DNA from: Methylococcaceae bacterium
GTDB lineage: Bacteria; Pseudomonadota; Gammaproteobacteria; Methylococcales; Methylomonadaceae
Direction: 5' to 3'
Assembly (NCBI GenBank): GCA_947505105.1
Contig: CANNKG010000005.1
Span: forward strand, 1 to 64,000
Length of the DNA: 64,000 bases
Shown: piece by piece, positions 1 to 64,000 of the stretch
Numbering within the stretch: the stretch's first letter is position 1
How the letters are laid out: each line of letters begins with the position of its first letter
Made by a program: the position numbers and the translations under genes
Notes under the pieces: generated by a model
Databases searched by the model: none
Told to the model about the DNA's origin: nothing
The model's input: only the letters and a program-made list of their open reading frames with translations

Positions 1-2
1 AG

Positions 3-116
3 GCTCGCCATAATGACGTGGAAATGTGGGAAAAAGATAACATTCCTTACACTGTTCGAAAAAAACGCCAAGCTTTTTTCAACAATATTGCAAGCCAAAA
101 ATCGGGAGTAAAATAA
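3..116 (+). CDS. C-terminal fragment of an unidentified protein (cut by window start)
   Basis: An open frame enters from the left edge and ends at a TAA at 114-116, giving 37 residues that end in SQKSGVK. The fragment is rich in charged and aromatic residues (VEMWEKDN, RKKRQAFF). I cannot assign a family. The sequence just after the stop, around 117-140, reads tgggacagagggacttattt, which resembles text I recall at the ends of transposase-associated repeats, so a mobile-element gene is possible but unproven. Another frame is also open to about position 112, so even the choice of frame is tentative. Confidence 0.3.
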   Translation, partial: ARHNDVEMWEKDNIPYTVRKKRQAFFNNIASQKSGVK

Positions 117-212
117 CTGGGACAGAGGGACTTATTTCGACAGCCTACATCCACCCTCGGATTTTTGAACATACTCAAGATTGAGGTAAGCATTATCCGG
201 ATAGGGTCTCGG

Positions 213-1304
213 ATGATAGGGATTGGCTCCCTAATACCGTTAGCTATTTTCCTACCCATCGTTTTGCTATTGGCCGCCTGCTCCGAGACGAAGCCAGTTG
301 ATCCTCCGCCGCGCCCGGTCAGAGTCACAGCGGTCGAATACCGGCAAACGGCAGTCACCACTCATTATTCAGGCGAAATCAAGGCTCATCATGAAAGCCC
401 TTTGGCATTCCAGGTTGGTGGCAAACTCCTGCAACGACTGGTTGATATTGGTATGGTCGTCGAGCGTGGCAAATTGCTGGCGACGCTAGACCAAGCTGAC
501 GTCAAACTTGACGAAGCAGGCGCTACGGCACAACTGGCGGCGGCGCAGGCCGAGTTGGACTTGGCCCGCAAGGATTTAAACCATCTGATGAATCTGCAGC
601 AAAAAGATCTCGCCAGTCAAGCGGCCCTAGAGAAACGCAAGGATCAGGTCAAAAACGCCGAAGCCCGCGTCGCGGTAGCCAAGGCTACGCAAGGCAGCTA
701 TGCGCGAAAATCAGCTTATGCAGAGCTCAGAGCCGATCACGCGGGCGTGATTACCGCAGTTGATGCTGAACCTGGACAAGTCGTCGCCGCCGGGCAGGCC
801 ATCGTCCGTTTGGCTCGAACCACAGAGATGGAAGTGGTGACCAACGTACCTGAAAATCGCTTACAGGATTTGAAGTCCGCCAGTTCGATCAAGGTTAATC
901 TATGGGCCAATCCGGAACGATTTTATAACGGCAAATTACGGGAAATCTCACCCGGCGTTGACGAAGTATTGCGCACCTATACCGTCAAAGTTTCCATGCC
1001 GGAGGCTGATGATTCCGTCAATTTGGGTATGACCGCAACGGTACACATTCAAAAAACCGAGCGCCAACCGGTCGCTTACGTGATGTTAACGGCTTTGACC
1101 GAGCTTGATGGCAAGCCCTCGGTTTGGGTATTCAATAATCATAACCAAACCGTCCAGCCAAGGGCGGTTACGATCGATGGCTACGACGATCAGAACGCCA
1201 AAATCCTCAGCGGCGTGAATCAGGGTGAACTCATTGTCACTGCAGGCGTTCACAAACTAGTTACCGGGCAAAAAGTCAGACTATTGGAGAGCAGCCATGA
1301 TTAA
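213..1304 (+). CDS. RND efflux periplasmic adaptor lipoprotein (HlyD/AcrA family)
   Basis: This is the membrane-fusion subunit that links an inner-membrane RND pump to an outer-membrane channel. The ATG at 213 gives a 363-residue protein with a lipoprotein signal: a hydrophobic stretch ending in LLLAAC, so Cys23 is the likely lipidation site. An upstream TTG at 165 would only add residues before the signal, so I prefer 213. After the signal come the biotinyl-lipoyl-like half-motif (FQVGGKLLQRLVDIG), a long alpha-helical hairpin rich in Ala, Glu and Lys (about residues 90-165), the second half-motif (AGVITAVDAEPGQVV) and a beta-barrel domain. The stop overlaps the pump start by 8 nt, so the two are co-translated. 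Substrates cannot be told from sequence. Confidence 0.9.
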   Translation: MIGIGSLIPLAIFLPIVLLLAACSETKPVDPPPRPVRVTAVEYRQTAVTTHYSGEIKAHHESPLAFQVGGKLLQRLVDIGMVVERGKLLATLDQADVKLDEAGATAQLAAAQAELDLARKDLNHLMNLQQKDLASQAALEKRKDQVKNAEARVAVAKATQGSYARKSAYAELRADHAGVITAVDAEPGQVVAAGQAIVRLARTTEMEVVTNVPENRLQDLKSASSIKVNLWANPERFYNGKLREISPGVDEVLRTYTVKVSMPEADDSVNLGMTATVHIQKTERQPVAYVMLTALTELDGKPSVWVFNNHNQTVQPRAVTIDGYDDQNAKILSGVNQGELIVTAGVHKLVTGQKVRLLESSHD

Positions 1305-4300
1305 GGTAAACCTCTCCGATTGGGCCTTACGCCACCCATCTTTCATCGGCTATCTTCTGGTCGTGATTATGTTGGCCGGGTTGATGGCTTATCTAACGCT
1401 AAGCCGAGCAGAAGATCCCGATTTCACAATCAAGACCATGATCGTTCGCGCCGAATGGCCGGGTGCGACAGCGCACGAAATGGAACAGCAAGTCACCGAT
1501 CGCCTGGAAAAGAAATTGCAGGAGACGCCATGGCTAGATTACGTGCAAAGCTATTCTGAACCGGGCAAAAGCTTTATCTTTGTCAATCTTAAAGATTACG
1601 CTCCCAACTCTGCGGTGCCCTATGCCTGGTATCAGGTGCGCAAGAAATTGAACGATATCCGCCATACCCTGCCGGAAGGCGTGCGCGGGCCTTCTTATAA
1701 CGATGAATTCGGCGATACTTACGGTACGATTTACGCCTTCACCTCTGACGGCTTTACCCATGCCGAACTGAAAGACGCCGTCGACGACGTGCGTCAGGAA
1801 TTATTACTTATCCCTGACGTCGCCAAGGTCGATTTGATCGGCGTACAACAGGAAAAAATCTACGTTGAGGTATCGCATCGCAAGCTCGCCACTTTGGGCA
1901 TGGATCCGATGATTATCGCCCAAACCTTGCGCCAGCAAAACAGCATGAATCCCTCCGGCAGTATAGAAACCACCAGCGATAAGCTATACATGCGGGTCAG
2001 CGGCGATTTAAAGTCGGTGGACGCCATTAAAGAAATCGGCATCGAAGCCAACGGCCGCCAGTTTCGCTTGGGCGACATCGCCCGCGTCTATCGCGGATAC
2101 GCCGAGCCGATGACGCCGAAATTTCGTTATCGAGGTGAGGATGCAATCGGTCTGGCAGTATCGATGACCAAGGGCGGCGACATCTTGAAATTGGGTGAGC
2201 AGCTGTCGACTCAGCTCGCCAAACTATCGGCGAACCTGCCGGTCGGCATAGACGTGCATCAGGTGTCGGATCAGCCACGCGTTGTTAAGCGCTCGATCCA
2301 CGAATTCATGAACAGTCTAGGCGAAGCCGTCGTGATCGTTTTGGCGGTTAGTTTTCTGTCTTTGGGTTGGCGCACCGGCTTGGTGGTGGCCTTATCCATT
2401 CCGTTGGTGTTGGCTTTAACCTTTTTAGTCATGAAGCTGCTCGGCATAGATCTGCAACGTATCTCACTCGGCGCATTGATCATCGCCTTGGGCCTTCTGG
2501 TCGACGACGCCATCATTTCGGTGGAAATGATGGTGGTAAAAATGGAGCAGGGTTGGGATCGTATCAAGGCTGCGACCTTTGCTTACACTTCTACGGCCTT
2601 TCCAATGCTGACCGGTACTTTAGTAACAGCCGCGGCTTTCACGCCGGTGGGTTTTGCCAAATCTTCAGCCGGTGAATACTGTTTTACAATCTTCGCTGTG
2701 GTAACAATCGCTTTGCTGGCTTCATGGTTGGTGGCGGTAATTTTTACGCCTTATATCGGCTATCTGCTGTTACCGGACCTGAAGGTTAAAAGCATACACG
2801 ACGAAAGCGAGGTTTATAGCCGAGGCATCTATCCCCTATTTCGGCGTTTGATGACAAGCTGTTTGCACCGGCGACAACTGGTACTGGCCGCAACCGCCTT
2901 GTTATTTGCGGTATCGATAGGCGCGTTTAGCCTAGTCGAACGGCAATTCTTTCCGTTTTCCGATAGGCCGGAAGTATTAATCGACCTCTGGTTGCCGCAA
3001 GGCACGTCAATACTGGCTACCGAAAAGGAAGTCCTGAAAGCAGAGGCATTTTTAAAGGACGATCCCGACATTATCAACTTCGTCAGTTACGTCGGCGCCG
3101 GCTCACCAAGGTTTTATCTACCCTTGGATCAGCAGCTTGATCACGACAATTTTGCCCAGATCGTAGTCTTAACCAAGGATTTGATGGCGCGAGAACGACT
3201 GATCGCCCGCTTGCGCACTAAATTCGACAACGGCTTTACCTTGTTGCGCGTCCGGCTAAACCGGCTAGAAAATGGCCCGCCGGTTGGCTTTGCGGTGCAA
3301 TTTAGAGTCTCAGGCCGCGACATTGCCAAAACCCGGCAAATTGCCGAACAGGTCGCCGAAGTGATGCGCACTAACCCTCATGTTCTTGACGTCCACTTAG
3401 ACTGGGGCGAACCGAGCAAGGTAGTGAAACTGGATGTGGATCAGGATAAAGCACGCGTATTAGGCGTCAGTTCCCAGGACATTTCCACGGTATTAAACAC
3501 CATGTTGTCGGGTTTTGGCATCACTGATTACCGCGAACGCAATAAGCTGATCGAGGTTTTGGGGCGAGCCGAACCCATGGAACGTAATAATCCGGCTTTG
3601 ATCGAGGAGATCAATGTTCATACGCGTACCGGCAAAGCGGTCCCCTTAGGACAATTGGTGCGCAGCAATTTCAGTTTTGAGGAAGGGATCATCTGGCGCC
3701 GAAACCGATTTCCAACCTTTACAGTACGCAGCGACATCCGTGAGGACACCCAGGCGCCGCAAGTGACCGCACAAATCGAACCCTTACTGGAACCTTTGCG
3801 CGCCAAGTTGCCGGACGGGTACCGCATCGAATTGGGAGGCGCGGTCGAGAGCAGCCAGAAAGCCGAGGCCTCGATCAACGCCGTGATGCCAGTGATGCTG
3901 CTCAGCTTGGTGACCCTGTTGATGATACAACTGCAAAGCGTCAAACGCACGGCGATGGTCTTACTCACCGCACCCCTGGGGATGATTGGCGTGACCCTGT
4001 TTTTATTGATTTTCCATGTCCCCTTCGGCTTCGTCGCCACATTGGGCGTGATCGCCTTGGCCGGTATGATCATGCGCAATTCGGTAATCCTGGTCGATCA
4101 AATAGAACAAGATATCGCCGCCGGGATCAGACCGTGGGATGCGGTCATCGAAGCCGCAGTTCGGCGCTTGCGGCCAATCCTGCTAACCGCCGCAGCCGCT
4201 ATTTTAGCGATGATACCTTTGACCACTAGTGTGTTCTGGGGGCCGATGGCGATTGCTATCATGGGAGGACTTTTGGTAGCGACGGTATTGACCATGCTGT

Positions 4301-4347
4301 TCCTGCCCGCCTTGTACGCGACGTGGTTTAGAATCAAGGAGGAGTAG
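1297..4347 (+). CDS. RND efflux pump, AcrB/HAE-1 type inner-membrane transporter
   Basis: This 1016-residue protein is a proton-driven RND permease, the energy-using part of a tripartite efflux system. It has the usual layout: one N-terminal membrane helix, a periplasmic porter domain, a block of membrane helices, a second periplasmic domain and a second membrane block. The proton-relay acidic pair is visible in the fourth helix (GLLVDDAIISVEMM). The length fits the family (about 1000-1050). The sequence looks closer to shorter HAE-1 pumps such as TriC- or VexF-like proteins than to E. coli AcrB, but that is an impression, not a tree. It sits between the adaptor (8-nt overlap) and the outer-membrane factor, which starts on the base after its stop. 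Confidence 0.93.
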   Translation: MIKVNLSDWALRHPSFIGYLLVVIMLAGLMAYLTLSRAEDPDFTIKTMIVRAEWPGATAHEMEQQVTDRLEKKLQETPWLDYVQSYSEPGKSFIFVNLKDYAPNSAVPYAWYQVRKKLNDIRHTLPEGVRGPSYNDEFGDTYGTIYAFTSDGFTHAELKDAVDDVRQELLLIPDVAKVDLIGVQQEKIYVEVSHRKLATLGMDPMIIAQTLRQQNSMNPSGSIETTSDKLYMRVSGDLKSVDAIKEIGIEANGRQFRLGDIARVYRGYAEPMTPKFRYRGEDAIGLAVSMTKGGDILKLGEQLSTQLAKLSANLPVGIDVHQVSDQPRVVKRSIHEFMNSLGEAVVIVLAVSFLSLGWRTGLVVALSIPLVLALTFLVMKLLGIDLQRISLGALIIALGLLVDDAIISVEMMVVKMEQGWDRIKAATFAYTSTAFPMLTGTLVTAAAFTPVGFAKSSAGEYCFTIFAVVTIALLASWLVAVIFTPYIGYLLLPDLKVKSIHDESEVYSRGIYPLFRRLMTSCLHRRQLVLAATALLFAVSIGAFSLVERQFFPFSDRPEVLIDLWLPQGTSILATEKEVLKAEAFLKDDPDIINFVSYVGAGSPRFYLPLDQQLDHDNFAQIVVLTKDLMARERLIARLRTKFDNGFTLLRVRLNRLENGPPVGFAVQFRVSGRDIAKTRQIAEQVAEVMRTNPHVLDVHLDWGEPSKVVKLDVDQDKARVLGVSSQDISTVLNTMLSGFGITDYRERNKLIEVLGRAEPMERNNPALIEEINVHTRTGKAVPLGQLVRSNFSFEEGIIWRRNRFPTFTVRSDIREDTQAPQVTAQIEPLLEPLRAKLPDGYRIELGGAVESSQKAEASINAVMPVMLLSLVTLLMIQLQSVKRTAMVLLTAPLGMIGVTLFLLIFHVPFGFVATLGVIALAGMIMRNSVILVDQIEQDIAAGIRPWDAVIEAAVRRLRPILLTAAAAILAMIPLTTSVFWGPMAIAIMGGLLVATVLTMLFLPALYATWFRIKEE

Positions 4348-5817
4348 ATGATTCAGTTATCCCATATCAAAGCCTTTTTAAGCACTTCAAACTTAATTTT
4401 GATAACAGCTTGCACGGTAGGTCCAGACTACGTTAAACCTGAACTGACTTTGCCGAAAAACTGGTCGGAAAGCAACGCTGTTTCAACCCACTCCGCCAAA
4501 TTGACGCAATGGTGGCGAGGCTTTAACGACACTACCTTAAACCTGTTGATCGAACGGGCTCTCCAAGGCAATCTCGATCTCAAAGCTGCCGGTCAGCGCA
4601 TCCAGGCGGCCAGAGCCCAGCGCGATGCGACCGACGCCGAGCGGTGGCCGAGCGTTAACGCTTCGAGCGCCTACCAACGTCAGCGCATTAGCCCCAATGC
4701 CTTGCTAGGCCTCATGGGCTCCTTGCAAAACGGCGCCGGACAGTCGACAGCCTTAGGCCCTATCGGTACACCGTTCAATTTATTTCAAGCCGGTTTCGAT
4801 AGTAGTTGGGAGCTGGATTTGTTCGGCGGTATCCGCCGAAAGCAGGAAGCAGCCGAGGCCAATGCCGAAGCCATCGCCGAAAGCGAACACGATATCAGAG
4901 TCAGCCTTAGCGCTGAAATCGCGCGGGCTTATCTGGAATTGAAAATGCTACAGTGCCGTCTGGAAATCGCCGAAGACAATCTTCACAACCAGCGCGAAAT
5001 CCTGCGCTTGGCCGAAGCCAGCTATGAGGAAGGCTTAGCGACGGCTCTCGACGTTCAGCGGGCCAAAGCGGAATTGGCAACCATTGCCAGCGCCGTTGCA
5101 CCTATTTCCGCGCAAATCAAAAACCATCGTCATGCCTTGGCGCTATTGTCAGGTTTACCACCAACGGGTTTAGACGCCGAATTGACCAAACTGAGTGCAT
5201 CCATTCCGCTACCGCCAACAATCGCCCCTGGCTTGCCGTCAGATATCCTGAGGCAGCGGCCCGATATTCGTCAAGCCGAACGGGTGGTTGCCGCGGCAAA
5301 CGCATCAATTGGTGCAGCGGTAGCGGAGTTGTTCCCAAAATTGTCCCTGACCGGCTCCGCCGGATTCCAAAGCCAGGATCTTAGTAACTTCACTAATTTA
5401 TCCAGCGGTTTCTACGGCTTCGGTCCACGTCTATCGCTGCCTATCTTCCAGGCCGGAAGGTTAATGGCTAACGTCGACGCACAGGAAGCTCGCCACCGAG
5501 AAGCCTTGGCAGCCTACGAAAAATCGGTACTAACCGCGCTTAAAGAAGTCGAAGACAACTTAGCAAATTTGCAAGGCGAACATAATCGCCAGCAAAGCTT
5601 GGAAATAGCCGAACTCACGGCTCGTAAAGCCACCAACACCGCCGAGGTCTATTACACCGAAGGTGAAAGCGATCTGCAAAGCGTATTAGACAGCAAGAGG
5701 ATCTGGCATCAGACTCGCGAACAACTGGTGCAAAGCCAGTTGAACTGGGCGGTTGGACATGTGGCGTTGTTCAAGGCTATTGGTGGGGACAATATTGCTC
5801 GCAACAACACAAAGTAA
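4348..5817 (+). CDS. Outer-membrane efflux factor lipoprotein (NodT/OprM type)
   Basis: This protein of 489 residues is the TolC-like channel of the efflux operon. The N-terminus has a short hydrophobic stretch ending in LITAC, making Cys22 the probable lipidated residue, followed by TVGPDYVKPE, which is typical of the NodT subfamily. Two repeated OEP domains follow, with long Ala/Glu/Gln-rich helices (AAGQRIQAARAQRDA; VEDNLANLQGEHNRQQ) and the signature LPSDILRQRPDIRQAE in the middle. The start codon follows the pump stop directly, with aaggagg upstream inside the pump gene as ribosome-binding site. This completes a full adaptor-pump-channel set in one transcript. Confidence 0.93.
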   Translation: MIQLSHIKAFLSTSNLILITACTVGPDYVKPELTLPKNWSESNAVSTHSAKLTQWWRGFNDTTLNLLIERALQGNLDLKAAGQRIQAARAQRDATDAERWPSVNASSAYQRQRISPNALLGLMGSLQNGAGQSTALGPIGTPFNLFQAGFDSSWELDLFGGIRRKQEAAEANAEAIAESEHDIRVSLSAEIARAYLELKMLQCRLEIAEDNLHNQREILRLAEASYEEGLATALDVQRAKAELATIASAVAPISAQIKNHRHALALLSGLPPTGLDAELTKLSASIPLPPTIAPGLPSDILRQRPDIRQAERVVAAANASIGAAVAELFPKLSLTGSAGFQSQDLSNFTNLSSGFYGFGPRLSLPIFQAGRLMANVDAQEARHREALAAYEKSVLTALKEVEDNLANLQGEHNRQQSLEIAELTARKATNTAEVYYTEGESDLQSVLDSKRIWHQTREQLVQSQLNWAVGHVALFKAIGGDNIARNNTK

Positions 5818-6067
5818 CTCACAACCAAATTGGATAGCTTCAAATATCGCAAATATAACACTATAATTTTTTTGAACTAATCGACAAAAAAAATACAATT
5901 GTGTGATGTTAATCATACTATTTATAAGCGCAAGACCTTCAATTAATTCGGAATAACTTCATAATATAGTAATCTTTCGTTTAAAAGAATTTATAGAATC
6001 ACAGTGAAAATTACTTTTTTGACACCTATAAGTTCTATATATTTTTAACTCTCAAATGGAATGTATT
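5818..6067. other. AT-rich intergenic region between efflux operon and protease
   Basis: About 250 bases of AT-rich sequence with no ORF worth calling. It must hold the promoter of the protease gene. I see no convincing terminator hairpin for the efflux operon. Confidence 0.5.
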
Positions 6068-8599
6068 ATGAAATCCGTTCAGGTCATTTTTGTTAGTCTT
6101 ATTTATATAATCCTAACCAGCACCCCATTAACGTCGATAGCGGCGTCAAATAAATCAAAACCGATTTCGGAAAATATAGAGACCAAAACAAATGCTAATG
6201 AAACGATTGAAGCCTTAGTCGTTTTGGATGATACCGCTGAAGCAGCTGCCGACCAAGGCAAACCGAAACTCGATAAAGCCGGAAAAGCCGAATACAGCCA
6301 GAGAATGAGCGATCGAAAAACCCGACTCGACGGGCTAAAAAATCGACTCAAACAGGATGTAGCAGATGCAAACCTAGAAGTGCTTCAAGATTACTCGGCA
6401 TTACCGGTTATGCATGTGCGAGTCAAATCCAAATCAGCACTTGATAAACTGATTGGACACAACAAAATCCGTGCAATCGAAGAGAACAAAGCAAATAAAC
6501 ATTACTTATTACAAAGTTTACCGTTAATCAATCAACCGCTTGCAGTGCAAGCAGGATATGGCGGCCAAGGAACCACTATTGCGGTGCTCGATACCGGCGT
6601 GAATTATACCAATAGCGCTTTTGGCACTTGTACAGCTCCCAATAGTGCAGGTTGTAAAGTCGTATACGCCCAAGATTTTGCGCTACCCGATGATATCCAA
6701 TTGGATGTTGCTCCTTTTCACGGCACCAATGTCGCCGGCATAGCGTTAGGTGTTGCACCACAAGCAAAAATTGCCGCGTTAGATGTTTTTCGTGCGGACG
6801 GTTTTGCTTATAACAGCGACATTATCGCTGCTATAAACTGGGCAATTACTAATAAAGCGACTTATAACATTGCCTCGATCAATATGAGCTTAGGTGGTGG
6901 GCAATATTTTAGTCCGGTCGCACCAACCGATTCATGGGGGCTTGCGATAAAAAATGCCGTGAGTGCCGGTATTATGGTTGTTGCGGCTTCCGGTAATGAA
7001 AGTTTAAAAAACTCTATGGGACTCCCGGCCGCTTATTCCAATGTCGTTTCAGTCGGTGCCGTTTATGATGCAACGCTTGGATTGCTCGATTGGGGCAATG
7101 GCTGTATCGACGATTCAGCAGCGGATAAGGTGACCTGTTGGTCGAATAGCGCGTCATTTCTGACCCTGCTAGCGCCAGGCTCGCAAATAAGCGCAGCAGG
7201 GATTAATATGAACGGCACATCCCAAGCGACACCTCATGTGGCAGGCGCTGCAGCGGTATTGCGTGCAGCCTTTCCAAATGAAACCGTCGATCAACTGATT
7301 ATTCGTCTGCAACAAGGCAAAAACGTCACCGATCCGCGTAATAGCATTACTAAACCACGGATCGATTTGGTGAATTCGCTGAATCTTAATTTGTCCGCTC
7401 AAAAAATCCTGACCACCAGTGTTGCACCGATTGATGGCGGCAGTATTGCCCCTGCTTCAGGCGCCTATGCAGCCAACACGGCCGTTACGTTGACTGCGAC
7501 TCCTAATCCTGGTTATGTATTTTCAAACTGGTCAGGAAATTGTACAGGTACGGGACCTTGTAATTTGACTATGGATGCCAATAAGTCCGTTTCAGCGACG
7601 TTTAGTCCAATTACCATTGCACTCACCAATAATCAAATTGTGAGTAATTTGTCGGCTTCGACCGGTAGCCTTAAATACTTCTCAATTGACGTCCCTACAG
7701 GCACCAGTAGTTTTACAGTCAACGTTTCTAGTGGTAGCGGTGATGTGGATTTGTATGTGCTTCGAGGTAGTTTACCAAGCTTGAGTACTTTTGAATGTCG
7801 ACCATATGCGACCGGCAACAACGAAAGCTGCACCTATACCAATCCTATTGCCGGTAAATATTACATTATGCTGAATGCTTACAGCACCTACAGCGGTGTT
7901 AGTCTTCAAGCAAGTAGTGTCGTTGCCGTGCAAACCCTACAATTGGGTGCCGCCAGTTACAGCGTCTCTGAAGCAGGCACAAGTATTACGATTCCGGTTA
8001 CACGTTCGGGCGGAAGCACCGGCAGCGTCTCCGTCCAATATGCTACCGCTAATGGCACCGCTTTATCCGGTTCTGATTTTACCGCTAAAACCGGAACGCT
8101 AAGTTTCGCTGCCGGCGTAACTACCGGGAATATCGTAATACCTATCCTAAACGATACGGTGCTGGAGGCAAATGAAAGCTTTTCAGTTATTCTCGCTACC
8201 CCTGTAAATGCCTCACTTGGCTCAACTAAAACTGCAACGGTGACTATTCTCGACGATGACACTCAAATCGGTTTTGTCGCTAGCTCGGCTTCGGTCAAAG
8301 AAGCGAGCGGTGCAAGTGTGACACTATCGGTCAATCGAACTGGCAACATTAACAAGGCAACCAGCGTCAACTTTTCTACCGCTAATGGAACTGCTTTATC
8401 CAGTAGTGACTATACGGCTAAATCAGGAAAGTTAAGTTGGGTAGCCGGAGATACCGCTGCCAAGACCATTACGGTCAGCTTAGTGAACAACAGCATTAAA
8501 GAAGCCCTGGAGAGTTTTGTAATCAACCTTAGCTCTCCGTCCGGAGCAACACTCGGGACGAATAAGACCGCTACCATCCAGATAACGGATGATGATTAA
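6068..8599 (+). CDS. Secreted subtilisin-like (S8) serine protease with InlB-like, PPC and two Calx-beta domains
   Basis: This 843-residue protein is a Sec-exported serine endopeptidase. The ATG at 6068 follows a GGA at a good distance and directly starts a signal peptide (hydrophobic core VIFVSLIYIILT, cleavage near SIAA), so I prefer it to the ATG at 6056. A region at about residues 45-130 looks like an inhibitor-I9 propeptide. The S8 triad is intact: Asp175 in VLDTGV, His218 in HGTNVAG, and Ser385 in NGTSQATPHVAG. After the catalytic domain come a divergent InlB-type repeat (GYVFSNWSGNCTGTGPC), a pre-peptidase C-terminal domain (DVDLYVLRGS) and two Calx-beta repeats ending in TVTILDDD and TIQITDDD, which are likely calcium-binding. 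The protein ends right after the last acidic motif. No autotransporter or sorting domain is visible, so release or surface attachment by another route is likely. Confidence 0.92.
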   Translation: MKSVQVIFVSLIYIILTSTPLTSIAASNKSKPISENIETKTNANETIEALVVLDDTAEAAADQGKPKLDKAGKAEYSQRMSDRKTRLDGLKNRLKQDVADANLEVLQDYSALPVMHVRVKSKSALDKLIGHNKIRAIEENKANKHYLLQSLPLINQPLAVQAGYGGQGTTIAVLDTGVNYTNSAFGTCTAPNSAGCKVVYAQDFALPDDIQLDVAPFHGTNVAGIALGVAPQAKIAALDVFRADGFAYNSDIIAAINWAITNKATYNIASINMSLGGGQYFSPVAPTDSWGLAIKNAVSAGIMVVAASGNESLKNSMGLPAAYSNVVSVGAVYDATLGLLDWGNGCIDDSAADKVTCWSNSASFLTLLAPGSQISAAGINMNGTSQATPHVAGAAAVLRAAFPNETVDQLIIRLQQGKNVTDPRNSITKPRIDLVNSLNLNLSAQKILTTSVAPIDGGSIAPASGAYAANTAVTLTATPNPGYVFSNWSGNCTGTGPCNLTMDANKSVSATFSPITIALTNNQIVSNLSASTGSLKYFSIDVPTGTSSFTVNVSSGSGDVDLYVLRGSLPSLSTFECRPYATGNNESCTYTNPIAGKYYIMLNAYSTYSGVSLQASSVVAVQTLQLGAASYSVSEAGTSITIPVTRSGGSTGSVSVQYATANGTALSGSDFTAKTGTLSFAAGVTTGNIVIPILNDTVLEANESFSVILATPVNASLGSTKTATVTILDDDTQIGFVASSASVKEASGASVTLSVNRTGNINKATSVNFSTANGTALSSSDYTAKSGKLSWVAGDTAAKTITVSLVNNSIKEALESFVINLSSPSGATLGTNKTATIQITDDD

Positions 8600-8718
8600 T
8601 TTGATGCGGGTTGAAATTTGACCAAAAAAGCATTGTAAATGGAAGTTGTAGTTTGGCAAACATAGATGACTGAGTACGAGTACATGATATTGCAAAATGT
8701 GCAGTACTCTTTAATCCG

Positions 8719-8747
8719 GGCGTACTTTTGAATTGCAAAAGTACGCC
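8719..8747 (+). terminator. Strong hairpin downstream of the protease gene
   Basis: The arms ggcgtacttttg and caaaagtacgcc form a perfect 12-bp stem with a 5-nt loop, about 120 bases after the protease stop. It is followed by a moderately T-rich stretch rather than a clean T run, so it may be an imperfect terminator or simply a stable 3' end. Confidence 0.5.
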
Positions 8748-8899
8748 ACTCTTATCGTTTTAGTTCATCATCAGGCTTTAATTGCTTAATCTGCTGAAAT
8801 AGCCTGCCAATTCTAATACACAGATATCGTTGATGCTTTGTAAGCTCCCAATTTACCCTCACCTACCAAGCAGAAACCCCCACTTTTTCTCTTGGCGGA

Positions 8900-9027
8900 T
8901 TCAACCTAAAAGAGCAATTGAGGCCTTAAAATTCCGTTCGCCCTGAGTTTATCGCAGGGTTGAACGGGATTTTAAGGGCTCAGCACGAACGGTTTTCTAT
9001 GCGTTTAACGGCGTTTTTTAGGTTCAA
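8900..9027. repeat. Nested palindromic element (MITE/REP-like)
   Basis: Outer arms at 8900-8911 and 9016-9027 match as an inverted repeat in 11 of 12 bases (ttcaacctaaaa against ttgaacctaaaa). Inside lies a long hairpin at 8924-8977, whose arms of 22 and 23 bases (from ccttaaaattccgttcgccc to the complement of gggttgaacgggattttaagg) pair with only a few mismatches around a 9-nt loop. A third motif ctcagcacgaacgg (8979-8992) is a near inverted copy of ccgttcgccctgag. No ORF is present and I could not see a target-site duplication. Confidence 0.6.
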
Positions 9028-9251
9028 CAATACATCTCCTAATTAGAGTATAGGGATCATCCTGAGCTCAAAAATAAAATAAATATATTAGATTCTGCTA
9101 TTCTTAATGGATATATTCAATACCATATTTGTCATTCCGGCTACCCTTGGGGGCATAAATCGATTGCCAAACCGTGAAGATAGCAAGCTCCCCTCAAATA
9201 ATAACTTGATTGGTTTAGTCGAAATTTCGTTTTATAAATCAGGTGGAAATT
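9028..9251. other. Intergenic region upstream of the chemoreceptor
   Basis: About 220 bases with no supportable gene. An 85-codon frame at 9107-9364 overlaps the chemoreceptor start and has no recognisable features. The receptor promoter presumably lies here. The ribosome-binding site aggtgg is at 9241-9246. Confidence 0.5.
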
Positions 9252-12200
9252 ATGTTCAAAAATATGAAAGTAGGTATACGAGTAGGCCTTGGCTTTACCA
9301 CGATAATTCTGATGTTAATTCTGACCAGCATCCTCGCAATCGGTCGAATCAGCGAAATCAATAACTATCTAAATGAGTTCGTCAATGACCGAATGCCCAA
9401 GACGTTGATGGCCAACAAAATTATCGGAGCGGTCAATGATGTTTCACGCTCTTTACGGGATTTGATTTTAGTACCAAACCGTGAACAACAAGCCAAAGAA
9501 ATCGAGCGAATCCATGCGTCTCGTAAAATTATTAGCGAAAATATCGAACAATTAGAAAAAATTGTGCGTCGAAAACAAGGCATTGCTTTATTGGAGGGGG
9601 TCAAAGAATATCGCAAACAATATCTTATTAAACAGGATGAGATTATTAAATTTATTCAAGAGGCTCAACTTGAGCGAGCGCGCAGTGTCCTGCAAGAATC
9701 CGACTCGTTGCAGGAGAAATATCTCGACTCGATTGAAGCCTTGAACAATTACCAGTTCGACATGATGAAAAATACCGGGGACACTTCTCAAGAAGTGGCC
9801 AATAACTCCAAACAACTGATTATCATCTTGGGCATATTAGCGGCGTTGCTTGGAATCGGCCTCGCCTATGGCATCGTCAGTTACATTACCCGCATTTTGA
9901 CCTTATTGCTGAGTTCCGCCAACAAAATAGCCCAAGGCGATTTAAACTTTGAGCTCGAAACCGATCGGGGCGATGAGTTCGGACAATTACAGCGTGCAAT
10001 CCTGAACGTAAAAATCGCTTTGCAAAAATTGATCAGTGATTCCTCAATGTTAGTTACATCGGCAATTGAAGGTCGCCTAGCGACTCGCGCCGACGCTAAC
10101 CAGCATCAAGGAGACTATCGTGCCATCATTGTGGGCGTCAATCAGACTTTAGATGCCGTAATTAATCCCTTAAACATCGCCGCCGATTACGTCGATCAGA
10201 TTTCCAAAGGTCAAATCCCGTCAAAAATCACCGAAAACTACCAAGGCGATTTTAATACTATCAAAACTAATCTCAATCACTTGATTGAAATCTTCGACGG
10301 CTTTGTCGCAGCTCAACAAACCATGTACGAACAACATGAGCAGGGCTTTATCGATCACCAGATTCATGCCGATCAATTTCCAGGGGTATATAGCCGAATG
10401 GCTTCAGACATCAACCAACTCGTCGCCTCTCATATTGCAGTCAAAATGCGCGTAGTGGAAATTGTCAAACAATATGCCCGTGGTGATTTTTCCCAAAACA
10501 TGGATCGCTTGCCCGGTAAAAAAGCACAGATCACTAACGCAATAGACAGTGTCAAAGAAAGTCTGCAAGCTATTCAGAATGAAATCATGGTGTTGGTTGA
10601 TGCGGCAGTCGCAGGCAAGCTCTCAGTGCGCGCTGACGCCAACAAATTTGAATATGCCTTTAAAGATATGGTCGATGGTATTAATCAAACGCTTAATGCC
10701 GTCATCGATCCGCTGAACATGGCGGCAAACTATGTCGATAATATTTCAAAGGGCGTCATTCCAAATAGAATTACGGCTGAGTATCACGGCGATTTCAACA
10801 ACATCAAAAATAACTTGAATAATTTGATCGATATTTTTAATGGCTTCGTCGATGCGCAACAAAAAATGAGCACCGAACATGACAAAGGCTTTATCGATCA
10901 TCAGATTCAGGTGGAGCAATTTCCAGGCGTTTACCGCCAAATGGCCTCAAATATTAATCATTTAGTTGCGTCCCACATCGCAGTTACCATGCGTGTGGTC
11001 GAGATCGTCAAAAAATATGCCCGTGGCGATTTCTCCGAGGATATGGACCGTTTACCCGGCAAAAAAGCGCAAATCACTCAGGCGATTGACAGCGTTAAAA
11101 CAAGCTTGCAAGCGATTCAATCGGAAATCATGCTACTATCGAATGCCGCAATTGCCGGAAACCTATCAATGCGGGCGAATGCCGACAACTTTGAATATTC
11201 CTTTAAAGATATGGTTAAGGGCATCAATCAAACTTTGGATGCGGTCATTGATCCCCTTAACATGGCCGCAAGCTATGTCGATAATATTGCTCAAGGCAAG
11301 ATTCCGACCAAAATCACCGACACCTACCACGGTGATTTCAACATCATTAAAAATAATCTGAACACCTGTATTGATGCAGTCAACGCGCTGGTGACGGATA
11401 CAGGTATGTTATCAAAAGCTGCCGTTGAAGGCCGTCTAGCAATGCGTGCCGATGCGACCAAACATCAAGGAGACTATCGTAAAATTGTCGAAGGCGTCAA
11501 TGCGACTCTGGATTCGGTAATCAATCCCCTTAACGTTGCTGCATCTTATGTCGACCAAATTGCCAAAGGTGCTATTCCACCTAAAATCACTGATAGTTAC
11601 AACGGAGATTTCAATATTATCAAAAACAATCTGAATACGGCGATCGATGCTGTAAATGCTCTGGTGGCCGATGCCAACCTACTCGCACATGCGGCCATCG
11701 AGGGGCGCTTAGATATCCGCGCCAATGTCAGCAAACATCAAGGCGATTATCGTAAAATCGTTGAAGGCGTCAACAAGACCCTAGATTCAGTGATCAATCC
11801 GCTCACTATGGCCGCGACCTATGTCGATCAAATTGCCAAAGGCGCGATCCCACCGAAAATCACCGACAGCTACAATGGCGATTTCAATATTATTAAAAAC
11901 AACTTGAATACGGCGATTGATGCGGTCAATGCCTTAGTCAATGACACCGGTATGCTGTCGAAAACCGCGGTCGAGGGCCGTCTGGCAACCCGTGCAGATG
12001 CGACCAAACATCAGGGCGATTATCGGAAGATTGTCGAAGGCGTCAATGCGACCCTAGACGCTGTGATTAACCCGCTCAATGTCGCGGCAGATTATGTTGA
12101 TCGTATTGCCAAAGGCGCTATCCCGGTCAAAATCACCGACAGCTACAACGGCGATTTCAATATTATCAAAAACAACCTGAATACAGCGATCGATGCCGTA

Positions 12201-13613
12201 AATGCCCTGGTTTCAGATGCCGGTATGCTTGCCAAAGCCGCTATCGAAGGCCGCCTCGCAACCCGCGCCGATGCAACTAAACATCAAGGCGATTATCGAA
12301 AAATCGTCGAGGGCGTTAATGCAACGCTCGATTCCGTAATCAATCCCTTGAACATGGCGGCGAGTTATGTCGATCAAATCGCCAAAGGTGCGATTCCACC
12401 CAAGATCACCGACAGCTATAACGGCGATTTCAACATCATTAAAAATAACCTGAACACCGCAATTGATGCCGTTAACAATCTAGTCGCCGATGCAACGATG
12501 TTGGCCGAAGCTGCGGTCAATGGACGGTTAGCGACGCGTGCCGATGCCAGCAAACATCAGGGGGATTATCGCAAGATCGTCGAAGGCGTCAACCAAACTC
12601 TGGATTCTGTGATCGGCCCGCTTGATGCAGTCATGAAGCTATTGCTGGCAATGGAACAAGGTGATATGACCATGCAAATCAATGAGCAATATCAGGGACA
12701 ACTTGAAGAACTCAGATCGGCAGCTAACAATACCGTCGAAAAGCTCGCCCAAACCATCAGTGAAGTCGTCACCGCAACCGACCAGTTGAATAATGCCGCC
12801 GAACAAGTCAGCGCAACCTCACAGTCCTTGTCGCAAGCCGCGAGCGAGCAAGCCGCCAGCGTTGATGAAACCAGCGCAAGTATTGAACAAATGGCCGCCA
12901 GTATTAACCAGAATGCCGAGAATGCCAAAATCACCGATGGCATGGCGGGGAAATCCACCAAAGAAGCCGGTGAAGGTGGAGTTGCGGTGAAACAAACCGT
13001 CAATGCGATGAAAGAAATTGCTAATAAAATCAGCATTATTGACGATATCGCTTACCAAACCAACATGCTCGCGCTCAATGCGGCGATCGAAGCCGCCCGC
13101 GCCGGTGATCACGGCAAAGGCTTCGCGGTGGTTGCAGCGGAAGTGCGAAAATTGGCCGAACGTAGTCAGATCGCCGCGCAAGAAATCGGCGAATTAGCCG
13201 AAAATAGCGTGAAAACTGCCGAAAGCGCAGGTTCTCTTCTTGATGAGATCGTACCAAGTATTGCCAAAACCTCCGATCTCGTCCAGGAAATTGCTGCAGC
13301 CTCGCAAGAGCAATCCGCCGGGGTCAGTCAGGTCAACACCGCGATGAGCCAAATGAATCAAATTACTCAGCAAAACGCTTCGTCCAGTGAAGAATTGGCG
13401 GCAACTGCTGAAGAAATGACCAGTCAGGCTGAACAATTGTTGAGCTTAATGGCGTTTTTCAAAATAGAATCCGATAGCAAAGCTCAAGTCGTGAGCAAGA
13501 AGCTACCTAAAATGACGGTTAAATCGGCTAGTAAGGCCAAAGCACCCACTCATACCAAACGAACTAACCCTGAAGATGCAGAATTTGATTTAGCGAAATT
13601 TGAACGATTCTAG
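9252..13613 (+). CDS. Methyl-accepting chemotaxis protein with a giant poly-HAMP array
   Basis: The ATG at 9252 follows aggtgg and gives 1453 residues; a GTG at 9243 lies inside the ribosome-binding site. Order of parts: a first membrane helix (about residues 8-30), a periplasmic four-helix-bundle sensor of about 160 residues, a second membrane helix ([20 protein letters not shown]), a canonical HAMP domain, then a very long cytoplasmic array of HAMP-like units, and finally a full MCP signalling hairpin (tip [20 protein letters not shown], then [17 protein letters not shown]). The array contains two copies of a 181-residue unit followed by five copies of a 91-residue unit (consensus [14 protein letters not shown]) at exact 273-bp spacing. 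There is no C-terminal CheR-docking pentapeptide; the end is DLAKFERF. Ligand unknown. No chemotaxis genes lie next to it. Confidence 0.93.
10293..11378 (+). repeat. Two 543-bp direct repeats in the chemoreceptor
   Basis: The protein segment beginning FDGFVAAQQ at 10293 recurs as FNGFVDAQQ at 10836, exactly 543 bases (181 residues) later. Shared internal motifs include FIDHQI, QFPGVY, ARGDFS and [11 protein letters not shown]. These precede the five shorter repeats and show an earlier duplication of a longer unit. Confidence 0.85.
11460..12690 (+). repeat. Five in-frame 273-bp tandem repeats inside the chemoreceptor
   Basis: The motif beginning aaacatcaagg or aaacatcaggg occurs at 11460, 11733, 12006, 12279 and 12552, each exactly 273 bases apart, with highly similar protein between them. 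The fifth copy diverges after its first half (the change to GPLDAVM). Each 91-residue unit is the length of two HAMP modules. Confidence 0.9.
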
Positions 13614-13696
13614 GTGAGTTCGGGACTACCTCAGTCAAAAAAACGAGATTACCATTTAAGAATACAGTGCTGATGATCAATGATTGGAGGACGGTT

Positions 13697-13725
13697 CAGG
13701 TAGGCAAGCATAGTTTGCCTACCTG
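13697..13725. terminator. Perfect 11-bp hairpin between convergent chemoreceptor and fchA
   Basis: The arms caggtaggcaa and ttgcctacctg pair perfectly around a 7-nt loop. The position just past the stops of two convergent genes suits a bidirectional terminator, though T runs are weak on both sides. It resembles the hairpin after gltD (18617-18640), which suggests a dispersed repeat family. Confidence 0.55.
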
Positions 13726-13734
13726 ATAAAGTCT

Positions 13735-14364
13735 TTATAATTTTGACTTAACTAATTGATACACTTCTTCCGTGGTCATCTCGGCCCCCGCCAAAATATC
13801 ACGCAACTCGGCAAGTCTCGATTCGGTGAACGCCTGATCCTTAATCGCGCCAGTATTCACATAGACGTTTAAGGCCGCGCTTTTCAACGCCGCAAAACCG
13901 GCCATCGTCGCAACCCCAGCATCACTGATCACATTTAGATTGCCCAGTTCCGCCGCGGTCCGACTTAACTGAATGATCTCGGCGGAAGCTCTAGCGCAAA
14001 CCAAAGGAACATCGGTAGCAAACTTTAAAGCTTCCTGAATGGCCCCAGTCCGCACAGATTTTTCCACATCGGTTTCTTTTGGAAGACCGTAAGCAGCCAT
14101 TACCTTTTTAAAAACCGCCATATCGTCGGTAATCATTCTCATAAACTGAGTACGTAAAGTTTCAGACTGGTCGAGAATAGCGCGCATTTGAGTCTCAACT
14201 TCAGCGTATTTTGGCTTACCGATAGTCAAATTGCACACCATGCTGACCAAAGCTGCCGCTTGTGCCCCCATTAAAGCTGCCGCGCCACCACCGCCCGGCG
14301 TGGGCGAAGCGCTTGCAAGTTCGTTCAAAAACTGGCTGATTGACTGTTCTTCAATTTGACTCAT
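13735..14364 (-). CDS. fchA: Methenyltetrahydrofolate cyclohydrolase (formiminotransferase-cyclodeaminase family)
   Basis: This 209-residue protein belongs to the FTCD C-terminal (cyclodeaminase/cyclohydrolase) family. The N-terminal glycine-rich motif SPTPGGGGAAALMGAQAAAL is diagnostic. In methylotrophs the stand-alone form (FchA) interconverts methenyl- and formyl-tetrahydrofolate in one-carbon assimilation, usually alongside MtdA; no mtdA is visible here. It starts 50 bases after the cysS stop on the same strand and probably shares its transcript. A role in histidine degradation cannot be excluded by sequence alone, but no hut gene is nearby. The start ATG at 14364 has only a weak ribosome-binding site. 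Confidence 0.82.
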   Translation of the reverse strand: MSQIEEQSISQFLNELASASPTPGGGGAAALMGAQAAALVSMVCNLTIGKPKYAEVETQMRAILDQSETLRTQFMRMITDDMAVFKKVMAAYGLPKETDVEKSVRTGAIQEALKFATDVPLVCARASAEIIQLSRTAAELGNLNVISDAGVATMAGFAALKSAALNVYVNTGAIKDQAFTESRLAELRDILAGAEMTTEEVYQLVKSKL

Positions 14365-14414
14365 AAATATTCTTTACCATTATTTTGTGTGAATGAGGCG
14401 TGTCGGTTAGCCGA

Positions 14415-15806
14415 CTATTCCCGTCGCCAAGTAGTCGTCCCACCCGGCACATCTTCGAGCACTACACCTTCTGCTTTTAATTGATCGCGAATCCGATCCG
14501 CCTCGGCCCAATTCTTGGCTTGCTTAGCCGCTAAACGCGCTTCAATCATCGTTTCAATGTCCTGTTCGGACAGCGTATCACCTACCCCGGCGCCACCTTT
14601 TAGAAAGGCATCAGGATCATCCTGCAAAATGCCCAGTAAATTACCCAGTGCCAACAATGTCGCCGCAAGACTTGGCACTTTAGACGAGTTTTGTTCTTTG
14701 GCTTTATTGAGCTCTCGCGCCAAATCGAAGATAACCGCAAGTGCCACCGGCGTATTGAAATCGTCGTCCATCGCTTCGTTAAAGCGTTGTTGATATTCAC
14801 TCTCAATGTTTGCATCGGTATGGCTCGAAACCCCGCGTAACGCCGTATACAATCGTGTCAGCGCCACACCTGCATCATCGAGCTGTTCATCCGAATAATT
14901 CAAGGCACTGCGGTAATGGCTCGTTAAAATGAAGAAGCGCACGACTTCGGGACGGTATTGTTTCAACACTTCGCGCACGGTGAAAAAATTACCTAAGGAT
15001 TTGGACATCTTTTCTTCGTTAACGCGCACAAAACCGTTGTGAATCCAATAATTGACGTATTTCTCACCCGTCGCACCTTCCGATTGAGCAATTTCATTTT
15101 CATGATGCGGAAATTGCAGGTCCATGCCACCGCCATGAATGTCGAAGTGATTGCCGAGACAGCAGGTGGACATCGCCGAACACTCAATATGCCATCCAGG
15201 ACGCCCGGAACCCCAGGGCGATTCCCAGGCCGGTTCGTTCACTTTTGCCATCTTCCACAACACAAAATCTAATGGATTGCGTTTAGCCTGATCGACTTCA
15301 ACACGCTCACCGGCCTGCAAATCGTCGAGATTTTTACCTGACAGTTGGCCATACTGGGAAAATTTATTCACCGCATAAAATACATCGCCATTGGCACCGA
15401 CATAGGCCAGATCGTTTTCGATTAGACGTTTAATCAAGGCGAGCATTTCAGGAATCGCTTCGGTGGCTTTAGGTTCCCGGTCCGGCGGCAGCACCGCCAA
15501 CGCGCGCTCATCTTCGTGCATTGCGTCGATAAAGCGTTTGGTCAAAGCCTGAAACGATTCACCATTGTCATTAGCGCGCTGAATGATTTTGTCGTCGATG
15601 TCGGTGACATTGCGGACATAAGTCAAATCGTAGCCTACATGACGAAAATAGCGGGCTATCGTATCAAAGACGACCATGACGCGCGCGTGCCCAATATGAC
15701 AATAATCATAAACGGTCATACCGCAGACATACATACCGACTTTGCCAGCCACCCTGGGCGTAAATACTTCTTTCGAGCGGGTTAAGGTGTTATATATTCT
15801 TAACAT
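14415..15806 (-). CDS. cysS: Cysteinyl-tRNA synthetase
   Basis: This class I aminoacyl-tRNA synthetase attaches cysteine to tRNA-Cys in the cytoplasm. I place the start at 15806 (MLRIYNTL), which gives 463 residues, matching the family; the frame stays open 34 codons further upstream but the added text is unlike other CysRS. Zinc ligand Cys28 lies in [10 protein letters not shown], the HIGH motif at residues 37-40, and KMSKS in [10 protein letters not shown]. The C-terminal anticodon-binding region ends GGTTTWRRE. It is transcribed away from the cyclophilin-lpxH pair, the same arrangement as in E. coli. Confidence 0.96.
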
Positions 15807-15923
15807 TGATGATCCATTGACGACTGTATTAATAAAATCTAAGCAATTTAACAAGTTTAGGCCTTCTCTTTCAAGCGAAAAAAACATAGAATCACAAGCT
15901 TTAATCAAGCTTAAGGAAATATT

Positions 15924-16505
15924 ATGCGCTTAGTTAGTATTGCCATGATGCTACTATTAACATCAACTCATTCATTTGCAACGGAAAAAAAGATGACTAC
16001 CACTGCTTCAAAAGTAAAATTAACGACCAGCCTGGGCGCTGTCACCATTCAACTTAACACCGAAAAAGCCCCAGTGAGTTCTGAAAACTTTCTGACTTAT
16101 GTCAAAGAAGGTTTTTATAACGGCACTATTTTCCATCGCGTAATTCCTGGCTTCATGGCGCAAGGCGGCGGCTTTGATAGCAAATTTCAGCAAAAAACCA
16201 CCCACGCGCCCATCAAAAACGAAGCAGATAACGGCCTGAAAAATAAGCGCGGCACCTTGGCTATGGCACGGACTAACGATCCACAATCTGCGACTGCGCA
16301 ATTTTTCATCAACTACAAAGACAACAGCTTCCTGGATTTCACTGCGCCAAATCCACAAGGTTATGGCTATGCGGTATTCGGTGAAGTCGTAGAAGGTATG
16401 GATATTGTTGATCAAATGGCACAACAACCGACCAGCAACCGCGGCGGTCACCAAGACGTACCTAAAACCGACATCGTGATTGAAAAAGCTGAAGTCGTTC
16501 AGTAA
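15924..16505 (+). CDS. Secreted cyclophilin-type peptidyl-prolyl cis-trans isomerase
   Basis: The gene encodes 193 residues starting at 15924, preceded by aaggaaat. The N-terminus is a signal peptide ([17 protein letters not shown]), so the mature enzyme should fold proteins in the periplasm. The cyclophilin core is complete: [21 protein letters not shown] and SATAQFFIN carry the usual active-site Arg, Phe and Gln residues, followed by [16 protein letters not shown]. By gene position it corresponds to E. coli ppiB, which is cytosolic, whereas the signal peptide makes it resemble PpiA. I therefore give no symbol. It probably forms a transcription unit with lpxH downstream. Confidence 0.92.
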
Positions 16506-16527
16506 GCTTATTCCGTCGTATATCTCT

Positions 16528-16551
16528 GGGGCGACGTCAACGCGGCGCCCC
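16528..16551 (+). terminator. Possible GC-rich hairpin between cyclophilin and lpxH
   Basis: The arms ggggcg and cgcccc can pair around a 12-nt loop, followed by cttcaaat. No T run follows, so it may only reduce read-through into lpxH. Confidence 0.3.
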
Positions 16552-16581
16552 TTCAAATAGCCTGTCTCAAGGTCTCTACCT

Positions 16582-17313
16582 TTGAAAACCAACGAAAACC
16601 TGTTCATTTCCGATCTCCACCTGACCCTTGAAAAACCGGAGCTGACGCGCTGTTTTGTAAACTTTTTGGAAGGACGAGCTCAACAAGCCAAAGCGCTTTA
16701 CATTCTCGGGGATTTGTTTGATAGCTGGGTCGGTGATGACGACACTACGCCACCGATAGGTAAAATCAGCACCGCACTACGAAATTTGCATGAGTCCGGC
16801 ACCGAGGTTTTTTTACAACTCGGTAATCGAGATTTTTTAATCGGTAAACAATTTTGTGAGCTGACTGGCGTGAAATTACTGCCGGATTATGCAGTCATCG
16901 ATCTCTACGGCGAACCAACTTTGCTGACGCACGGCGATTTACTTTGTACCGATGATCTGCCCTACCAGGAATTTCGAATCAAATCCAGAAGTCCAGCGTG
17001 GCAGGATTACGTCTTGTCTAAACCATTGTGGCTGCGTTTACTCGCGGCACGCTGGTATCGCGTACGAAGTTTCTTTCATAAACGTGCTAAAACGCAGGAT
17101 ATCATGGATGTGAATGCGGAAACGGTTGCGCAGGTGATGCTGTCGCATCAAGTTCAACGGCTGATTCATGGTCATACCCACCGACCGGCGATTCATGACT
17201 TGAAGCTTGACGACCGGCCCGCACAACGCATTGTTCTGCCGAATTGGACCCGCGAACAGATGCAAATGTTATGTTTCGATGCTGAAGGCTACCGAATAGA
17301 ATCCTTACTATAA
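16582..17313 (+). CDS. lpxH: UDP-2,3-diacylglucosamine diphosphatase
   Basis: LpxH hydrolyses UDP-2,3-diacylglucosamine to lipid X and UMP, the fourth step of lipid A synthesis, at the inner face of the cytoplasmic membrane. The 243-residue protein carries all metallophosphoesterase motifs: ISDLHL near the N-terminus, LGDLFDSWVGDD, LGNRDF, THGD and HGHTHRP. Length matches the family (about 240). The start is a TTG at 16582, 76 bases after the cyclophilin stop. The 3' end overlaps the convergent hydroxylase gene by 6 bases. Confidence 0.95.
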   Translation: MKTNENLFISDLHLTLEKPELTRCFVNFLEGRAQQAKALYILGDLFDSWVGDDDTTPPIGKISTALRNLHESGTEVFLQLGNRDFLIGKQFCELTGVKLLPDYAVIDLYGEPTLLTHGDLLCTDDLPYQEFRIKSRSPAWQDYVLSKPLWLRLLAARWYRVRSFFHKRAKTQDIMDVNAETVAQVMLSHQVQRLIHGHTHRPAIHDLKLDDRPAQRIVLPNWTREQMQMLCFDAEGYRIESLL

Positions 17314-18534
17314 AATAGTTTCGCCACGCGCTAATTTCGGCAAGCGGCCATCGAGTCCCATTGCCATTCGCATCAATTTATTTTTTGCAGGCAGGACCCG
17401 CTCTGCCAAGCCTAAGCCAAAATTGCGCAATACTTTAACCGGCAAGATTTCATTGCTGAAGACGTGATAAAACACATCCATCAAGGTCAACATCGCCAAG
17501 TTTTCGTGGCGACGCATTTTCTCATAACCTTTCAGAACGGCGGGATCGGCAAATGATTTTCCCTGTTGGTAAGCGTTTAAGACCACTTCAGCCAATGCAG
17601 CTGCATCCAGGAGACCAATATTAACCCCCTGCCCGGCTAACGGATTAATCATGTGCGCGGCATCACCGACCAAAGCCACACCTTTTTTGACGTAGTTTTG
17701 CGCATGTTGACAGCGCAGAGGGAAGCTGACCTTGCCTAAAATCGCATTGATTTGGCCTAGGTTGTCTGGAAAAGTTTTCGATAGTTCATAGAGTAATTCT
17801 TTATCCGGCAGCGCTTTGAGGCGTCGAATTTCATCGGAGGAGTTATACCAAACCAACGAGGCGTAATTACCGGTCAGCGGCAAGAAAGCTTGCGGGCCGC
17901 TCGGCACAAAGCGTTGCCAAGTAATATTTTGTTGCGGGTAATCGGTTTCAACGTAAAGCACTAAGGCCTGTTGCTGATAATCACGGCTATTGACGCCGAT
18001 GCCGCAGAGTTGTCTGATGCGGGATTGACCGCCATCGGCCGCGACCAATAATTTGGTCAGTAAGATTTTACCGTCTTGCAGTTCAATTTCAGCAGAGTGT
18101 TCCGGATTTTCAGGCGTGTAGTTCAGATTTTTAATGGTCGCCGGACAGAACAGGGTGATATTTTCGAAGGCTAATAAACGATCTAAAAATGCCAGTTGGG
18201 TCACCCGATTTTCGACAATAAAGCCTAATTCCGGGTAATCAATCGCATCGCTGTTGAATTCGGTATTACCGATGGTTTCCCAAACCCGCATGCGTTTAAA
18301 CGGGCAACAACGCCGCGTATAAACACCTTCCCAAGCACCCACCATTTCCATAATTTGCTTGGAGGCAATGCTCAAGGCCGAAACGCGTAAATCATGTGGC
18401 TGACTAGGGTCAAAAGCCTCGGGCAGTTGCTGTTCGATCACCGCGACGCGTAAGTCACTTCCGCCCAGACAACACGCAACAGCAGCACCCACCATGCCGC
18501 CACCGACAATGACTACATCAAAATTTTCGCTCAT
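17308..18534 (-). CDS. UbiH/UbiF/UbiI-family FAD-dependent hydroxylase
   Basis: This 408-residue flavoprotein monooxygenase most likely hydroxylates the aromatic ring of a ubiquinone precursor. It begins with the FAD-binding Rossmann motif VVIVGGGMVGAAVA, has the family motif DLRVSALSIAS, and the second FAD motif GVALVGDAAHMINPLAGQGVN near residue 290. Which ring position it attacks (UbiF, UbiH, UbiI or a broad-range UbiM) cannot be decided here, so no symbol is given. It is downstream of gltB-gltD on the same strand but separated from gltD by a hairpin and about 120 bases. Confidence 0.85.
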   Translation of the reverse strand: MSENFDVVIVGGGMVGAAVACCLGGSDLRVAVIEQQLPEAFDPSQPHDLRVSALSIASKQIMEMVGAWEGVYTRRCCPFKRMRVWETIGNTEFNSDAIDYPELGFIVENRVTQLAFLDRLLAFENITLFCPATIKNLNYTPENPEHSAEIELQDGKILLTKLLVAADGGQSRIRQLCGIGVNSRDYQQQALVLYVETDYPQQNITWQRFVPSGPQAFLPLTGNYASLVWYNSSDEIRRLKALPDKELLYELSKTFPDNLGQINAILGKVSFPLRCQHAQNYVKKGVALVGDAAHMINPLAGQGVNIGLLDAAALAEVVLNAYQQGKSFADPAVLKGYEKMRRHENLAMLTLMDVFYHVFSNEILPVKVLRNFGLGLAERVLPAKNKLMRMAMGLDGRLPKLARGETIL

Positions 18535-18616
18535 TATCGAACTCTCACTTTGTAAACCGGCTTTTGAATGGACTTAAGCGATGCTCAACTCGCATCACCT
18601 AAATTTGAAACTTTGA

Positions 18617-18640
18617 AGGTGGGCAAAAACTTGCCCACCT
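18617..18640 (-). terminator. Hairpin downstream of gltD
   Basis: The perfect arms aggtgggcaa and ttgcccacct (10 bp) surround a 4-nt loop and lie 15 bases past the gltD stop. There is no long T run. It is close in sequence to the hairpin at 13697-13725. Confidence 0.5.
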
Positions 18641-18654
18641 GAACTTTTGGCAAA

Positions 18655-20100
18655 TTACCGTGGTAATTCTGAAGAACCCATCAGATATTCGTCAACGGCA
18701 CGCGCCGCTTGGCGACCTTCACGGATTGCCCAAACCACCAAGGATTGACCGCGTCTACCGTCACCGGCAGCGAACACTTTATCCACTGAGGTTGCGTAAT
18801 TTTTTTCGGTTGCTTTGATATTGCCGCGATTATCGCGTTCAGCGCCGAGTTGCTCAAGCAGGCCTTCATGAACCGGATGCACGAAACCCATCGCCAAAAA
18901 CACCAAATCGGCCTCAAGTTTAAACTCGCTACCCGACTTTTCACTCATTTTCCATTGGCCGCCTTCCTGTTTCCATTCGACTTCAACGACATTGAGATGA
19001 GTCATTTTGCCGTCTTTGCCTTCAACGCTCTTGGTGTTAACGCTGAAATAACGTTTTTTACAACCCTCATCATGAGAAGAAGAAGTACGCAATTTGTTCG
19101 GCCAGTTCGGCCAAGTCAACATTTTGTTTTCTTTTTCAGGTGGTTGCGGCAGAATTTCAAGCTGCACGACCGATTCAGCACCTTGACGTATTGAGGTGCC
19201 GATACAATCCGAACCCGTATCCCCGCCGCCGATCACAACTACACGTTTACCTTTGGCGCTGATCGAAATATCTTCAGGAACGGTATCGCCGGCATTGCGT
19301 TTGTTTTGCTGACGCAAGAAATCCATCGCATAATGCACGCCGCTATACTCGTTACGGCCTGGAACTTCGAGATCACGCGGTTTTTCGGAACCGATTGCCA
19401 ACACGACCGCATCGTATTCATCCAGAATTTTTTGTGCCGGAATGTCTTTACCGATATGGCTGTTTGGTCTGAATCTAACGCCTTCTGCTTGCATTTGCGC
19501 AATACGACGGTCGATCAACTGCTTCTCCATTTTAAAATCGGGAATCCCATAACGCAGCAATCCGCCGATCCGGTCATTTTTTTCGAACACCACGACTGCA
19601 TGTCCAGCACGCGCCAATTGTTGAGCACAGGCCAGACCTGCCGGACCTGAACCAATCACTGCAACCCGTTTACCGCTCTGACGCGGAGGAATCACCGGCT
19701 TAACCCAACCCATCTGCCACGCTTTATCGATAATCGCACATTCAATCGATTTAATGGTGACCGGTTGATCAGTCAGGTTCAACGTACAAGCGGCTTCGCA
19801 CGGCGCCGGACAAATTCTGCCGGTAAATTCCGGAAAATTATTCGTGCTATGCAGAATCTCCAGCGAGCTTTCCCATTCCTTGTGATACACGCCGTCATTC
19901 CATTCCGGAATAATATTGTTAATCGGACAGCCTTGATGACAATAAGGAATGCCGCAATCCATACATCTTGCGCCCTGCTTAGACATTTCATCGTCAGAGG
20001 GGGTCAGAATAAATTCACGATAATTTTGGATTCGCTCAGTCGGCGCTAGATAGGGCCGTTCTGTGCGGGATATTTCCATAAACCCAGTTGGTTTACCCAT
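18655..20100 (-). CDS. gltD: Glutamate synthase [NADPH] small subunit
   Basis: GltD passes electrons from NADPH through FAD and iron-sulfur clusters to GltB for glutamate synthesis. The 481-residue protein starts with the cluster-binding region ([14 protein letters not shown] and CPAPCEAAC), then an FAD-binding motif ([21 protein letters not shown]) and an NADPH-binding motif ([15 protein letters not shown]), ending in the second FAD segment ([18 protein letters not shown]). It lies 29 bases after gltB, forming the standard operon. The protein resembles beta subunits that have an R-type insertion, a common form in proteobacteria. Confidence 0.96.
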
Positions 20101-20129
20101 TTCGATACCTTCTACTGTTTAAATGTTTC

Positions 20130-23100
20130 CTAATGACCCGCACGGGCTGCAGCTTCAGAAGCCTGATTTGCTTGAAGCCCTTTAAGAGCCTCACGATAAT
20201 CAACCGGCATAACCTTCACAAAACGCGGCAAATATTCCTGCCAATGATCCAGAATCTGTTGCGCACGCGCACTACCTGTATAGTGTTTATGGTTTTGAAT
20301 CATTTGTTTGAGACGCACTGCATCATAACGCATCATATCGGCCAGAATTTGCGGTCGGTTCTGCATCGGCGCGCTGCTGCCGTCGTCTTGAATTGCTTCG
20401 AGTTCGACCATAGCCATATTGCAACGTTTTGCAAACGAACCGTCTTCATCCAGTACATAAGCGACGCCGCCAGACATACCGGCAGCAAAGTTACGCCCGG
20501 TTGAGCCCAATACGACGACCAAACCGCCAGTCATATATTCGCAACCATGATCGCCAACGCCTTCAACGACGGCTAAAGCACCTGAGTTACGCACCGCAAA
20601 GCGTTCACCCGCGACACCGCTGAAATAACATTCACCGCTGATTGCACCGTACAAAACAGTGTTGCCGACGATGATATTTTCAGCCGGATTGATGTTGCAG
20701 TCTTTTGGTGGATAAATCGCAATGCGACCACCGCTCATGCCTTTACCGACATAATCGTTCGCTTCACCTTCAAGTTCAATGCTAACGCCCTGCGCTAAAA
20801 ATGCCCCAAAACTTTGGCCAGCGGTCCCCTTGACGTTCAACATGATAGTATCATCAGGTAAACCGGCATGACCGTAGCGTTTAGCCACTTCACCCGACAA
20901 CATTGCACCAAAAGTACGATTGACGTTACGAATCGGGGTATTGATCACCACCGATTTAGCATTTTCCAAGGCTGGTTGCGCTTGAGCAATCAAGACATGA
21001 TCCAACGCATGTTCTAAGCCATGCTCCTGGAATTCAGTCTGATAAACCGCAGTAGTCGCATCAACTGCCGGTTTATAGAAAATACGGCTAAAGTCTAGAC
21101 CTTGAGTTTTCCAATGATTCAACGCACGATCCATATCCAGACGTTCGGAACGACCGATCATTTCATTGAAGGTTCGATAACCTAATTTAGCCATCCAACG
21201 ACGAACATCTTCAGCAATCATAAAGAAGAAATTCACGACATGCTCAGGTTGACCTGTAAAGCGTTTACGTAATTCGGGATCTTGGGTCGCTACCCCAACC
21301 GGACAGGTATTCAAATGACATTTACGCATCATCAAACAACCGGTCACAATTAACGGCGCGGTCGCGAAACCGAATTCATCAGCGCCTAATAATGCGCCAA
21401 TGATGACATCACGTCCGGTACGGAGTCCGCCATCGACCTGGACGGCGATACGGCCACGTAACTTATTCAACACCAAGGTTTGATGGGTTTCGGCTAAACC
21501 AATTTCCCACGGTAAACCGGCATGTTTGATCGAAGTCATCGGACTTGCGCCAGTGCCGCCGTCGTAGCCGGCAATCGTCACATGATCGGCATGGGCTTTG
21601 GACACACCAGCAGCAACCGTTCCAACCCCCACTTCGGAAACCAACTTAACGCTGATCCGTGCTTGCGGGTTGACGTTTTTTAGGTCGTGGATCAATTGTG
21701 CCAAGTCTTCGATCGAGTAAATATCATGGTGCGGTGGTGGTGAAATCAAACCTACCCCAGGGGTTGAATGACGCACTTGTGCAATCACCGCATCGACTTT
21801 ATGTCCAGGTAACTGACCGCCTTCGCCCGGTTTTGCGCCTTGGCTGATTTTGATTTGGATGTCATCGGCATTGACCAAATATTCAGTGGTCACGCCAAAA
21901 CGACCGGAAGCGACTTGTTTAATCGCCGAACGCATTGAATCACCGTTTTCGAGACGTTTGAAACGTTCCGGTAACTCTCCACCTTCACCGGTATTCGACT
22001 TACCACCGATCCGGTTCATCGCAATCGCCAAAGTCGTATGGGCTTCGTAAGAAATCGAGCCGAATGACATTGCGCCGGTCGCAAAACGTTTGACGATACT
22101 TGCCGCTGATTCAACCTCTTCTAATGGTACTGGGGCTGCATCTTCTTTAAACTTCATCAAACCGCGCAGAGTCAGCAGATTTTCATTCTGCTCATCAATC
22201 TGTCGGCAATAATCTTCATAGAGCGATTGGCTATTGGTTCGGGTGGCATGCTGCAAGGTGCTGATCGTCGTTGGCGTCCAGGTGTGCGCTTCACCGCGAA
22301 CTCGATAGGCGTATTCGCCGCCGATATCGAGTGCGTCACGATATAACGGCGCATTACCGAAAGCAATACGATGACGACGCACGGTTTCTTCACTAACTTC
22401 GGCAAGACCTACGCCTTCAGTCGTGCTGGTAGTACCGGTAAAATATTTGTCAAGGAAGGTTTCGGCCAATCCGATCGCGTTAAATATCTGCGCCCCACAG
22501 TAGGATTGATAGGTTGAAATACCCATCTTGGACATCACTTTCAACAAGCCTTTTGAAACGGCTTTAATGTAGTGTTTATGCGCTTCGTATTCAGTCAGGC
22601 CCGGAATTTCAGCACACAATGAAGACAAAGTATCAAAAGCCAAATAAGGATTGACCGCTTCTGCACCATAAGCCGCGAGCAGAGCAAAATGATGAATCTC
22701 ACGCGCTTCACCGGTTTCGATCACTAAGCCCGCTTTAGTGCGCAAGCCTGCGCGGGTTAAGAAATGATGCACGGCCGACGTCGCCAGTAATGCAGGAATG
22801 GCGACGTGAGTACTATCCATTTCACGGTCAGACAATGCCAGAATATTATTACCTTCAAGCACAGCGTGTTTTGCTGCGGCACAAAGCTTATCGAGCGCGG
22901 CTTCCATACCACTTGCACCAAGATCGGAGGTATAACACAAACTCAACGTTTTAGTTTTAAACACACCACCAGTCCGAGCTTCTATTCGACGAATTTTTTC
23001 GAGATCCTGATTGGTCAAAATCGGTTGCTCAACTTCAAGACGCATGTGCGTGCCGCCTTCGTCGAGCCCTAATAAGTTCGGACGCGGACCAATCAAAGAT

Positions 23101-24737
23101 ACCAAAGACATCACCAATTCTTCACGAATCGGGTCGATTGCGGGGTTGGTCACCTGCGCAAAACCTTGCTTAAAGTAATCGTAGAGAAGTCTTGAGCGTT
23201 GCGATAACACGGCTAATGCCGCATCAATACCCATGGAACTGATCGGTTCCATGCCGGTTTTAATAATCGGCTTCAAAATGAATTCGATGTCTTCACGCGT
23301 ATAACCAAACGCTTGCTGTCTATCCAGAAGCGTATTCGCATCCGGTGGCATTGCTGCAATTTCAGACGGCAGTTTTGCCAGAATAATTTGGGTTTTTCCC
23401 AGCCATTCCGCATACGGATATTTAGCCGACAATTCTGATTTTAATTCAGCATCATCAATGATTCGACCTTGAATGGTATCGATCAACAACATTTTACCGG
23501 GTTGTAGACGCCATTTTTTAATGATCTTGTGTTGCGGGACTTCGATCACGCCCATTTCGGAAGCCATAATCACGAAATCATCGTCAGTGACCAAATATCG
23601 TGCGGGACGTAAACCATTACGGTCAAGCGTTGCACCAATTTGGCGACCGTCAGTGAAGGCGACCGCTGCCGGACCATCCCACGGTTCCATCAACGCGGCA
23701 TTATATTCGTAGAATGCGCGCAATTTTTCATTCATCGTGACATTGCCGGCCCAGGCTTCGGGAATCAACAACATCATCGCATGAACCAATGAATAGCCAC
23801 CAGCCACCAACAACTCAAGCGCATTGTCGAAACAAGCAGAGTCAGATTGGCCTTCGGCAATTAACGGCCAAATTTTATTGATATCATCGCCTAACACTTT
23901 CGAAGCGATGGAATGGCGACGTGCCGCCATGCCATTCACGTTACCACGCAAGGTATTGATTTCGCCGTTATGCGCAATCATGCGGAACGGATGCGCCAAA
24001 TCCCACGTTGGGAAGGTATTGGTCGAGAAACGTTGATGCACCAATGCCAAGGCGCTATCAACTCGCTCATCGCTTAAGTCAGGATAAAACGCACCGACCT
24101 GATCAGCCAGCAACATGCCTTTGTAGACTATGGTGCGAGACGATAATGATGGAATATAGAAAAATGAATTCTGATTATCGAGGCTTAATTCGCGTACTTT
24201 ATTTTCGACGAGTTTACGAATCACAAATAATTTGCGCTCAAAACCATCCTGACTTGCGCAACAGTCACCGCGGGCGATAAAAATCTGCCGAACGAATGGT
24301 TCAACTAATTTTACCGATTCGCCCAGTGTGCGATTATCAACCGGCACATCACGCCAGCCCAATAATTGCGCTTTTTCTTCGGCGATAATTTTTTCAAACT
24401 CAGCTTCACAGGTTGCTCGGTGGGCAGGATCGCGCGGTAAAAACACCATACCGGCCGCATAGTCGCCACTGGCAGGTAAGGTAATGCCCAATTTGGCCGT
24501 TTCGGCACGTAAGAAGGTATCCGGCATCTGCAATAAAATACCCGCGCCATCGCCCGCAAATGGATCAGCGCCAACCGCGCCGCGATGGGTCAAGTTCGTT
24601 AATAACTCCAGCCCCTGACGAACAATTGCATGGCTCTTTTGGCCCTTTATATGAACAATAAAACCCACGCCACACGCATCATGTTCGTTACGTGGATCAT
24701 ATAAACCCTGTCTGGTAGGTAGCTTTGTTTGACTCAT
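20130..24737 (-). CDS. gltB: Glutamate synthase large subunit
   Basis: GltB makes two glutamates from glutamine and 2-oxoglutarate and with glutamine synthetase forms the main ammonia-assimilation route. I start at 24737 (MSQTKLPT), preceded by agaggtgaca; an in-frame ATG at 24821 would add 28 atypical residues. The 1535-residue protein has a short propeptide, after which Cys22 (in DACGVGF) becomes the N-terminal nucleophile of the glutaminase domain. The central and FMN domains follow ([21 protein letters not shown]), with the 3Fe-4S cysteines in [15 protein letters not shown], and a C-terminal GXGXG helix domain ([20 protein letters not shown]). Length is normal. Confidence 0.97.
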
Positions 24738-24892
24738 TGTCACCTCTAAAAATATATGAATGTAAGGGTTGCGCCCTTCCTTGTAACCCTTGGCCTGCTC
24801 CCAAGTCGAAAAGCTCAACAAGCGCAGAGTGGCAAAACCGTATAATTATACAGATGCGCTGGCGTTGTGTCACGCAGTGTTTGCGCCAACGA

Positions 24893-25717
24893 TCAATCAA
24901 CAGTCCAATGCACTAATCCGGAATATGAAGTGCCGAGCACGATAAGTCCAAAAACAATCCTATACCAAGCAAACACGACAAAGTCATTGTGACTGATATA
25001 GCGTAACAATCCTTTGGTCGCCAATAAGGCACTAACAAAGGCCGCCACTAGACCAACACCAAAATAGGGCGCGTCAGCAGCGATATCCAACAATTCACGG
25101 TGTTTGTACAAGTCATAGGCGCTTGCCACCATCAGGGTCGGAATTGCTAAAAAAAATGAAAATTCCGTGGCGGCTTTGCGCGATAAACCAAAAAACAAAC
25201 CACCAATAATGGTTGCACCGGAACGGGAGGTTCCCGGAATTAAGGCAAACATTTGCGCTAGACCCAGTTTGAAAGCATCTTTCAGGCCGATATCGTCAAT
25301 ATCCTGAATATTCACCGTGTGTTCACGTTTTTCCGCCCAGATAATCACAAAAGCCCCAACGATAAAAGCCAGGGCGACCGGTACCGGTTTAAATAACAAC
25401 GCCTTGATATGCTTGCCGAACAAGAAGCCGATCGTCGCCAACGGCAAAAATGCCACACCAAGATTCAACACAAATTTCTGAGCTTGCCATTCGTTCAATC
25501 CCAAGAATACCTGAAAAATCTTCTGCCGATACTCCCAACAGATGGCGAGAATTGCACCAACCTGGATCACAACTTCAAAAATCTTGCCTTTTTCGTCATT
25601 AAAATTAAGTAAGTCACCCATCAAGATTAAATGCCCGGTGCTTGAGACCGGCAAAAACTCGGTGAGTCCTTCAACGACACCTAAAATAAAAGCCTTGCAT
25701 AACAATATCAGATCCAT
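24893..25717 (-). CDS. uppP: Undecaprenyl-diphosphatase
   Basis: UppP (BacA) dephosphorylates undecaprenyl pyrophosphate to recycle the lipid carrier for peptidoglycan and other surface polymers. The ATG at 25717 ([10 protein letters not shown]) gives 274 residues, matching the family, while the longer frame from 25750 adds a charged tail before the first helix. Both catalytic motifs are present: [15 protein letters not shown] near the N-terminus and [15 protein letters not shown] in the middle. Multiple membrane helices cover most of the protein. It lies between gltB (155-base gap holding the gltB promoter) and the GNAT-C39 gene on the same strand. Confidence 0.95.
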
Positions 25718-25802
25718 GTCGCCATCAGTTTTGAAGTAAAAATAGCGCAAATCATAAAGTAAGCCCGTTCAAAAATCAGCAAATATCACACCAATTTTAA
25801 AA

Positions 25803-26906
25803 TTAACTTCGGATAATAATGGCGGTACGCAGCCGAGTCTTGCCAAAACAGGTCATACGGTCAAAATCTTCACGCGCAATTGGAATATATTGACAATCCA
25901 AAGCACTTTGTCGTTCATCTTCAGGATCAGGATCATGGATATACAAACAGTCCTTATCAAAACCACTGACGACTACCCAATGTGGTGCTTTTTTACGATC
26001 CATCCGATACGTGCTGATCAAAATCAGCGCTAAAGCGCCTTCCTGTAACACCGAACACAACGTTTCCTGATTGATGTTGGCATAATGGATGGTCAACTGC
26101 TGAGTTTCGGCGTGCTTTTTGAAACAACTATCGACCAATTCAACGATCTGCTTTTTTTCATCTCCGCGCACCCCATCGACAAACAAGGCTCCCGTCTGAT
26201 TAATCCAGACCTCTGCCTGATAGCCGCGTTGCTTGGCGGCCAGCGCCAAACCGACCGGATGACACCCACCATGTCCTGAGGTCATAAAAATGGTCGTAGC
26301 TTCACGCCAGATCATTAACTCCTGCTCCTGAGTCGCTTCAAAACCTTTATCGAGAGAACTCATGACCATTAGCAGCGCTGCCGGCCCGCAAGTAAAATGA
26401 GTCGTTTGCCGAAACCACGGGACATGAGGATGTTCAAGAACGGGTTGATAACGACGAATACATTTTTGATAACGCAATGCATCGCTATGATTTTCATAAT
26501 AATCGAGATAACGACCGAATTTTTGAAAACCGAGTGATTCGTAGAGCCGAATCGCAGCAACATTATCGACACTGACCTCAAGACGCAAATATAACCGTCC
26601 CGCCTCACGCGAGGCCCGCTCACCCGCCAGCATTAATTTTCGCGCAACACCTTGCCCACGCATGTCTGTCGACACCGCCAATGAATAGACCCGCGCCAGT
26701 CGGGTACCCGGATGGTAAATGATCAATACATAGGCGACCACTACACCCGATAACTCGGCTACCAGTAGCGCACGATGCTCCGCGCCGATCCAGTGGCGAA
26801 AACTACGCCGACTCAAGCGATCCGTGACAAAACTTTCCTTCTCTAAAGCATACAGCGCATCCAAATCATTGAGTGTGGCGATGCGGATATTAATCGGTGC
26901 ATCCAT
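25803..26906 (-). CDS. GNAT acetyltransferase fused to a C39-like cysteine peptidase
   Basis: The protein has 367 residues from the ATG at 26906, two bases after the upstream gene's stop; a longer frame would overlap that gene by nearly 90 bases. Residues 1 to about 145 form a RimI-like GNAT domain with the acetyl-CoA loop (VSTDMRGQGVARKLM) and the tail NVAAIRLYESLGF. Residues from about 160 form a C39/papain-like domain: Cys173 in HFTCGPAALL, His in APHWVVVSGF, Asp in LYIHDPDPED. All three catalytic positions appear present. There is no signal peptide, so it should act in the cytoplasm. I recall this fusion beside RimK-like ATP-grasp ligases in peptide or amide metabolism; no such ligase is in the window. 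Substrate unknown. Confidence 0.85.
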   Translation of the reverse strand: MDAPINIRIATLNDLDALYALEKESFVTDRLSRRSFRHWIGAEHRALLVAELSGVVVAYVLIIYHPGTRLARVYSLAVSTDMRGQGVARKLMLAGERASREAGRLYLRLEVSVDNVAAIRLYESLGFQKFGRYLDYYENHSDALRYQKCIRRYQPVLEHPHVPWFRQTTHFTCGPAALLMVMSSLDKGFEATQEQELMIWREATTIFMTSGHGGCHPVGLALAAKQRGYQAEVWINQTGALFVDGVRGDEKKQIVELVDSCFKKHAETQQLTIHYANINQETLCSVLQEGALALILISTYRMDRKKAPHWVVVSGFDKDCLYIHDPDPEDERQSALDCQYIPIAREDFDRMTCFGKTRLRTAIIIRS

Positions 26907-26908
26907 TA

Positions 26909-28006
26909 TCAATTGGCAACCCCGAAAAGCCCCTGAGCAATTACCTGACGCGCACGAAATAATACCATTTCCTGCCAAGCCCGCTCTTGTGGGCAAAAAT
27001 GCCGATGCATAATCTGACCATGTTCAGCATGAGCGGCTAAAGGGTCATGCAAGGCCCAAACGCGCTGATCCTCAAGCAATACCTCAAACAACGCATCGGT
27101 GCTGAACGTCCCAAATTCAAGCGTGACATAACAACTTTGCGCATTCATAAGCTGATGCCATGCATAATCCAATAAGCCAGTTTTAGGTACGGACGTTGAA
27201 GTTCCTAGCAACGGCAAAGCTACCGAATCGCCATACCAACGCTGCGCCATTTTAGTCCCGGCAGAATCCGGGGCATGATCACAGATAATTTCGCCATAGC
27301 CATATTGACCTAAACCCGTATGGATATCGATGACCGCGAGCGTTTTATCCGCCAGCGCAAATTTCTCGATGATATGTTCAATAACATCTCTGCCATGCGC
27401 AGGTTTGGTACCACCATAAAACGGTCCCGAAGCATCATGATACTGCCCCGCGCTAATAGCAAGCTCCAAAGCAGTGCGCCCATGCTTGCTCTGCCATTCC
27501 GCGAGGAATTGCTTGCGTTTTTGAATATCCTGAATAAACAACCAAGGTCGTAATTCATCATAATGCGCATTTGGCGGAAGTGTTTGACTGAAATCAACAA
27601 AATTCCGATTCAGATCAACCCCATCCTCATCACAACGACGCAACCACGCGTAGCCCCATGGATTAAGCGCATGAATCAGAATCACCGCGACATCGTCAGG
27701 CAGTTCAAATTCCCCGTTGGCTAACAACCGCATAAAATCAAGCTGCACAGCACTTCCCGCAAATCCCTCGATCCCATGAGTTCCTCCAATCAACACCAAC
27801 AACCGCCGCGCCGAAGACGGACCAATCCAGACCACATCGGTCACCAGCAAATCACCATCGGGTCCGCCACCTCGACATGGAAAATAAGCATGTTCGGAAG
27901 GCAATTCAAGCATAGCAAGGCGTTCCAGCCATTCAGCTCGCGCAATTGCATAATGTTCGGGAAAGACACGGGTATCAATCGGTACGGCTGGAATTTGGTA
28001 GCTCAT
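26909..28006 (-). CDS. DUF2817 / M14-like zinc hydrolase
   Basis: This 365-residue protein matches the DUF2817 family, distant relatives of M14 carboxypeptidases and succinylglutamate desuccinylases. Probable metal and catalytic motifs are GGTHGIEGFAGS (His and Glu ligands), DGVDLNRNF and VIDIHTGLG (third ligand), with a late Glu in VTLEFGTF. No signal peptide is visible, so it is likely cytoplasmic. It is translationally coupled to the GNAT-C39 gene (2-base gap), which suggests that both process the same amide- or peptide-bonded compound. The actual substrate is unknown. Confidence 0.8.
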   Translation of the reverse strand: MSYQIPAVPIDTRVFPEHYAIARAEWLERLAMLELPSEHAYFPCRGGGPDGDLLVTDVVWIGPSSARRLLVLIGGTHGIEGFAGSAVQLDFMRLLANGEFELPDDVAVILIHALNPWGYAWLRRCDEDGVDLNRNFVDFSQTLPPNAHYDELRPWLFIQDIQKRKQFLAEWQSKHGRTALELAISAGQYHDASGPFYGGTKPAHGRDVIEHIIEKFALADKTLAVIDIHTGLGQYGYGEIICDHAPDSAGTKMAQRWYGDSVALPLLGTSTSVPKTGLLDYAWHQLMNAQSCYVTLEFGTFSTDALFEVLLEDQRVWALHDPLAAHAEHGQIMHRHFCPQERAWQEMVLFRARQVIAQGLFGVAN

Positions 28007-28524
28007 GACATCATCCTCGCTGAATTGGATTACAAGTAAACCTGAAGACTTCAGGCCCGTAGAGATATAGACAAACTAATTTCCAAATTCTACCGCATAA
28101 GCTCAAAATTGCGTAAGTTAGTAAAAATCTCTTTAGCATTGTCGACAGAGACTTTGAGCAAATAGCTTGGCATTTCATCAATCAGGATATTTTGAGCCTA
28201 CTCGAAAAAAATGTTTTAACAATACAAAGTATCAGCTGAAGTCAGTGCTGATAGTTGCTTTTCTTTCAATCATATTTTTTTACGATATTTTTATAATCAA
28301 TCCGGTAAAGTAAAAACCACTACCCAACCCCCTTCCTTTGATGCTCTGCCGGTAAAGACTTGGATGAGGGGTAATAGGAACCTGAATAGTTTCAAGTAAA
28401 ACGCTCAGAATTGAACTGACTCATAATTTTTAGGCGATGACTAACCTATATAAATTAGTTTTATAGGTAAATGATTGAAAATATTGGGTATTTTTTGACT
28501 TGACGAATCCAAACGGGAGAAACA
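28007..28524. other. Divergent intergenic region upstream of kdp
   Basis: About 518 bases with no supportable gene. It contains the promoters of the DUF2817 gene (leftward) and kdp (rightward). Two small palindromes stand out: cctgaagacttcagg at 28041-28055, 35 bases before the DUF2817 start, and acctata/tataggt at 28444-28468, about 55-80 bases before kdpF. Either could be an operator. Confidence 0.5.
28444..28468 (+). promoter_or_regulatory. Inverted repeat upstream of kdpF (candidate regulatory site)
   Basis: The arms acctata and tataggt are spaced by 11 AT-rich bases, 57 bases before the kdpF start. The spot is plausible for KdpE or promoter control, but I did not recognise the known KdpE-box sequence. 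Confidence 0.25.
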
Positions 28525-28614
28525 ATGAATTCACTGTATTTACTGAGTGCTTGTTTTGCGTTGGTGGTGTTTATCTATTTGATTATTGCCTTATTTTATC
28601 CGGAGCGATTCTGA
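28525..28614 (+). CDS. kdpF: KdpF small membrane subunit
   Basis: This 29-residue peptide is a single hydrophobic helix ([18 protein letters not shown]), typical of KdpF, which stabilises the KdpABC potassium ATPase in the membrane. Its ATG at 28525 follows gggagaaaca. Its TGA overlaps the kdpA ATG by one base, showing translational coupling. It is too short for many gene finders. Confidence 0.88.
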
Positions 28615-30401
28615 TGAACGAACAAGGTTTTCTGCAAATTATGCTTTATTTATTGGTCCTTTTGGCATGCGTCAAACCTTTAGGTTGGTATATGGGAAAG
28701 GTCTATCAAAATGACTCGAATCTGCTTAATCGCCGGTTCTGCGGCTTCGAAAGCTTATTGTATCGAATCAGTGGCATCAACCCGGCATATGAAATGCGCT
28801 GGACCGAATATGCGGCAGCATTATTGACCTTCAATTTGTTGGGCATGCTTGCGCTATATTTCCTGCAACACTGGCAGGCGATATTGCCGCTCAATCCGAT
28901 GCATTTGCCAGCGGTAAATCCTGATTTAGCATTGAATACTGCAATCAGTTTCGTGACCAATACCAACTGGCAAGCCTATAGCGGTGAAGCAAATATGAGT
29001 TATTTGACTCAAATGCTGGGACTTACCGTACAAAACTTTCTCTCGGCCGCCAGCGGCATGGCCGTGTTAGTGGCGTTGATTCGCGGCTTTAGTCGACGCA
29101 ATTCGTCAACCATCGGCAATTTCTGGCTGGATATGACCCGCAGCACACTCTATATTTTGCTGCCCTTCGCCTTGTTGCTGGCGATCCTATTGATCGGACA
29201 AGGCGTTGTCCAAACCTTTGAGCCTTATCAGAGCGTAACACTCCAAGAAAGTCACCAACCGCATAGCTCTCCAGCAGAATTAGCCGAAATTTCGCAAGCT
29301 ATCAACTACCAGAGCATCGCACTTGGTCCCGTCGCCTCGCAAATCGCGATCAAACAATTAGGCACCAATGGCGGCGGATTTTTTAACGTGAATTCCGCCC
29401 ATCCCTTCGAAAATCCGACGCCTTTATCGAACCTTCTCGAAATGCTGGCAATTTTACTGATCCCGGCAGCCCTGTGTTACACGTTTGGGATGCTGATCGG
29501 AGACACGCGTCAAGGATGGGCACTTTTTACAGCGATGGCGCTGCTGCTGATTCCGATGATCTTCATTTCGGTATGGGCGGAACAAAACGGTAACCCGCTA
29601 TTCAATGCCTTCCACATTGACCAACAGTTTTCGAACTTACAGTCCGGCGGCAGCATGGAAGGTAAGGAAACTCGCTTCGGCATCGTCAATTCAGCCCTAT
29701 GGGCGGTTCTGACCACTGCCGCCTCCAATGGTTCGGTCAATGCGATGCTCGACTCGTTTACCCCGATCGGCGGCATGATTCCAATGAGCCTGATGCAATT
29801 GGGCGAAGTCATTTTCGGTGGCGTTGGATCGGGGTTATACGGCATGATCGTCTTTGCGATTGTTGCAGTATTTATTGCCGGCCTGATGATTGGTCGCACA
29901 CCTGAATATCTGGGCAAAAAAATCGAAGCATTCGAAATGAAAATGGCGGCCTTGGTAATCTTGATTCCACCACTACTGGTACTTGGCGGTACTGCGCTAA
30001 CCATTATGCTCGATTCCGGCAGAGCTGCAATATTAAATCCGAATGCTCACGGCTTTAGTGAAGTCCTCTATGCTTTTTCGTCAGCAGGCAATAACAATGG
30101 CAGCGCCTTCGCGGGACTTTCAGCCAATAGCCTACTCTACAACCTCCTTTTAGGCGGCATTATGTTATTGTCACGTTTTGGTTTGATGATTCCAGTGCTG
30201 GCGATCGCTGGTGCTTTAGCCGCTAAAAAGAGTATCCCGGTCGGGCCCGGTACTTTATCAACACATACGCCGTTATTTGTCCTCTTGTTGATGCTGACGG
30301 TCTTGATGGTTGGGGCGTTAACCTTTGTGCCCGCATTGGCTTTGGGTCCTATCATCGAACATCTCCAAATGTCCGGTTATACGTCGTTAAATGGCAGGTG
30401 A
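28614..30401 (+). CDS. kdpA: Potassium-transporting ATPase, potassium-binding subunit A
   Basis: KdpA is the channel-like subunit that selects and carries K+ in the Kdp high-affinity uptake pump. I start at 28614, where ATGA overlaps the kdpF stop, giving 595 residues; the longer open frame upstream is just another frame of kdpF. Four selectivity-filter repeats are visible: [33 protein letters not shown] and [13 protein letters not shown]. About ten membrane helices cover the chain. The next gene, kdpB, starts 4 bases after the stop. Confidence 0.96.
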
Positions 30402-30405
30402 AATA

Positions 30406-32478
30406 ATGGTTATCAAACCAAAAACCGCTTCATTAATCGATCCGCAAATCTTGCGTCAGGCTATTATCTCGGCCTTTGGTAAGTTGTCACTCCAACAACA
30501 AGCGAAAAATCCGGTCATGTTCGTGGTTTACCTCGGCAGCCTCTTAACGACAATTTTGTGGGTAAACGCACTCCTGGGTGAAAGTGAAGAATCTGCCGGA
30601 TTTACCTTCGCCATTACCAGCTGGCTTTGGTTTACAGTTTTGTTCGCCAATTTTGCCGAAGCAATGGCCGAAGGGCGTGGCAAAGCCCAAGCGGAATTCT
30701 TGCGCAGCGCCAAACGTGATATTGCTGCCAAGCGACTCGAAGAGCCGCGTTATGGCGGAAATTATGCGCAGGTCCCGGCAACAATTTTACGCAAAGGGGA
30801 TGTCGTCTTGATTGAAGCGGGCGATTTTGTCCCAGGTGACGGCGAGGTCATTGAAGGCGTCGCCTCGGTCGATGAAAGCGCCATCACCGGTGAAAGTGCG
30901 CCGGTGATTCGAGAATCAGGCGGTGATTTCAGTTCTGTCACCGGCGGGACGCGGGTCTTATCCGATTGGTTGATCGTCAAAATTTCGGTCAATCCCGGCG
31001 AAACCTTTCTTGATCGGATGATTTCGATGGTCGAAAATTCAAAACGGCAAAAAACTCCGAATGAAATCGCCTTGACTATTTTATTAGTCGCATTGACCCT
31101 GGTATTTTTAATGGCGACCGTCACGCTACTGCCGTTTTCTCTCTATAGTGTCGAAAGCGCTGGAAGCGGAAAACCGATCGGTCTTACCGTACTCATTGCC
31201 TTGCTGGTCTGTTTGATTCCGACCACGATCGGCGGTTTATTATCGTCGATTGGCGTAGCCGGTATTGGCCGCATGATGCAAAAGAACGTCCTGGTCACTT
31301 CAGGACGCGCCGTTGAAGCTGCAGGCGATGTCGACGTGCTGTTGCTTGATAAAACCGGTACGATCACCCTGGGCAATCGTCAAGCATCGGCCTTTATTCC
31401 GGTACCCGGCGTGGCGGAAAAGGATCTCGCCAATGCGGCTCAATTAGCGTCATTGGCCGACGAAACTCCGGAAGGTCGAAGTATTGTGATTTTAGCTAAA
31501 CAAAAATACGGCTTACGCAAACGCGATCTAAATTCTTTAGGCGCGACTTTCGTACATTTCAGCGCCCAGACCCGGATGAGCGGCGTCAATCTGGAAGGTC
31601 GGCAAATTCGCAAAGGCGCCGTTGATGCGATTCGTCATTTTGTCACTGAACAAGGCGGAAAATTTCCGGAAGATATTCAAAATCTGGTCAATGAAGTCGC
31701 ACGCCGGGGAAGTACCCCGCTGGTCGTCGCCGAGGGTGCACGAGCGCTGGGTGTACTCGAACTCAAAGACATCGTCAAGGGCGGCATTAAAGAACGCTTT
31801 ATCGAATTGCGCCAAATGGGTATCAAAACCATTATGATCACCGGCGATAATCGGCTAACCGCCGCCGCGATTGCCGCAGAAGCCGGAGTAGATGATTTTT
31901 TGGCCGAAGCGACACCGGAAGCCAAACTCAAATTAATCCGTCAGCATCAAGCCGAAGGACGGCTGGTGGCGATGACCGGCGACGGCACTAATGACGCACC
32001 GGCACTCGCCCAGGCCGATGTCGCGGTAGCGATGAACAGCGGCACCCAGGCGGCCAAAGAAGCCGGTAACATGGTCGATTTGGACTCCAATCCGACTAAG
32101 TTGATTGAAATTGTTGAAACCGGTAAACAAATGCTGATAACCCGAGGCGCATTGACGACCTTCAGCATTGCCAACGATGTCGCCAAATATTTCGCAATCA
32201 TCCCGGCCGCCTTCGCTGCCACTTATCCGGCATTGAATGTCCTCAACATTATGCACTTGGCAACGCCAGCAAGCGCCATTTTATCGGCCGTAATTTTCAA
32301 TGCGCTGATTATTATCGCTCTGATTCCATTAGCCTTAAAAGGTGTTCGCTATCAAGCGGTTGGCGCGGAAATACTGTTACAAAACAATTTGCTGATTTAT
32401 GGCTTAGGTGGTTTGATTGTGCCGTTTATCGGCATTAAGGCCATAGATCTGTTATTAGTGGCTGCCAACTTTGTTTAG
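30406..32478 (+). CDS. kdpB: Potassium-transporting ATPase, ATP-binding subunit B
   Basis: KdpB is the P-type ATPase subunit that hydrolyses ATP to drive K+ uptake. The ATG at 30406 follows aggtgaaata and gives 690 residues, the expected size. The phosphorylation site DKTGTIT, the actuator motif [10 protein letters not shown], the nucleotide-binding segment and the hinge motif [20 protein letters not shown] are all present. Membrane helices flank these domains. An ATG at 30391 inside the kdpA end is a less likely start. Confidence 0.97.
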
Positions 32479-32489
32479 GAGAATCTCCG

Positions 32490-33080
32490 ATGTTAAACCC
32501 TATCAAACCCGCGCTAATCATGTTGTTAGCCTTGACCGTATTGACCGGAGTGATTTATCCCGCGCTCGTGACACTTTATGCTCAAACCTTCTTTAAAGAT
32601 CAAGCCAGCGGCAGTTTACTTTACGACGCCCAATCCGTTCCAAATGGTTCTCAACTGATCGGCCAAGCCTTCACGAATCCGAAATACTTTTGGGGACGAC
32701 CGTCGGCGACACAGCCCTTTCCTTATAATGCTGCGGCATCAAGCGGTTCGAATTTAGGCCCAACCAACCCTGCCCTGCTGGCATTAATCAAAGCCAGAAT
32801 TGCAGCGTTTCAAGCAGCTGATCCTGACAACCACTTCCTGATTCCGATTGATCTGGTCACCGCCTCCGCGAGTGGGCTTGATCCCCACATCAGTCCCGCG
32901 GCGGCGCACTATCAGGTTTCTCGCATCGCCCGACTCAATCAAATATCACCCAAACGCATCCAGAAGTTAGTTGATGACCTCGCCGAGGCACGACAATGGG
33001 GCATTTTGGGCGAGCCGCGCGTCAATGTCCTGTTACTTAACCGGGCGTTAACCCAACTTGTAGCCACTAATGAACGATAA
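32490..33080 (+). CDS. kdpC: Potassium-transporting ATPase subunit C
   Basis: KdpC is a 196-residue single-helix subunit that stabilises KdpB-nucleotide binding. It has one N-terminal membrane helix (LIMLLALTVLTGVIYPALVT), followed by family motifs IGQAFTNPKYFWGRPSA and ASSGSNLGPTNPAL, and ASGLDPHISPAAAHYQ. The ATG follows ggagaatctccg. It overlaps kdpD by 11 bases. Confidence 0.95.
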   Translation: MLNPIKPALIMLLALTVLTGVIYPALVTLYAQTFFKDQASGSLLYDAQSVPNGSQLIGQAFTNPKYFWGRPSATQPFPYNAAASSGSNLGPTNPALLALIKARIAAFQAADPDNHFLIPIDLVTASASGLDPHISPAAAHYQVSRIARLNQISPKRIQKLVDDLAEARQWGILGEPRVNVLLLNRALTQLVATNER

Positions 33081-35832
33081 ACGTCCCGATCCTGATGCAT
33101 TACTGGCTCGCGTCGAACGCGAGCAAATTAAAGCACAGCGCGGTCACCTGAAGATTTTTTTCGGTGCGGCAGCCGGAGTCGGTAAAAGCTATGCAATGCT
33201 CTTAGCCGCGCGCGAACGCCGCACCGAAAATATTGACGTTGTGGTGGGCATTATTGAAACCCACGGACGTAAGGAAACCCAATCCTTACTAGAAGGTCTG
33301 GAAGTACTACCTCGCCAGCCCATCGGCTATAAAGGCACTATTCTGTATGAGTTCGATATCGATGCCGCCCTGAAACGCCGCCCGACAATTATTCTGGTCG
33401 ATGAACTGGCGCACACTAACGCGCCAGGATCAAGGCATCCCAAGCGATGGCAGGATGTGCATGAATTGCTGGCCGCCGGCATTGATGTGTATACCGCGCT
33501 CAACGTCCAACATTTGGAAAGCCTTAACGACATTATCGGCCAGATTACCGGCATCCGCGTCTGGGAAACCGTCCCCGATACGGTATTCGAAGACGCTGAC
33601 GAAGTCGAACTGGTGGATTTACCGCCCGATGAACTATTGCTGCGCCTCAAAGAAGGCAAGGTATATCTGCCGCATCAAGCTCAGCAGGCGATTCAGCATT
33701 TTTTCCGCAAAGGTAATTTGATTGCCTTGCGCGAACTGGCCCTACGCCAGACCGCCAGTCGGGTCGACGCTCAAATGCTCGATTACCGTGAAAATCACGC
33801 GATTCATGAAGTTTGGCAAGTCAACGAACGACTCTTGATCTGCATTGGCCCCAATCCACTTGCCGAACGTTTAGTCAGAGCCGGTAAACGCATCGCCGTG
33901 GGGCTCCGCGCGCAGTGGGGCGTGTTGTATGTCGAAACGCCCAAATTGCAACGATTACCCGCCGAACAGCGGGATCGAGTTTTACGCGCCCTGCGTCTGG
34001 CTGAACAACTTGGTGCAGAAGCGGTCACCTTAAGCGCACCCGACATGTCTGAAGCAATCATTGAATTTTGCCGAAAACACAACATCAACAAAATTGTGCT
34101 GGGGAAACCCGGAAGGCGTGGTTTAAAACGATGGTTGCTGGGGTCGGTCGTCGATGAATTGATCAGTCAAGCGCACAATATTAATATCTATTTACTGGGT
34201 AGCCCCCAATTATTGACCGATGAGCGTAACGAACCCCAGTCCTCGCGTCGGCGGATCTTGCCCAATATTCTTGTGCGTGCGCGTCCAAAACCGCCGGGAT
34301 ATTGGCTACGTTATCTGTGGGCAGGTTTGATTACCCTAGCCAGCACCTTGCTGGCATTTTTGTTGGTCGGTCGTATCGAGCTCGCCAATCTCGTTATGAT
34401 TTTCTTACTGGCAGTGGTGTTCATCGCTACCCGTTACGGTCGCGGGCCATCAATTTTTGCCTCAGTTTTCGGCGTCATCTTATTCGATGTTTTGTTCGTA
34501 AAACCATATTACAGTCTTTCAGTCGCCGATGGCCAATATTTAATTACCTTAATAACGATGTTAATTGTCGGCATCGTGATTAGTAACTTAATGATCAATG
34601 TCCGCTCTCAGGCCAAAGTCGCTTCTCACCGGGAAAGACGAGCGGCTGCCCTGTATGCGATGAGCAAGGAATTAACCCGCAGTCAAACCGAAATCGACAT
34701 TGTCAATATCGCGGTTCGGCATGTACACTCGGAATTCAGCAGCCGTAACGTGATTTTATTTCCCGATGCCTCCGGGCGAATTAGCTATCCCAAAAATCCA
34801 GGCATTATCGAATCTTTACACGGCGCCGACCTGAGCGTTGCCCAATGGGTGTTCGATCATAATGAAATGGCCGGGCAAGGCACAAATACTTTGCCGGGTG
34901 CACAAGCCATCTACTACCCGATTCATAATGAAGATAAGGTAGTCGGCGTCTTGGCATTGTTGCCTATCAATTTGCGGCGGGTGTTTTTACCGGAACAACA
35001 AAAATTACTCGAAACTTTTTTACGTCAGATCGGCCAAGGGATTGGGCGTATTCGCCTCTCAGAACAGGCGAAGACCACCCAAATGCAGATTGAAGCCGAA
35101 CGCCTGCGGAATTCTTTACTCAGCGCGATCTCGCACGATCTGCGCACGCCACTTTCGACCATTATCGGTTCGGCCAGTGCGTTGGCCGAGGATAACGGGC
35201 AGTTACAAGCTCAAGATAAACTGGAATTAAGCCGAGCAATTGTCGATGAGGCCGAGCGCATGTCGAATCTGGTGAATAACATTCTCGATATGGCCAGACT
35301 AGATGCCGGAGTCGTTGAACTTAACAGGCAGTGGCATCCGCTCGATGAAATTATCGGCACGGTACTGACACGATTACACAAACATCTAGCCGGGCGTCAG
35401 GTCAAGGTGAAACTACCGCCCGAATTAACGATGATTTTCGTAGACTCGGTGATGATCGAACAAGTCTTGATCAATCTGCTCGAAAATGCTTTACGCTACA
35501 GTCCTGCAGGCAGCGATATTGATATTAGTGCAGAAATATTAGTGAACGCTTTACAAATCGCAATTGCCGATCATGGTCCCGGCATTGCCAAAGGACTTGA
35601 AGATAGACTGTTTGAAAAGTTCTATCAGATTCGTCATGAAGCGGCTCAGAGTGGTGTAGGACTTGGACTCGCGATCTGTCGAGCCATTATTGAAATTCAC
35701 GGTGGACGCATCTTTGCTCAAAATCGCCCCGGTGGCGGGGCAATGTTTAGTTTTATTTTACCGATGGATCAAGCTCCTCCCTCAATTACGCTTGAGCAAG
35801 AAAATTCTGCGCAATTACAAAATCATGACTAA
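33070..35832 (+). CDS. kdpD: Osmosensitive K+ channel histidine kinase
   Basis: KdpD senses low K+ or osmotic stress and phosphorylates KdpE. The 920-residue protein has an N-terminal KdpD domain with a Walker A loop (FGAAAGVGKSYAML), a universal-stress-protein-like domain, four closely packed membrane helices (about residues 415-510), a GAF-like region, a HisKA dimerisation domain with the phospho-acceptor in SAISHDLRTPLS, and an HATPase domain with ENALRYSP and GVGLGLAI. It overlaps kdpC by 11 bases and kdpE by 8 bases. Confidence 0.96.
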   Translation: MNDKRPDPDALLARVEREQIKAQRGHLKIFFGAAAGVGKSYAMLLAARERRTENIDVVVGIIETHGRKETQSLLEGLEVLPRQPIGYKGTILYEFDIDAALKRRPTIILVDELAHTNAPGSRHPKRWQDVHELLAAGIDVYTALNVQHLESLNDIIGQITGIRVWETVPDTVFEDADEVELVDLPPDELLLRLKEGKVYLPHQAQQAIQHFFRKGNLIALRELALRQTASRVDAQMLDYRENHAIHEVWQVNERLLICIGPNPLAERLVRAGKRIAVGLRAQWGVLYVETPKLQRLPAEQRDRVLRALRLAEQLGAEAVTLSAPDMSEAIIEFCRKHNINKIVLGKPGRRGLKRWLLGSVVDELISQAHNINIYLLGSPQLLTDERNEPQSSRRRILPNILVRARPKPPGYWLRYLWAGLITLASTLLAFLLVGRIELANLVMIFLLAVVFIATRYGRGPSIFASVFGVILFDVLFVKPYYSLSVADGQYLITLITMLIVGIVISNLMINVRSQAKVASHRERRAAALYAMSKELTRSQTEIDIVNIAVRHVHSEFSSRNVILFPDASGRISYPKNPGIIESLHGADLSVAQWVFDHNEMAGQGTNTLPGAQAIYYPIHNEDKVVGVLALLPINLRRVFLPEQQKLLETFLRQIGQGIGRIRLSEQAKTTQMQIEAERLRNSLLSAISHDLRTPLSTIIGSASALAEDNGQLQAQDKLELSRAIVDEAERMSNLVNNILDMARLDAGVVELNRQWHPLDEIIGTVLTRLHKHLAGRQVKVKLPPELTMIFVDSVMIEQVLINLLENALRYSPAGSDIDISAEILVNALQIAIADHGPGIAKGLEDRLFEKFYQIRHEAAQSGVGLGLAICRAIIEIHGGRIFAQNRPGGGAMFSFILPMDQAPPSITLEQENSAQLQNHD

Positions 35833-36523
35833 AATCGACCCGGTTATTATTGTTATCGAGGACGACCCGCCGATCCGGCGTTTTATGCTGACCAGTCTTA
35901 GAACGCAAGGATTTAATGTCTTCGAAGCCGAAACCGGCAAACAAGGTATTGTTGAAGCCAGCATTCGTAAAGCGGATGTGGTGATTCTTGATCTTGGCTT
36001 ACCCGATATCGATGGTGTAGAGGTCATTAAAGCCATTCGTAACTGGTCGGAATTACCGATTATCGTTCTGTCGGCACGTAATAGCGAACAGCAAAAAATA
36101 GCAGCCCTCGATGCTGGCGCTGATGATTATCTGACCAAACCGTTTGGTTTTGGCGAATTGCTCGCCAGAATCAGAGTAGCACTACGTCATTCTTATCGAT
36201 CTTTGGAGCAGACCCAAACCGGAATTTTTACGGTAGCCAACCTCCGTGTCGATTTGGTGAATAGACTGGTTAGCATCGATAATCAAGAGGTACATTTAAC
36301 CCCAATTCAATATCGCCTGTTAACGGTATTAATTAAACATGCCGGCAAAGTCTTAACCCACCGACAAATACTTAAAGAAGTGTGGGGGCCTTCATACCAG
36401 GAAAATGCTCACTATTTACGTATTTATATGAGTCAATTACGCCAAAAACTCGAAGCCGATCCCACTCAACCCCAAATTTTATTGACTGAATCTGGGGTTG
36501 GATATCGGTTAAAACTCACTTAG
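35825..36523 (+). CDS. kdpE: KDP operon transcriptional response regulator
   Basis: KdpE is the OmpR-family DNA-binding partner of KdpD and activates kdpFABC. The ATG at 35825 overlaps the kdpD end; an upstream in-frame start at 35663 lies inside kdpD and is unlikely. The 232-residue protein has a receiver domain with phospho-acceptor Asp56 (VVILDLGLPD), acidic pair Asp13-Asp14 and Lys in YLTKPFG, then a winged-helix output domain ending ESGVGYRLKLT. Being the last gene of kdpFABCDE, it makes the operon self-contained. Confidence 0.96.
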   Translation: MTKIDPVIIVIEDDPPIRRFMLTSLRTQGFNVFEAETGKQGIVEASIRKADVVILDLGLPDIDGVEVIKAIRNWSELPIIVLSARNSEQQKIAALDAGADDYLTKPFGFGELLARIRVALRHSYRSLEQTQTGIFTVANLRVDLVNRLVSIDNQEVHLTPIQYRLLTVLIKHAGKVLTHRQILKEVWGPSYQENAHYLRIYMSQLRQKLEADPTQPQILLTESGVGYRLKLT

Positions 36524-36574
36524 TAACGTGAGTAACAGAGCGCAATTGGACAGAATTTAAGAGACTGAAGATAT

Positions 36575-36666
36575 GTCTCGTTCCCAAGCTCTGCTTGGGA
36601 ATGCCTTCCCTCATGCTCTGCTTGACGAACATCGGTCCTCTGAGTAAATTAACTCTATGGGACGTA
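36575..36666. repeat. Direct repeat, copy 1 (left of the MntA/HepT remnant)
   Basis: It begins gtctcgttcccaagctctg and ends ctatgggacgta. Copy 2 at 37799-37864 matches it closely, apart from a missing internal block of about 26 bases that includes half of the ttcccaagc hairpin. Confidence 0.8.
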
Positions 36667-36861
36667 GCTGCTATAAAATTCTTGCGCATGACGGGATCTA
36701 TAACCCCGCCCCTAAACGTTTAAAAATAGGCTGAAATTATTGTTTGAGTTTGGCAATATCGTTACTGACGGGTTTGCAAAATCCGTCCAGCTAGAGGCTG
36801 CAAGCCCCGTCCGGCTGGATTTTCGCGCCTGACTTTGCTGAGCGTGAGGAGGTATTTGAGT

Positions 36862-36886
36862 GGTGCGGGGTTTATAACCCCGCACC
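36862..36886. repeat. Perfect 11-bp palindrome
   Basis: The arms ggtgcggggtt and aaccccgcacc pair perfectly around the loop tat. It is probably a REP-like dispersed hairpin; there is no T run that would make it a terminator. Confidence 0.6.
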
Positions 36887-37054
36887 TAAATTGTCCGGAT
36901 TAACCGCCCGCTGATTGGCTTTGTGACGGTTCCTATTGTTGTGTATACTTAAGTCCCCCTCCGCTGAAAGTTCTTACAATATGGTATTCAGCACTGGAAA
37001 TAGGGTATTGTGAAAAAATATCCTGATATACTGGTTGCAAGTTTTGGAGCTATT

Positions 37055-37345
37055 ATGAATCGACAACAAGCACTCGAAACATTGATCAAACTTAAGCCAG
37101 CGTTAGTTACACAATTCGGTATAACCCGATTGGCACTTTTTGGTTCTACCGTTCGTAATGAAGCAAATCCACAGAGCGATATTGATATTGTCGTTTCATT
37201 TGATGGTCCGGCAACTTCTGCTAAGTATTTTGGTGTGCAATTTTATTTAGAAGACGCTTTGGGTACCTCGGTTGATTTGGTCACTGAAAAATCCATACGA
37301 CTGGAATTGCGCCCCTTTATAGAAAGTGAAGCCATCAATGTCTGA
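37055..37345 (+). CDS. MntA-type minimal nucleotidyltransferase (antitoxin)
   Basis: This protein has 96 residues from the ATG at 37055, which follows ggag at a good distance; a GTG at 37010 would add 15 residues. It carries the minimal nucleotidyltransferase signature LFGSTVRNEANPQSDIDIVV, with GS and the two catalytic aspartates of DxD intact, plus a later Asp in SVDLVTE. In characterised MntA/HepT pairs this protein adenylylates a tyrosine in the HEPN toxin and so neutralises it. It overlaps the HEPN gene by 8 bases, the standard arrangement, but here the partner is broken. Confidence 0.88.
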   Translation: MNRQQALETLIKLKPALVTQFGITRLALFGSTVRNEANPQSDIDIVVSFDGPATSAKYFGVQFYLEDALGTSVDLVTEKSIRLELRPFIESEAINV

Positions 37346-37674
37346 GCGCGAATGGCGGTTTTATCTGCACGATATGCTCAATTTTTCAGAGAATGTTTTG
37401 GCCTTTACTGAAGGTTTTGACCAGGATAGTTTTGTCGCCACGGGTTTGAATTACGATGCAACCATTCGTAACTTAGAATTAATCGGTGAAGCAGCTACCC
37501 ATATTCCTGCTGACATTCGCGAAATATACTCGGCTATTCCTTGACGGCCAGGTTATTGCAATACGAAATCGTCTAATCTACGGATATTTGGGGATTGATA
37601 ACGACACATTATGGAGTATTATTCAGGATGATATTCCGGCTCTAATCGTTCAATTACAAACGACTATTAAATAA
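37338..37674 (+). pseudogene. Broken HepT-type HEPN toxin gene
   Basis: The first 68 codons read as a HEPN toxin (REWRFYLHDMLNFSE to EIYSAIP) and then stop at a TGA (37542-37544), where relatives usually have a Trp codon. Immediately after, one extra base shifts the frame; the remaining HEPN C-terminus (VIAIRNRLIYGYLGIDNDTLW) continues in another frame to 37674. The catalytic RX4HXY motif also reads RNRLIYGY, with Tyr (TAC, 37579-37581) in place of His. So there are three independent lesions: a nonsense change, a frameshift and loss of the catalytic His. The tyrosine that MntA modifies in known systems is kept. Confidence 0.85.
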
Positions 37675-37798
37675 ATGACTGAGTATTGGAAAAGTCTAAA
37701 TTAATCACCCGCGAATAGGGCTTTGTGACTTGACAGTTTTACATGATAATCCTCTAACCGAATTCAAGTCCGAATTAACCGCCGGTTGATATAGGACT

Positions 37799-37864
37799 GT
37801 CTCGTTCCCAAGCTCTGTTTGACGAACATTCACCCTCTGAGTAAATTAACGCTATGGGGACGTA
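37799..37864. repeat. Direct repeat, copy 2 (right of the MntA/HepT remnant)
   Basis: It matches copy 1 (36575-36666) from gtctcgttcccaagctctg through gagtaaattaac to atggggacgta, minus an internal block of about 26 bases. The two copies bracket the toxin-antitoxin remnant in the same orientation. Confidence 0.8.
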
Positions 37865-38021
37865 AATTCTGAACAAAGCCCATCCTTACTCCCACACCTG
37901 TTTTCAGGTCGGCAGCCTGTTTTCACTCGTCAGGAAAGTGTGCAACTACTGTTCGACTGCGAGAGAGACAACTAAGGAACGTGATCAAAGGAAATGACAA
38001 ATATCGCGACGAGTAAATAAC

Positions 38022-38048
38022 AAAAAACCCGCCATAAGCGGGTTTTTT
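38022..38048. terminator. Bidirectional rho-independent terminator
   Basis: The perfect 11-bp stem aaaaaacccgc/gcgggtttttt with loop cataa is followed by more T residues on the + strand and has T runs on both strands. It lies about 100 bases past the stop of the leftward OmpA-family gene and most likely ends that transcript. Confidence 0.88.
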
Positions 38049-38149
38049 GTTTTTCAATGTAAAGCGAATACCTTGTCTACATTCTGTCCGCAATTCAAAC
38101 CAAAAATTTCTAGTCTGAATTGCGACAAATGCAACTAAATCGCTAAGAA

Positions 38150-39205
38150 TTAATTATCAATCCAAATTAACTCAACACGACGGTTTTTCATTCTTCCAGC
38201 TTCAGTGCTGTTGTCAGCAACCGGATGATCTTCACCGTAACCTTTCGCATAAAGTTTATTAGTAACGCCTTTGCTCTTCAAGTAGTTAACTACTGATTGT
38301 GAACGACGTTGTGACAACTTCATGTTGTGAGCGTTTGAACCTTCACTGCTGGTATGACCTTGAACTTCGATATCGTTCTTTTGCGGATAACGAATTAAGT
38401 TATCAGCAACTTCATTCAGAATAGACTTGGCATTAAGCGTTAATTCAGCAGAATCTACTTTGAAATTAACACCTTTCAATTCCAGGGTCATTGGACAACC
38501 AGAAGCATTAACATGAGAGCCACTCATTGTGCCATCACATTTGTCAACACAGTTATTCACACCGTCAGCATCGGAATCCATAGTTGAACAATCTGGAACT
38601 GGGGCCGGTGCTGGAGCTTCTTCAACAACTGGAGCTTCTACTGCTTTATGCGCTTTAGGTTTGTCACCAAAAGGAATCACGAAACCAACATTGACGACCA
38701 TATCATGAAATTCGTCAGTGCCTGGTTGAACGTGAGCATTGAAGTCTTGATTGTAGCGGTAACGGACATCACTACGCAGCAATAAATTGTCATGCAATTC
38801 GTAAGTAAAACCTACACCTGCCTCACCAATGAAACCAACGCCACAATTTGCTGAAGCACAGGTATTTTGAGCACCCACACCAATAACGGTATAAGGTGAA
38901 AAGGTGTCACGCATGAAGAAGTATTGAACGTCTGCACTTCCACCGGCTAAGCTCCAAGGGCCATTTGTGCCGCCAAACTCTTGATAGTAACCTTTTAATT
39001 CAACATTAAAATGTTTATCAAGCATTTTGCCGATGCCCATTCCACCACCCCAACCATCGCTGGACTGACGATCACCACCTGTGTGAATAAAAGAGCCGAA
39101 TGGTGCGACATACCAACGATCATCTTGAAGTTGTTCAGCTTGCACTGAAGCTACTGCTGTTACACTCGCAAGTGTAGCTAACGCAAGTAAATGTTTTTTA
39201 AGCAT
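38150..39205 (-). CDS. OmpA-family outer-membrane protein with thrombospondin-3 linker
   Basis: This 351-residue protein has a signal peptide (cleaved after VASVQA), then a beta-barrel of about 170 residues with alternating aromatic strands, a Pro/Ala/Glu-rich hinge (PVVEEAPAPAPVP), a calcium-binding-like acidic repeat (DSDADGVNNCVDKCDG) and a C-terminal OmpA peptidoglycan-binding domain (VDSAELTLNAKSILNEVA to GYGEDHPVADN and RRVELIW). It should anchor the outer membrane to the cell wall. The ribosome-binding site aaggaaa precedes its ATG, and a long inverted repeat lies in the leader region. Confidence 0.93.
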   Translation of the reverse strand: MLKKHLLALATLASVTAVASVQAEQLQDDRWYVAPFGSFIHTGGDRQSSDGWGGGMGIGKMLDKHFNVELKGYYQEFGGTNGPWSLAGGSADVQYFFMRDTFSPYTVIGVGAQNTCASANCGVGFIGEAGVGFTYELHDNLLLRSDVRYRYNQDFNAHVQPGTDEFHDMVVNVGFVIPFGDKPKAHKAVEAPVVEEAPAPAPVPDCSTMDSDADGVNNCVDKCDGTMSGSHVNASGCPMTLELKGVNFKVDSAELTLNAKSILNEVADNLIRYPQKNDIEVQGHTSSEGSNAHNMKLSQRRSQSVVNYLKSKGVTNKLYAKGYGEDHPVADNSTEAGRMKNRRVELIWIDN

Positions 39206-39515
39206 AATATTTTCCTTTTTGATGAAGCATTATAATTAGTACATTTCTAAAAATTCAAAAATTCGAAATCAAAAACTATATCAAATAAGCTCATGTGATT
39301 TCGAATTTTAAAAACACAATATTTAAGAATGTCTATAAACCACAAATAAGGATGCCTGTAAAAGCAATAAACTAAACATTAAAGTTTAAATGCACGACAA
39401 ACACTTATGGCCTCTATTTTAATCGCAAACAACTAAGAACTGCAATAAATAATGTTGGTTTTTGGAAACAATTGTTGTGAATATAATACCATTAAACATA
39501 TTAAGCCTTGAATAA
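39206..39515. other. Leader/promoter region of the OmpA-family gene
   Basis: About 310 AT-rich bases without a gene. The main feature is a 14-bp perfect inverted repeat at 39258-39309, listed separately. The remainder must hold the leftward promoter. I see no clear terminator for the TPR lipoprotein gene's upstream operon. Confidence 0.5.
39258..39309 (-). promoter_or_regulatory. Spaced 14-bp inverted repeat upstream of the OmpA-family gene
   Basis: The arms aaaattcgaaatca (39258-39271) and tgatttcgaatttt (39296-39309) are perfect complements with a 24-base spacer, 53 to 104 bases before the start codon. It could be a dimeric operator or a 5'-leader hairpin controlling the mRNA. Confidence 0.5.
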
Positions 39516-40100
39516 TTAATATTCGGCTGCCTTTTGTTCGGCTTGAGTTGCACCTGCTGCATCCTGTTGTAACCGTCTGGATTCGGCGATCAAAATCCAA
39601 ATTTGCTTTTTAAGACTTCGGTCTGACCCTGCTAATAAAGCCGCTTTTTTGGCCAAGTCTTCGGCTAAGCGCGGCTGTTCCTGTTTTAATCGAATACTCG
39701 CCAATTTATAGGTGAGCTGCGCATTACGAGGATCAATACGGAGCGCTCGTTCTATTTTTACGGCTGCCGATTCATACTGACCCGCCTGAGTATTTTGTTC
39801 GGCTTCTGAAACTAAGGCCAGAACTGGTGGAGAAAAAGGTTCAGAGGGTATGTTAGGACCTGGAGGGGCAGAACTAATTGCTTGATTATTCTCCGGCACT
39901 ATTTCTTGCATTTGAGCAAGATTTCCGGCTTCAGCCTGATCTGGATATTTAAAAGTTTGCACTGATTTGGAAGCATTATTCCGATTAATTTTTGTCTGGC
40001 TTCGATGAACAGGGGCTGGCTCCTGACGAATGACCTGTTCCGCACAGCCAAACTGAAGCACAACGAGAATACATACTGGAATTAATTTGTTATTAGTCAT
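39516..40100 (-). CDS. Small TPR-containing exported protein (probable lipoprotein)
   Basis: The gene encodes 194 residues from the ATG at 40100. The N-terminus is a hydrophobic signal ending at Cys19 in LQFGC; the residues before the Cys are an imperfect lipobox, so lipidation is probable rather than certain. A Pro/Ser/Asn-rich linker follows, then a tetratricopeptide repeat pair (AEQNTQAGQYESAAVKIERA and NAQLTYKLASIRLKQEQ). No enzyme motif is seen. It ends a run of leftward genes behind the amidase, so a role in envelope or cell-wall assembly is plausible by context only. Confidence 0.75.
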   Translation of the reverse strand: MTNNKLIPVCILVVLQFGCAEQVIRQEPAPVHRSQTKINRNNASKSVQTFKYPDQAEAGNLAQMQEIVPENNQAISSAPPGPNIPSEPFSPPVLALVSEAEQNTQAGQYESAAVKIERALRIDPRNAQLTYKLASIRLKQEQPRLAEDLAKKAALLAGSDRSLKKQIWILIAESRRLQQDAAGATQAEQKAAEY

Positions 40101-40113
40101 CTTCAAAAGGTGG

Positions 40114-40665
40114 TTAAAATAGTTCTATATCGTCTTCATCGACGATTTCGTTGCAGACAACTTTAGAAGCTAAACTTATCGCTTCATCCATGCCCTTACC
40201 CGCCAAAATCGCGTCGAACATAACTCGTTCAGATTCCATGGTATACCGATTGCGTATTTCGAGCTGGAATTTTCGCCATTCCATGGGATTGTATAATCTG
40301 GCAGGGTCTTCAACTAACTCGGATAAACCCGTTAAACTCTTAGAAACGTGAGCCAAGCATTGTTGTAATCGATCATAAAACTGAAATGCGACCACTGTAG
40401 AGCTAATCGTATTAGTTGCCGCAAAACAATGTTTTAGAGCGGTGGCTTTGGAATCGGAGTCTTCCGGCATGGTTTGTATCGCATTTTGAATCGCAAGCAA
40501 TTGCTCTGCCATAATTGCAAAACTACCTGTCAATGTCGCGACCGAATTATCACCATGTTTCATGCTGTTTTCGACCTGAGCAACGGAAACCGTCAACAAC
40601 CTGACAGTTTCACGAACCTGACTCCAGTCTAAGTCAGGTCTATCGGCATTGGAAAATTGCGCCAT
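40114..40665 (-). CDS. Uncharacterised helical protein (CheZ-like features)
   Basis: This protein has 183 residues from the ATG at 40665, preceded by aggctttaata. It is predicted all-helical and cytoplasmic, with no signal or membrane segment. The motif VVAFQFYDRLQQCLAHVSKSL resembles the QFxDR helix of CheZ-like and chemotaxis-associated proteins, and the acidic C-terminus ending DEDDIELF resembles the CheY-binding tail of CheZ. These are visual similarities only. It sits between the amidase and the TPR lipoprotein on one strand. Confidence 0.7.
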   Translation of the reverse strand: MAQFSNADRPDLDWSQVRETVRLLTVSVAQVENSMKHGDNSVATLTGSFAIMAEQLLAIQNAIQTMPEDSDSKATALKHCFAATNTISSTVVAFQFYDRLQQCLAHVSKSLTGLSELVEDPARLYNPMEWRKFQLEIRNRYTMESERVMFDAILAGKGMDEAISLASKVVCNEIVDEDDIELF

Positions 40666-40693
40666 TATTAAAGCCTGTTTGAGATAAAAAAGG

Positions 40694-42355
40694 TTAACTA
40701 TCAACTGGAATTCGAAGTATTTGACCTACCCGAACCAGACCCGTATTCATCGCATTTGCAGATTTAATATCTCTCATACTTACCCCATACTGCTGCGCAA
40801 TATCCGAGAGAGTTTCTCCAGGACTCACCGCATGCTTGGTCGTGAATTCCGCTTTAATGCGATCTTTGGTTGCTTTAGCCATTCTTACAGCAGGCTTGAC
40901 TGGGGCATTTTGATTAAAATAAGCCACGATACCTTTGAATATTGCCTTGGCAATTTTTAATTGGTGGGCGTCGCTACTTAACTTTTGTTCCTCATCAGGA
41001 TTTGAAATAAATGCTGTTTCAACCAGAATCGAGGGAATATCGGGAGATTTTAATACCGCAAAACCGGCTTTTTGAACTGAAGTTTTGTGCAAAGGATTGA
41101 TCGACTTGAAATTAGACAGTACATGCCTTGCCACGCTACCACTCGCTTCCGTAGTGGCTGTTTGGGACAAATCCAGCAATACCGAAGCCAACATGTCATC
41201 TTTATCATCCAAACTGACGCCACCGACTAAGTCCGCAGCATTTTCATTATCAGCCAACCATCGTGCCGCTTCACTCGATGCGCCGTTGCTCGACAGGGTA
41301 AATACCGATGCGCCTTTTGCATTGGTATTTCTAAATGCATCCGCATGAATTGAAACAAATAAATCCGCTTTGGCCACGCGCGCGATATGAATACGATTTC
41401 TCAATTTTATAAAATAGTCGCCATCACGGATCATCAATGGCTTCATGCCCGGTTGTCGATCGATCAAATCTTCAAGTTTTTTTGCAATTTCATAAACGAC
41501 TTGTTTTTCTTCAATCCCGGAAGGCCCCTTGGCGCCGGAATCCTGTCCGCCATGACCCGCATCAATTGCAATCACTAAATCCTTAACTGGGGGAGGCACA
41601 ACTATTTTATTGGTAAGTTTGGATGCAATTTTGGTCGCATCACTTCTTGATGCATCGGACTGAATGTGGGGAGATTTATCCACCACAGGGAGATTATTCT
41701 TTATTGGTGTATTATTTTGAGTTAATGTTAGTCTAGGCTTGCTTGAAATTATCGACGCCGCTTGTTGTATCTTTCCGACCTCTTTGCTCACATCCTGATT
41801 TGCAGTCGCTTGAACAGAGGAACTTTGCGCTAATTTGATTGGATTCGATTGGGAAGATACCCCCGAGTTAAGCACAAATTTATCGGTAGTTTTGGTCGGC
41901 GCAATATTTTCTTTGCTTGTGGTAACAGGAGCTTTATCTTCCTGGAAACCTTCAAAGCCCGTATCAACGACATCAATCACTAATCGATGACTATAGCTAC
42001 CGCTTGGTTTCAAGACAAAACTTTTGAAATTGACGTTTTTCTTCAGCGCCAGCACAATTTCGACGTGCTTGTCACCAGCTTCGCTACTCGCAATGCTTGA
42101 GAGCAAAACGTTATTCTGGGCGGGCTGACCGATGTTATGATGCAATTTGGCATTTTCAATACTGATCACCAAACGCGGGGGATTTTGCAATAACAGTTCA
42201 TTATGCTCAGGAGAATCCGTCATGTCAAAGACCAAACGGGCCTGAGTCGACTGTGTCCAATAACGCATTGATTTAACAGTTGAAACTTGGGCATATGCCA
42301 AGTTAAAAAAGCACTGCAACCCCACTATCCAAAAGCATATCCGGATATTTCGCAT
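40694..42355 (-). CDS. N-acetylmuramoyl-L-alanine amidase with AMIN and LysM domains
   Basis: This AmiB/AmiC-type enzyme cleaves the amide bond between N-acetylmuramic acid and the stem peptide, mainly at division septa. The ATG at 42355 has gaggta at a proper distance and gives 553 residues with a signal peptide (FWIVGLQCFFNLAYA). Domains: AMIN (about 25-120), a long low-complexity linker, Amidase_3 (about 260-490) with zinc ligands in DAGHGGQDSG, EKQVVYEIA and SIHADAF and catalytic Glu in LVETAFISN, and a C-terminal LysM (VSPGETLSDIAQQYGVS). The tsaE-amidase order is common in gammaproteobacteria, and amiB symbols are often used. Confidence 0.93.
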   Translation of the reverse strand: MRNIRICFWIVGLQCFFNLAYAQVSTVKSMRYWTQSTQARLVFDMTDSPEHNELLLQNPPRLVISIENAKLHHNIGQPAQNNVLLSSIASSEAGDKHVEIVLALKKNVNFKSFVLKPSGSYSHRLVIDVVDTGFEGFQEDKAPVTTSKENIAPTKTTDKFVLNSGVSSQSNPIKLAQSSSVQATANQDVSKEVGKIQQAASIISSKPRLTLTQNNTPIKNNLPVVDKSPHIQSDASRSDATKIASKLTNKIVVPPPVKDLVIAIDAGHGGQDSGAKGPSGIEEKQVVYEIAKKLEDLIDRQPGMKPLMIRDGDYFIKLRNRIHIARVAKADLFVSIHADAFRNTNAKGASVFTLSSNGASSEAARWLADNENAADLVGGVSLDDKDDMLASVLLDLSQTATTEASGSVARHVLSNFKSINPLHKTSVQKAGFAVLKSPDIPSILVETAFISNPDEEQKLSSDAHQLKIAKAIFKGIVAYFNQNAPVKPAVRMAKATKDRIKAEFTTKHAVSPGETLSDIAQQYGVSMRDIKSANAMNTGLVRVGQILRIPVDS

Positions 42356-42384
42356 TATCATTACCTCAAACTCAACATTCTTCT

Positions 42385-42858
42385 TTAAATTATACCAATA
42401 TCTCTTTGTTTTTTCACGCTTGTTAACTCACTTATTTTTAAATTAGGGTTAAACGCATGAAATTCCAGAATTCGTCCCTCACCCTGCCTCGTTAAGCGTA
42501 ACTCCAAATCCGGCGCAGGCAAAAATCCCAGCCCATTTTCGGGCCATTCAATAAAACAGATACTGTCATTCATAAAATAATCACGAATTCCCATTGCATC
42601 GAGTTCTTCAGGATCAAACAATCGATATAAATCGAAATGAAATATTTGACGACCCTTAATTTGGTATTCTTCCACCAAATTATAGGTCGGACTTTTCACA
42701 ATACCAGTGTAGCCTGCAGCTCTTAGAAAACCTCTGACTAAAGTCGTTTTACCCGCACCAAGATCCCCCCGTAAGAAGATCAAACAACGTGCTGGTAAGC
42801 TAAAGAATAACTGCCCACCAAACTTTTCGGTTGCGTCAGTGGTGGCTAAAAAAATCAT
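42385..42858 (-). CDS. tsaE: tRNA threonylcarbamoyladenosine biosynthesis ATPase
   Basis: TsaE is the ATPase that supports TsaB-TsaD in making the t6A modification at position 37 of ANN-decoding tRNAs. The 157-residue protein has a Walker A motif in RGDLGAGKTTLVRGFL and the family motifs SPTYNLVEEY and FHFDLYRLFDPEELD, then ICFIEWPENG. Its ATG overlaps the upstream stop (ATGA), showing coupling to the NAD(P)HX repair gene, a widely conserved pair. Confidence 0.95.
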   Translation of the reverse strand: MIFLATTDATEKFGGQLFFSLPARCLIFLRGDLGAGKTTLVRGFLRAAGYTGIVKSPTYNLVEEYQIKGRQIFHFDLYRLFDPEELDAMGIRDYFMNDSICFIEWPENGLGFLPAPDLELRLTRQGEGRILEFHAFNPNLKISELTSVKKQRDIGII

Positions 42859-44324
42859 GAATTCACAAAATCTCTGATATAAGGCATCAAATCACTGGCC
42901 AACAGGCCACGTTCCGCCCCAGTCTGCTGGACAGCACGATCGGCTGCCCAACCATGCCCATAAACACCTTGTTGAACAGCTTTGATTGGCACCAGTCCTT
43001 GAGAAACCAGGCCAGCAATTATCCCGGATAAAACATCCCCCATGCCGCCACTCGCCATTCCGGGATTGCCGGTCGTGGCGATCGCCACATTCGCATGATC
43101 GGCAATGAGGGTTCCTGCACCTTTAAGTAAGGCGATACCACCATAACGCTGTTGAATAGCTCGCACGGCTGCAAAACGATCCTGCTGAACCGATTCTGTC
43201 GAAATGCCTAATAAGCGTGCTGCTTCGCCGGGATGCGGGGTAAGTATCCAGTTCGTTTTATAAATGGGCTGATCGGCAAGAAGATTAAGGGCATCCGCAT
43301 CGACTATCATGGGCTTTTCGAACGTTAATAGCGAATTAAATAGCTGCCTCGACCAGTGACTTTGCCCCAAACCCGGTCCGATTACAATGACTCTAGCCTT
43401 TTCCACAAGTTCGCTAAGCTCGTCCACCGACTTTACTGCATGACACATCAATTCAGGACGTTGTCCATTTAAAAAAGCGGCATGTTCAGGTCGAGTGGCA
43501 ATACTCACTAATCCCGCACCAACGCTTAGCGCAGCTTCGCCAGCTAGCATCACAGCCCCCGAAAACCCGCAGGCCCCACCAATGATCAACACATGGCCGG
43601 CTTCTCCTTTATGTGTATCACGGAGTCGTTTAGGCAAGGGCTCGTGTTTTATGCGCTCGACGGCGCATGCGATTTGTGTAAAAACCTGGTCAGATTGAGC
43701 CAGTTTTGCGAATTGAATTTTGCCACAGTAGTTGACGGCCTTACCGGTAAAAAGCCCCTGTTTTAAACCGATAAAAGTTACGGTAAGATCAGCATAAACC
43801 GCTTTCCCCATTACCATGCCGGTATCCGCATCAATTCCGGAAGGAATGTCCACAGAGAACACCGGAATTCCACTCGCATTGATCACATCAATCACTTGTG
43901 CATACATCCCCGTGACCGGACGAGATAAACCGATACCAAATATAGCATCTACCAAGACATCGGCAGACCAGTTTACGCGCGCCAAATCGCGCTGCACTTG
44001 ACCGTGAACTTCAAGAAAAGCTTGATATGCCTGCAATGCACTATCAGTTAACTGACCAGGATCAGAGAGCGAATACACCTGGACGTTGAAGCCTGCAGTA
44101 AGTGCCAAACGAGCAATCACGTAGCCATCGCCAGCATTATTACCGACGCCACAGACCACAAGATAATTTTTTGCAGCGGGCCAATAGCTTCGCAATTGAA
44201 CGAACGCCGCTTCCCCTGCCCGCATCATCAAGGTGTAACCGGTAATATTCTCTTGCTCAAGAATAAGCAGATCTAATTCGCGCAATTGCGCGGCCGTATA
44301 AAGTTTGCAAGGTAAAGTTTCCAT
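42855..44324 (-). CDS. nnr: Bifunctional NAD(P)HX epimerase/dehydratase
   Basis: This 489-residue enzyme repairs hydrated NAD(P)H: the N-terminal YjeF_N domain (residues 1 to about 215) epimerises NAD(P)HX, and the C-terminal carbohydrate-kinase-like domain (about 225-489) dehydrates the S form using ADP or ATP. Visible motifs are VVCGVGNNAGDGYVIARL, VDAIFGIGLSRPV and SVDIPSGIDADTG in the first half, and LIIGGACGFSGA, LTPHPGEAARLLG and GNPGMASGGMGDVLSG in the second. It overlaps tsaE by 4 bases. Confidence 0.95.
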   Translation of the reverse strand: METLPCKLYTAAQLRELDLLILEQENITGYTLMMRAGEAAFVQLRSYWPAAKNYLVVCGVGNNAGDGYVIARLALTAGFNVQVYSLSDPGQLTDSALQAYQAFLEVHGQVQRDLARVNWSADVLVDAIFGIGLSRPVTGMYAQVIDVINASGIPVFSVDIPSGIDADTGMVMGKAVYADLTVTFIGLKQGLFTGKAVNYCGKIQFAKLAQSDQVFTQIACAVERIKHEPLPKRLRDTHKGEAGHVLIIGGACGFSGAVMLAGEAALSVGAGLVSIATRPEHAAFLNGQRPELMCHAVKSVDELSELVEKARVIVIGPGLGQSHWSRQLFNSLLTFEKPMIVDADALNLLADQPIYKTNWILTPHPGEAARLLGISTESVQQDRFAAVRAIQQRYGGIALLKGAGTLIADHANVAIATTGNPGMASGGMGDVLSGIIAGLVSQGLVPIKAVQQGVYGHGWAADRAVQQTGAERGLLASDLMPYIRDFVNS

Positions 44325-44501
44325 AGCGCTATTTTAATCTATTTGCCCGTTTCAAAAAACCTTCGCATAATCAGATAACGTTTTCAAAATATCACTGAAC
44401 TTTCGAATATTAAGTAAATTACCTTAATTCACAGAGACATTCGTCGTTATAATGTCAAACAAAATCACTAACCCCAATAACTCTTATCTACAGGAAAGCC
44501 G

Positions 44502-45449
44502 ATGAATATTCAAAATATCATGACTCGCTCCGAACTCATTTTTAGCCAGCAATTCCAGCAAATGCAAGCGCATCCTCGTTATCATGCCCTAATGGCTCTG
44601 CCTTTACTGCAACGCATCCTGGTTATCATCGCACTCTTTGCGGCTTCGCAAGTCGTCATATTTGGCGGACTATATTTGATTTTCGGAAAAATTGTAGTGA
44701 TCGGCTTTCTTGCCAGCATACTGGCAGGTCTTGCGACCGGCGTCGGTGCATTACCGGCGCTATTCTTCAAAAAGATTTCGAATAATCTGTTTAACGGCAT
44801 GCTTGGTGGGGCGGCGGGCGTTATGCTTGCCGCCACCGCGTTTTCGCTATTAGTTCCAGGCATTACCAGCGGCAATCTAATCTGGCCGGGTAAAGGCATT
44901 TATGTCGTATCACTTGGCATGATGATTGGCGCTTTTTTTCTGCACTATGCTGATCGCCAACTGCCCCATGTCCATTTTGACTCGGTTTCAGACACCCAAT
45001 TAAACTCGTTAAAAAAAATCTGGTTGTTTATTATCGCCATCACCATCCACAATTTCCCTGAAGGCATGTCGGTCGGGGTAAGTTTTGGCTCAGGCGAGTT
45101 AAAAAACGGCTTGGTGCTGTCTATTGCCATCGCCTTACAAAATATTCCGGAAGGTTTAGCGGTCGCTTTACCATTACTAGGTCTTGGTTATAACAAGTGG
45201 CGCGCCATCGGCATTGCCACGCTTACCGGCTTGGTTGAACCGATCGGTGGCTTGCTCGGTATCACGATGGTTACGGTTTTTGAACCGATACTTCCGTTCG
45301 CGATGGGCTTTGCCGCGGGTGCCATGTTATTTGTGATCAGCGAAGAAATCATTCCTGAAACGCATTCAGCCGGTCGCTCACGTTATGCCACGTTTTCCTT
45401 GATGATAGGTTTCATCATCATGATGGTACTCGATAATCTGATGAATTGA
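44502..45449 (+). CDS. ZIP-family divalent metal transporter
   Basis: This 315-residue integral membrane protein belongs to the ZIP family, which imports Zn, Fe or Mn into the cytoplasm. The signature helices with metal-binding His and Glu are present: HNFPEGMSVGVSFG and ALQNIPEGLAVALPLLG. An additional N-terminal cytoplasmic segment of about 30 residues precedes the first helix. The ATG follows caggaaag. The exact metal cannot be read from sequence. It is followed by a second metal transporter gene in the same direction. Confidence 0.9.
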   Translation: MNIQNIMTRSELIFSQQFQQMQAHPRYHALMALPLLQRILVIIALFAASQVVIFGGLYLIFGKIVVIGFLASILAGLATGVGALPALFFKKISNNLFNGMLGGAAGVMLAATAFSLLVPGITSGNLIWPGKGIYVVSLGMMIGAFFLHYADRQLPHVHFDSVSDTQLNSLKKIWLFIIAITIHNFPEGMSVGVSFGSGELKNGLVLSIAIALQNIPEGLAVALPLLGLGYNKWRAIGIATLTGLVEPIGGLLGITMVTVFEPILPFAMGFAAGAMLFVISEEIIPETHSAGRSRYATFSLMIGFIIMMVLDNLMN

Positions 45450-45455
45450 TAACAC

Positions 45456-45499
45456 GGGAGAGGCGAAGACAGATCTTTCCACTGCTCTTCGCATCCCGG
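45456..45499 (+). terminator. Imperfect hairpin between the two metal transporter genes
   Basis: The arms gcgaaga (45464-45470) and tcttcgc (45487-45493) pair, and the flanking ggga and tccc extend the stem with a small bulge. There is no T run after it. It may attenuate read-through or protect the mRNA end. Confidence 0.4.
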
Positions 45500-45562
45500 C
45501 GGAAATATTTAACATTTACCTGCCGAATCCTTTCTTCGTTCATATTTTAGTACATCCAGCCA

Positions 45563-46252
45563 ATGCTCTCGATTCCAACAACTTTTGATCAATTCCTTGC
45601 CCTGACTCAAAACTTAAGTCATTCGTTAACCAGTGAGCTGCTTTTACAAACCGCTCAGATGGAACAAGGTGTTAGCACCGCAGCGACCAGCTTCGCGTTA
45701 ATCACGGCGGCGGAAATTGGCGATAAAAGTCAGCTGGTATGCATGGCCCTCGCGACTCGACACCGCGCCTTACCAATACTACTGGGGGCCATATCGGCAT
45801 TTGCCTTACTCAATACGCTTGCGGTCATTTTTGGACTGGCCATAGCGCACTGGCTACCCGAATTCCTGGTCGCAGGTCTTGTCGCATTATTATTTGCCGG
45901 GTTTGGCCTACATGCCTTGCTAAGCAATGAAGAAGAGGCTGATGACGATACAGAAGTGCGTGAAAAAAGTAGTCACGGAATTTTTTTTACAACCTTACTT
46001 ATGATTACCCTTGCAGAATTTGGCGATAAAACACAACTTGCCGTGGTCGGATTAAGCAGTACCGGGATTCCGATGGCAGTATGGCTTGGCGCGACTCTCG
46101 CACTCGGAACTACTTCCGCCTTAGGAATACTCGCTGGTCGTACTGTACTACAGAAAATCCCGTTAACATTGCTACATAGGATTAGTGGTTATATTTTCAT
46201 CGCATTAGCAGGCATTGCAAGTTACCGCTGCTATGTCAGCTTGGTCAATTAA
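45563..46252 (+). CDS. TMEM165/GDT1 (UPF0016) family transporter, probable Mn2+ exporter
   Basis: This protein of 229 residues holds the two hallmark E-x-G-D-K-(S/T) motifs of the UPF0016 family, AAEIGDKSQL and LAEFGDKTQL, in an internally duplicated six-helix layout. Bacterial members such as MneA export manganese. The start at 45563 has a weak ribosome-binding site; an in-frame ATG at 45659 (MEQGVSTAAT) would remove 32 residues and still leave the full transporter core, so the start is uncertain. It ends about 35 bases before the convergent HDOD gene. Confidence 0.88.
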   Translation: MLSIPTTFDQFLALTQNLSHSLTSELLLQTAQMEQGVSTAATSFALITAAEIGDKSQLVCMALATRHRALPILLGAISAFALLNTLAVIFGLAIAHWLPEFLVAGLVALLFAGFGLHALLSNEEEADDDTEVREKSSHGIFFTTLLMITLAEFGDKTQLAVVGLSSTGIPMAVWLGATLALGTTSALGILAGRTVLQKIPLTLLHRISGYIFIALAGIASYRCYVSLVN

Positions 46253-46285
46253 TCGATAAGTTTAACGCTGAACATTGTTCACCAT

Positions 46286-47158
46286 TTAACTAGCATGCCC
46301 TATCTCAGCCACTTCCCCGATCAAATCTTGAAAATCATACTCACTTAAGCCTAGGTAAAGAAACAAATCGTGCTTTTGACGTTCGAATTCATAGTCAATT
46401 TTTGCGTGACTAAAACTTTGGTAGGTATGACAGCAATGTTCCGCTAGTTTCAAAATTGCGAGCAGATTTTTTGCGGGGGTAATGCAAGGCAATTTTTCTG
46501 TAAAAATCGCTTCAGATTTATGATGATCAGCGATCACCGTGCACATATGATCAGGCAACTTCCAGGCTCGCGCAACGTAATAGCCGATCACTGCATGATT
46601 ACAACCAAGATGTTCATTCTCAATATCGGTAATAAAGTGCTCAGGTTCAGCATATCCCTGTTTCAAAACCGCTAAATAATTGGGAAATTTCGCCATCAAA
46701 AGTGGAATTCCGCAATTATGGAATAATCCTAAACTATAAGCCTCATCTGCCGAAGCTATTTTAAGTTGTTTGGAAATAATTGACGCCGCAATCGCTATAT
46801 CCATCGAGCTATCCCACACTTTGGTCATTTCAATAATGGAATGGTGCGAAAGAGCACTGCGTAATGATAGGGAATTTACAATGTTAACGACATTCTTAAT
46901 TCCCAGAAGACTTAGCGCCTGCTGGATAGAGGTAATTTTATTACGCAAACCAAAAAAGGGCGAATTAACTACTTTCAGAATACTTCCCGAAAGCCCCATG
47001 TCTTTGGTAATAATAGCAGCAACCCTATTCAAACTGGTATTCGGCGAAGCCATTTCCATCTGAATATCAACGACCAATTGTGGCTGAGGAGGAATGGTTA
47101 TCCCTTTTAAAATGTTTTGAGAAACTTCTTCGGTAATTTCGTGGGGTGTTTCAACCAT
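46286..47158 (-). CDS. HDOD-domain signalling protein
   Basis: This 290-residue protein consists almost entirely of an HDOD domain, an HD-related fold lacking the metal site and used as a signalling module. Recognisable segments are ITIPPQPQLVVDIQMEM, AIITKDMGLSGSILKVVNSPFFG and the long helical core containing SLGLFHNCGIPLL. The partner and signal are unknown. I use the ATG at 47158; a GTG at 47170 is also possible, and neither has a strong ribosome-binding site. The roughly 290 AT-rich bases upstream hold its promoter and no gene. Confidence 0.82.
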   Translation of the reverse strand: MVETPHEITEEVSQNILKGITIPPQPQLVVDIQMEMASPNTSLNRVAAIITKDMGLSGSILKVVNSPFFGLRNKITSIQQALSLLGIKNVVNIVNSLSLRSALSHHSIIEMTKVWDSSMDIAIAASIISKQLKIASADEAYSLGLFHNCGIPLLMAKFPNYLAVLKQGYAEPEHFITDIENEHLGCNHAVIGYYVARAWKLPDHMCTVIADHHKSEAIFTEKLPCITPAKNLLAILKLAEHCCHTYQSFSHAKIDYEFERQKHDLFLYLGLSEYDFQDLIGEVAEIGHAS

Positions 47159-47449
47159 AAGGATACACACTCATAAACGGACAGGAAATTAAAAATGAGA
47201 CATTCAAAAACAAAAAAACAGTAAATTATAAAAAAATGAATGATTACTTTTGATGAAAAAACTGAGTCATTGTCCAATTAAACTTTAGAAAATTCAAGCT
47301 AACAAAATAGCTTAAGTTCAATTATCTACAAGCAATTTACAGAATTTATTTTTCTGAAAATTCTTTCTTAACATAATAAAAAAATATTTCTTTATCAAAT
47401 CATATTAGTATGAAAATTTTACGATATCTCGCAAGAAACAGCCATATCC

Positions 47450-47851
47450 TTAATCACACCATCGACCCGAAGCTATACGTTCAAGGTTCGAAATATCATA
47501 ATTATAGAGATAGGTCCAGGCCATCACGGTAATGCTTTGCCCGACATTGATCGGTAGCAATCGCCGAAGGTATTCACGAGGCTCTGGAAATGCATTGGAA
47601 CACTCTTCATAGCCATCAAGATAGACCAAGACTCTTTTAATATCGCTTATCTCGTAGAGCTCACCATACACTTGATCATTATCACATTCCGACAATACCG
47701 CACCCGGATAATTTTGCACCCTATACAATCGAGCCTGCAAAATCCCTTCACCAAAATATCGACAATATGGCTTAAGCTCAGCATGGTGACTGTTATTCGT
47801 TAAGTTGATCAATGAACCATAAACAAAAAGTAACGAGCTATATGCCTTCAT
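47450..47851 (-). CDS. Gamma-glutamylcyclotransferase-like (AIG2/GGCT family) protein
   Basis: This protein of 133 residues from the ATG at 47851 has the family's N-terminal FVYGSL binding motif and the mid-chain Glu (YLDGYEECSN), where the catalytic Glu lies in known cyclotransferases. Such enzymes release 5-oxoproline from gamma-glutamyl amines or peptides; the substrate here is unknown. It lies just past the quinone oxidoreductase gene and is probably translated from the same mRNA. A TTG at 47860 would overlap that gene's stop. Confidence 0.78.
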   Translation of the reverse strand: MKAYSSLLFVYGSLINLTNNSHHAELKPYCRYFGEGILQARLYRVQNYPGAVLSECDNDQVYGELYEISDIKRVLVYLDGYEECSNAFPEPREYLRRLLPINVGQSITVMAWTYLYNYDISNLERIASGRWCD

Positions 47852-47856
47852 GCGAT

Positions 47857-48852
47857 TCAAATCATCGTCAGCACAAGCTTGCCCTGAGTATGTCCTGTCT
47901 CAATTGCGGCATGAGCTTCACGCGCCTGATCAAGGGGAAAGCAACGACTGACCGTAATGGATAGCTTCCCTTGCTCAATCCATTTCCGACACTGATTAAG
48001 AATCGTCAAGTGATGTGATCGGGCGACCGCCAAATCTCGCAACATGGGCGTCAGCATCAACTCAAAACCAATCAATAAATTTCTGAGCCGCGCCTCTTTC
48101 AAATCAACATTACCCGGATCCAGCAATGTGATCAAACGCCCAAAATGCGCAGTTGCCGCAATACTTTTCTTGAACACTTCCGAGCCAACAGTATCCACTA
48201 CGAGATCAACACCTTGTCCATAAGTCAACTCATTAACGGCGGCGACAAAATCATACTCTCGATAATTGATGACCTCATCAGCCCCCAAAGAACGAACCCA
48301 CTGCGCCTTTTCCGAACTACCCACTGTGGTTATCACTCGCGCACCGTGCATCTTGGCTAATTGAATTGCGACATGTCCAACACCGCCGGCACCGGCATGA
48401 ATCAAAACCGATTGCCCCGCCCGCAACGCCCCCTTATCAAACAGCGCCCCCCAAGCGGTAATTAATACCAAAGGGCAGGCTGCGGCGTTAATAAAATCGA
48501 GATTACTCGGCATCACACCGAGCAAGCACTGGTCCAGAACACTAAATTCAGCATAAGTGCCCGGTTCACGCCCCAAGCCCCCATGACAAAACCAAACCTT
48601 GTCACCCACCTTCACATGATATACCCCCTCACCGACCGCTACCACTTCACCGGCACCATCACAACCCAGCACTGCCGGTAACGGTAAATCGAAAAATAAG
48701 CCATTTCGACGAATTTTAGTGTCGACCGGATTTACGCCAGCCGCATAAAGCCTCACTTTGACATCGGTTGGGTAAATAATTTCCGGTTCAGGCAACTGAG
48801 CCAAGTTAAGCACATCGGTATTACCGACTGCCGTCATTACCATTGCTTTCAT
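47857..48852 (-). CDS. Zinc-type alcohol dehydrogenase-like quinone oxidoreductase
   Basis: This medium-chain dehydrogenase/reductase has 331 residues from the ATG at 48852, preceded by gaggattatt. It has the QOR layout: an N-terminal catalytic barrel (GVNPVDTKIR, PAVLGCDGAGEVVAVG) and a Rossmann domain with the NADPH-binding motif LIHAGAGGVGHVAIQLAK. Zinc ligands of true alcohol dehydrogenases are missing, as expected for the quinone-oxidoreductase branch. The substrate is unknown. It follows nspC by about 30 bases on the same strand. Confidence 0.88.
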   Translation of the reverse strand: MKAMVMTAVGNTDVLNLAQLPEPEIIYPTDVKVRLYAAGVNPVDTKIRRNGLFFDLPLPAVLGCDGAGEVVAVGEGVYHVKVGDKVWFCHGGLGREPGTYAEFSVLDQCLLGVMPSNLDFINAAACPLVLITAWGALFDKGALRAGQSVLIHAGAGGVGHVAIQLAKMHGARVITTVGSSEKAQWVRSLGADEVINYREYDFVAAVNELTYGQGVDLVVDTVGSEVFKKSIAATAHFGRLITLLDPGNVDLKEARLRNLLIGFELMLTPMLRDLAVARSHHLTILNQCRKWIEQGKLSITVSRCFPLDQAREAHAAIETGHTQGKLVLTMI

Positions 48853-48883
48853 GAATAATCCTCGCATAAAGTTCTGGGTACTT

Positions 48884-50026
48884 TTATTCCGTCCATTGGC
48901 GGCGATAGTCGAGATAGCTATCACGTTTGACCAGGGTCAATTCACCTGCATTTAGCCAGTATATATCAGGCAAAGGATAACCGTTAAATCGGTTCGCCTT
49001 GATCAACGTATAGGCGCCGACATCATTAAATACGACTCGATCTTTACGCTGCAAGGGTTGATTGAAACGATACTCGCCAAAAATATCGCCAGCAAGACAA
49101 CTTGAACCGACCAGCATCACTGGAAATACACCGCGCTCAAGATGCCCCATCAACGCCGGCTCACGTTGATATTCGAAGACTTCGGAATAATGATTAACTG
49201 AGGTATCCAAAACCGCTAAGGCCTTGTCATCGCTGATAAAACAATCGACCACCGAACTCACCAAGTAACCCGCACTCCCTACCACAGCCTTACCGGGTTC
49301 AATAAAGACCTGTAGATCATAGCGTGACTGGATGCGTTTAACGAGCTCAACAACAGGCGTCAAATCAGTAATCCGGTCAAAGAGATAACCGCCACCTAGA
49401 TTTAGCCATTTGAGTCTAGGTAATATCGCCTCAGCTTGGGTCAACAACACCTCTACTGTTTTCAAAAGTGGCTCAACATCTAACGCCGAAAAAACCGTAT
49501 GAACATGCAGTCCCTCAATATTGATTGGCATATCTGAAGCTTGCAGCCCTTGAATATCAACACCTAATTTAGAATATGGCCGACACGGATCAAAACGAAG
49601 ATCCGAAGCAAAACTTAAATGCGGATTGATTCGTAATCCAAAAGAGCATTCACCCAACATAATGTTCTCGGCGAACAGTTGGCATTGACTCAATGAATTA
49701 CCACTAATGTGACTACATAAATTCGCCAACTCAGCAATTTGATCTTCCCGAATTCCAGGTGTCGTCAAATGAATACTGCCTCGCCCCGCTAAAACCTCAT
49801 TGGCGAGACGCGCTTCAAACAAAGAGCTAACTGAAAAACCGTCTACAATGTCGAGTGTCGCATCTAGCAACTTCATCAATGGGAGCGCTTTAATGGAATA
49901 TAGTAATTTACATCCGGATTGCTGCTTGAAAACACTCAGTCGTTGCAAATTTAACTGAAACTGCTGTTGATCGAGAATGAACGCTGGAGTTGTCGGAACC
50001 TGAGTCATCAGTTCGAAGTTATTCAT
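48884..50026 (-). CDS. nspC: Carboxynorspermidine/carboxyspermidine decarboxylase
   Basis: NspC is a PLP-dependent decarboxylase of the alanine-racemase fold that removes CO2 from carboxy(nor)spermidine, the last step of the S-adenosylmethionine-independent route to (nor)spermidine. The 380-residue protein has the PLP lysine Lys46 in LLYSIKALP, the FSVSSLFEARL segment, the phosphate-binding LNLGGGYLFD and the late Cys/Asp motif GSSCLAGDIFGEY. Length fits the family. The dehydrogenase partner (carboxynorspermidine synthase) is not in the window. Both products are possible substrates in vivo. Confidence 0.85.
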   Translation of the reverse strand: MNNFELMTQVPTTPAFILDQQQFQLNLQRLSVFKQQSGCKLLYSIKALPLMKLLDATLDIVDGFSVSSLFEARLANEVLAGRGSIHLTTPGIREDQIAELANLCSHISGNSLSQCQLFAENIMLGECSFGLRINPHLSFASDLRFDPCRPYSKLGVDIQGLQASDMPINIEGLHVHTVFSALDVEPLLKTVEVLLTQAEAILPRLKWLNLGGGYLFDRITDLTPVVELVKRIQSRYDLQVFIEPGKAVVGSAGYLVSSVVDCFISDDKALAVLDTSVNHYSEVFEYQREPALMGHLERGVFPVMLVGSSCLAGDIFGEYRFNQPLQRKDRVVFNDVGAYTLIKANRFNGYPLPDIYWLNAGELTLVKRDSYLDYRRQWTE

Positions 50027-50218
50027 TGTTTGACTTTTTACCTAAACAGATGGTTCTTTTATGGTTAAAATTTTATGTCTAAACGTACAAAAATAGTCGT
50101 CCTCCTACTCGCTGTCCATAGCATTCTCGCCTCAGGAATTATAGAATAGCTTTCGATAATTGAGACGCAACTATCTAGCAGGCATTTAAGACCTGTCCAT
50201 TCTAAAAAAGGAGGAAAC

Positions 50219-50839
50219 ATGTTTAAAAATTTAGCCGCCGACGTTCTGGGACTAAGCGATATCGGCAAAATCATTGAGCCCAAAGATTTTGACAAGACCG
50301 ATATTGATGAATATGTCTTTCAGGAAGATCATGAAAAAATCTACGTGGTCATCAAATCCAAAACCGATGAATATTGCTTTACCAATCTGGCATTTATCCA
50401 TCTGGATGGCAATATTGCAGTCAGTAAAAAGAAAACCTTGCATCGCTATCTGTATAAACACCATGCAATTAGCGGTGTTCGGATCGAAACTGCCGGCACT
50501 GTCGATCTGGATGCCGAAATCAAATTCAAAACAGGCGAACACGAAATTTCCATTGATATAGACAAAAAACAAATGGAGCAAATTAGAAATCTTTATAAAG
50601 CTTTATTTATGATTTCAGAGAAATGCAAGGAAATTCGTAAATATATGAAAACCTTGGAAGATACTCACGAAGCGATCAATCGAATGTTTCTGCTGCGCGA
50701 ATTACCCGAATCTGTCGTATTAAGCCTTCCAGATCTAATCTCTCAAACCACCCAACAAGTTGAAGCGCACTTTAATGCCCGACGCAACGAAATTCAGAAC
50801 TACGATTTTGGCGCTATTTTTGAACGATATATCCGATAA
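50219..50839 (+). CDS. YvbH-like PH-domain protein
   Basis: This 206-residue protein begins with a bacterial pleckstrin-homology-like beta domain (about residues 10-125), followed by a helical C-terminal extension (QIRNLYKALFMISEKCKEI onward). The order fits the bacterial PH domain plus YvbH-extension architecture, for which no firm function is known. No signal peptide or membrane segment is present, so it is cytoplasmic. The ATG has a near-perfect ribosome-binding site, aaaggaggaaac, suggesting strong translation. It stands alone, divergent from nspC. Confidence 0.78.
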   Translation: MFKNLAADVLGLSDIGKIIEPKDFDKTDIDEYVFQEDHEKIYVVIKSKTDEYCFTNLAFIHLDGNIAVSKKKTLHRYLYKHHAISGVRIETAGTVDLDAEIKFKTGEHEISIDIDKKQMEQIRNLYKALFMISEKCKEIRKYMKTLEDTHEAINRMFLLRELPESVVLSLPDLISQTTQQVEAHFNARRNEIQNYDFGAIFERYIR

Positions 50840-50974
50840 AAACTATGCAAATTGATGAGTGGTTAGCTGGAAACCTCGTTAAACGCTATCGCCAAAATCA
50901 CAAAATCGGCCTATCATCAATCTGCCAAACCACGCTCGTTATTTTTTCTCATCGCCCTTATTAAGGAGCAAACT

Positions 50975-51445
50975 ATGCACACAGTCAGAAAGTCAGTTAC
51001 GCTACTCTTTTTCGTCACGGCGTTTTTAAGCTCCTCAGTCGGTTACGCTGGATCAGTCAGTCCGGAGACTGAAAACGCAGGTCACGAACAGCACTCCATG
51101 GACTGGCCAGGCATTTATTTCGGCATGCTTCCCTGTGCCGACTGTTATGGAGTCAAAACCTCACTAGCTTTAAATAAGAATAATACTTATATTTTAATGA
51201 CCCAAATGACCGGCAAATCTCCCAGAGAATTTACCGAAAAAGGCAAATTCACCTGGGGCACGAAAAAGGACACCATTATCCTGACGTCTCGCGACGGCTC
51301 GGTCACTCATCACTACGCTATTAGTGAAAACGCCCTGACCCAGCTGGATAATCATGGGGAACCCATATCCGGCAAAGATGCGGAACGCTATATTTTGCAC
51401 CGAACCGACGTCACTAAATCCACCAAAGAACACGCCGGACATTAA
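50975..51445 (+). CDS. NlpE-like exported protein with CXXC motif and His-rich tails
   Basis: This 156-residue protein has a signal peptide cleaved near SVGYA and no lipidation Cys, unlike classical NlpE. The core matches the NlpE N-terminal domain, with the CXXC motif in GMLPCADCYGVKT and the beta-strand text YILMTQMTGKSP. Just after the signal and at the C-terminus are histidine-containing stretches (GHEQHS; KEHAGH) that could bind copper or another metal. The ribosome-binding site aaggagcaaact precedes the start. It may help with periplasmic copper handling or surface sensing, by family analogy only. Confidence 0.82.
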   Translation: MHTVRKSVTLLFFVTAFLSSSVGYAGSVSPETENAGHEQHSMDWPGIYFGMLPCADCYGVKTSLALNKNNTYILMTQMTGKSPREFTEKGKFTWGTKKDTIILTSRDGSVTHHYAISENALTQLDNHGEPISGKDAERYILHRTDVTKSTKEHAGH

Positions 51446-51465
51446 ACTTGTGTAGCCCTAGGTTT

Positions 51466-51502
51466 TCAATGGCTTCGATTACATGGCTAATCAAGCCATT
51501 GA
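51466..51502. terminator. Hairpin between convergent genes (NlpE-like and DUF1566)
   Basis: The perfect 10-bp arms tcaatggctt and aagccattga with a 17-base loop are flanked by two cctagg palindromes (near 51458 and 51522). The location between convergent stops fits a shared terminator, but there is no T run. Confidence 0.4.
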
Positions 51503-51529
51503 CCTTGATATCAGAGCATGCCTAGGATC

Positions 51530-52291
51530 CTATTTTTTTCCCGAAGCAACGGGTTCTTTAGACTCCAATATTTCGAATGTCCCGTTGGCAAAATCAAAAC
51601 GCAGTTTCGCCGAACTTACCGGTGCAGAAGCGTCAAATTTCGGTATGGTAAGGGTATGAGTTGCACTATCCCAAGTAGGATAGTGCAGTTCTTCTTTAAC
51701 GGTCGGCGTATAGCCGGAACGGACTAGCATAACGCTCATGGGAGTCGACTTAATATCACGGTCAGTGCCGCCAGTATAAAAATTAACATAGTACGCGCTT
51801 GAAGTGATTTCTTCATAGACATCATTTGACCAATAGCTGTAACTCATATTTGGAAAATACGTCGCGTTAACTTTAATTTTCAAACCATCTGTTTGGTAAC
51901 TATTACACTCATAATTATTTACCCAGCTCTGACTCTTACCCAATGGACAGACCACCAACGATTCCAAATCTTTCTTATCCGGTAAACGCCAGTCGTTAAC
52001 TCCACATAAGCCCTGCATATACTTTACATATTTATCGGTATCACACTTACCTTGAAATTGGCAATCACCCTTACTTTCCAAACCGTAATAATCTGAAGGG
52101 CTATACCAGTTATAGGTGTATTTTTTGTTGGCTTCAGTCTTGTTTTCCCAAAGTAAATTTGTACTTTCATCATAAACACAGGACCATTCTTTGGCATCAT
52201 CCGCAAGCTTCGCACCTGTTGCATCTACTTTAATAAACTGAGCTTGTACTTGTAATGAAAACAATAAGAAGATAAAAAATATAATTTTCAT
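51530..52291 (-). CDS. Secreted DUF1566 domain protein
   Basis: This protein of 253 residues from the ATG at 52291 (preceded by aaggtcacctt) has a signal peptide (IIFFIFLLFSLQVQA). The central region matches DUF1566/Lcl-C-terminal proteins: the NLLWENKTE start motif, CGVNDWRLPDKKDLESLV, YWSNDVYE and VMLVRSGYTP. Six or more cysteines in this exported domain suggest disulfides. Members are often surface or adhesion-related with unknown function. The C-terminal 50 residues form an additional beta-rich tail (HTLTIPKFDASAPV). Confidence 0.8.
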   Translation of the reverse strand: MKIIFFIFLLFSLQVQAQFIKVDATGAKLADDAKEWSCVYDESTNLLWENKTEANKKYTYNWYSPSDYYGLESKGDCQFQGKCDTDKYVKYMQGLCGVNDWRLPDKKDLESLVVCPLGKSQSWVNNYECNSYQTDGLKIKVNATYFPNMSYSYWSNDVYEEITSSAYYVNFYTGGTDRDIKSTPMSVMLVRSGYTPTVKEELHYPTWDSATHTLTIPKFDASAPVSSAKLRFDFANGTFEILESKEPVASGKK

Positions 52292-52518
52292 AAGGTGACC
52301 TTGTGATGAATAGCTTGTCATGACTTTGTAATCCGATTGAGTTAGACTGTTAAAATTCTTTCATTTATAATAGTTTACAATTTTTTAGTTCCTCAATGGG
52401 GAAAAGTTCACCTTGCCCGGCTAAATCTCAAGCAAGGAACAACAAATCTTATCAGATAATTTTGTCATATCTAATTAAATTTATGTTATATTTATTGGTT
52501 AATTTTTAAAGTTTGTAG

Positions 52519-53991
<1,473 letters not shown>

Positions 53992-54051
53992 TAACGTTTT
54001 TCCAACAAAATCAAGCCATCTCGGTTTTCCCAATTTTACATAGAGTTTAGC

Positions 54052-55641
54052 GTGAGCAAAGCATCCAACACCGACATCCATCAACATAAACTTTTGATTC
54101 TTGATTTCGGTTCGCAATACACACAATTAATTGCGCGACGAATCCGGGAAATTGGCGTCTATTGCGAAATTTATGCCTGCGACTGCGATGCCGAACAAAT
54201 TCGCCAATTTGCACCGAACGGAATTATTCTTTCCGGGGGACCTGAAACGGTAACCAGTGACGATACCCCTAGAGCACCACAAATCGTGTTCGACTTGGGT
54301 ATTCCGCTACTGGGAATCTGCTACGGCATGCAGACCATGGCCGAACAGCTTGGCGGCAAAGTCGAAAGCTCTGGACACCGGGAATTCGGCTATGCGCAAA
54401 TTCGCGCGCACGGACATTCAGCCCTTTTGATCGGCATTGAAGATCACACCTCGACCGAAGGCTTTGGACTCCTTGATGTCTGGATGAGTCATGGCGACCG
54501 CGTTGTCGAACTACCGGAAGGATTTAAACTGATTGCGAGTTCCGAAGGCGCGCCAATGGCCGGCATGGCCGACGAAGCCAAAAATTGGTATGGCGTCCAA
54601 TTTCATCCCGAAGTGACCCATACCCTTCAAGGAGGACGAATTCTCGAACGCTTCGTCGTCAACATCTGCCGGTGTGAACGGTTATGGACGCCTGACAACA
54701 TCATCGATGAAAGCATTGAAGCCATCCAAGCCAAAGTCGGTAGCGATGAAGTCATCTTAGGTTTATCGGGTGGCGTCGACTCATCAGTCGTGGCCGCCCT
54801 GCTCCATAAGGCCATCGGATCACAACTCACCTGTGTATTCGTCGATACCGGCCTGCTGCGCCTGCATGAAGGCGATCAAGTCATGGCGATGTTTGCCGAA
54901 CACATGGGTATCAAAGTGATTCGCGTCGATGCTGCAAAACGCTATTTTGACGCGCTATATGGCATTCAGGATCCTGAACAAAAACGTAAAATTATCGGCA
55001 ATTTATTTATTGAAATTTTCGATGAACAAGCTGCAAAGCTCAGTTCTGCCAAATGGTTGGCGCAAGGGACAATTTATCCCGACGTAATCGAATCGGCAGG
55101 TTCAAAAACCGGTAAGGCACATCTCATAAAATCCCACCACAATGTCGGCGGATTACCCGAAAATATGAAGCTCAAACTGGTTGAGCCGCTGCGTGAATTA
55201 TTTAAAGATGAAGTCAGAAAACTTGGCCTTGAGCTTGGCTTACCCTATGACATGATCTTTCGTCATCCGTTTCCGGGTCCCGGCTTAGGCGTCAGAATTC
55301 TTGGTGAAGTCAAACAGGATTATGCCGACCTCCTCCGCTTTGCGGACGCGATTTTTATCGAAGAATTACATCGCCACCAACTCTATTCAAAAGTTAGCCA
55401 AGCTTTCGCGGTATTCTTGCCGGTAAAGTCAGTCGGCGTGATGGGCGATGGGCGACGTTATGATTACGTGATTGCCCTTCGTGCCGTCGAAACAATCGAT
55501 TTTATGACCGCGCGTTGGGCCCATCTACCCTACGAATTTCTGGACTTAGTGGCTCGACGCATTATCAATGAAGTGGCCGGTATTTCAAGAGTCACTTACG
55601 ACATTTCGGGCAAGCCACCTGCGACCATCGAGTGGGAGTAA
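54052..55641 (+). CDS. guaA: GMP synthase (glutamine-hydrolysing)
   Basis: GuaA converts XMP to GMP using glutamine and ATP. The 529-residue protein starts at a GTG (54052). The N-terminal class I glutaminase domain has nucleophile Cys in [12 protein letters not shown] and catalytic His/Glu in QFHPEVTHT. The ATP-pyrophosphatase domain has the PP-loop [16 protein letters not shown], and the C-terminal dimerisation domain ends with [17 protein letters not shown], typical of the family. Length matches the E. coli enzyme (525). Confidence 0.97.
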
Positions 55642-55721
55642 AGGCGCAAAATTAAACACCTGCAAATCCAGATTATTTTTTATAGAAAACAATTTTATCC
55701 TTTAATATAAGAGCTTGATCT

Positions 55722-55803
55722 ATTTGGGTTTAGATTTTAGATTTACACATGACACGACACCAAACTGTCATCACTGAAATCTATCTTTAACCTAAACCCA
55801 AAT
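55722..55803. repeat. Inverted repeat between convergent guaA and glmS
   Basis: The arms atttgggtttag (55722-55733) and ctaaacccaaat (55792-55803) are perfect complements around about 58 bases; additional complementarity continues inward (gattttagattt against gaaatctatcttt). No ORF and no T run. It could be a bidirectional transcription end or a small mobile repeat. Confidence 0.55.
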
Positions 55804-55860
55804 GCCCTCAAAAAAACAACTTTACTCTCACCAAACACTGACCTGAAAAAATTTTTAAAG

Positions 55861-57690
55861 CTATTCGACCGTCACCGATTTTGCAAGATTACGCGGTTGA
55901 TCGACATCTGTTCCCTTTAAGACCGCCACATGATAGGACAATAGTTGTAACGGAATCGTAAAAATAATTGGTGCGATTTCATTCTCTACCGCCGGAACCT
56001 TGATAATTTGAATATTATCTTGATTTTCAACCTCCAAAGTTTCATCTATGAATACAAAAAGTTGTCCGCCGCGGGCAGTGACTTCTTGAATATTAGATTT
56101 TAATTTTTCCAGCAAATTATTATTCGGCGCAACAACTACAACCGGCATGTCCGCATCAATCAGGGCTAAAGGACCATGTTTAAGTTCACCAGCAGGATAG
56201 CCCTCCGCATGAATATAGGAAATTTCTTTTAATTTTAATGCACCTTCCAAAGCGATCGGATATTGAGAGCCTCGACCCAAAAACAAGGCATGTTGTTTTT
56301 CCGCAAACTGCTCAGCGAGATGCTTAATCGCATCATCAAGTTGTAACACCGCTTCGACCCATGCAGGTAGCTTAAAGAGCTCAGCCGTGATTTTCGCTTC
56401 AAGTTCCTCCGATAATTGAAAACGCCGCCCCAACGCGATAACCAGTAACATCAAGGCAGTCAATTGTGTGGTAAACGCTTTGGTGGAAGCAACCCCGATT
56501 TCTGGACCCGCGCGCGTTAACAAGACCAAGTCGGAAGCACGCACTAGGGAGCTTTCGGGCACATTGCAAACGGCCAGAGAGTATTTTGCTCCCAAACGCT
56601 TTGCCTCAAGTAAACCTGCCATAGTATCTGCCGTTTCGCCCGATTGTGAGATGGTGACCACAAGAACATCATCTGCCAATACGGGGTTGCGATAACGAAA
56701 CTCACTGGCAATTTCGATCTGACACGGAATTCTTGCGAGTTTTTCAAGCCAGTATTTCGCTACTAAACCTGCGTGGAAACTGGTTCCACAGGCGAGAATC
56801 TGAACAGCTTTGACTTTATCAAAAATTTCAGCTGCCTGATGTCCAAAGACATGATCTTCCAGACGGTTATTGATAAATCTACCTTCAAGGGTTTCAGAAA
56901 TGGCATGCGGCTGCTCATAAATTTCCTTCAGCATGAAATGCCTGAAACTACCTTTATCGACCGCACTCGCCGTTAATTGGCTTTCAACGACGGGTCGATC
57001 AACCAATTGATCGTCTTTATCGTAAATAACTACTTTTTGAAGCGTTATTTCAGCAATATCGCCTTCTTCGAGAAACATAAAGCGTTGAGTCACCGGCAAT
57101 AGCGCCGCGACATCGGAAGCTACAAACCACTCGCCAATGCCAATTCCGATCACCAAGGGACTCCCCTTTCGACAAGCGATCAGACGATCTGGAAACGCCG
57201 GAGAAATCACTCCAAGCGCATAAGCGCCTTCTAATTGCGTTAAGGTTAATTTAACCGCTTTAAGTAAATCATGAGTCCGTTCAATTTCGGCATATATCTG
57301 ATTAACGATAACTTCGGTATCGGTTTCAGAGGTAAATTGATAGCCTTGGGCTCGTTGTTGATTGCGCAATTGGACATGGTTTTCGATGATACCGTTGTGA
57401 ACCACCGCGACTTGTTCACGACAAATATGCGGATGGGCATTTTCGGTACTTGGTTTTCCGTGCGTCGCCCAACGCGTATGAGCAATTCCGATTGATCCTA
57501 CTATGGGATCACTCTCAATCAATTCCTCAAGCCATTTAACTTTGCCAAGCGCGCGTCTTCTTGATAATCCATTATTTTCAATAACCGCAAGTCCTGCTGA
57601 GTCATAACCGCGATATTCAAGACGTTTTAAACCTTCAATCAAAATAGGTACGACATTTCGTTGTGCGATTGCACCGACTATTCCACACAT
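55861..57690 (-). CDS. glmS: Glutamine--fructose-6-phosphate aminotransferase
   Basis: GlmS makes glucosamine-6-phosphate from fructose-6-phosphate and glutamine, the entry to amino-sugar synthesis for the cell wall and LPS. The start must be the ATG at 57690 (MCGIVGAI), since Cys2 becomes the N-terminal nucleophile; an ATG two codons upstream is too close to the aaggagca site. The 609-residue protein has the glutaminase domain (THGKPSTENAHPH) and two SIS domains (ACGTSFHAGL, SQSGETADTM, STKAFTTQL), ending with the LAKSVTVE tail. It begins 2 bases after glmU. I saw no glmS ribozyme, which is a Gram-positive feature. Confidence 0.97.
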   Translation of the reverse strand: MCGIVGAIAQRNVVPILIEGLKRLEYRGYDSAGLAVIENNGLSRRRALGKVKWLEELIESDPIVGSIGIAHTRWATHGKPSTENAHPHICREQVAVVHNGIIENHVQLRNQQRAQGYQFTSETDTEVIVNQIYAEIERTHDLLKAVKLTLTQLEGAYALGVISPAFPDRLIACRKGSPLVIGIGIGEWFVASDVAALLPVTQRFMFLEEGDIAEITLQKVVIYDKDDQLVDRPVVESQLTASAVDKGSFRHFMLKEIYEQPHAISETLEGRFINNRLEDHVFGHQAAEIFDKVKAVQILACGTSFHAGLVAKYWLEKLARIPCQIEIASEFRYRNPVLADDVLVVTISQSGETADTMAGLLEAKRLGAKYSLAVCNVPESSLVRASDLVLLTRAGPEIGVASTKAFTTQLTALMLLVIALGRRFQLSEELEAKITAELFKLPAWVEAVLQLDDAIKHLAEQFAEKQHALFLGRGSQYPIALEGALKLKEISYIHAEGYPAGELKHGPLALIDADMPVVVVAPNNNLLEKLKSNIQEVTARGGQLFVFIDETLEVENQDNIQIIKVPAVENEIAPIIFTIPLQLLSYHVAVLKGTDVDQPRNLAKSVTVE

Positions 57691-57692
57691 AT

Positions 57693-59063
57693 TCATTGCT
57701 CCTTTTTAACGGGTTTCTGCCAACTTGAGATGGTCACTTGTTTGGCTCTTGCCAGGGTTAATTGATTGTCCGGCGCATCCTTGGTAATGGTTGAACCGGC
57801 ACCAATCGTGGCATTTTTCCCCACTTTAACCGGGGCCACTAATTGGGTATTTGACCCCACAAACACCCCATCTTCGATAACCGTTCTAAATTTATTGACA
57901 CCATCATAATTGCAGGTAATGGTACCCGCGCCAATATTAACTTTACTGCCCATGGTCGTATCGCCAATATAACTTAAATGATTGACCTTACTCCCGGTGG
58001 CAATAGTAGATTTTTTGATTTCGACAAAATTACCGATATGCACATGATCTGCAATTTCACTGCCGGGACGAATTCTTGCAAAAGGCCCAATTCGACACCC
58101 TTCACCAATTACAGCATCCTCAATGATGCTATTGGCTAGAATTTCAACATCATCACCAATAAACGCATTTTTTAGGACACAATTCGCTCCAATTTTAACG
58201 TTATTGCCAAGTCGAATCTGCCCCTCTAAAATAACGTTAACATCAATTTCAACATCGCGTCCAAGTTGTTCAACCCTCCCCCGCAAGTCGAAGCGTTTGG
58301 CATCGATCAAGGTCACACCCTGCTCCATCAAATAGCCCGCCTGTTCTAACTGATAAACTCGCTCTAAATGATATAACTGATTGCGATCATTGACCCCTAA
58401 TACCTCATCCTCATCTTCGGGTTGAGTCGTCATAATCGTTACCTTGTCGGCAACAGCCATCGCAATAATATCCGTTAAATAATACTCCCCCTGAGCATTA
58501 TGATTTGTGAGCGATTGCAGCCAATTTTTCAAGCGTTTGCCTGGGACCGCCATAATCCCGGTATTCACTTCTTGAATGAGTTTTTCAGCTTCTGTAGCAT
58601 CTTTTTCTTCGACAATTTTTTGGACGTTATTTTGAGCGCAACGCACAATGCGTCCATACCCTTTGGGACTGGAAAGATTAACCGTTAATAACGCTAAAGT
58701 ATTGCTATCGCTCAACGACAATAAACGCTGAACCGTCGCTAATTTTAGAAGCGGCACATCCGCATACAAAATCAACACCTGATCATCGTCTTGAATGAAG
58801 GGTAACGCTTGCTGGACCGCATGACCTGTGCCTAACTGCTGAGCTTGTTCAGTCCAGTTGACCGGCAAATCGGCAAAATGATTTTTCAACAATTCGCCAC
58901 CATGGCCGTACACTATGGTGATTGAATTATGTTCCAGTTGCTGACTCATATCATAAACATGCTTCAGTAAAGGTTTATGTGCAATCTCATGCATGACTTT
59001 TGGCTTTTCCGAACGCATTCGCGTGCCCTTACCGGCAGCTAAAATAATTGTCGAAATTTTCAT
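57693..59063 (-). CDS. glmU: Bifunctional GlmU (acetyltransferase / UDP-GlcNAc pyrophosphorylase)
   Basis: GlmU acetylates glucosamine-1-phosphate and then makes UDP-N-acetylglucosamine. The 456-residue protein starts with the nucleotidyltransferase signature LAAGKGTRMRSEKPKVMH, with QQLGTGHAVQQALPF and LYADVPLL following. From about residue 250 it is a left-handed beta-helix of hexapeptide repeats (IGNFVEIKKSTI, VNHLSYIGDTTMG, GAGTITCNYDG), ending with the acetyltransferase active site. It precedes glmS in one transcription unit, downstream of the atp operon as in E. coli. Confidence 0.97.
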   Translation of the reverse strand: MKISTIILAAGKGTRMRSEKPKVMHEIAHKPLLKHVYDMSQQLEHNSITIVYGHGGELLKNHFADLPVNWTEQAQQLGTGHAVQQALPFIQDDDQVLILYADVPLLKLATVQRLLSLSDSNTLALLTVNLSSPKGYGRIVRCAQNNVQKIVEEKDATEAEKLIQEVNTGIMAVPGKRLKNWLQSLTNHNAQGEYYLTDIIAMAVADKVTIMTTQPEDEDEVLGVNDRNQLYHLERVYQLEQAGYLMEQGVTLIDAKRFDLRGRVEQLGRDVEIDVNVILEGQIRLGNNVKIGANCVLKNAFIGDDVEILANSIIEDAVIGEGCRIGPFARIRPGSEIADHVHIGNFVEIKKSTIATGSKVNHLSYIGDTTMGSKVNIGAGTITCNYDGVNKFRTVIEDGVFVGSNTQLVAPVKVGKNATIGAGSTITKDAPDNQLTLARAKQVTISSWQKPVKKEQ

Positions 59064-59196
59064 GATTTAACCTTGATAAGTTTGAAAATATAAAGAAGAT
59101 TGTTGCTCGTTAGAGTATAGCTTAATGAGCAAAAGCTTTTGAGTAATGAGTATTTTTTTCAAAACCTTACTAAATTAATAAGCTCACATAAACGCT

Positions 59197-59329
59197 CAAC
59201 AATTCTCAATTTGAAGCCAAATAAAGGTGTCGGCAGCATGGATGCTGCCGTCGAGTCCCCATGGATGGGTTTACGGCGTTCTTCGACTAACCCTTCACGA
59301 CGCTAGGTTGTCCAAATTGAGAATTGCTG
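59197..59329. mobile_element. MITE-like element, 133 bp, with terminal inverted repeats and 9-bp target duplication
   Basis: The ends form inverted repeats of 17 bases with a single mismatch (left caacaattctcaatttg; right, read inward, cagcaattctcaatttg). The element is bracketed by a perfect 9-bp direct repeat, ataaacgct, at 59188-59196 and 59330-59338, as expected for a target-site duplication. Inside is a hairpin cggcagcat/atgctgccg (59231-59250). It has no ORF, so it must have been moved by a transposase encoded elsewhere. 9-bp duplications are made by several IS groups (for example IS1 and IS4-type). Confidence 0.82.
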
Positions 59330-59384
59330 ATAAACGCTAATTTAACCATAGCGACAGACTTGAAAAAAGGCGGCGACAAAAATA

Positions 59385-59419
59385 AAAAAGCCCGAGAACG
59401 TATCCGTCATCGGGCTTTT
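59385..59419 (-). terminator. Rho-independent terminator of the atp operon
   Basis: The arms aaaagcccga and tcgggctttt pair around a 14-base loop, 30 bases past the atpC stop, and on the minus strand are followed by a long T-rich run (ttttttattttt). Confidence 0.9.
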
Positions 59420-59450
59420 CATTATATTTTAGCCGACTAAAAGATCAACA

Positions 59451-59873
59451 TCAGCCACCGCGTCTTCTATGTCTTTCCAGAGTTCGGAGCTGCATAATTG
59501 CATTAAGCAATTCTGCTTGAGCAGATGCATAATCCATTTTATTGGAGGTGTTGGCAAGAAACTCTTCAGCTCTTAATTTCGCTTCCAATGCTGCCGCTTC
59601 ATCAATGTCTTTCGCTCGGATTGCGGTATCGGCCAAAATCGTCACAGTATGTGGCTGAACTTCAATGATACCCCCGGATACGAAAAACGGGTAACTCTCA
59701 GTATCGTTGACCTTCACTCTCACTTCACCGGGTCGCAATTTAGAGATGAAAGGAGCATGCCGTGGAGCAATACCCACCTCTCCTAGTTCAGCGTGAGCAA
59801 AAACCATCTCGGCCAAACCGGAGAACAGTTGCGACTCAGCACTAACGATGTCTACATGGACTGTCATTGTCAT
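59451..59873 (-). CDS. atpC: ATP synthase epsilon subunit
   Basis: The epsilon subunit is part of the F1 central stalk and regulates ATP hydrolysis. The 140-residue protein has the N-terminal beta-sandwich (VHVDIVSAESQLFSG; LGEVGIAPRHAPF; VSGGIIEVQPHTVTILAD) and the C-terminal helical pair (AAALEAKLRAEEFLAN). It is the last gene of the operon, 18 bases after atpD. MTMT suggests two close ATGs; either could be used. Confidence 0.97.
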   Translation of the reverse strand: MTMTVHVDIVSAESQLFSGLAEMVFAHAELGEVGIAPRHAPFISKLRPGEVRVKVNDTESYPFFVSGGIIEVQPHTVTILADTAIRAKDIDEAAALEAKLRAEEFLANTSNKMDYASAQAELLNAIMQLRTLERHRRRGG

Positions 59874-59891
59874 TTTGGCTTACCTATCTGA

Positions 59892-61386
<1,495 letters not shown>

Positions 61387-62253
61387 TTAAACAGCCGCTG
61401 CACCGGCAACAATTTCTGATATTTCTTGAGTGATGGCAGCTTGTCTTGCCTTGTTGTACACAAGTTGTAATTCCTTGATGAGATTTCCGGCATTATCCGA
61501 AGCGCTCTTCATGGCCACCATTCTAGCCGCCTGTTCACAGGCATTATTTTCAACTAAACCCTGATACACGATGGATTCAATGTAACGAACCAGCAGCTCA
61601 TCGAGCACTTCTTTGGCGTCCGGCTCGTACAAATAATCCCAATGCTTTTTCAATTCAGGTTCAAGTTCATCTGCAACGACTGGTAAAACTTGTTCCAATG
61701 TCGGCTCTTGAGTCATCGTATTGACAAAACCGTTACTTGCCAGATATAAAGCATCAATCTTACCTGCTTCATAAGCTTCCAACATGATTTTGATAACACC
61801 GATAATATCTCTCAGATGCGGAGTATCGCCCAGTTTTGTGACCTGACCGACCAAAGTACATTTCTTCAAAACACCAAAAAAACTCGTGGCTTTGTTACCA
61901 ATCGTACAAACATCAACCTCAAGCGACTGTTCATCCCATTGTTTAAACTGCTTCACAATCAATCTAAACAGGTTAGAATTTAAACCACCACATAAACCAC
62001 GATCAGAACTTACGACAATCACGCCAATACGTTTTGTTTCGCGCTCAACCAAATAAGGATGCTTGTATTCGGCGTTAGCATGAGCCAAATGTCTGATAAT
62101 TTGACCAATTTTTTTGGAATAAGGACGAGTTGCCAGCATTCTGCTTTGTGTTTTACGCATTTTACTCGCAGCCACCATTTCCATAGCGCGGGTGATTTTT
62201 TGAGTATTTTTAATACTCGCAATCTTGGTGCGTATCTCTTTACCAACTGCCAT
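61387..62253 (-). CDS. atpG: ATP synthase gamma subunit
   Basis: The gamma subunit is the rotating central shaft of F1. The 288-residue protein has the N-terminal helix [20 protein letters not shown] and MVAASKMRK, the DRGLCGGLN motif, and the C-terminal helix [16 protein letters not shown] with [17 protein letters not shown]. It begins 12 bases after the atpA stop. Confidence 0.97.
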
Positions 62254-62265
62254 AATACAACCCTA

Positions 62266-63807
62266 TTACCAAGTTTGCGTATTAACGAAATTTGTTATGG
62301 CGTCTTTAATGCCTTTTTGGATTTCGTCGTTGTAGTCACCTTTTTCATTGATTTTATCAATCAATGCTGCATGCTCTGATTTCATGTACGAATGTAAAGC
62401 GCTTTCAAAACTACGAACTTTATTTACCGGAACATTGTCCAGAAAACCTTCATTCGCCGCAAACAACGAAATACCCATCTGCGCTACCGACATTGGTGAA
62501 TATTGATTCTGTTTCATCAATTCGGTAACACGTTGACCACGTTCAATCTGTTTACGGGTACTTTCGTCCAAATCCGAAGCAAACTGAGCAAAAGCAGCAA
62601 GTTCGCGATATTGCGCCAAATCAAGACGCGTACCACCACCGAGTTTCTTGATGATTTTTGTTTGTGCAGCACCACCCACTCGTGAAACAGATAAACCAGC
62701 ATTTACCGCAGGTCGAATACCTGAGTTGAACAAGTTACTTTCGAGGAAGATCTGACCATCAGTAATTGAAATTACGTTGGTTGGTACGAAGGCAGAAACG
62801 TCTCCACCCTGAGTTTCAATAATCGGCAATGCGGTCAGTGAACCGGTCTTACCTTTAACCTTACCATTTGTTAGGCGTTCAACTTCATGAGCGCTGATGC
62901 GTGAAGCTCTTTCCAACAAGCGCGAATGCAAGTAGAAAACGTCTCCCGGATAAGCTTCACGTCCTGGAGGTCTACGTAGAAGTAAAGATACTTGTCGGTA
63001 AGCCCAAGCTTGTTTGGTTAAATCGTCATAGATAATCAGTGCATCTTCGCCACGATCTCTAAAAAACTCACCCATCGAACAACCCGTATACGGTGCAATA
63101 AATTGCAACGCTGCGGATTCGGATGCAGAAGCAGCAACGATAATGGTATGCGCCAACGCATCATGCTCTTCAAGTTTACGCACTACGTTAGCAATAGATG
63201 AACGTTTTTGTCCGATCGCTACATAGATACATTTGATTCCAGTACCTTTCTGATTGATGATCGCATCAACGGCAATAGCTGTTTTACCGGTTTGTCTGTC
63301 ACCGATGATTAATTCCCGTTGACCACGGCCAACCGGAATCATCGCATCGATTGATTTCAAACCTAATTGTACGGGTTGATCAACTGACTGCCTGGCAATT
63401 ACGCCTGGTGCGATTTTTTCAATTGGCGAACGTTCGGTGGTTTCGATAGGACCTTTACCGTCAATCGGATTCCCTAATGCATCGACGACACGTCCCAATA
63501 ACGCCTCACCTACTGGCACCTCAAGAATTCTACCGGTACATTTAACGGTATCTCCTTCAGAAATGTGCTGATACGAGCCCAAAACGACCGCACCTACTGA
63601 GTCTCTTTCCAAATTCAATGCCATTCCATAGGTATTTCCAGGAAACTCAAGCATTTCACCTTGCATTGCTTCCGAAAGACCATGAATTCTAACAATACCA
63701 TCGGTCACAGTCACTACGGTGCCTTCGGTATGAGCTTCAATACCTAAATTGAAGTTTTCGATCTTCTTTTTAATCAGATCACTTATTTCAGATGGATTTA
63801 ATTGCAT
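62266..63807 (-). CDS. atpA: ATP synthase alpha subunit
   Basis: This is the non-catalytic nucleotide-binding F1 subunit, 513 residues, the same length as in E. coli. It has the P-loop [15 protein letters not shown] and the signature [17 protein letters not shown]. It follows atpH after about 100 bases. Confidence 0.98.
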
Positions 63808-63907
63808 GTTGATTATTTCTCACTTTTATGCGTAGGGCGGCTATAGTATTTGAATACCGCCAACTTACCCAACCGTAGACAGGTTAATTCTCTAATAGCG
63901 AATTGCC

Positions 63908-64000
63908 TTATAGTCTTTTTGCTAATTGTTGAAGCTGGCCTCTGACTGATCCGTCATATACTCGATCCCCGGCACGAACCAGAACACCACCAAGTAATGA
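63908..64000 (-). CDS. atpH: ATP synthase delta subunit, C-terminal end (cut by window edge)
   Basis: The frame enters from the right edge and ends at 63908 with the family's typical tail: [20 protein letters not shown] followed by QLQQLAKRL. Only 30 residues are in the window. Order atpH-A-G-D-C identifies it. Delta joins F1 to the peripheral stalk. Confidence 0.93.

Follow-up and report, generated by a model that had tools for sequence, protein, structure and literature searches.

A terminal-inverted-repeat element with a YPAL-type two-hairpin core in the atpC-glmU gap of a Methylococcaceae bacterium

Results

The element between atpC and glmU

The window – the whole 64-kb stretch of DNA that was analysed, from the draft genome of a Methylococcaceae bacterium (5.1 Mb in 307 contigs) – contains two minus-strand genes, atpC with its stop at 59451 and glmU with its ATG at 59063, and in the gap between them a MITE with 17-base terminal inverted repeats (TIRs) and a 9-bp target duplication (Table 1). 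The two ends, CAACAATTCTCAATTTG and, inverted, CAGCAATTCTCAATTTG, differ by one mismatch when read directly, and the second of these is also the family consensus of the left end; the end sequence of the family is also written CAGCAATTCYCARTTTG. The arms reported by a repeat finder (59196-59213 and 59313-59330) are 94% complementary, and both copies of ATAAACGCT are exact and abut the element without a gap. The initial annotation, which had described a 133-bp element with 17-base ends, a single mismatch between them and exact flanking repeats, is thus confirmed by direct reading and by the repeat finder. The 17-mer end has no further occurrence in the window at three or fewer mismatches.

Table 1. 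Coordinates of the element, its parts and a neighbouring inverted repeat in the window
Feature	Position	Strand	Basis
MITE, derivative of a 156-bp element	59197..59329 (133 bp)	+	94% consensus identity over 133 positions; copies elsewhere
Target duplication ATAAACGCT, left copy	59188..59196	+	direct reading; same letters as 59330-59338
Left terminal inverted repeat CAACAATTCTCAATTTG	59197..59213	+	direct reading, repeat finder, own-genome ends
Two-hairpin core of YPAL/TwoAYGGAY type	59220..59287	+	model R1, 70.9 bits, E 2.4e-18
Junction of 23-bp internal deletion, GTCGG	59229..59233	+	full-length copies read GTCGG-GAAGGGTTAAGCGAAGAT-GTCGG
Hairpin 1, CGGCAGC-AUGGAU-GCUGCCG	59231..59250	+	direct reading and core model
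Hairpin 2, GUC-CCC-AUGGAU-GGG-UUUAC-GGC	59255..59277	+	direct reading and core model
Right terminal inverted repeat CAGCAATTCTCAATTTG (minus-strand reading)	59313..59329	-	direct reading, repeat finder, own-genome ends
Target duplication ATAAACGCT, right copy	59330..59338	+	direct reading
Inverted repeat 3' of atpC, likely atp terminator, outside the element	59386..59419	-	15-nt arms, 87% complementary; minus-strand T run at end

The window copy differs from the family consensus by about 6% (94% identity) and lacks 23 bp that lie between two GTCGG repeats in the full-length copies of the genome, which are about 156 bp long; the left arm of the outer stem is absent from it because of this deletion. 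Given this divergence and loss, the earlier proposal that the element had moved recently is not supported, although its ends and target duplication are well preserved.

The inverted repeat downstream of atpC is likely to be the atp terminator, judging by its arms and T run, and the earlier placement of the element between this terminator and glmU agrees with the coordinates of the genes and of the repeat. A weaker side claim of the same annotation is that the element could contain the glmU-glmS promoter or interfere with it. A promoter scan of the gap found nothing above shuffled sequence, a weak negative since the same scan missed the evident atp terminator. The strand of the element that carries the GGA loops is antisense to both atpC and glmU, and the window copy probably has little effect at its site.

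The corresponding gaps of three congeners (122, 286 and 377 bp) all lack the element, and a core-model search of 26 further glmU loci from methanotrophs and relatives, together with the gaps of four relatives, returned the window copy as its sole match. The closest glmU outside the genome itself, from an uncultured Methylococcales, has about 72% identity, a match that puts the host with the gammaproteobacterial methane oxidisers. Among the relatives' gaps compared, all of them too diverged, there is no exact empty site with a single copy of the target.

Copies in the same genome and in relatives

The genome that contains the window has 43 pieces matching the element, and the 17-base end occurs in it 128 times at three or fewer mismatches, as against 21 times for a reversed control pattern. 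Both ends are present in 23 copies, 16 of which are flanked by a 9-bp duplication matching at 7 or more of 9 positions, each of a different sequence; random pairs reach 7/9 over 9 bp at a rate of 0.0014 (0.14%). The genome carries about 20-40 copies of the element. It also has forms of 47-61 bp that have no interior and are likewise flanked by 9-bp duplications.

Of 150 other genomes searched from the family, 16 carry relatives of the element; none of the three same-genus genomes searched has a copy. The closed genome G010 has 309 ends (161 + 148), as against none for the control, and holds about 150 copies; in the 1.2 Mb of it that was read, about a quarter, there are 42 paired elements, 28 of them with duplications matching at 8-9 of 9 positions. 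In G010 (L195-L254) the elements come in sizes of 165, 214, 263 and 312, a series that reflects the insertion of two-hairpin units of about 49 bp in the loop of hairpin 1, and GGA loops recur in the inserted unit when it is read on the opposite strand. A further MITE copy of 326 bp (L005, G000 C172:7021-7346) has additional inverted repeats, different in kind (CGTTCGTGCTGAG...-like), nested within the outer stem.

The element is therefore a MITE by its conserved 17-bp inverted ends, its 9-bp duplication, its tens of dispersed copies and the lack of any copy found in this gap in relatives: it is short with TIRs, makes a target duplication of constant size and is present in multiple dispersed copies. 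The initial annotation had recognized a transposed MITE from the window, and this is borne out by the many copies in the same genome, with duplications of their own, and by relatives in other genera; it had also named as contrary evidence the same sequence at this locus in distant relatives with no copies elsewhere, whereas other copies are present and the gaps of the relatives sampled gave no match to the element. The alternative that two repeats, one inverted and one direct, arose by chance in an AT-rich intergenic gap is favoured by nothing beyond that base composition and can be dismissed, as dozens of copies share the same ends and have their own duplications.

A conserved two-hairpin core

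The interior of the element contains two hairpins with AUGGAU loops, enclosed by an outer helix that is merely partly paired in the window copy because its left arm has been lost. Among 13 core sequences from about 10 genomes, 97% of the cells are paired, a comparison that favours this structure over slid versions of it because it was drawn with those sequences in view, and 13 of the 20 pairs are changed on both sides. The double-sided changes are the stronger evidence for the fold. The covariation score for these 13 sequences is 0.377, compared with 0.07-0.13 for slid controls, and in a set of eight that includes the published RU-2/YPAL sequence 94% of the cells are paired and 15 of the 20 pairs are changed on both sides, with a score of 0.607. 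Compared across sequences, then, the core is a conserved fold of two hairpins, with AUGGAU in the loops and strongly compensatory changes among its pairs.

The core is of YPAL type, a classification that follows from its joint fold and covariation with the published RU-2 sequence. It shares with YPAL the two hairpins, the ANGGA loops and a conserved spacer, and aligns with RU-2 (PMC2759123); YPAL is likewise multi-copy and mostly intergenic, and has been reported to be mobile (PMC2229807). However, YPAL has been described as having no terminal inverted repeats and duplications of 3-26 bp (PMC2229807), whereas the window element has 17-bp inverted ends and a 9-bp duplication, with outer sequence that is unrelated as far as compared, and it thus packages the shared core differently.

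Two Rfam families resemble the core. RF01731 (TwoAYGGAY) also has two hairpins with AYGGAY loops within an outer stem, but the element scores 22.8 bits against a gathering score of 43, its second hairpin and outer stem fitting poorly; the consensus of RF02770 (Ysr224, Yersinia sRNA 224) corresponds to this core read on its other strand, where the element reaches 21.4 bits, the gathering score being 70. With both scores below the gathering thresholds, the element is a formal member of neither family. Among bacterial MITEs, RUP, Correia/NEMIS and ERIC (PMC2229807) are similarly small and non-coding; they too carry TIRs, duplicate their targets, occur in many copies and give foldable transcripts. 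The ends here, however, start with CAGCAATTC rather than TA, and the duplication made is of 9 bp. We could not match the MITE family of the window element to any named family.

Cores outside the MITE

A related core is present in 50 of 274 genomes sampled from the Gammaproteobacteria, with the MITE itself in two of these 50 (the genome of the window and G010), and the core model has 85 match sites in G166, from another family of the same order. The MITE ends are absent from the solo copies of the core inspected outside the family.

The core model matched well over 100 times in about 1.06 Mb of a G010 sample (L195-L247), far above the number of TIR-bounded elements there, so that most core copies in G010 lie outside the MITE. 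Solo cores were examined for arms at loci from other Gammaproteobacteria and one relative (L257, L262, L266, L269, L273, L277, L281, L286, L288-L300, L302, L268), and in 22 of 23 the pairing continues well past the 7-bp outer helix in complementary arms, of median length 20 bp, that differ in sequence from locus to locus. The complementarity of a core's own arms has a mean score of 16.0, compared with 1.2 when arms are swapped between loci.

At the same intergenic site as L257, the sister species G443 (L400) is missing the solo core and both arms (n=1). Insertion of solo cores into a pre-existing hairpin was considered and rejected on this comparison: because neither arm is present in the sister species, the arms at this one locus are unlike the halves of an older hairpin that has been split.

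Discussion

Mobilisation of the element

We propose that the element as a whole is a non-autonomous transposon (MITE) that was moved in trans and carries a core of YPAL/TwoAYGGAY type as a passenger, an explanation to which we assign a probability of about 0.87. A cut-and-paste (DDE) transposase supplied in trans would recognize the ends and make a 9-bp staggered cut, and repair of that cut would generate the target duplication. The core would be a passenger that was either captured or placed between the ends, and movement would not require it in cis, as is suggested by the coreless 47-61 bp forms, which 9-bp duplications flank as well; alternatively, these short copies could have been shortened in place by deletion at GCCA repeats.

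The initial annotation had called for an insertion sequence sharing the 17-base ends, and neither such an element nor a transposase with these ends was found in the places searched: by end pairs in the same genome, whose draft assembly may have lost insertion sequences through collapse; by end pairs in the 1.2 Mb of G010 (about a quarter); or at the best 30 DDE_Tnp_1 loci read in six genomes, DDE_Tnp_1 being the sole family tried. The methanotroph MITE differs here from RUP, for which a partner insertion sequence has been proposed. Sites of CAGCAATTCTCATTATG at C41, C296 and C302 were considered as insertion-sequence ends and rejected, each being single and beside open reading frames that by appearance are unlike transposases.

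The core might instead be mobile in its own right by a YPAL-like route, having inserted here midway into a TIR element that was short and palindromic, and travelling since then both ways. We regard this as possible, if rather doubtful. Solo cores in many genomes are in its favour, as are the near-palindromic form of the 47-bp elements, the presence of GCCA on both flanks of the core, the further hairpin units nested in a core loop in G010 and the report that YPAL targets sites of dyad symmetry (PMC2229807). However, what the genera have in common is the long form, whose flanks inside the ends are homologous, so that the 47-bp forms look derived, and neither arm was there in the sister species at the single solo locus that allowed such a comparison.

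The core as a possible RNA

That the core is a selected functional RNA, with paired ANGGA loops that bind CsrA, transcribed copies that act as mobile CsrA decoys or alter the stability of the mRNAs containing them, and ends that merely aid its spread, seems to us unlikely. Two or more ANGGA motifs are present in 30 of 33 non-redundant cores; the model that selected these copies was itself built on the motif, however, and this favours conserved positions. The strong covariation of the core, the presence of csrA in the genome of the window and the CsrA binding predicted for TwoAYGGAY (PMC4333381) are further points for a functional RNA, but the UUYAC bulge and a junction A are conserved equally to the loops and are left unexplained by CsrA, the copies in G010 show no clear preference for one orientation with respect to genes (from crude ORF calls), and the antisense orientation of the GGA strand in the window also speaks against it. 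The GGA loops may bind CsrA.

A MITE with TIRs is a known kind of element; what is new, relative to the open-access literature searched, is the YPAL-type core inside it and the link between YPAL, TwoAYGGAY, Ysr224 and the MITE, which is absent from the papers found there, other literature being outside that scope. One conserved folded core joins the Yersinia repeat YPAL/RU-2, RF01731, RF02770 and a MITE family of methane oxidisers, and this suggests that some listed regulatory RNA families may be mobile repeats. A more speculative extension, which we consider improbable, is that the core is a widespread gammaproteobacterial hairpin module with two ways of spreading, on its own with locus-specific arms and inside TIR elements, and that where a genome has hundreds of copies it could act as a mobile RNA decoy that titrates CsrA; YPAL, TwoAYGGAY and Ysr224 would then form one superfamily. 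The copies offer testable material on the spread of a structured module and on its possible effect on CsrA.

The Ysr224 consensus is the opposite strand of the YPAL/RU-2 core (RF02770, PMC2759123), and on this comparison the listed sRNA family Ysr224 appears to be a YPAL repeat.
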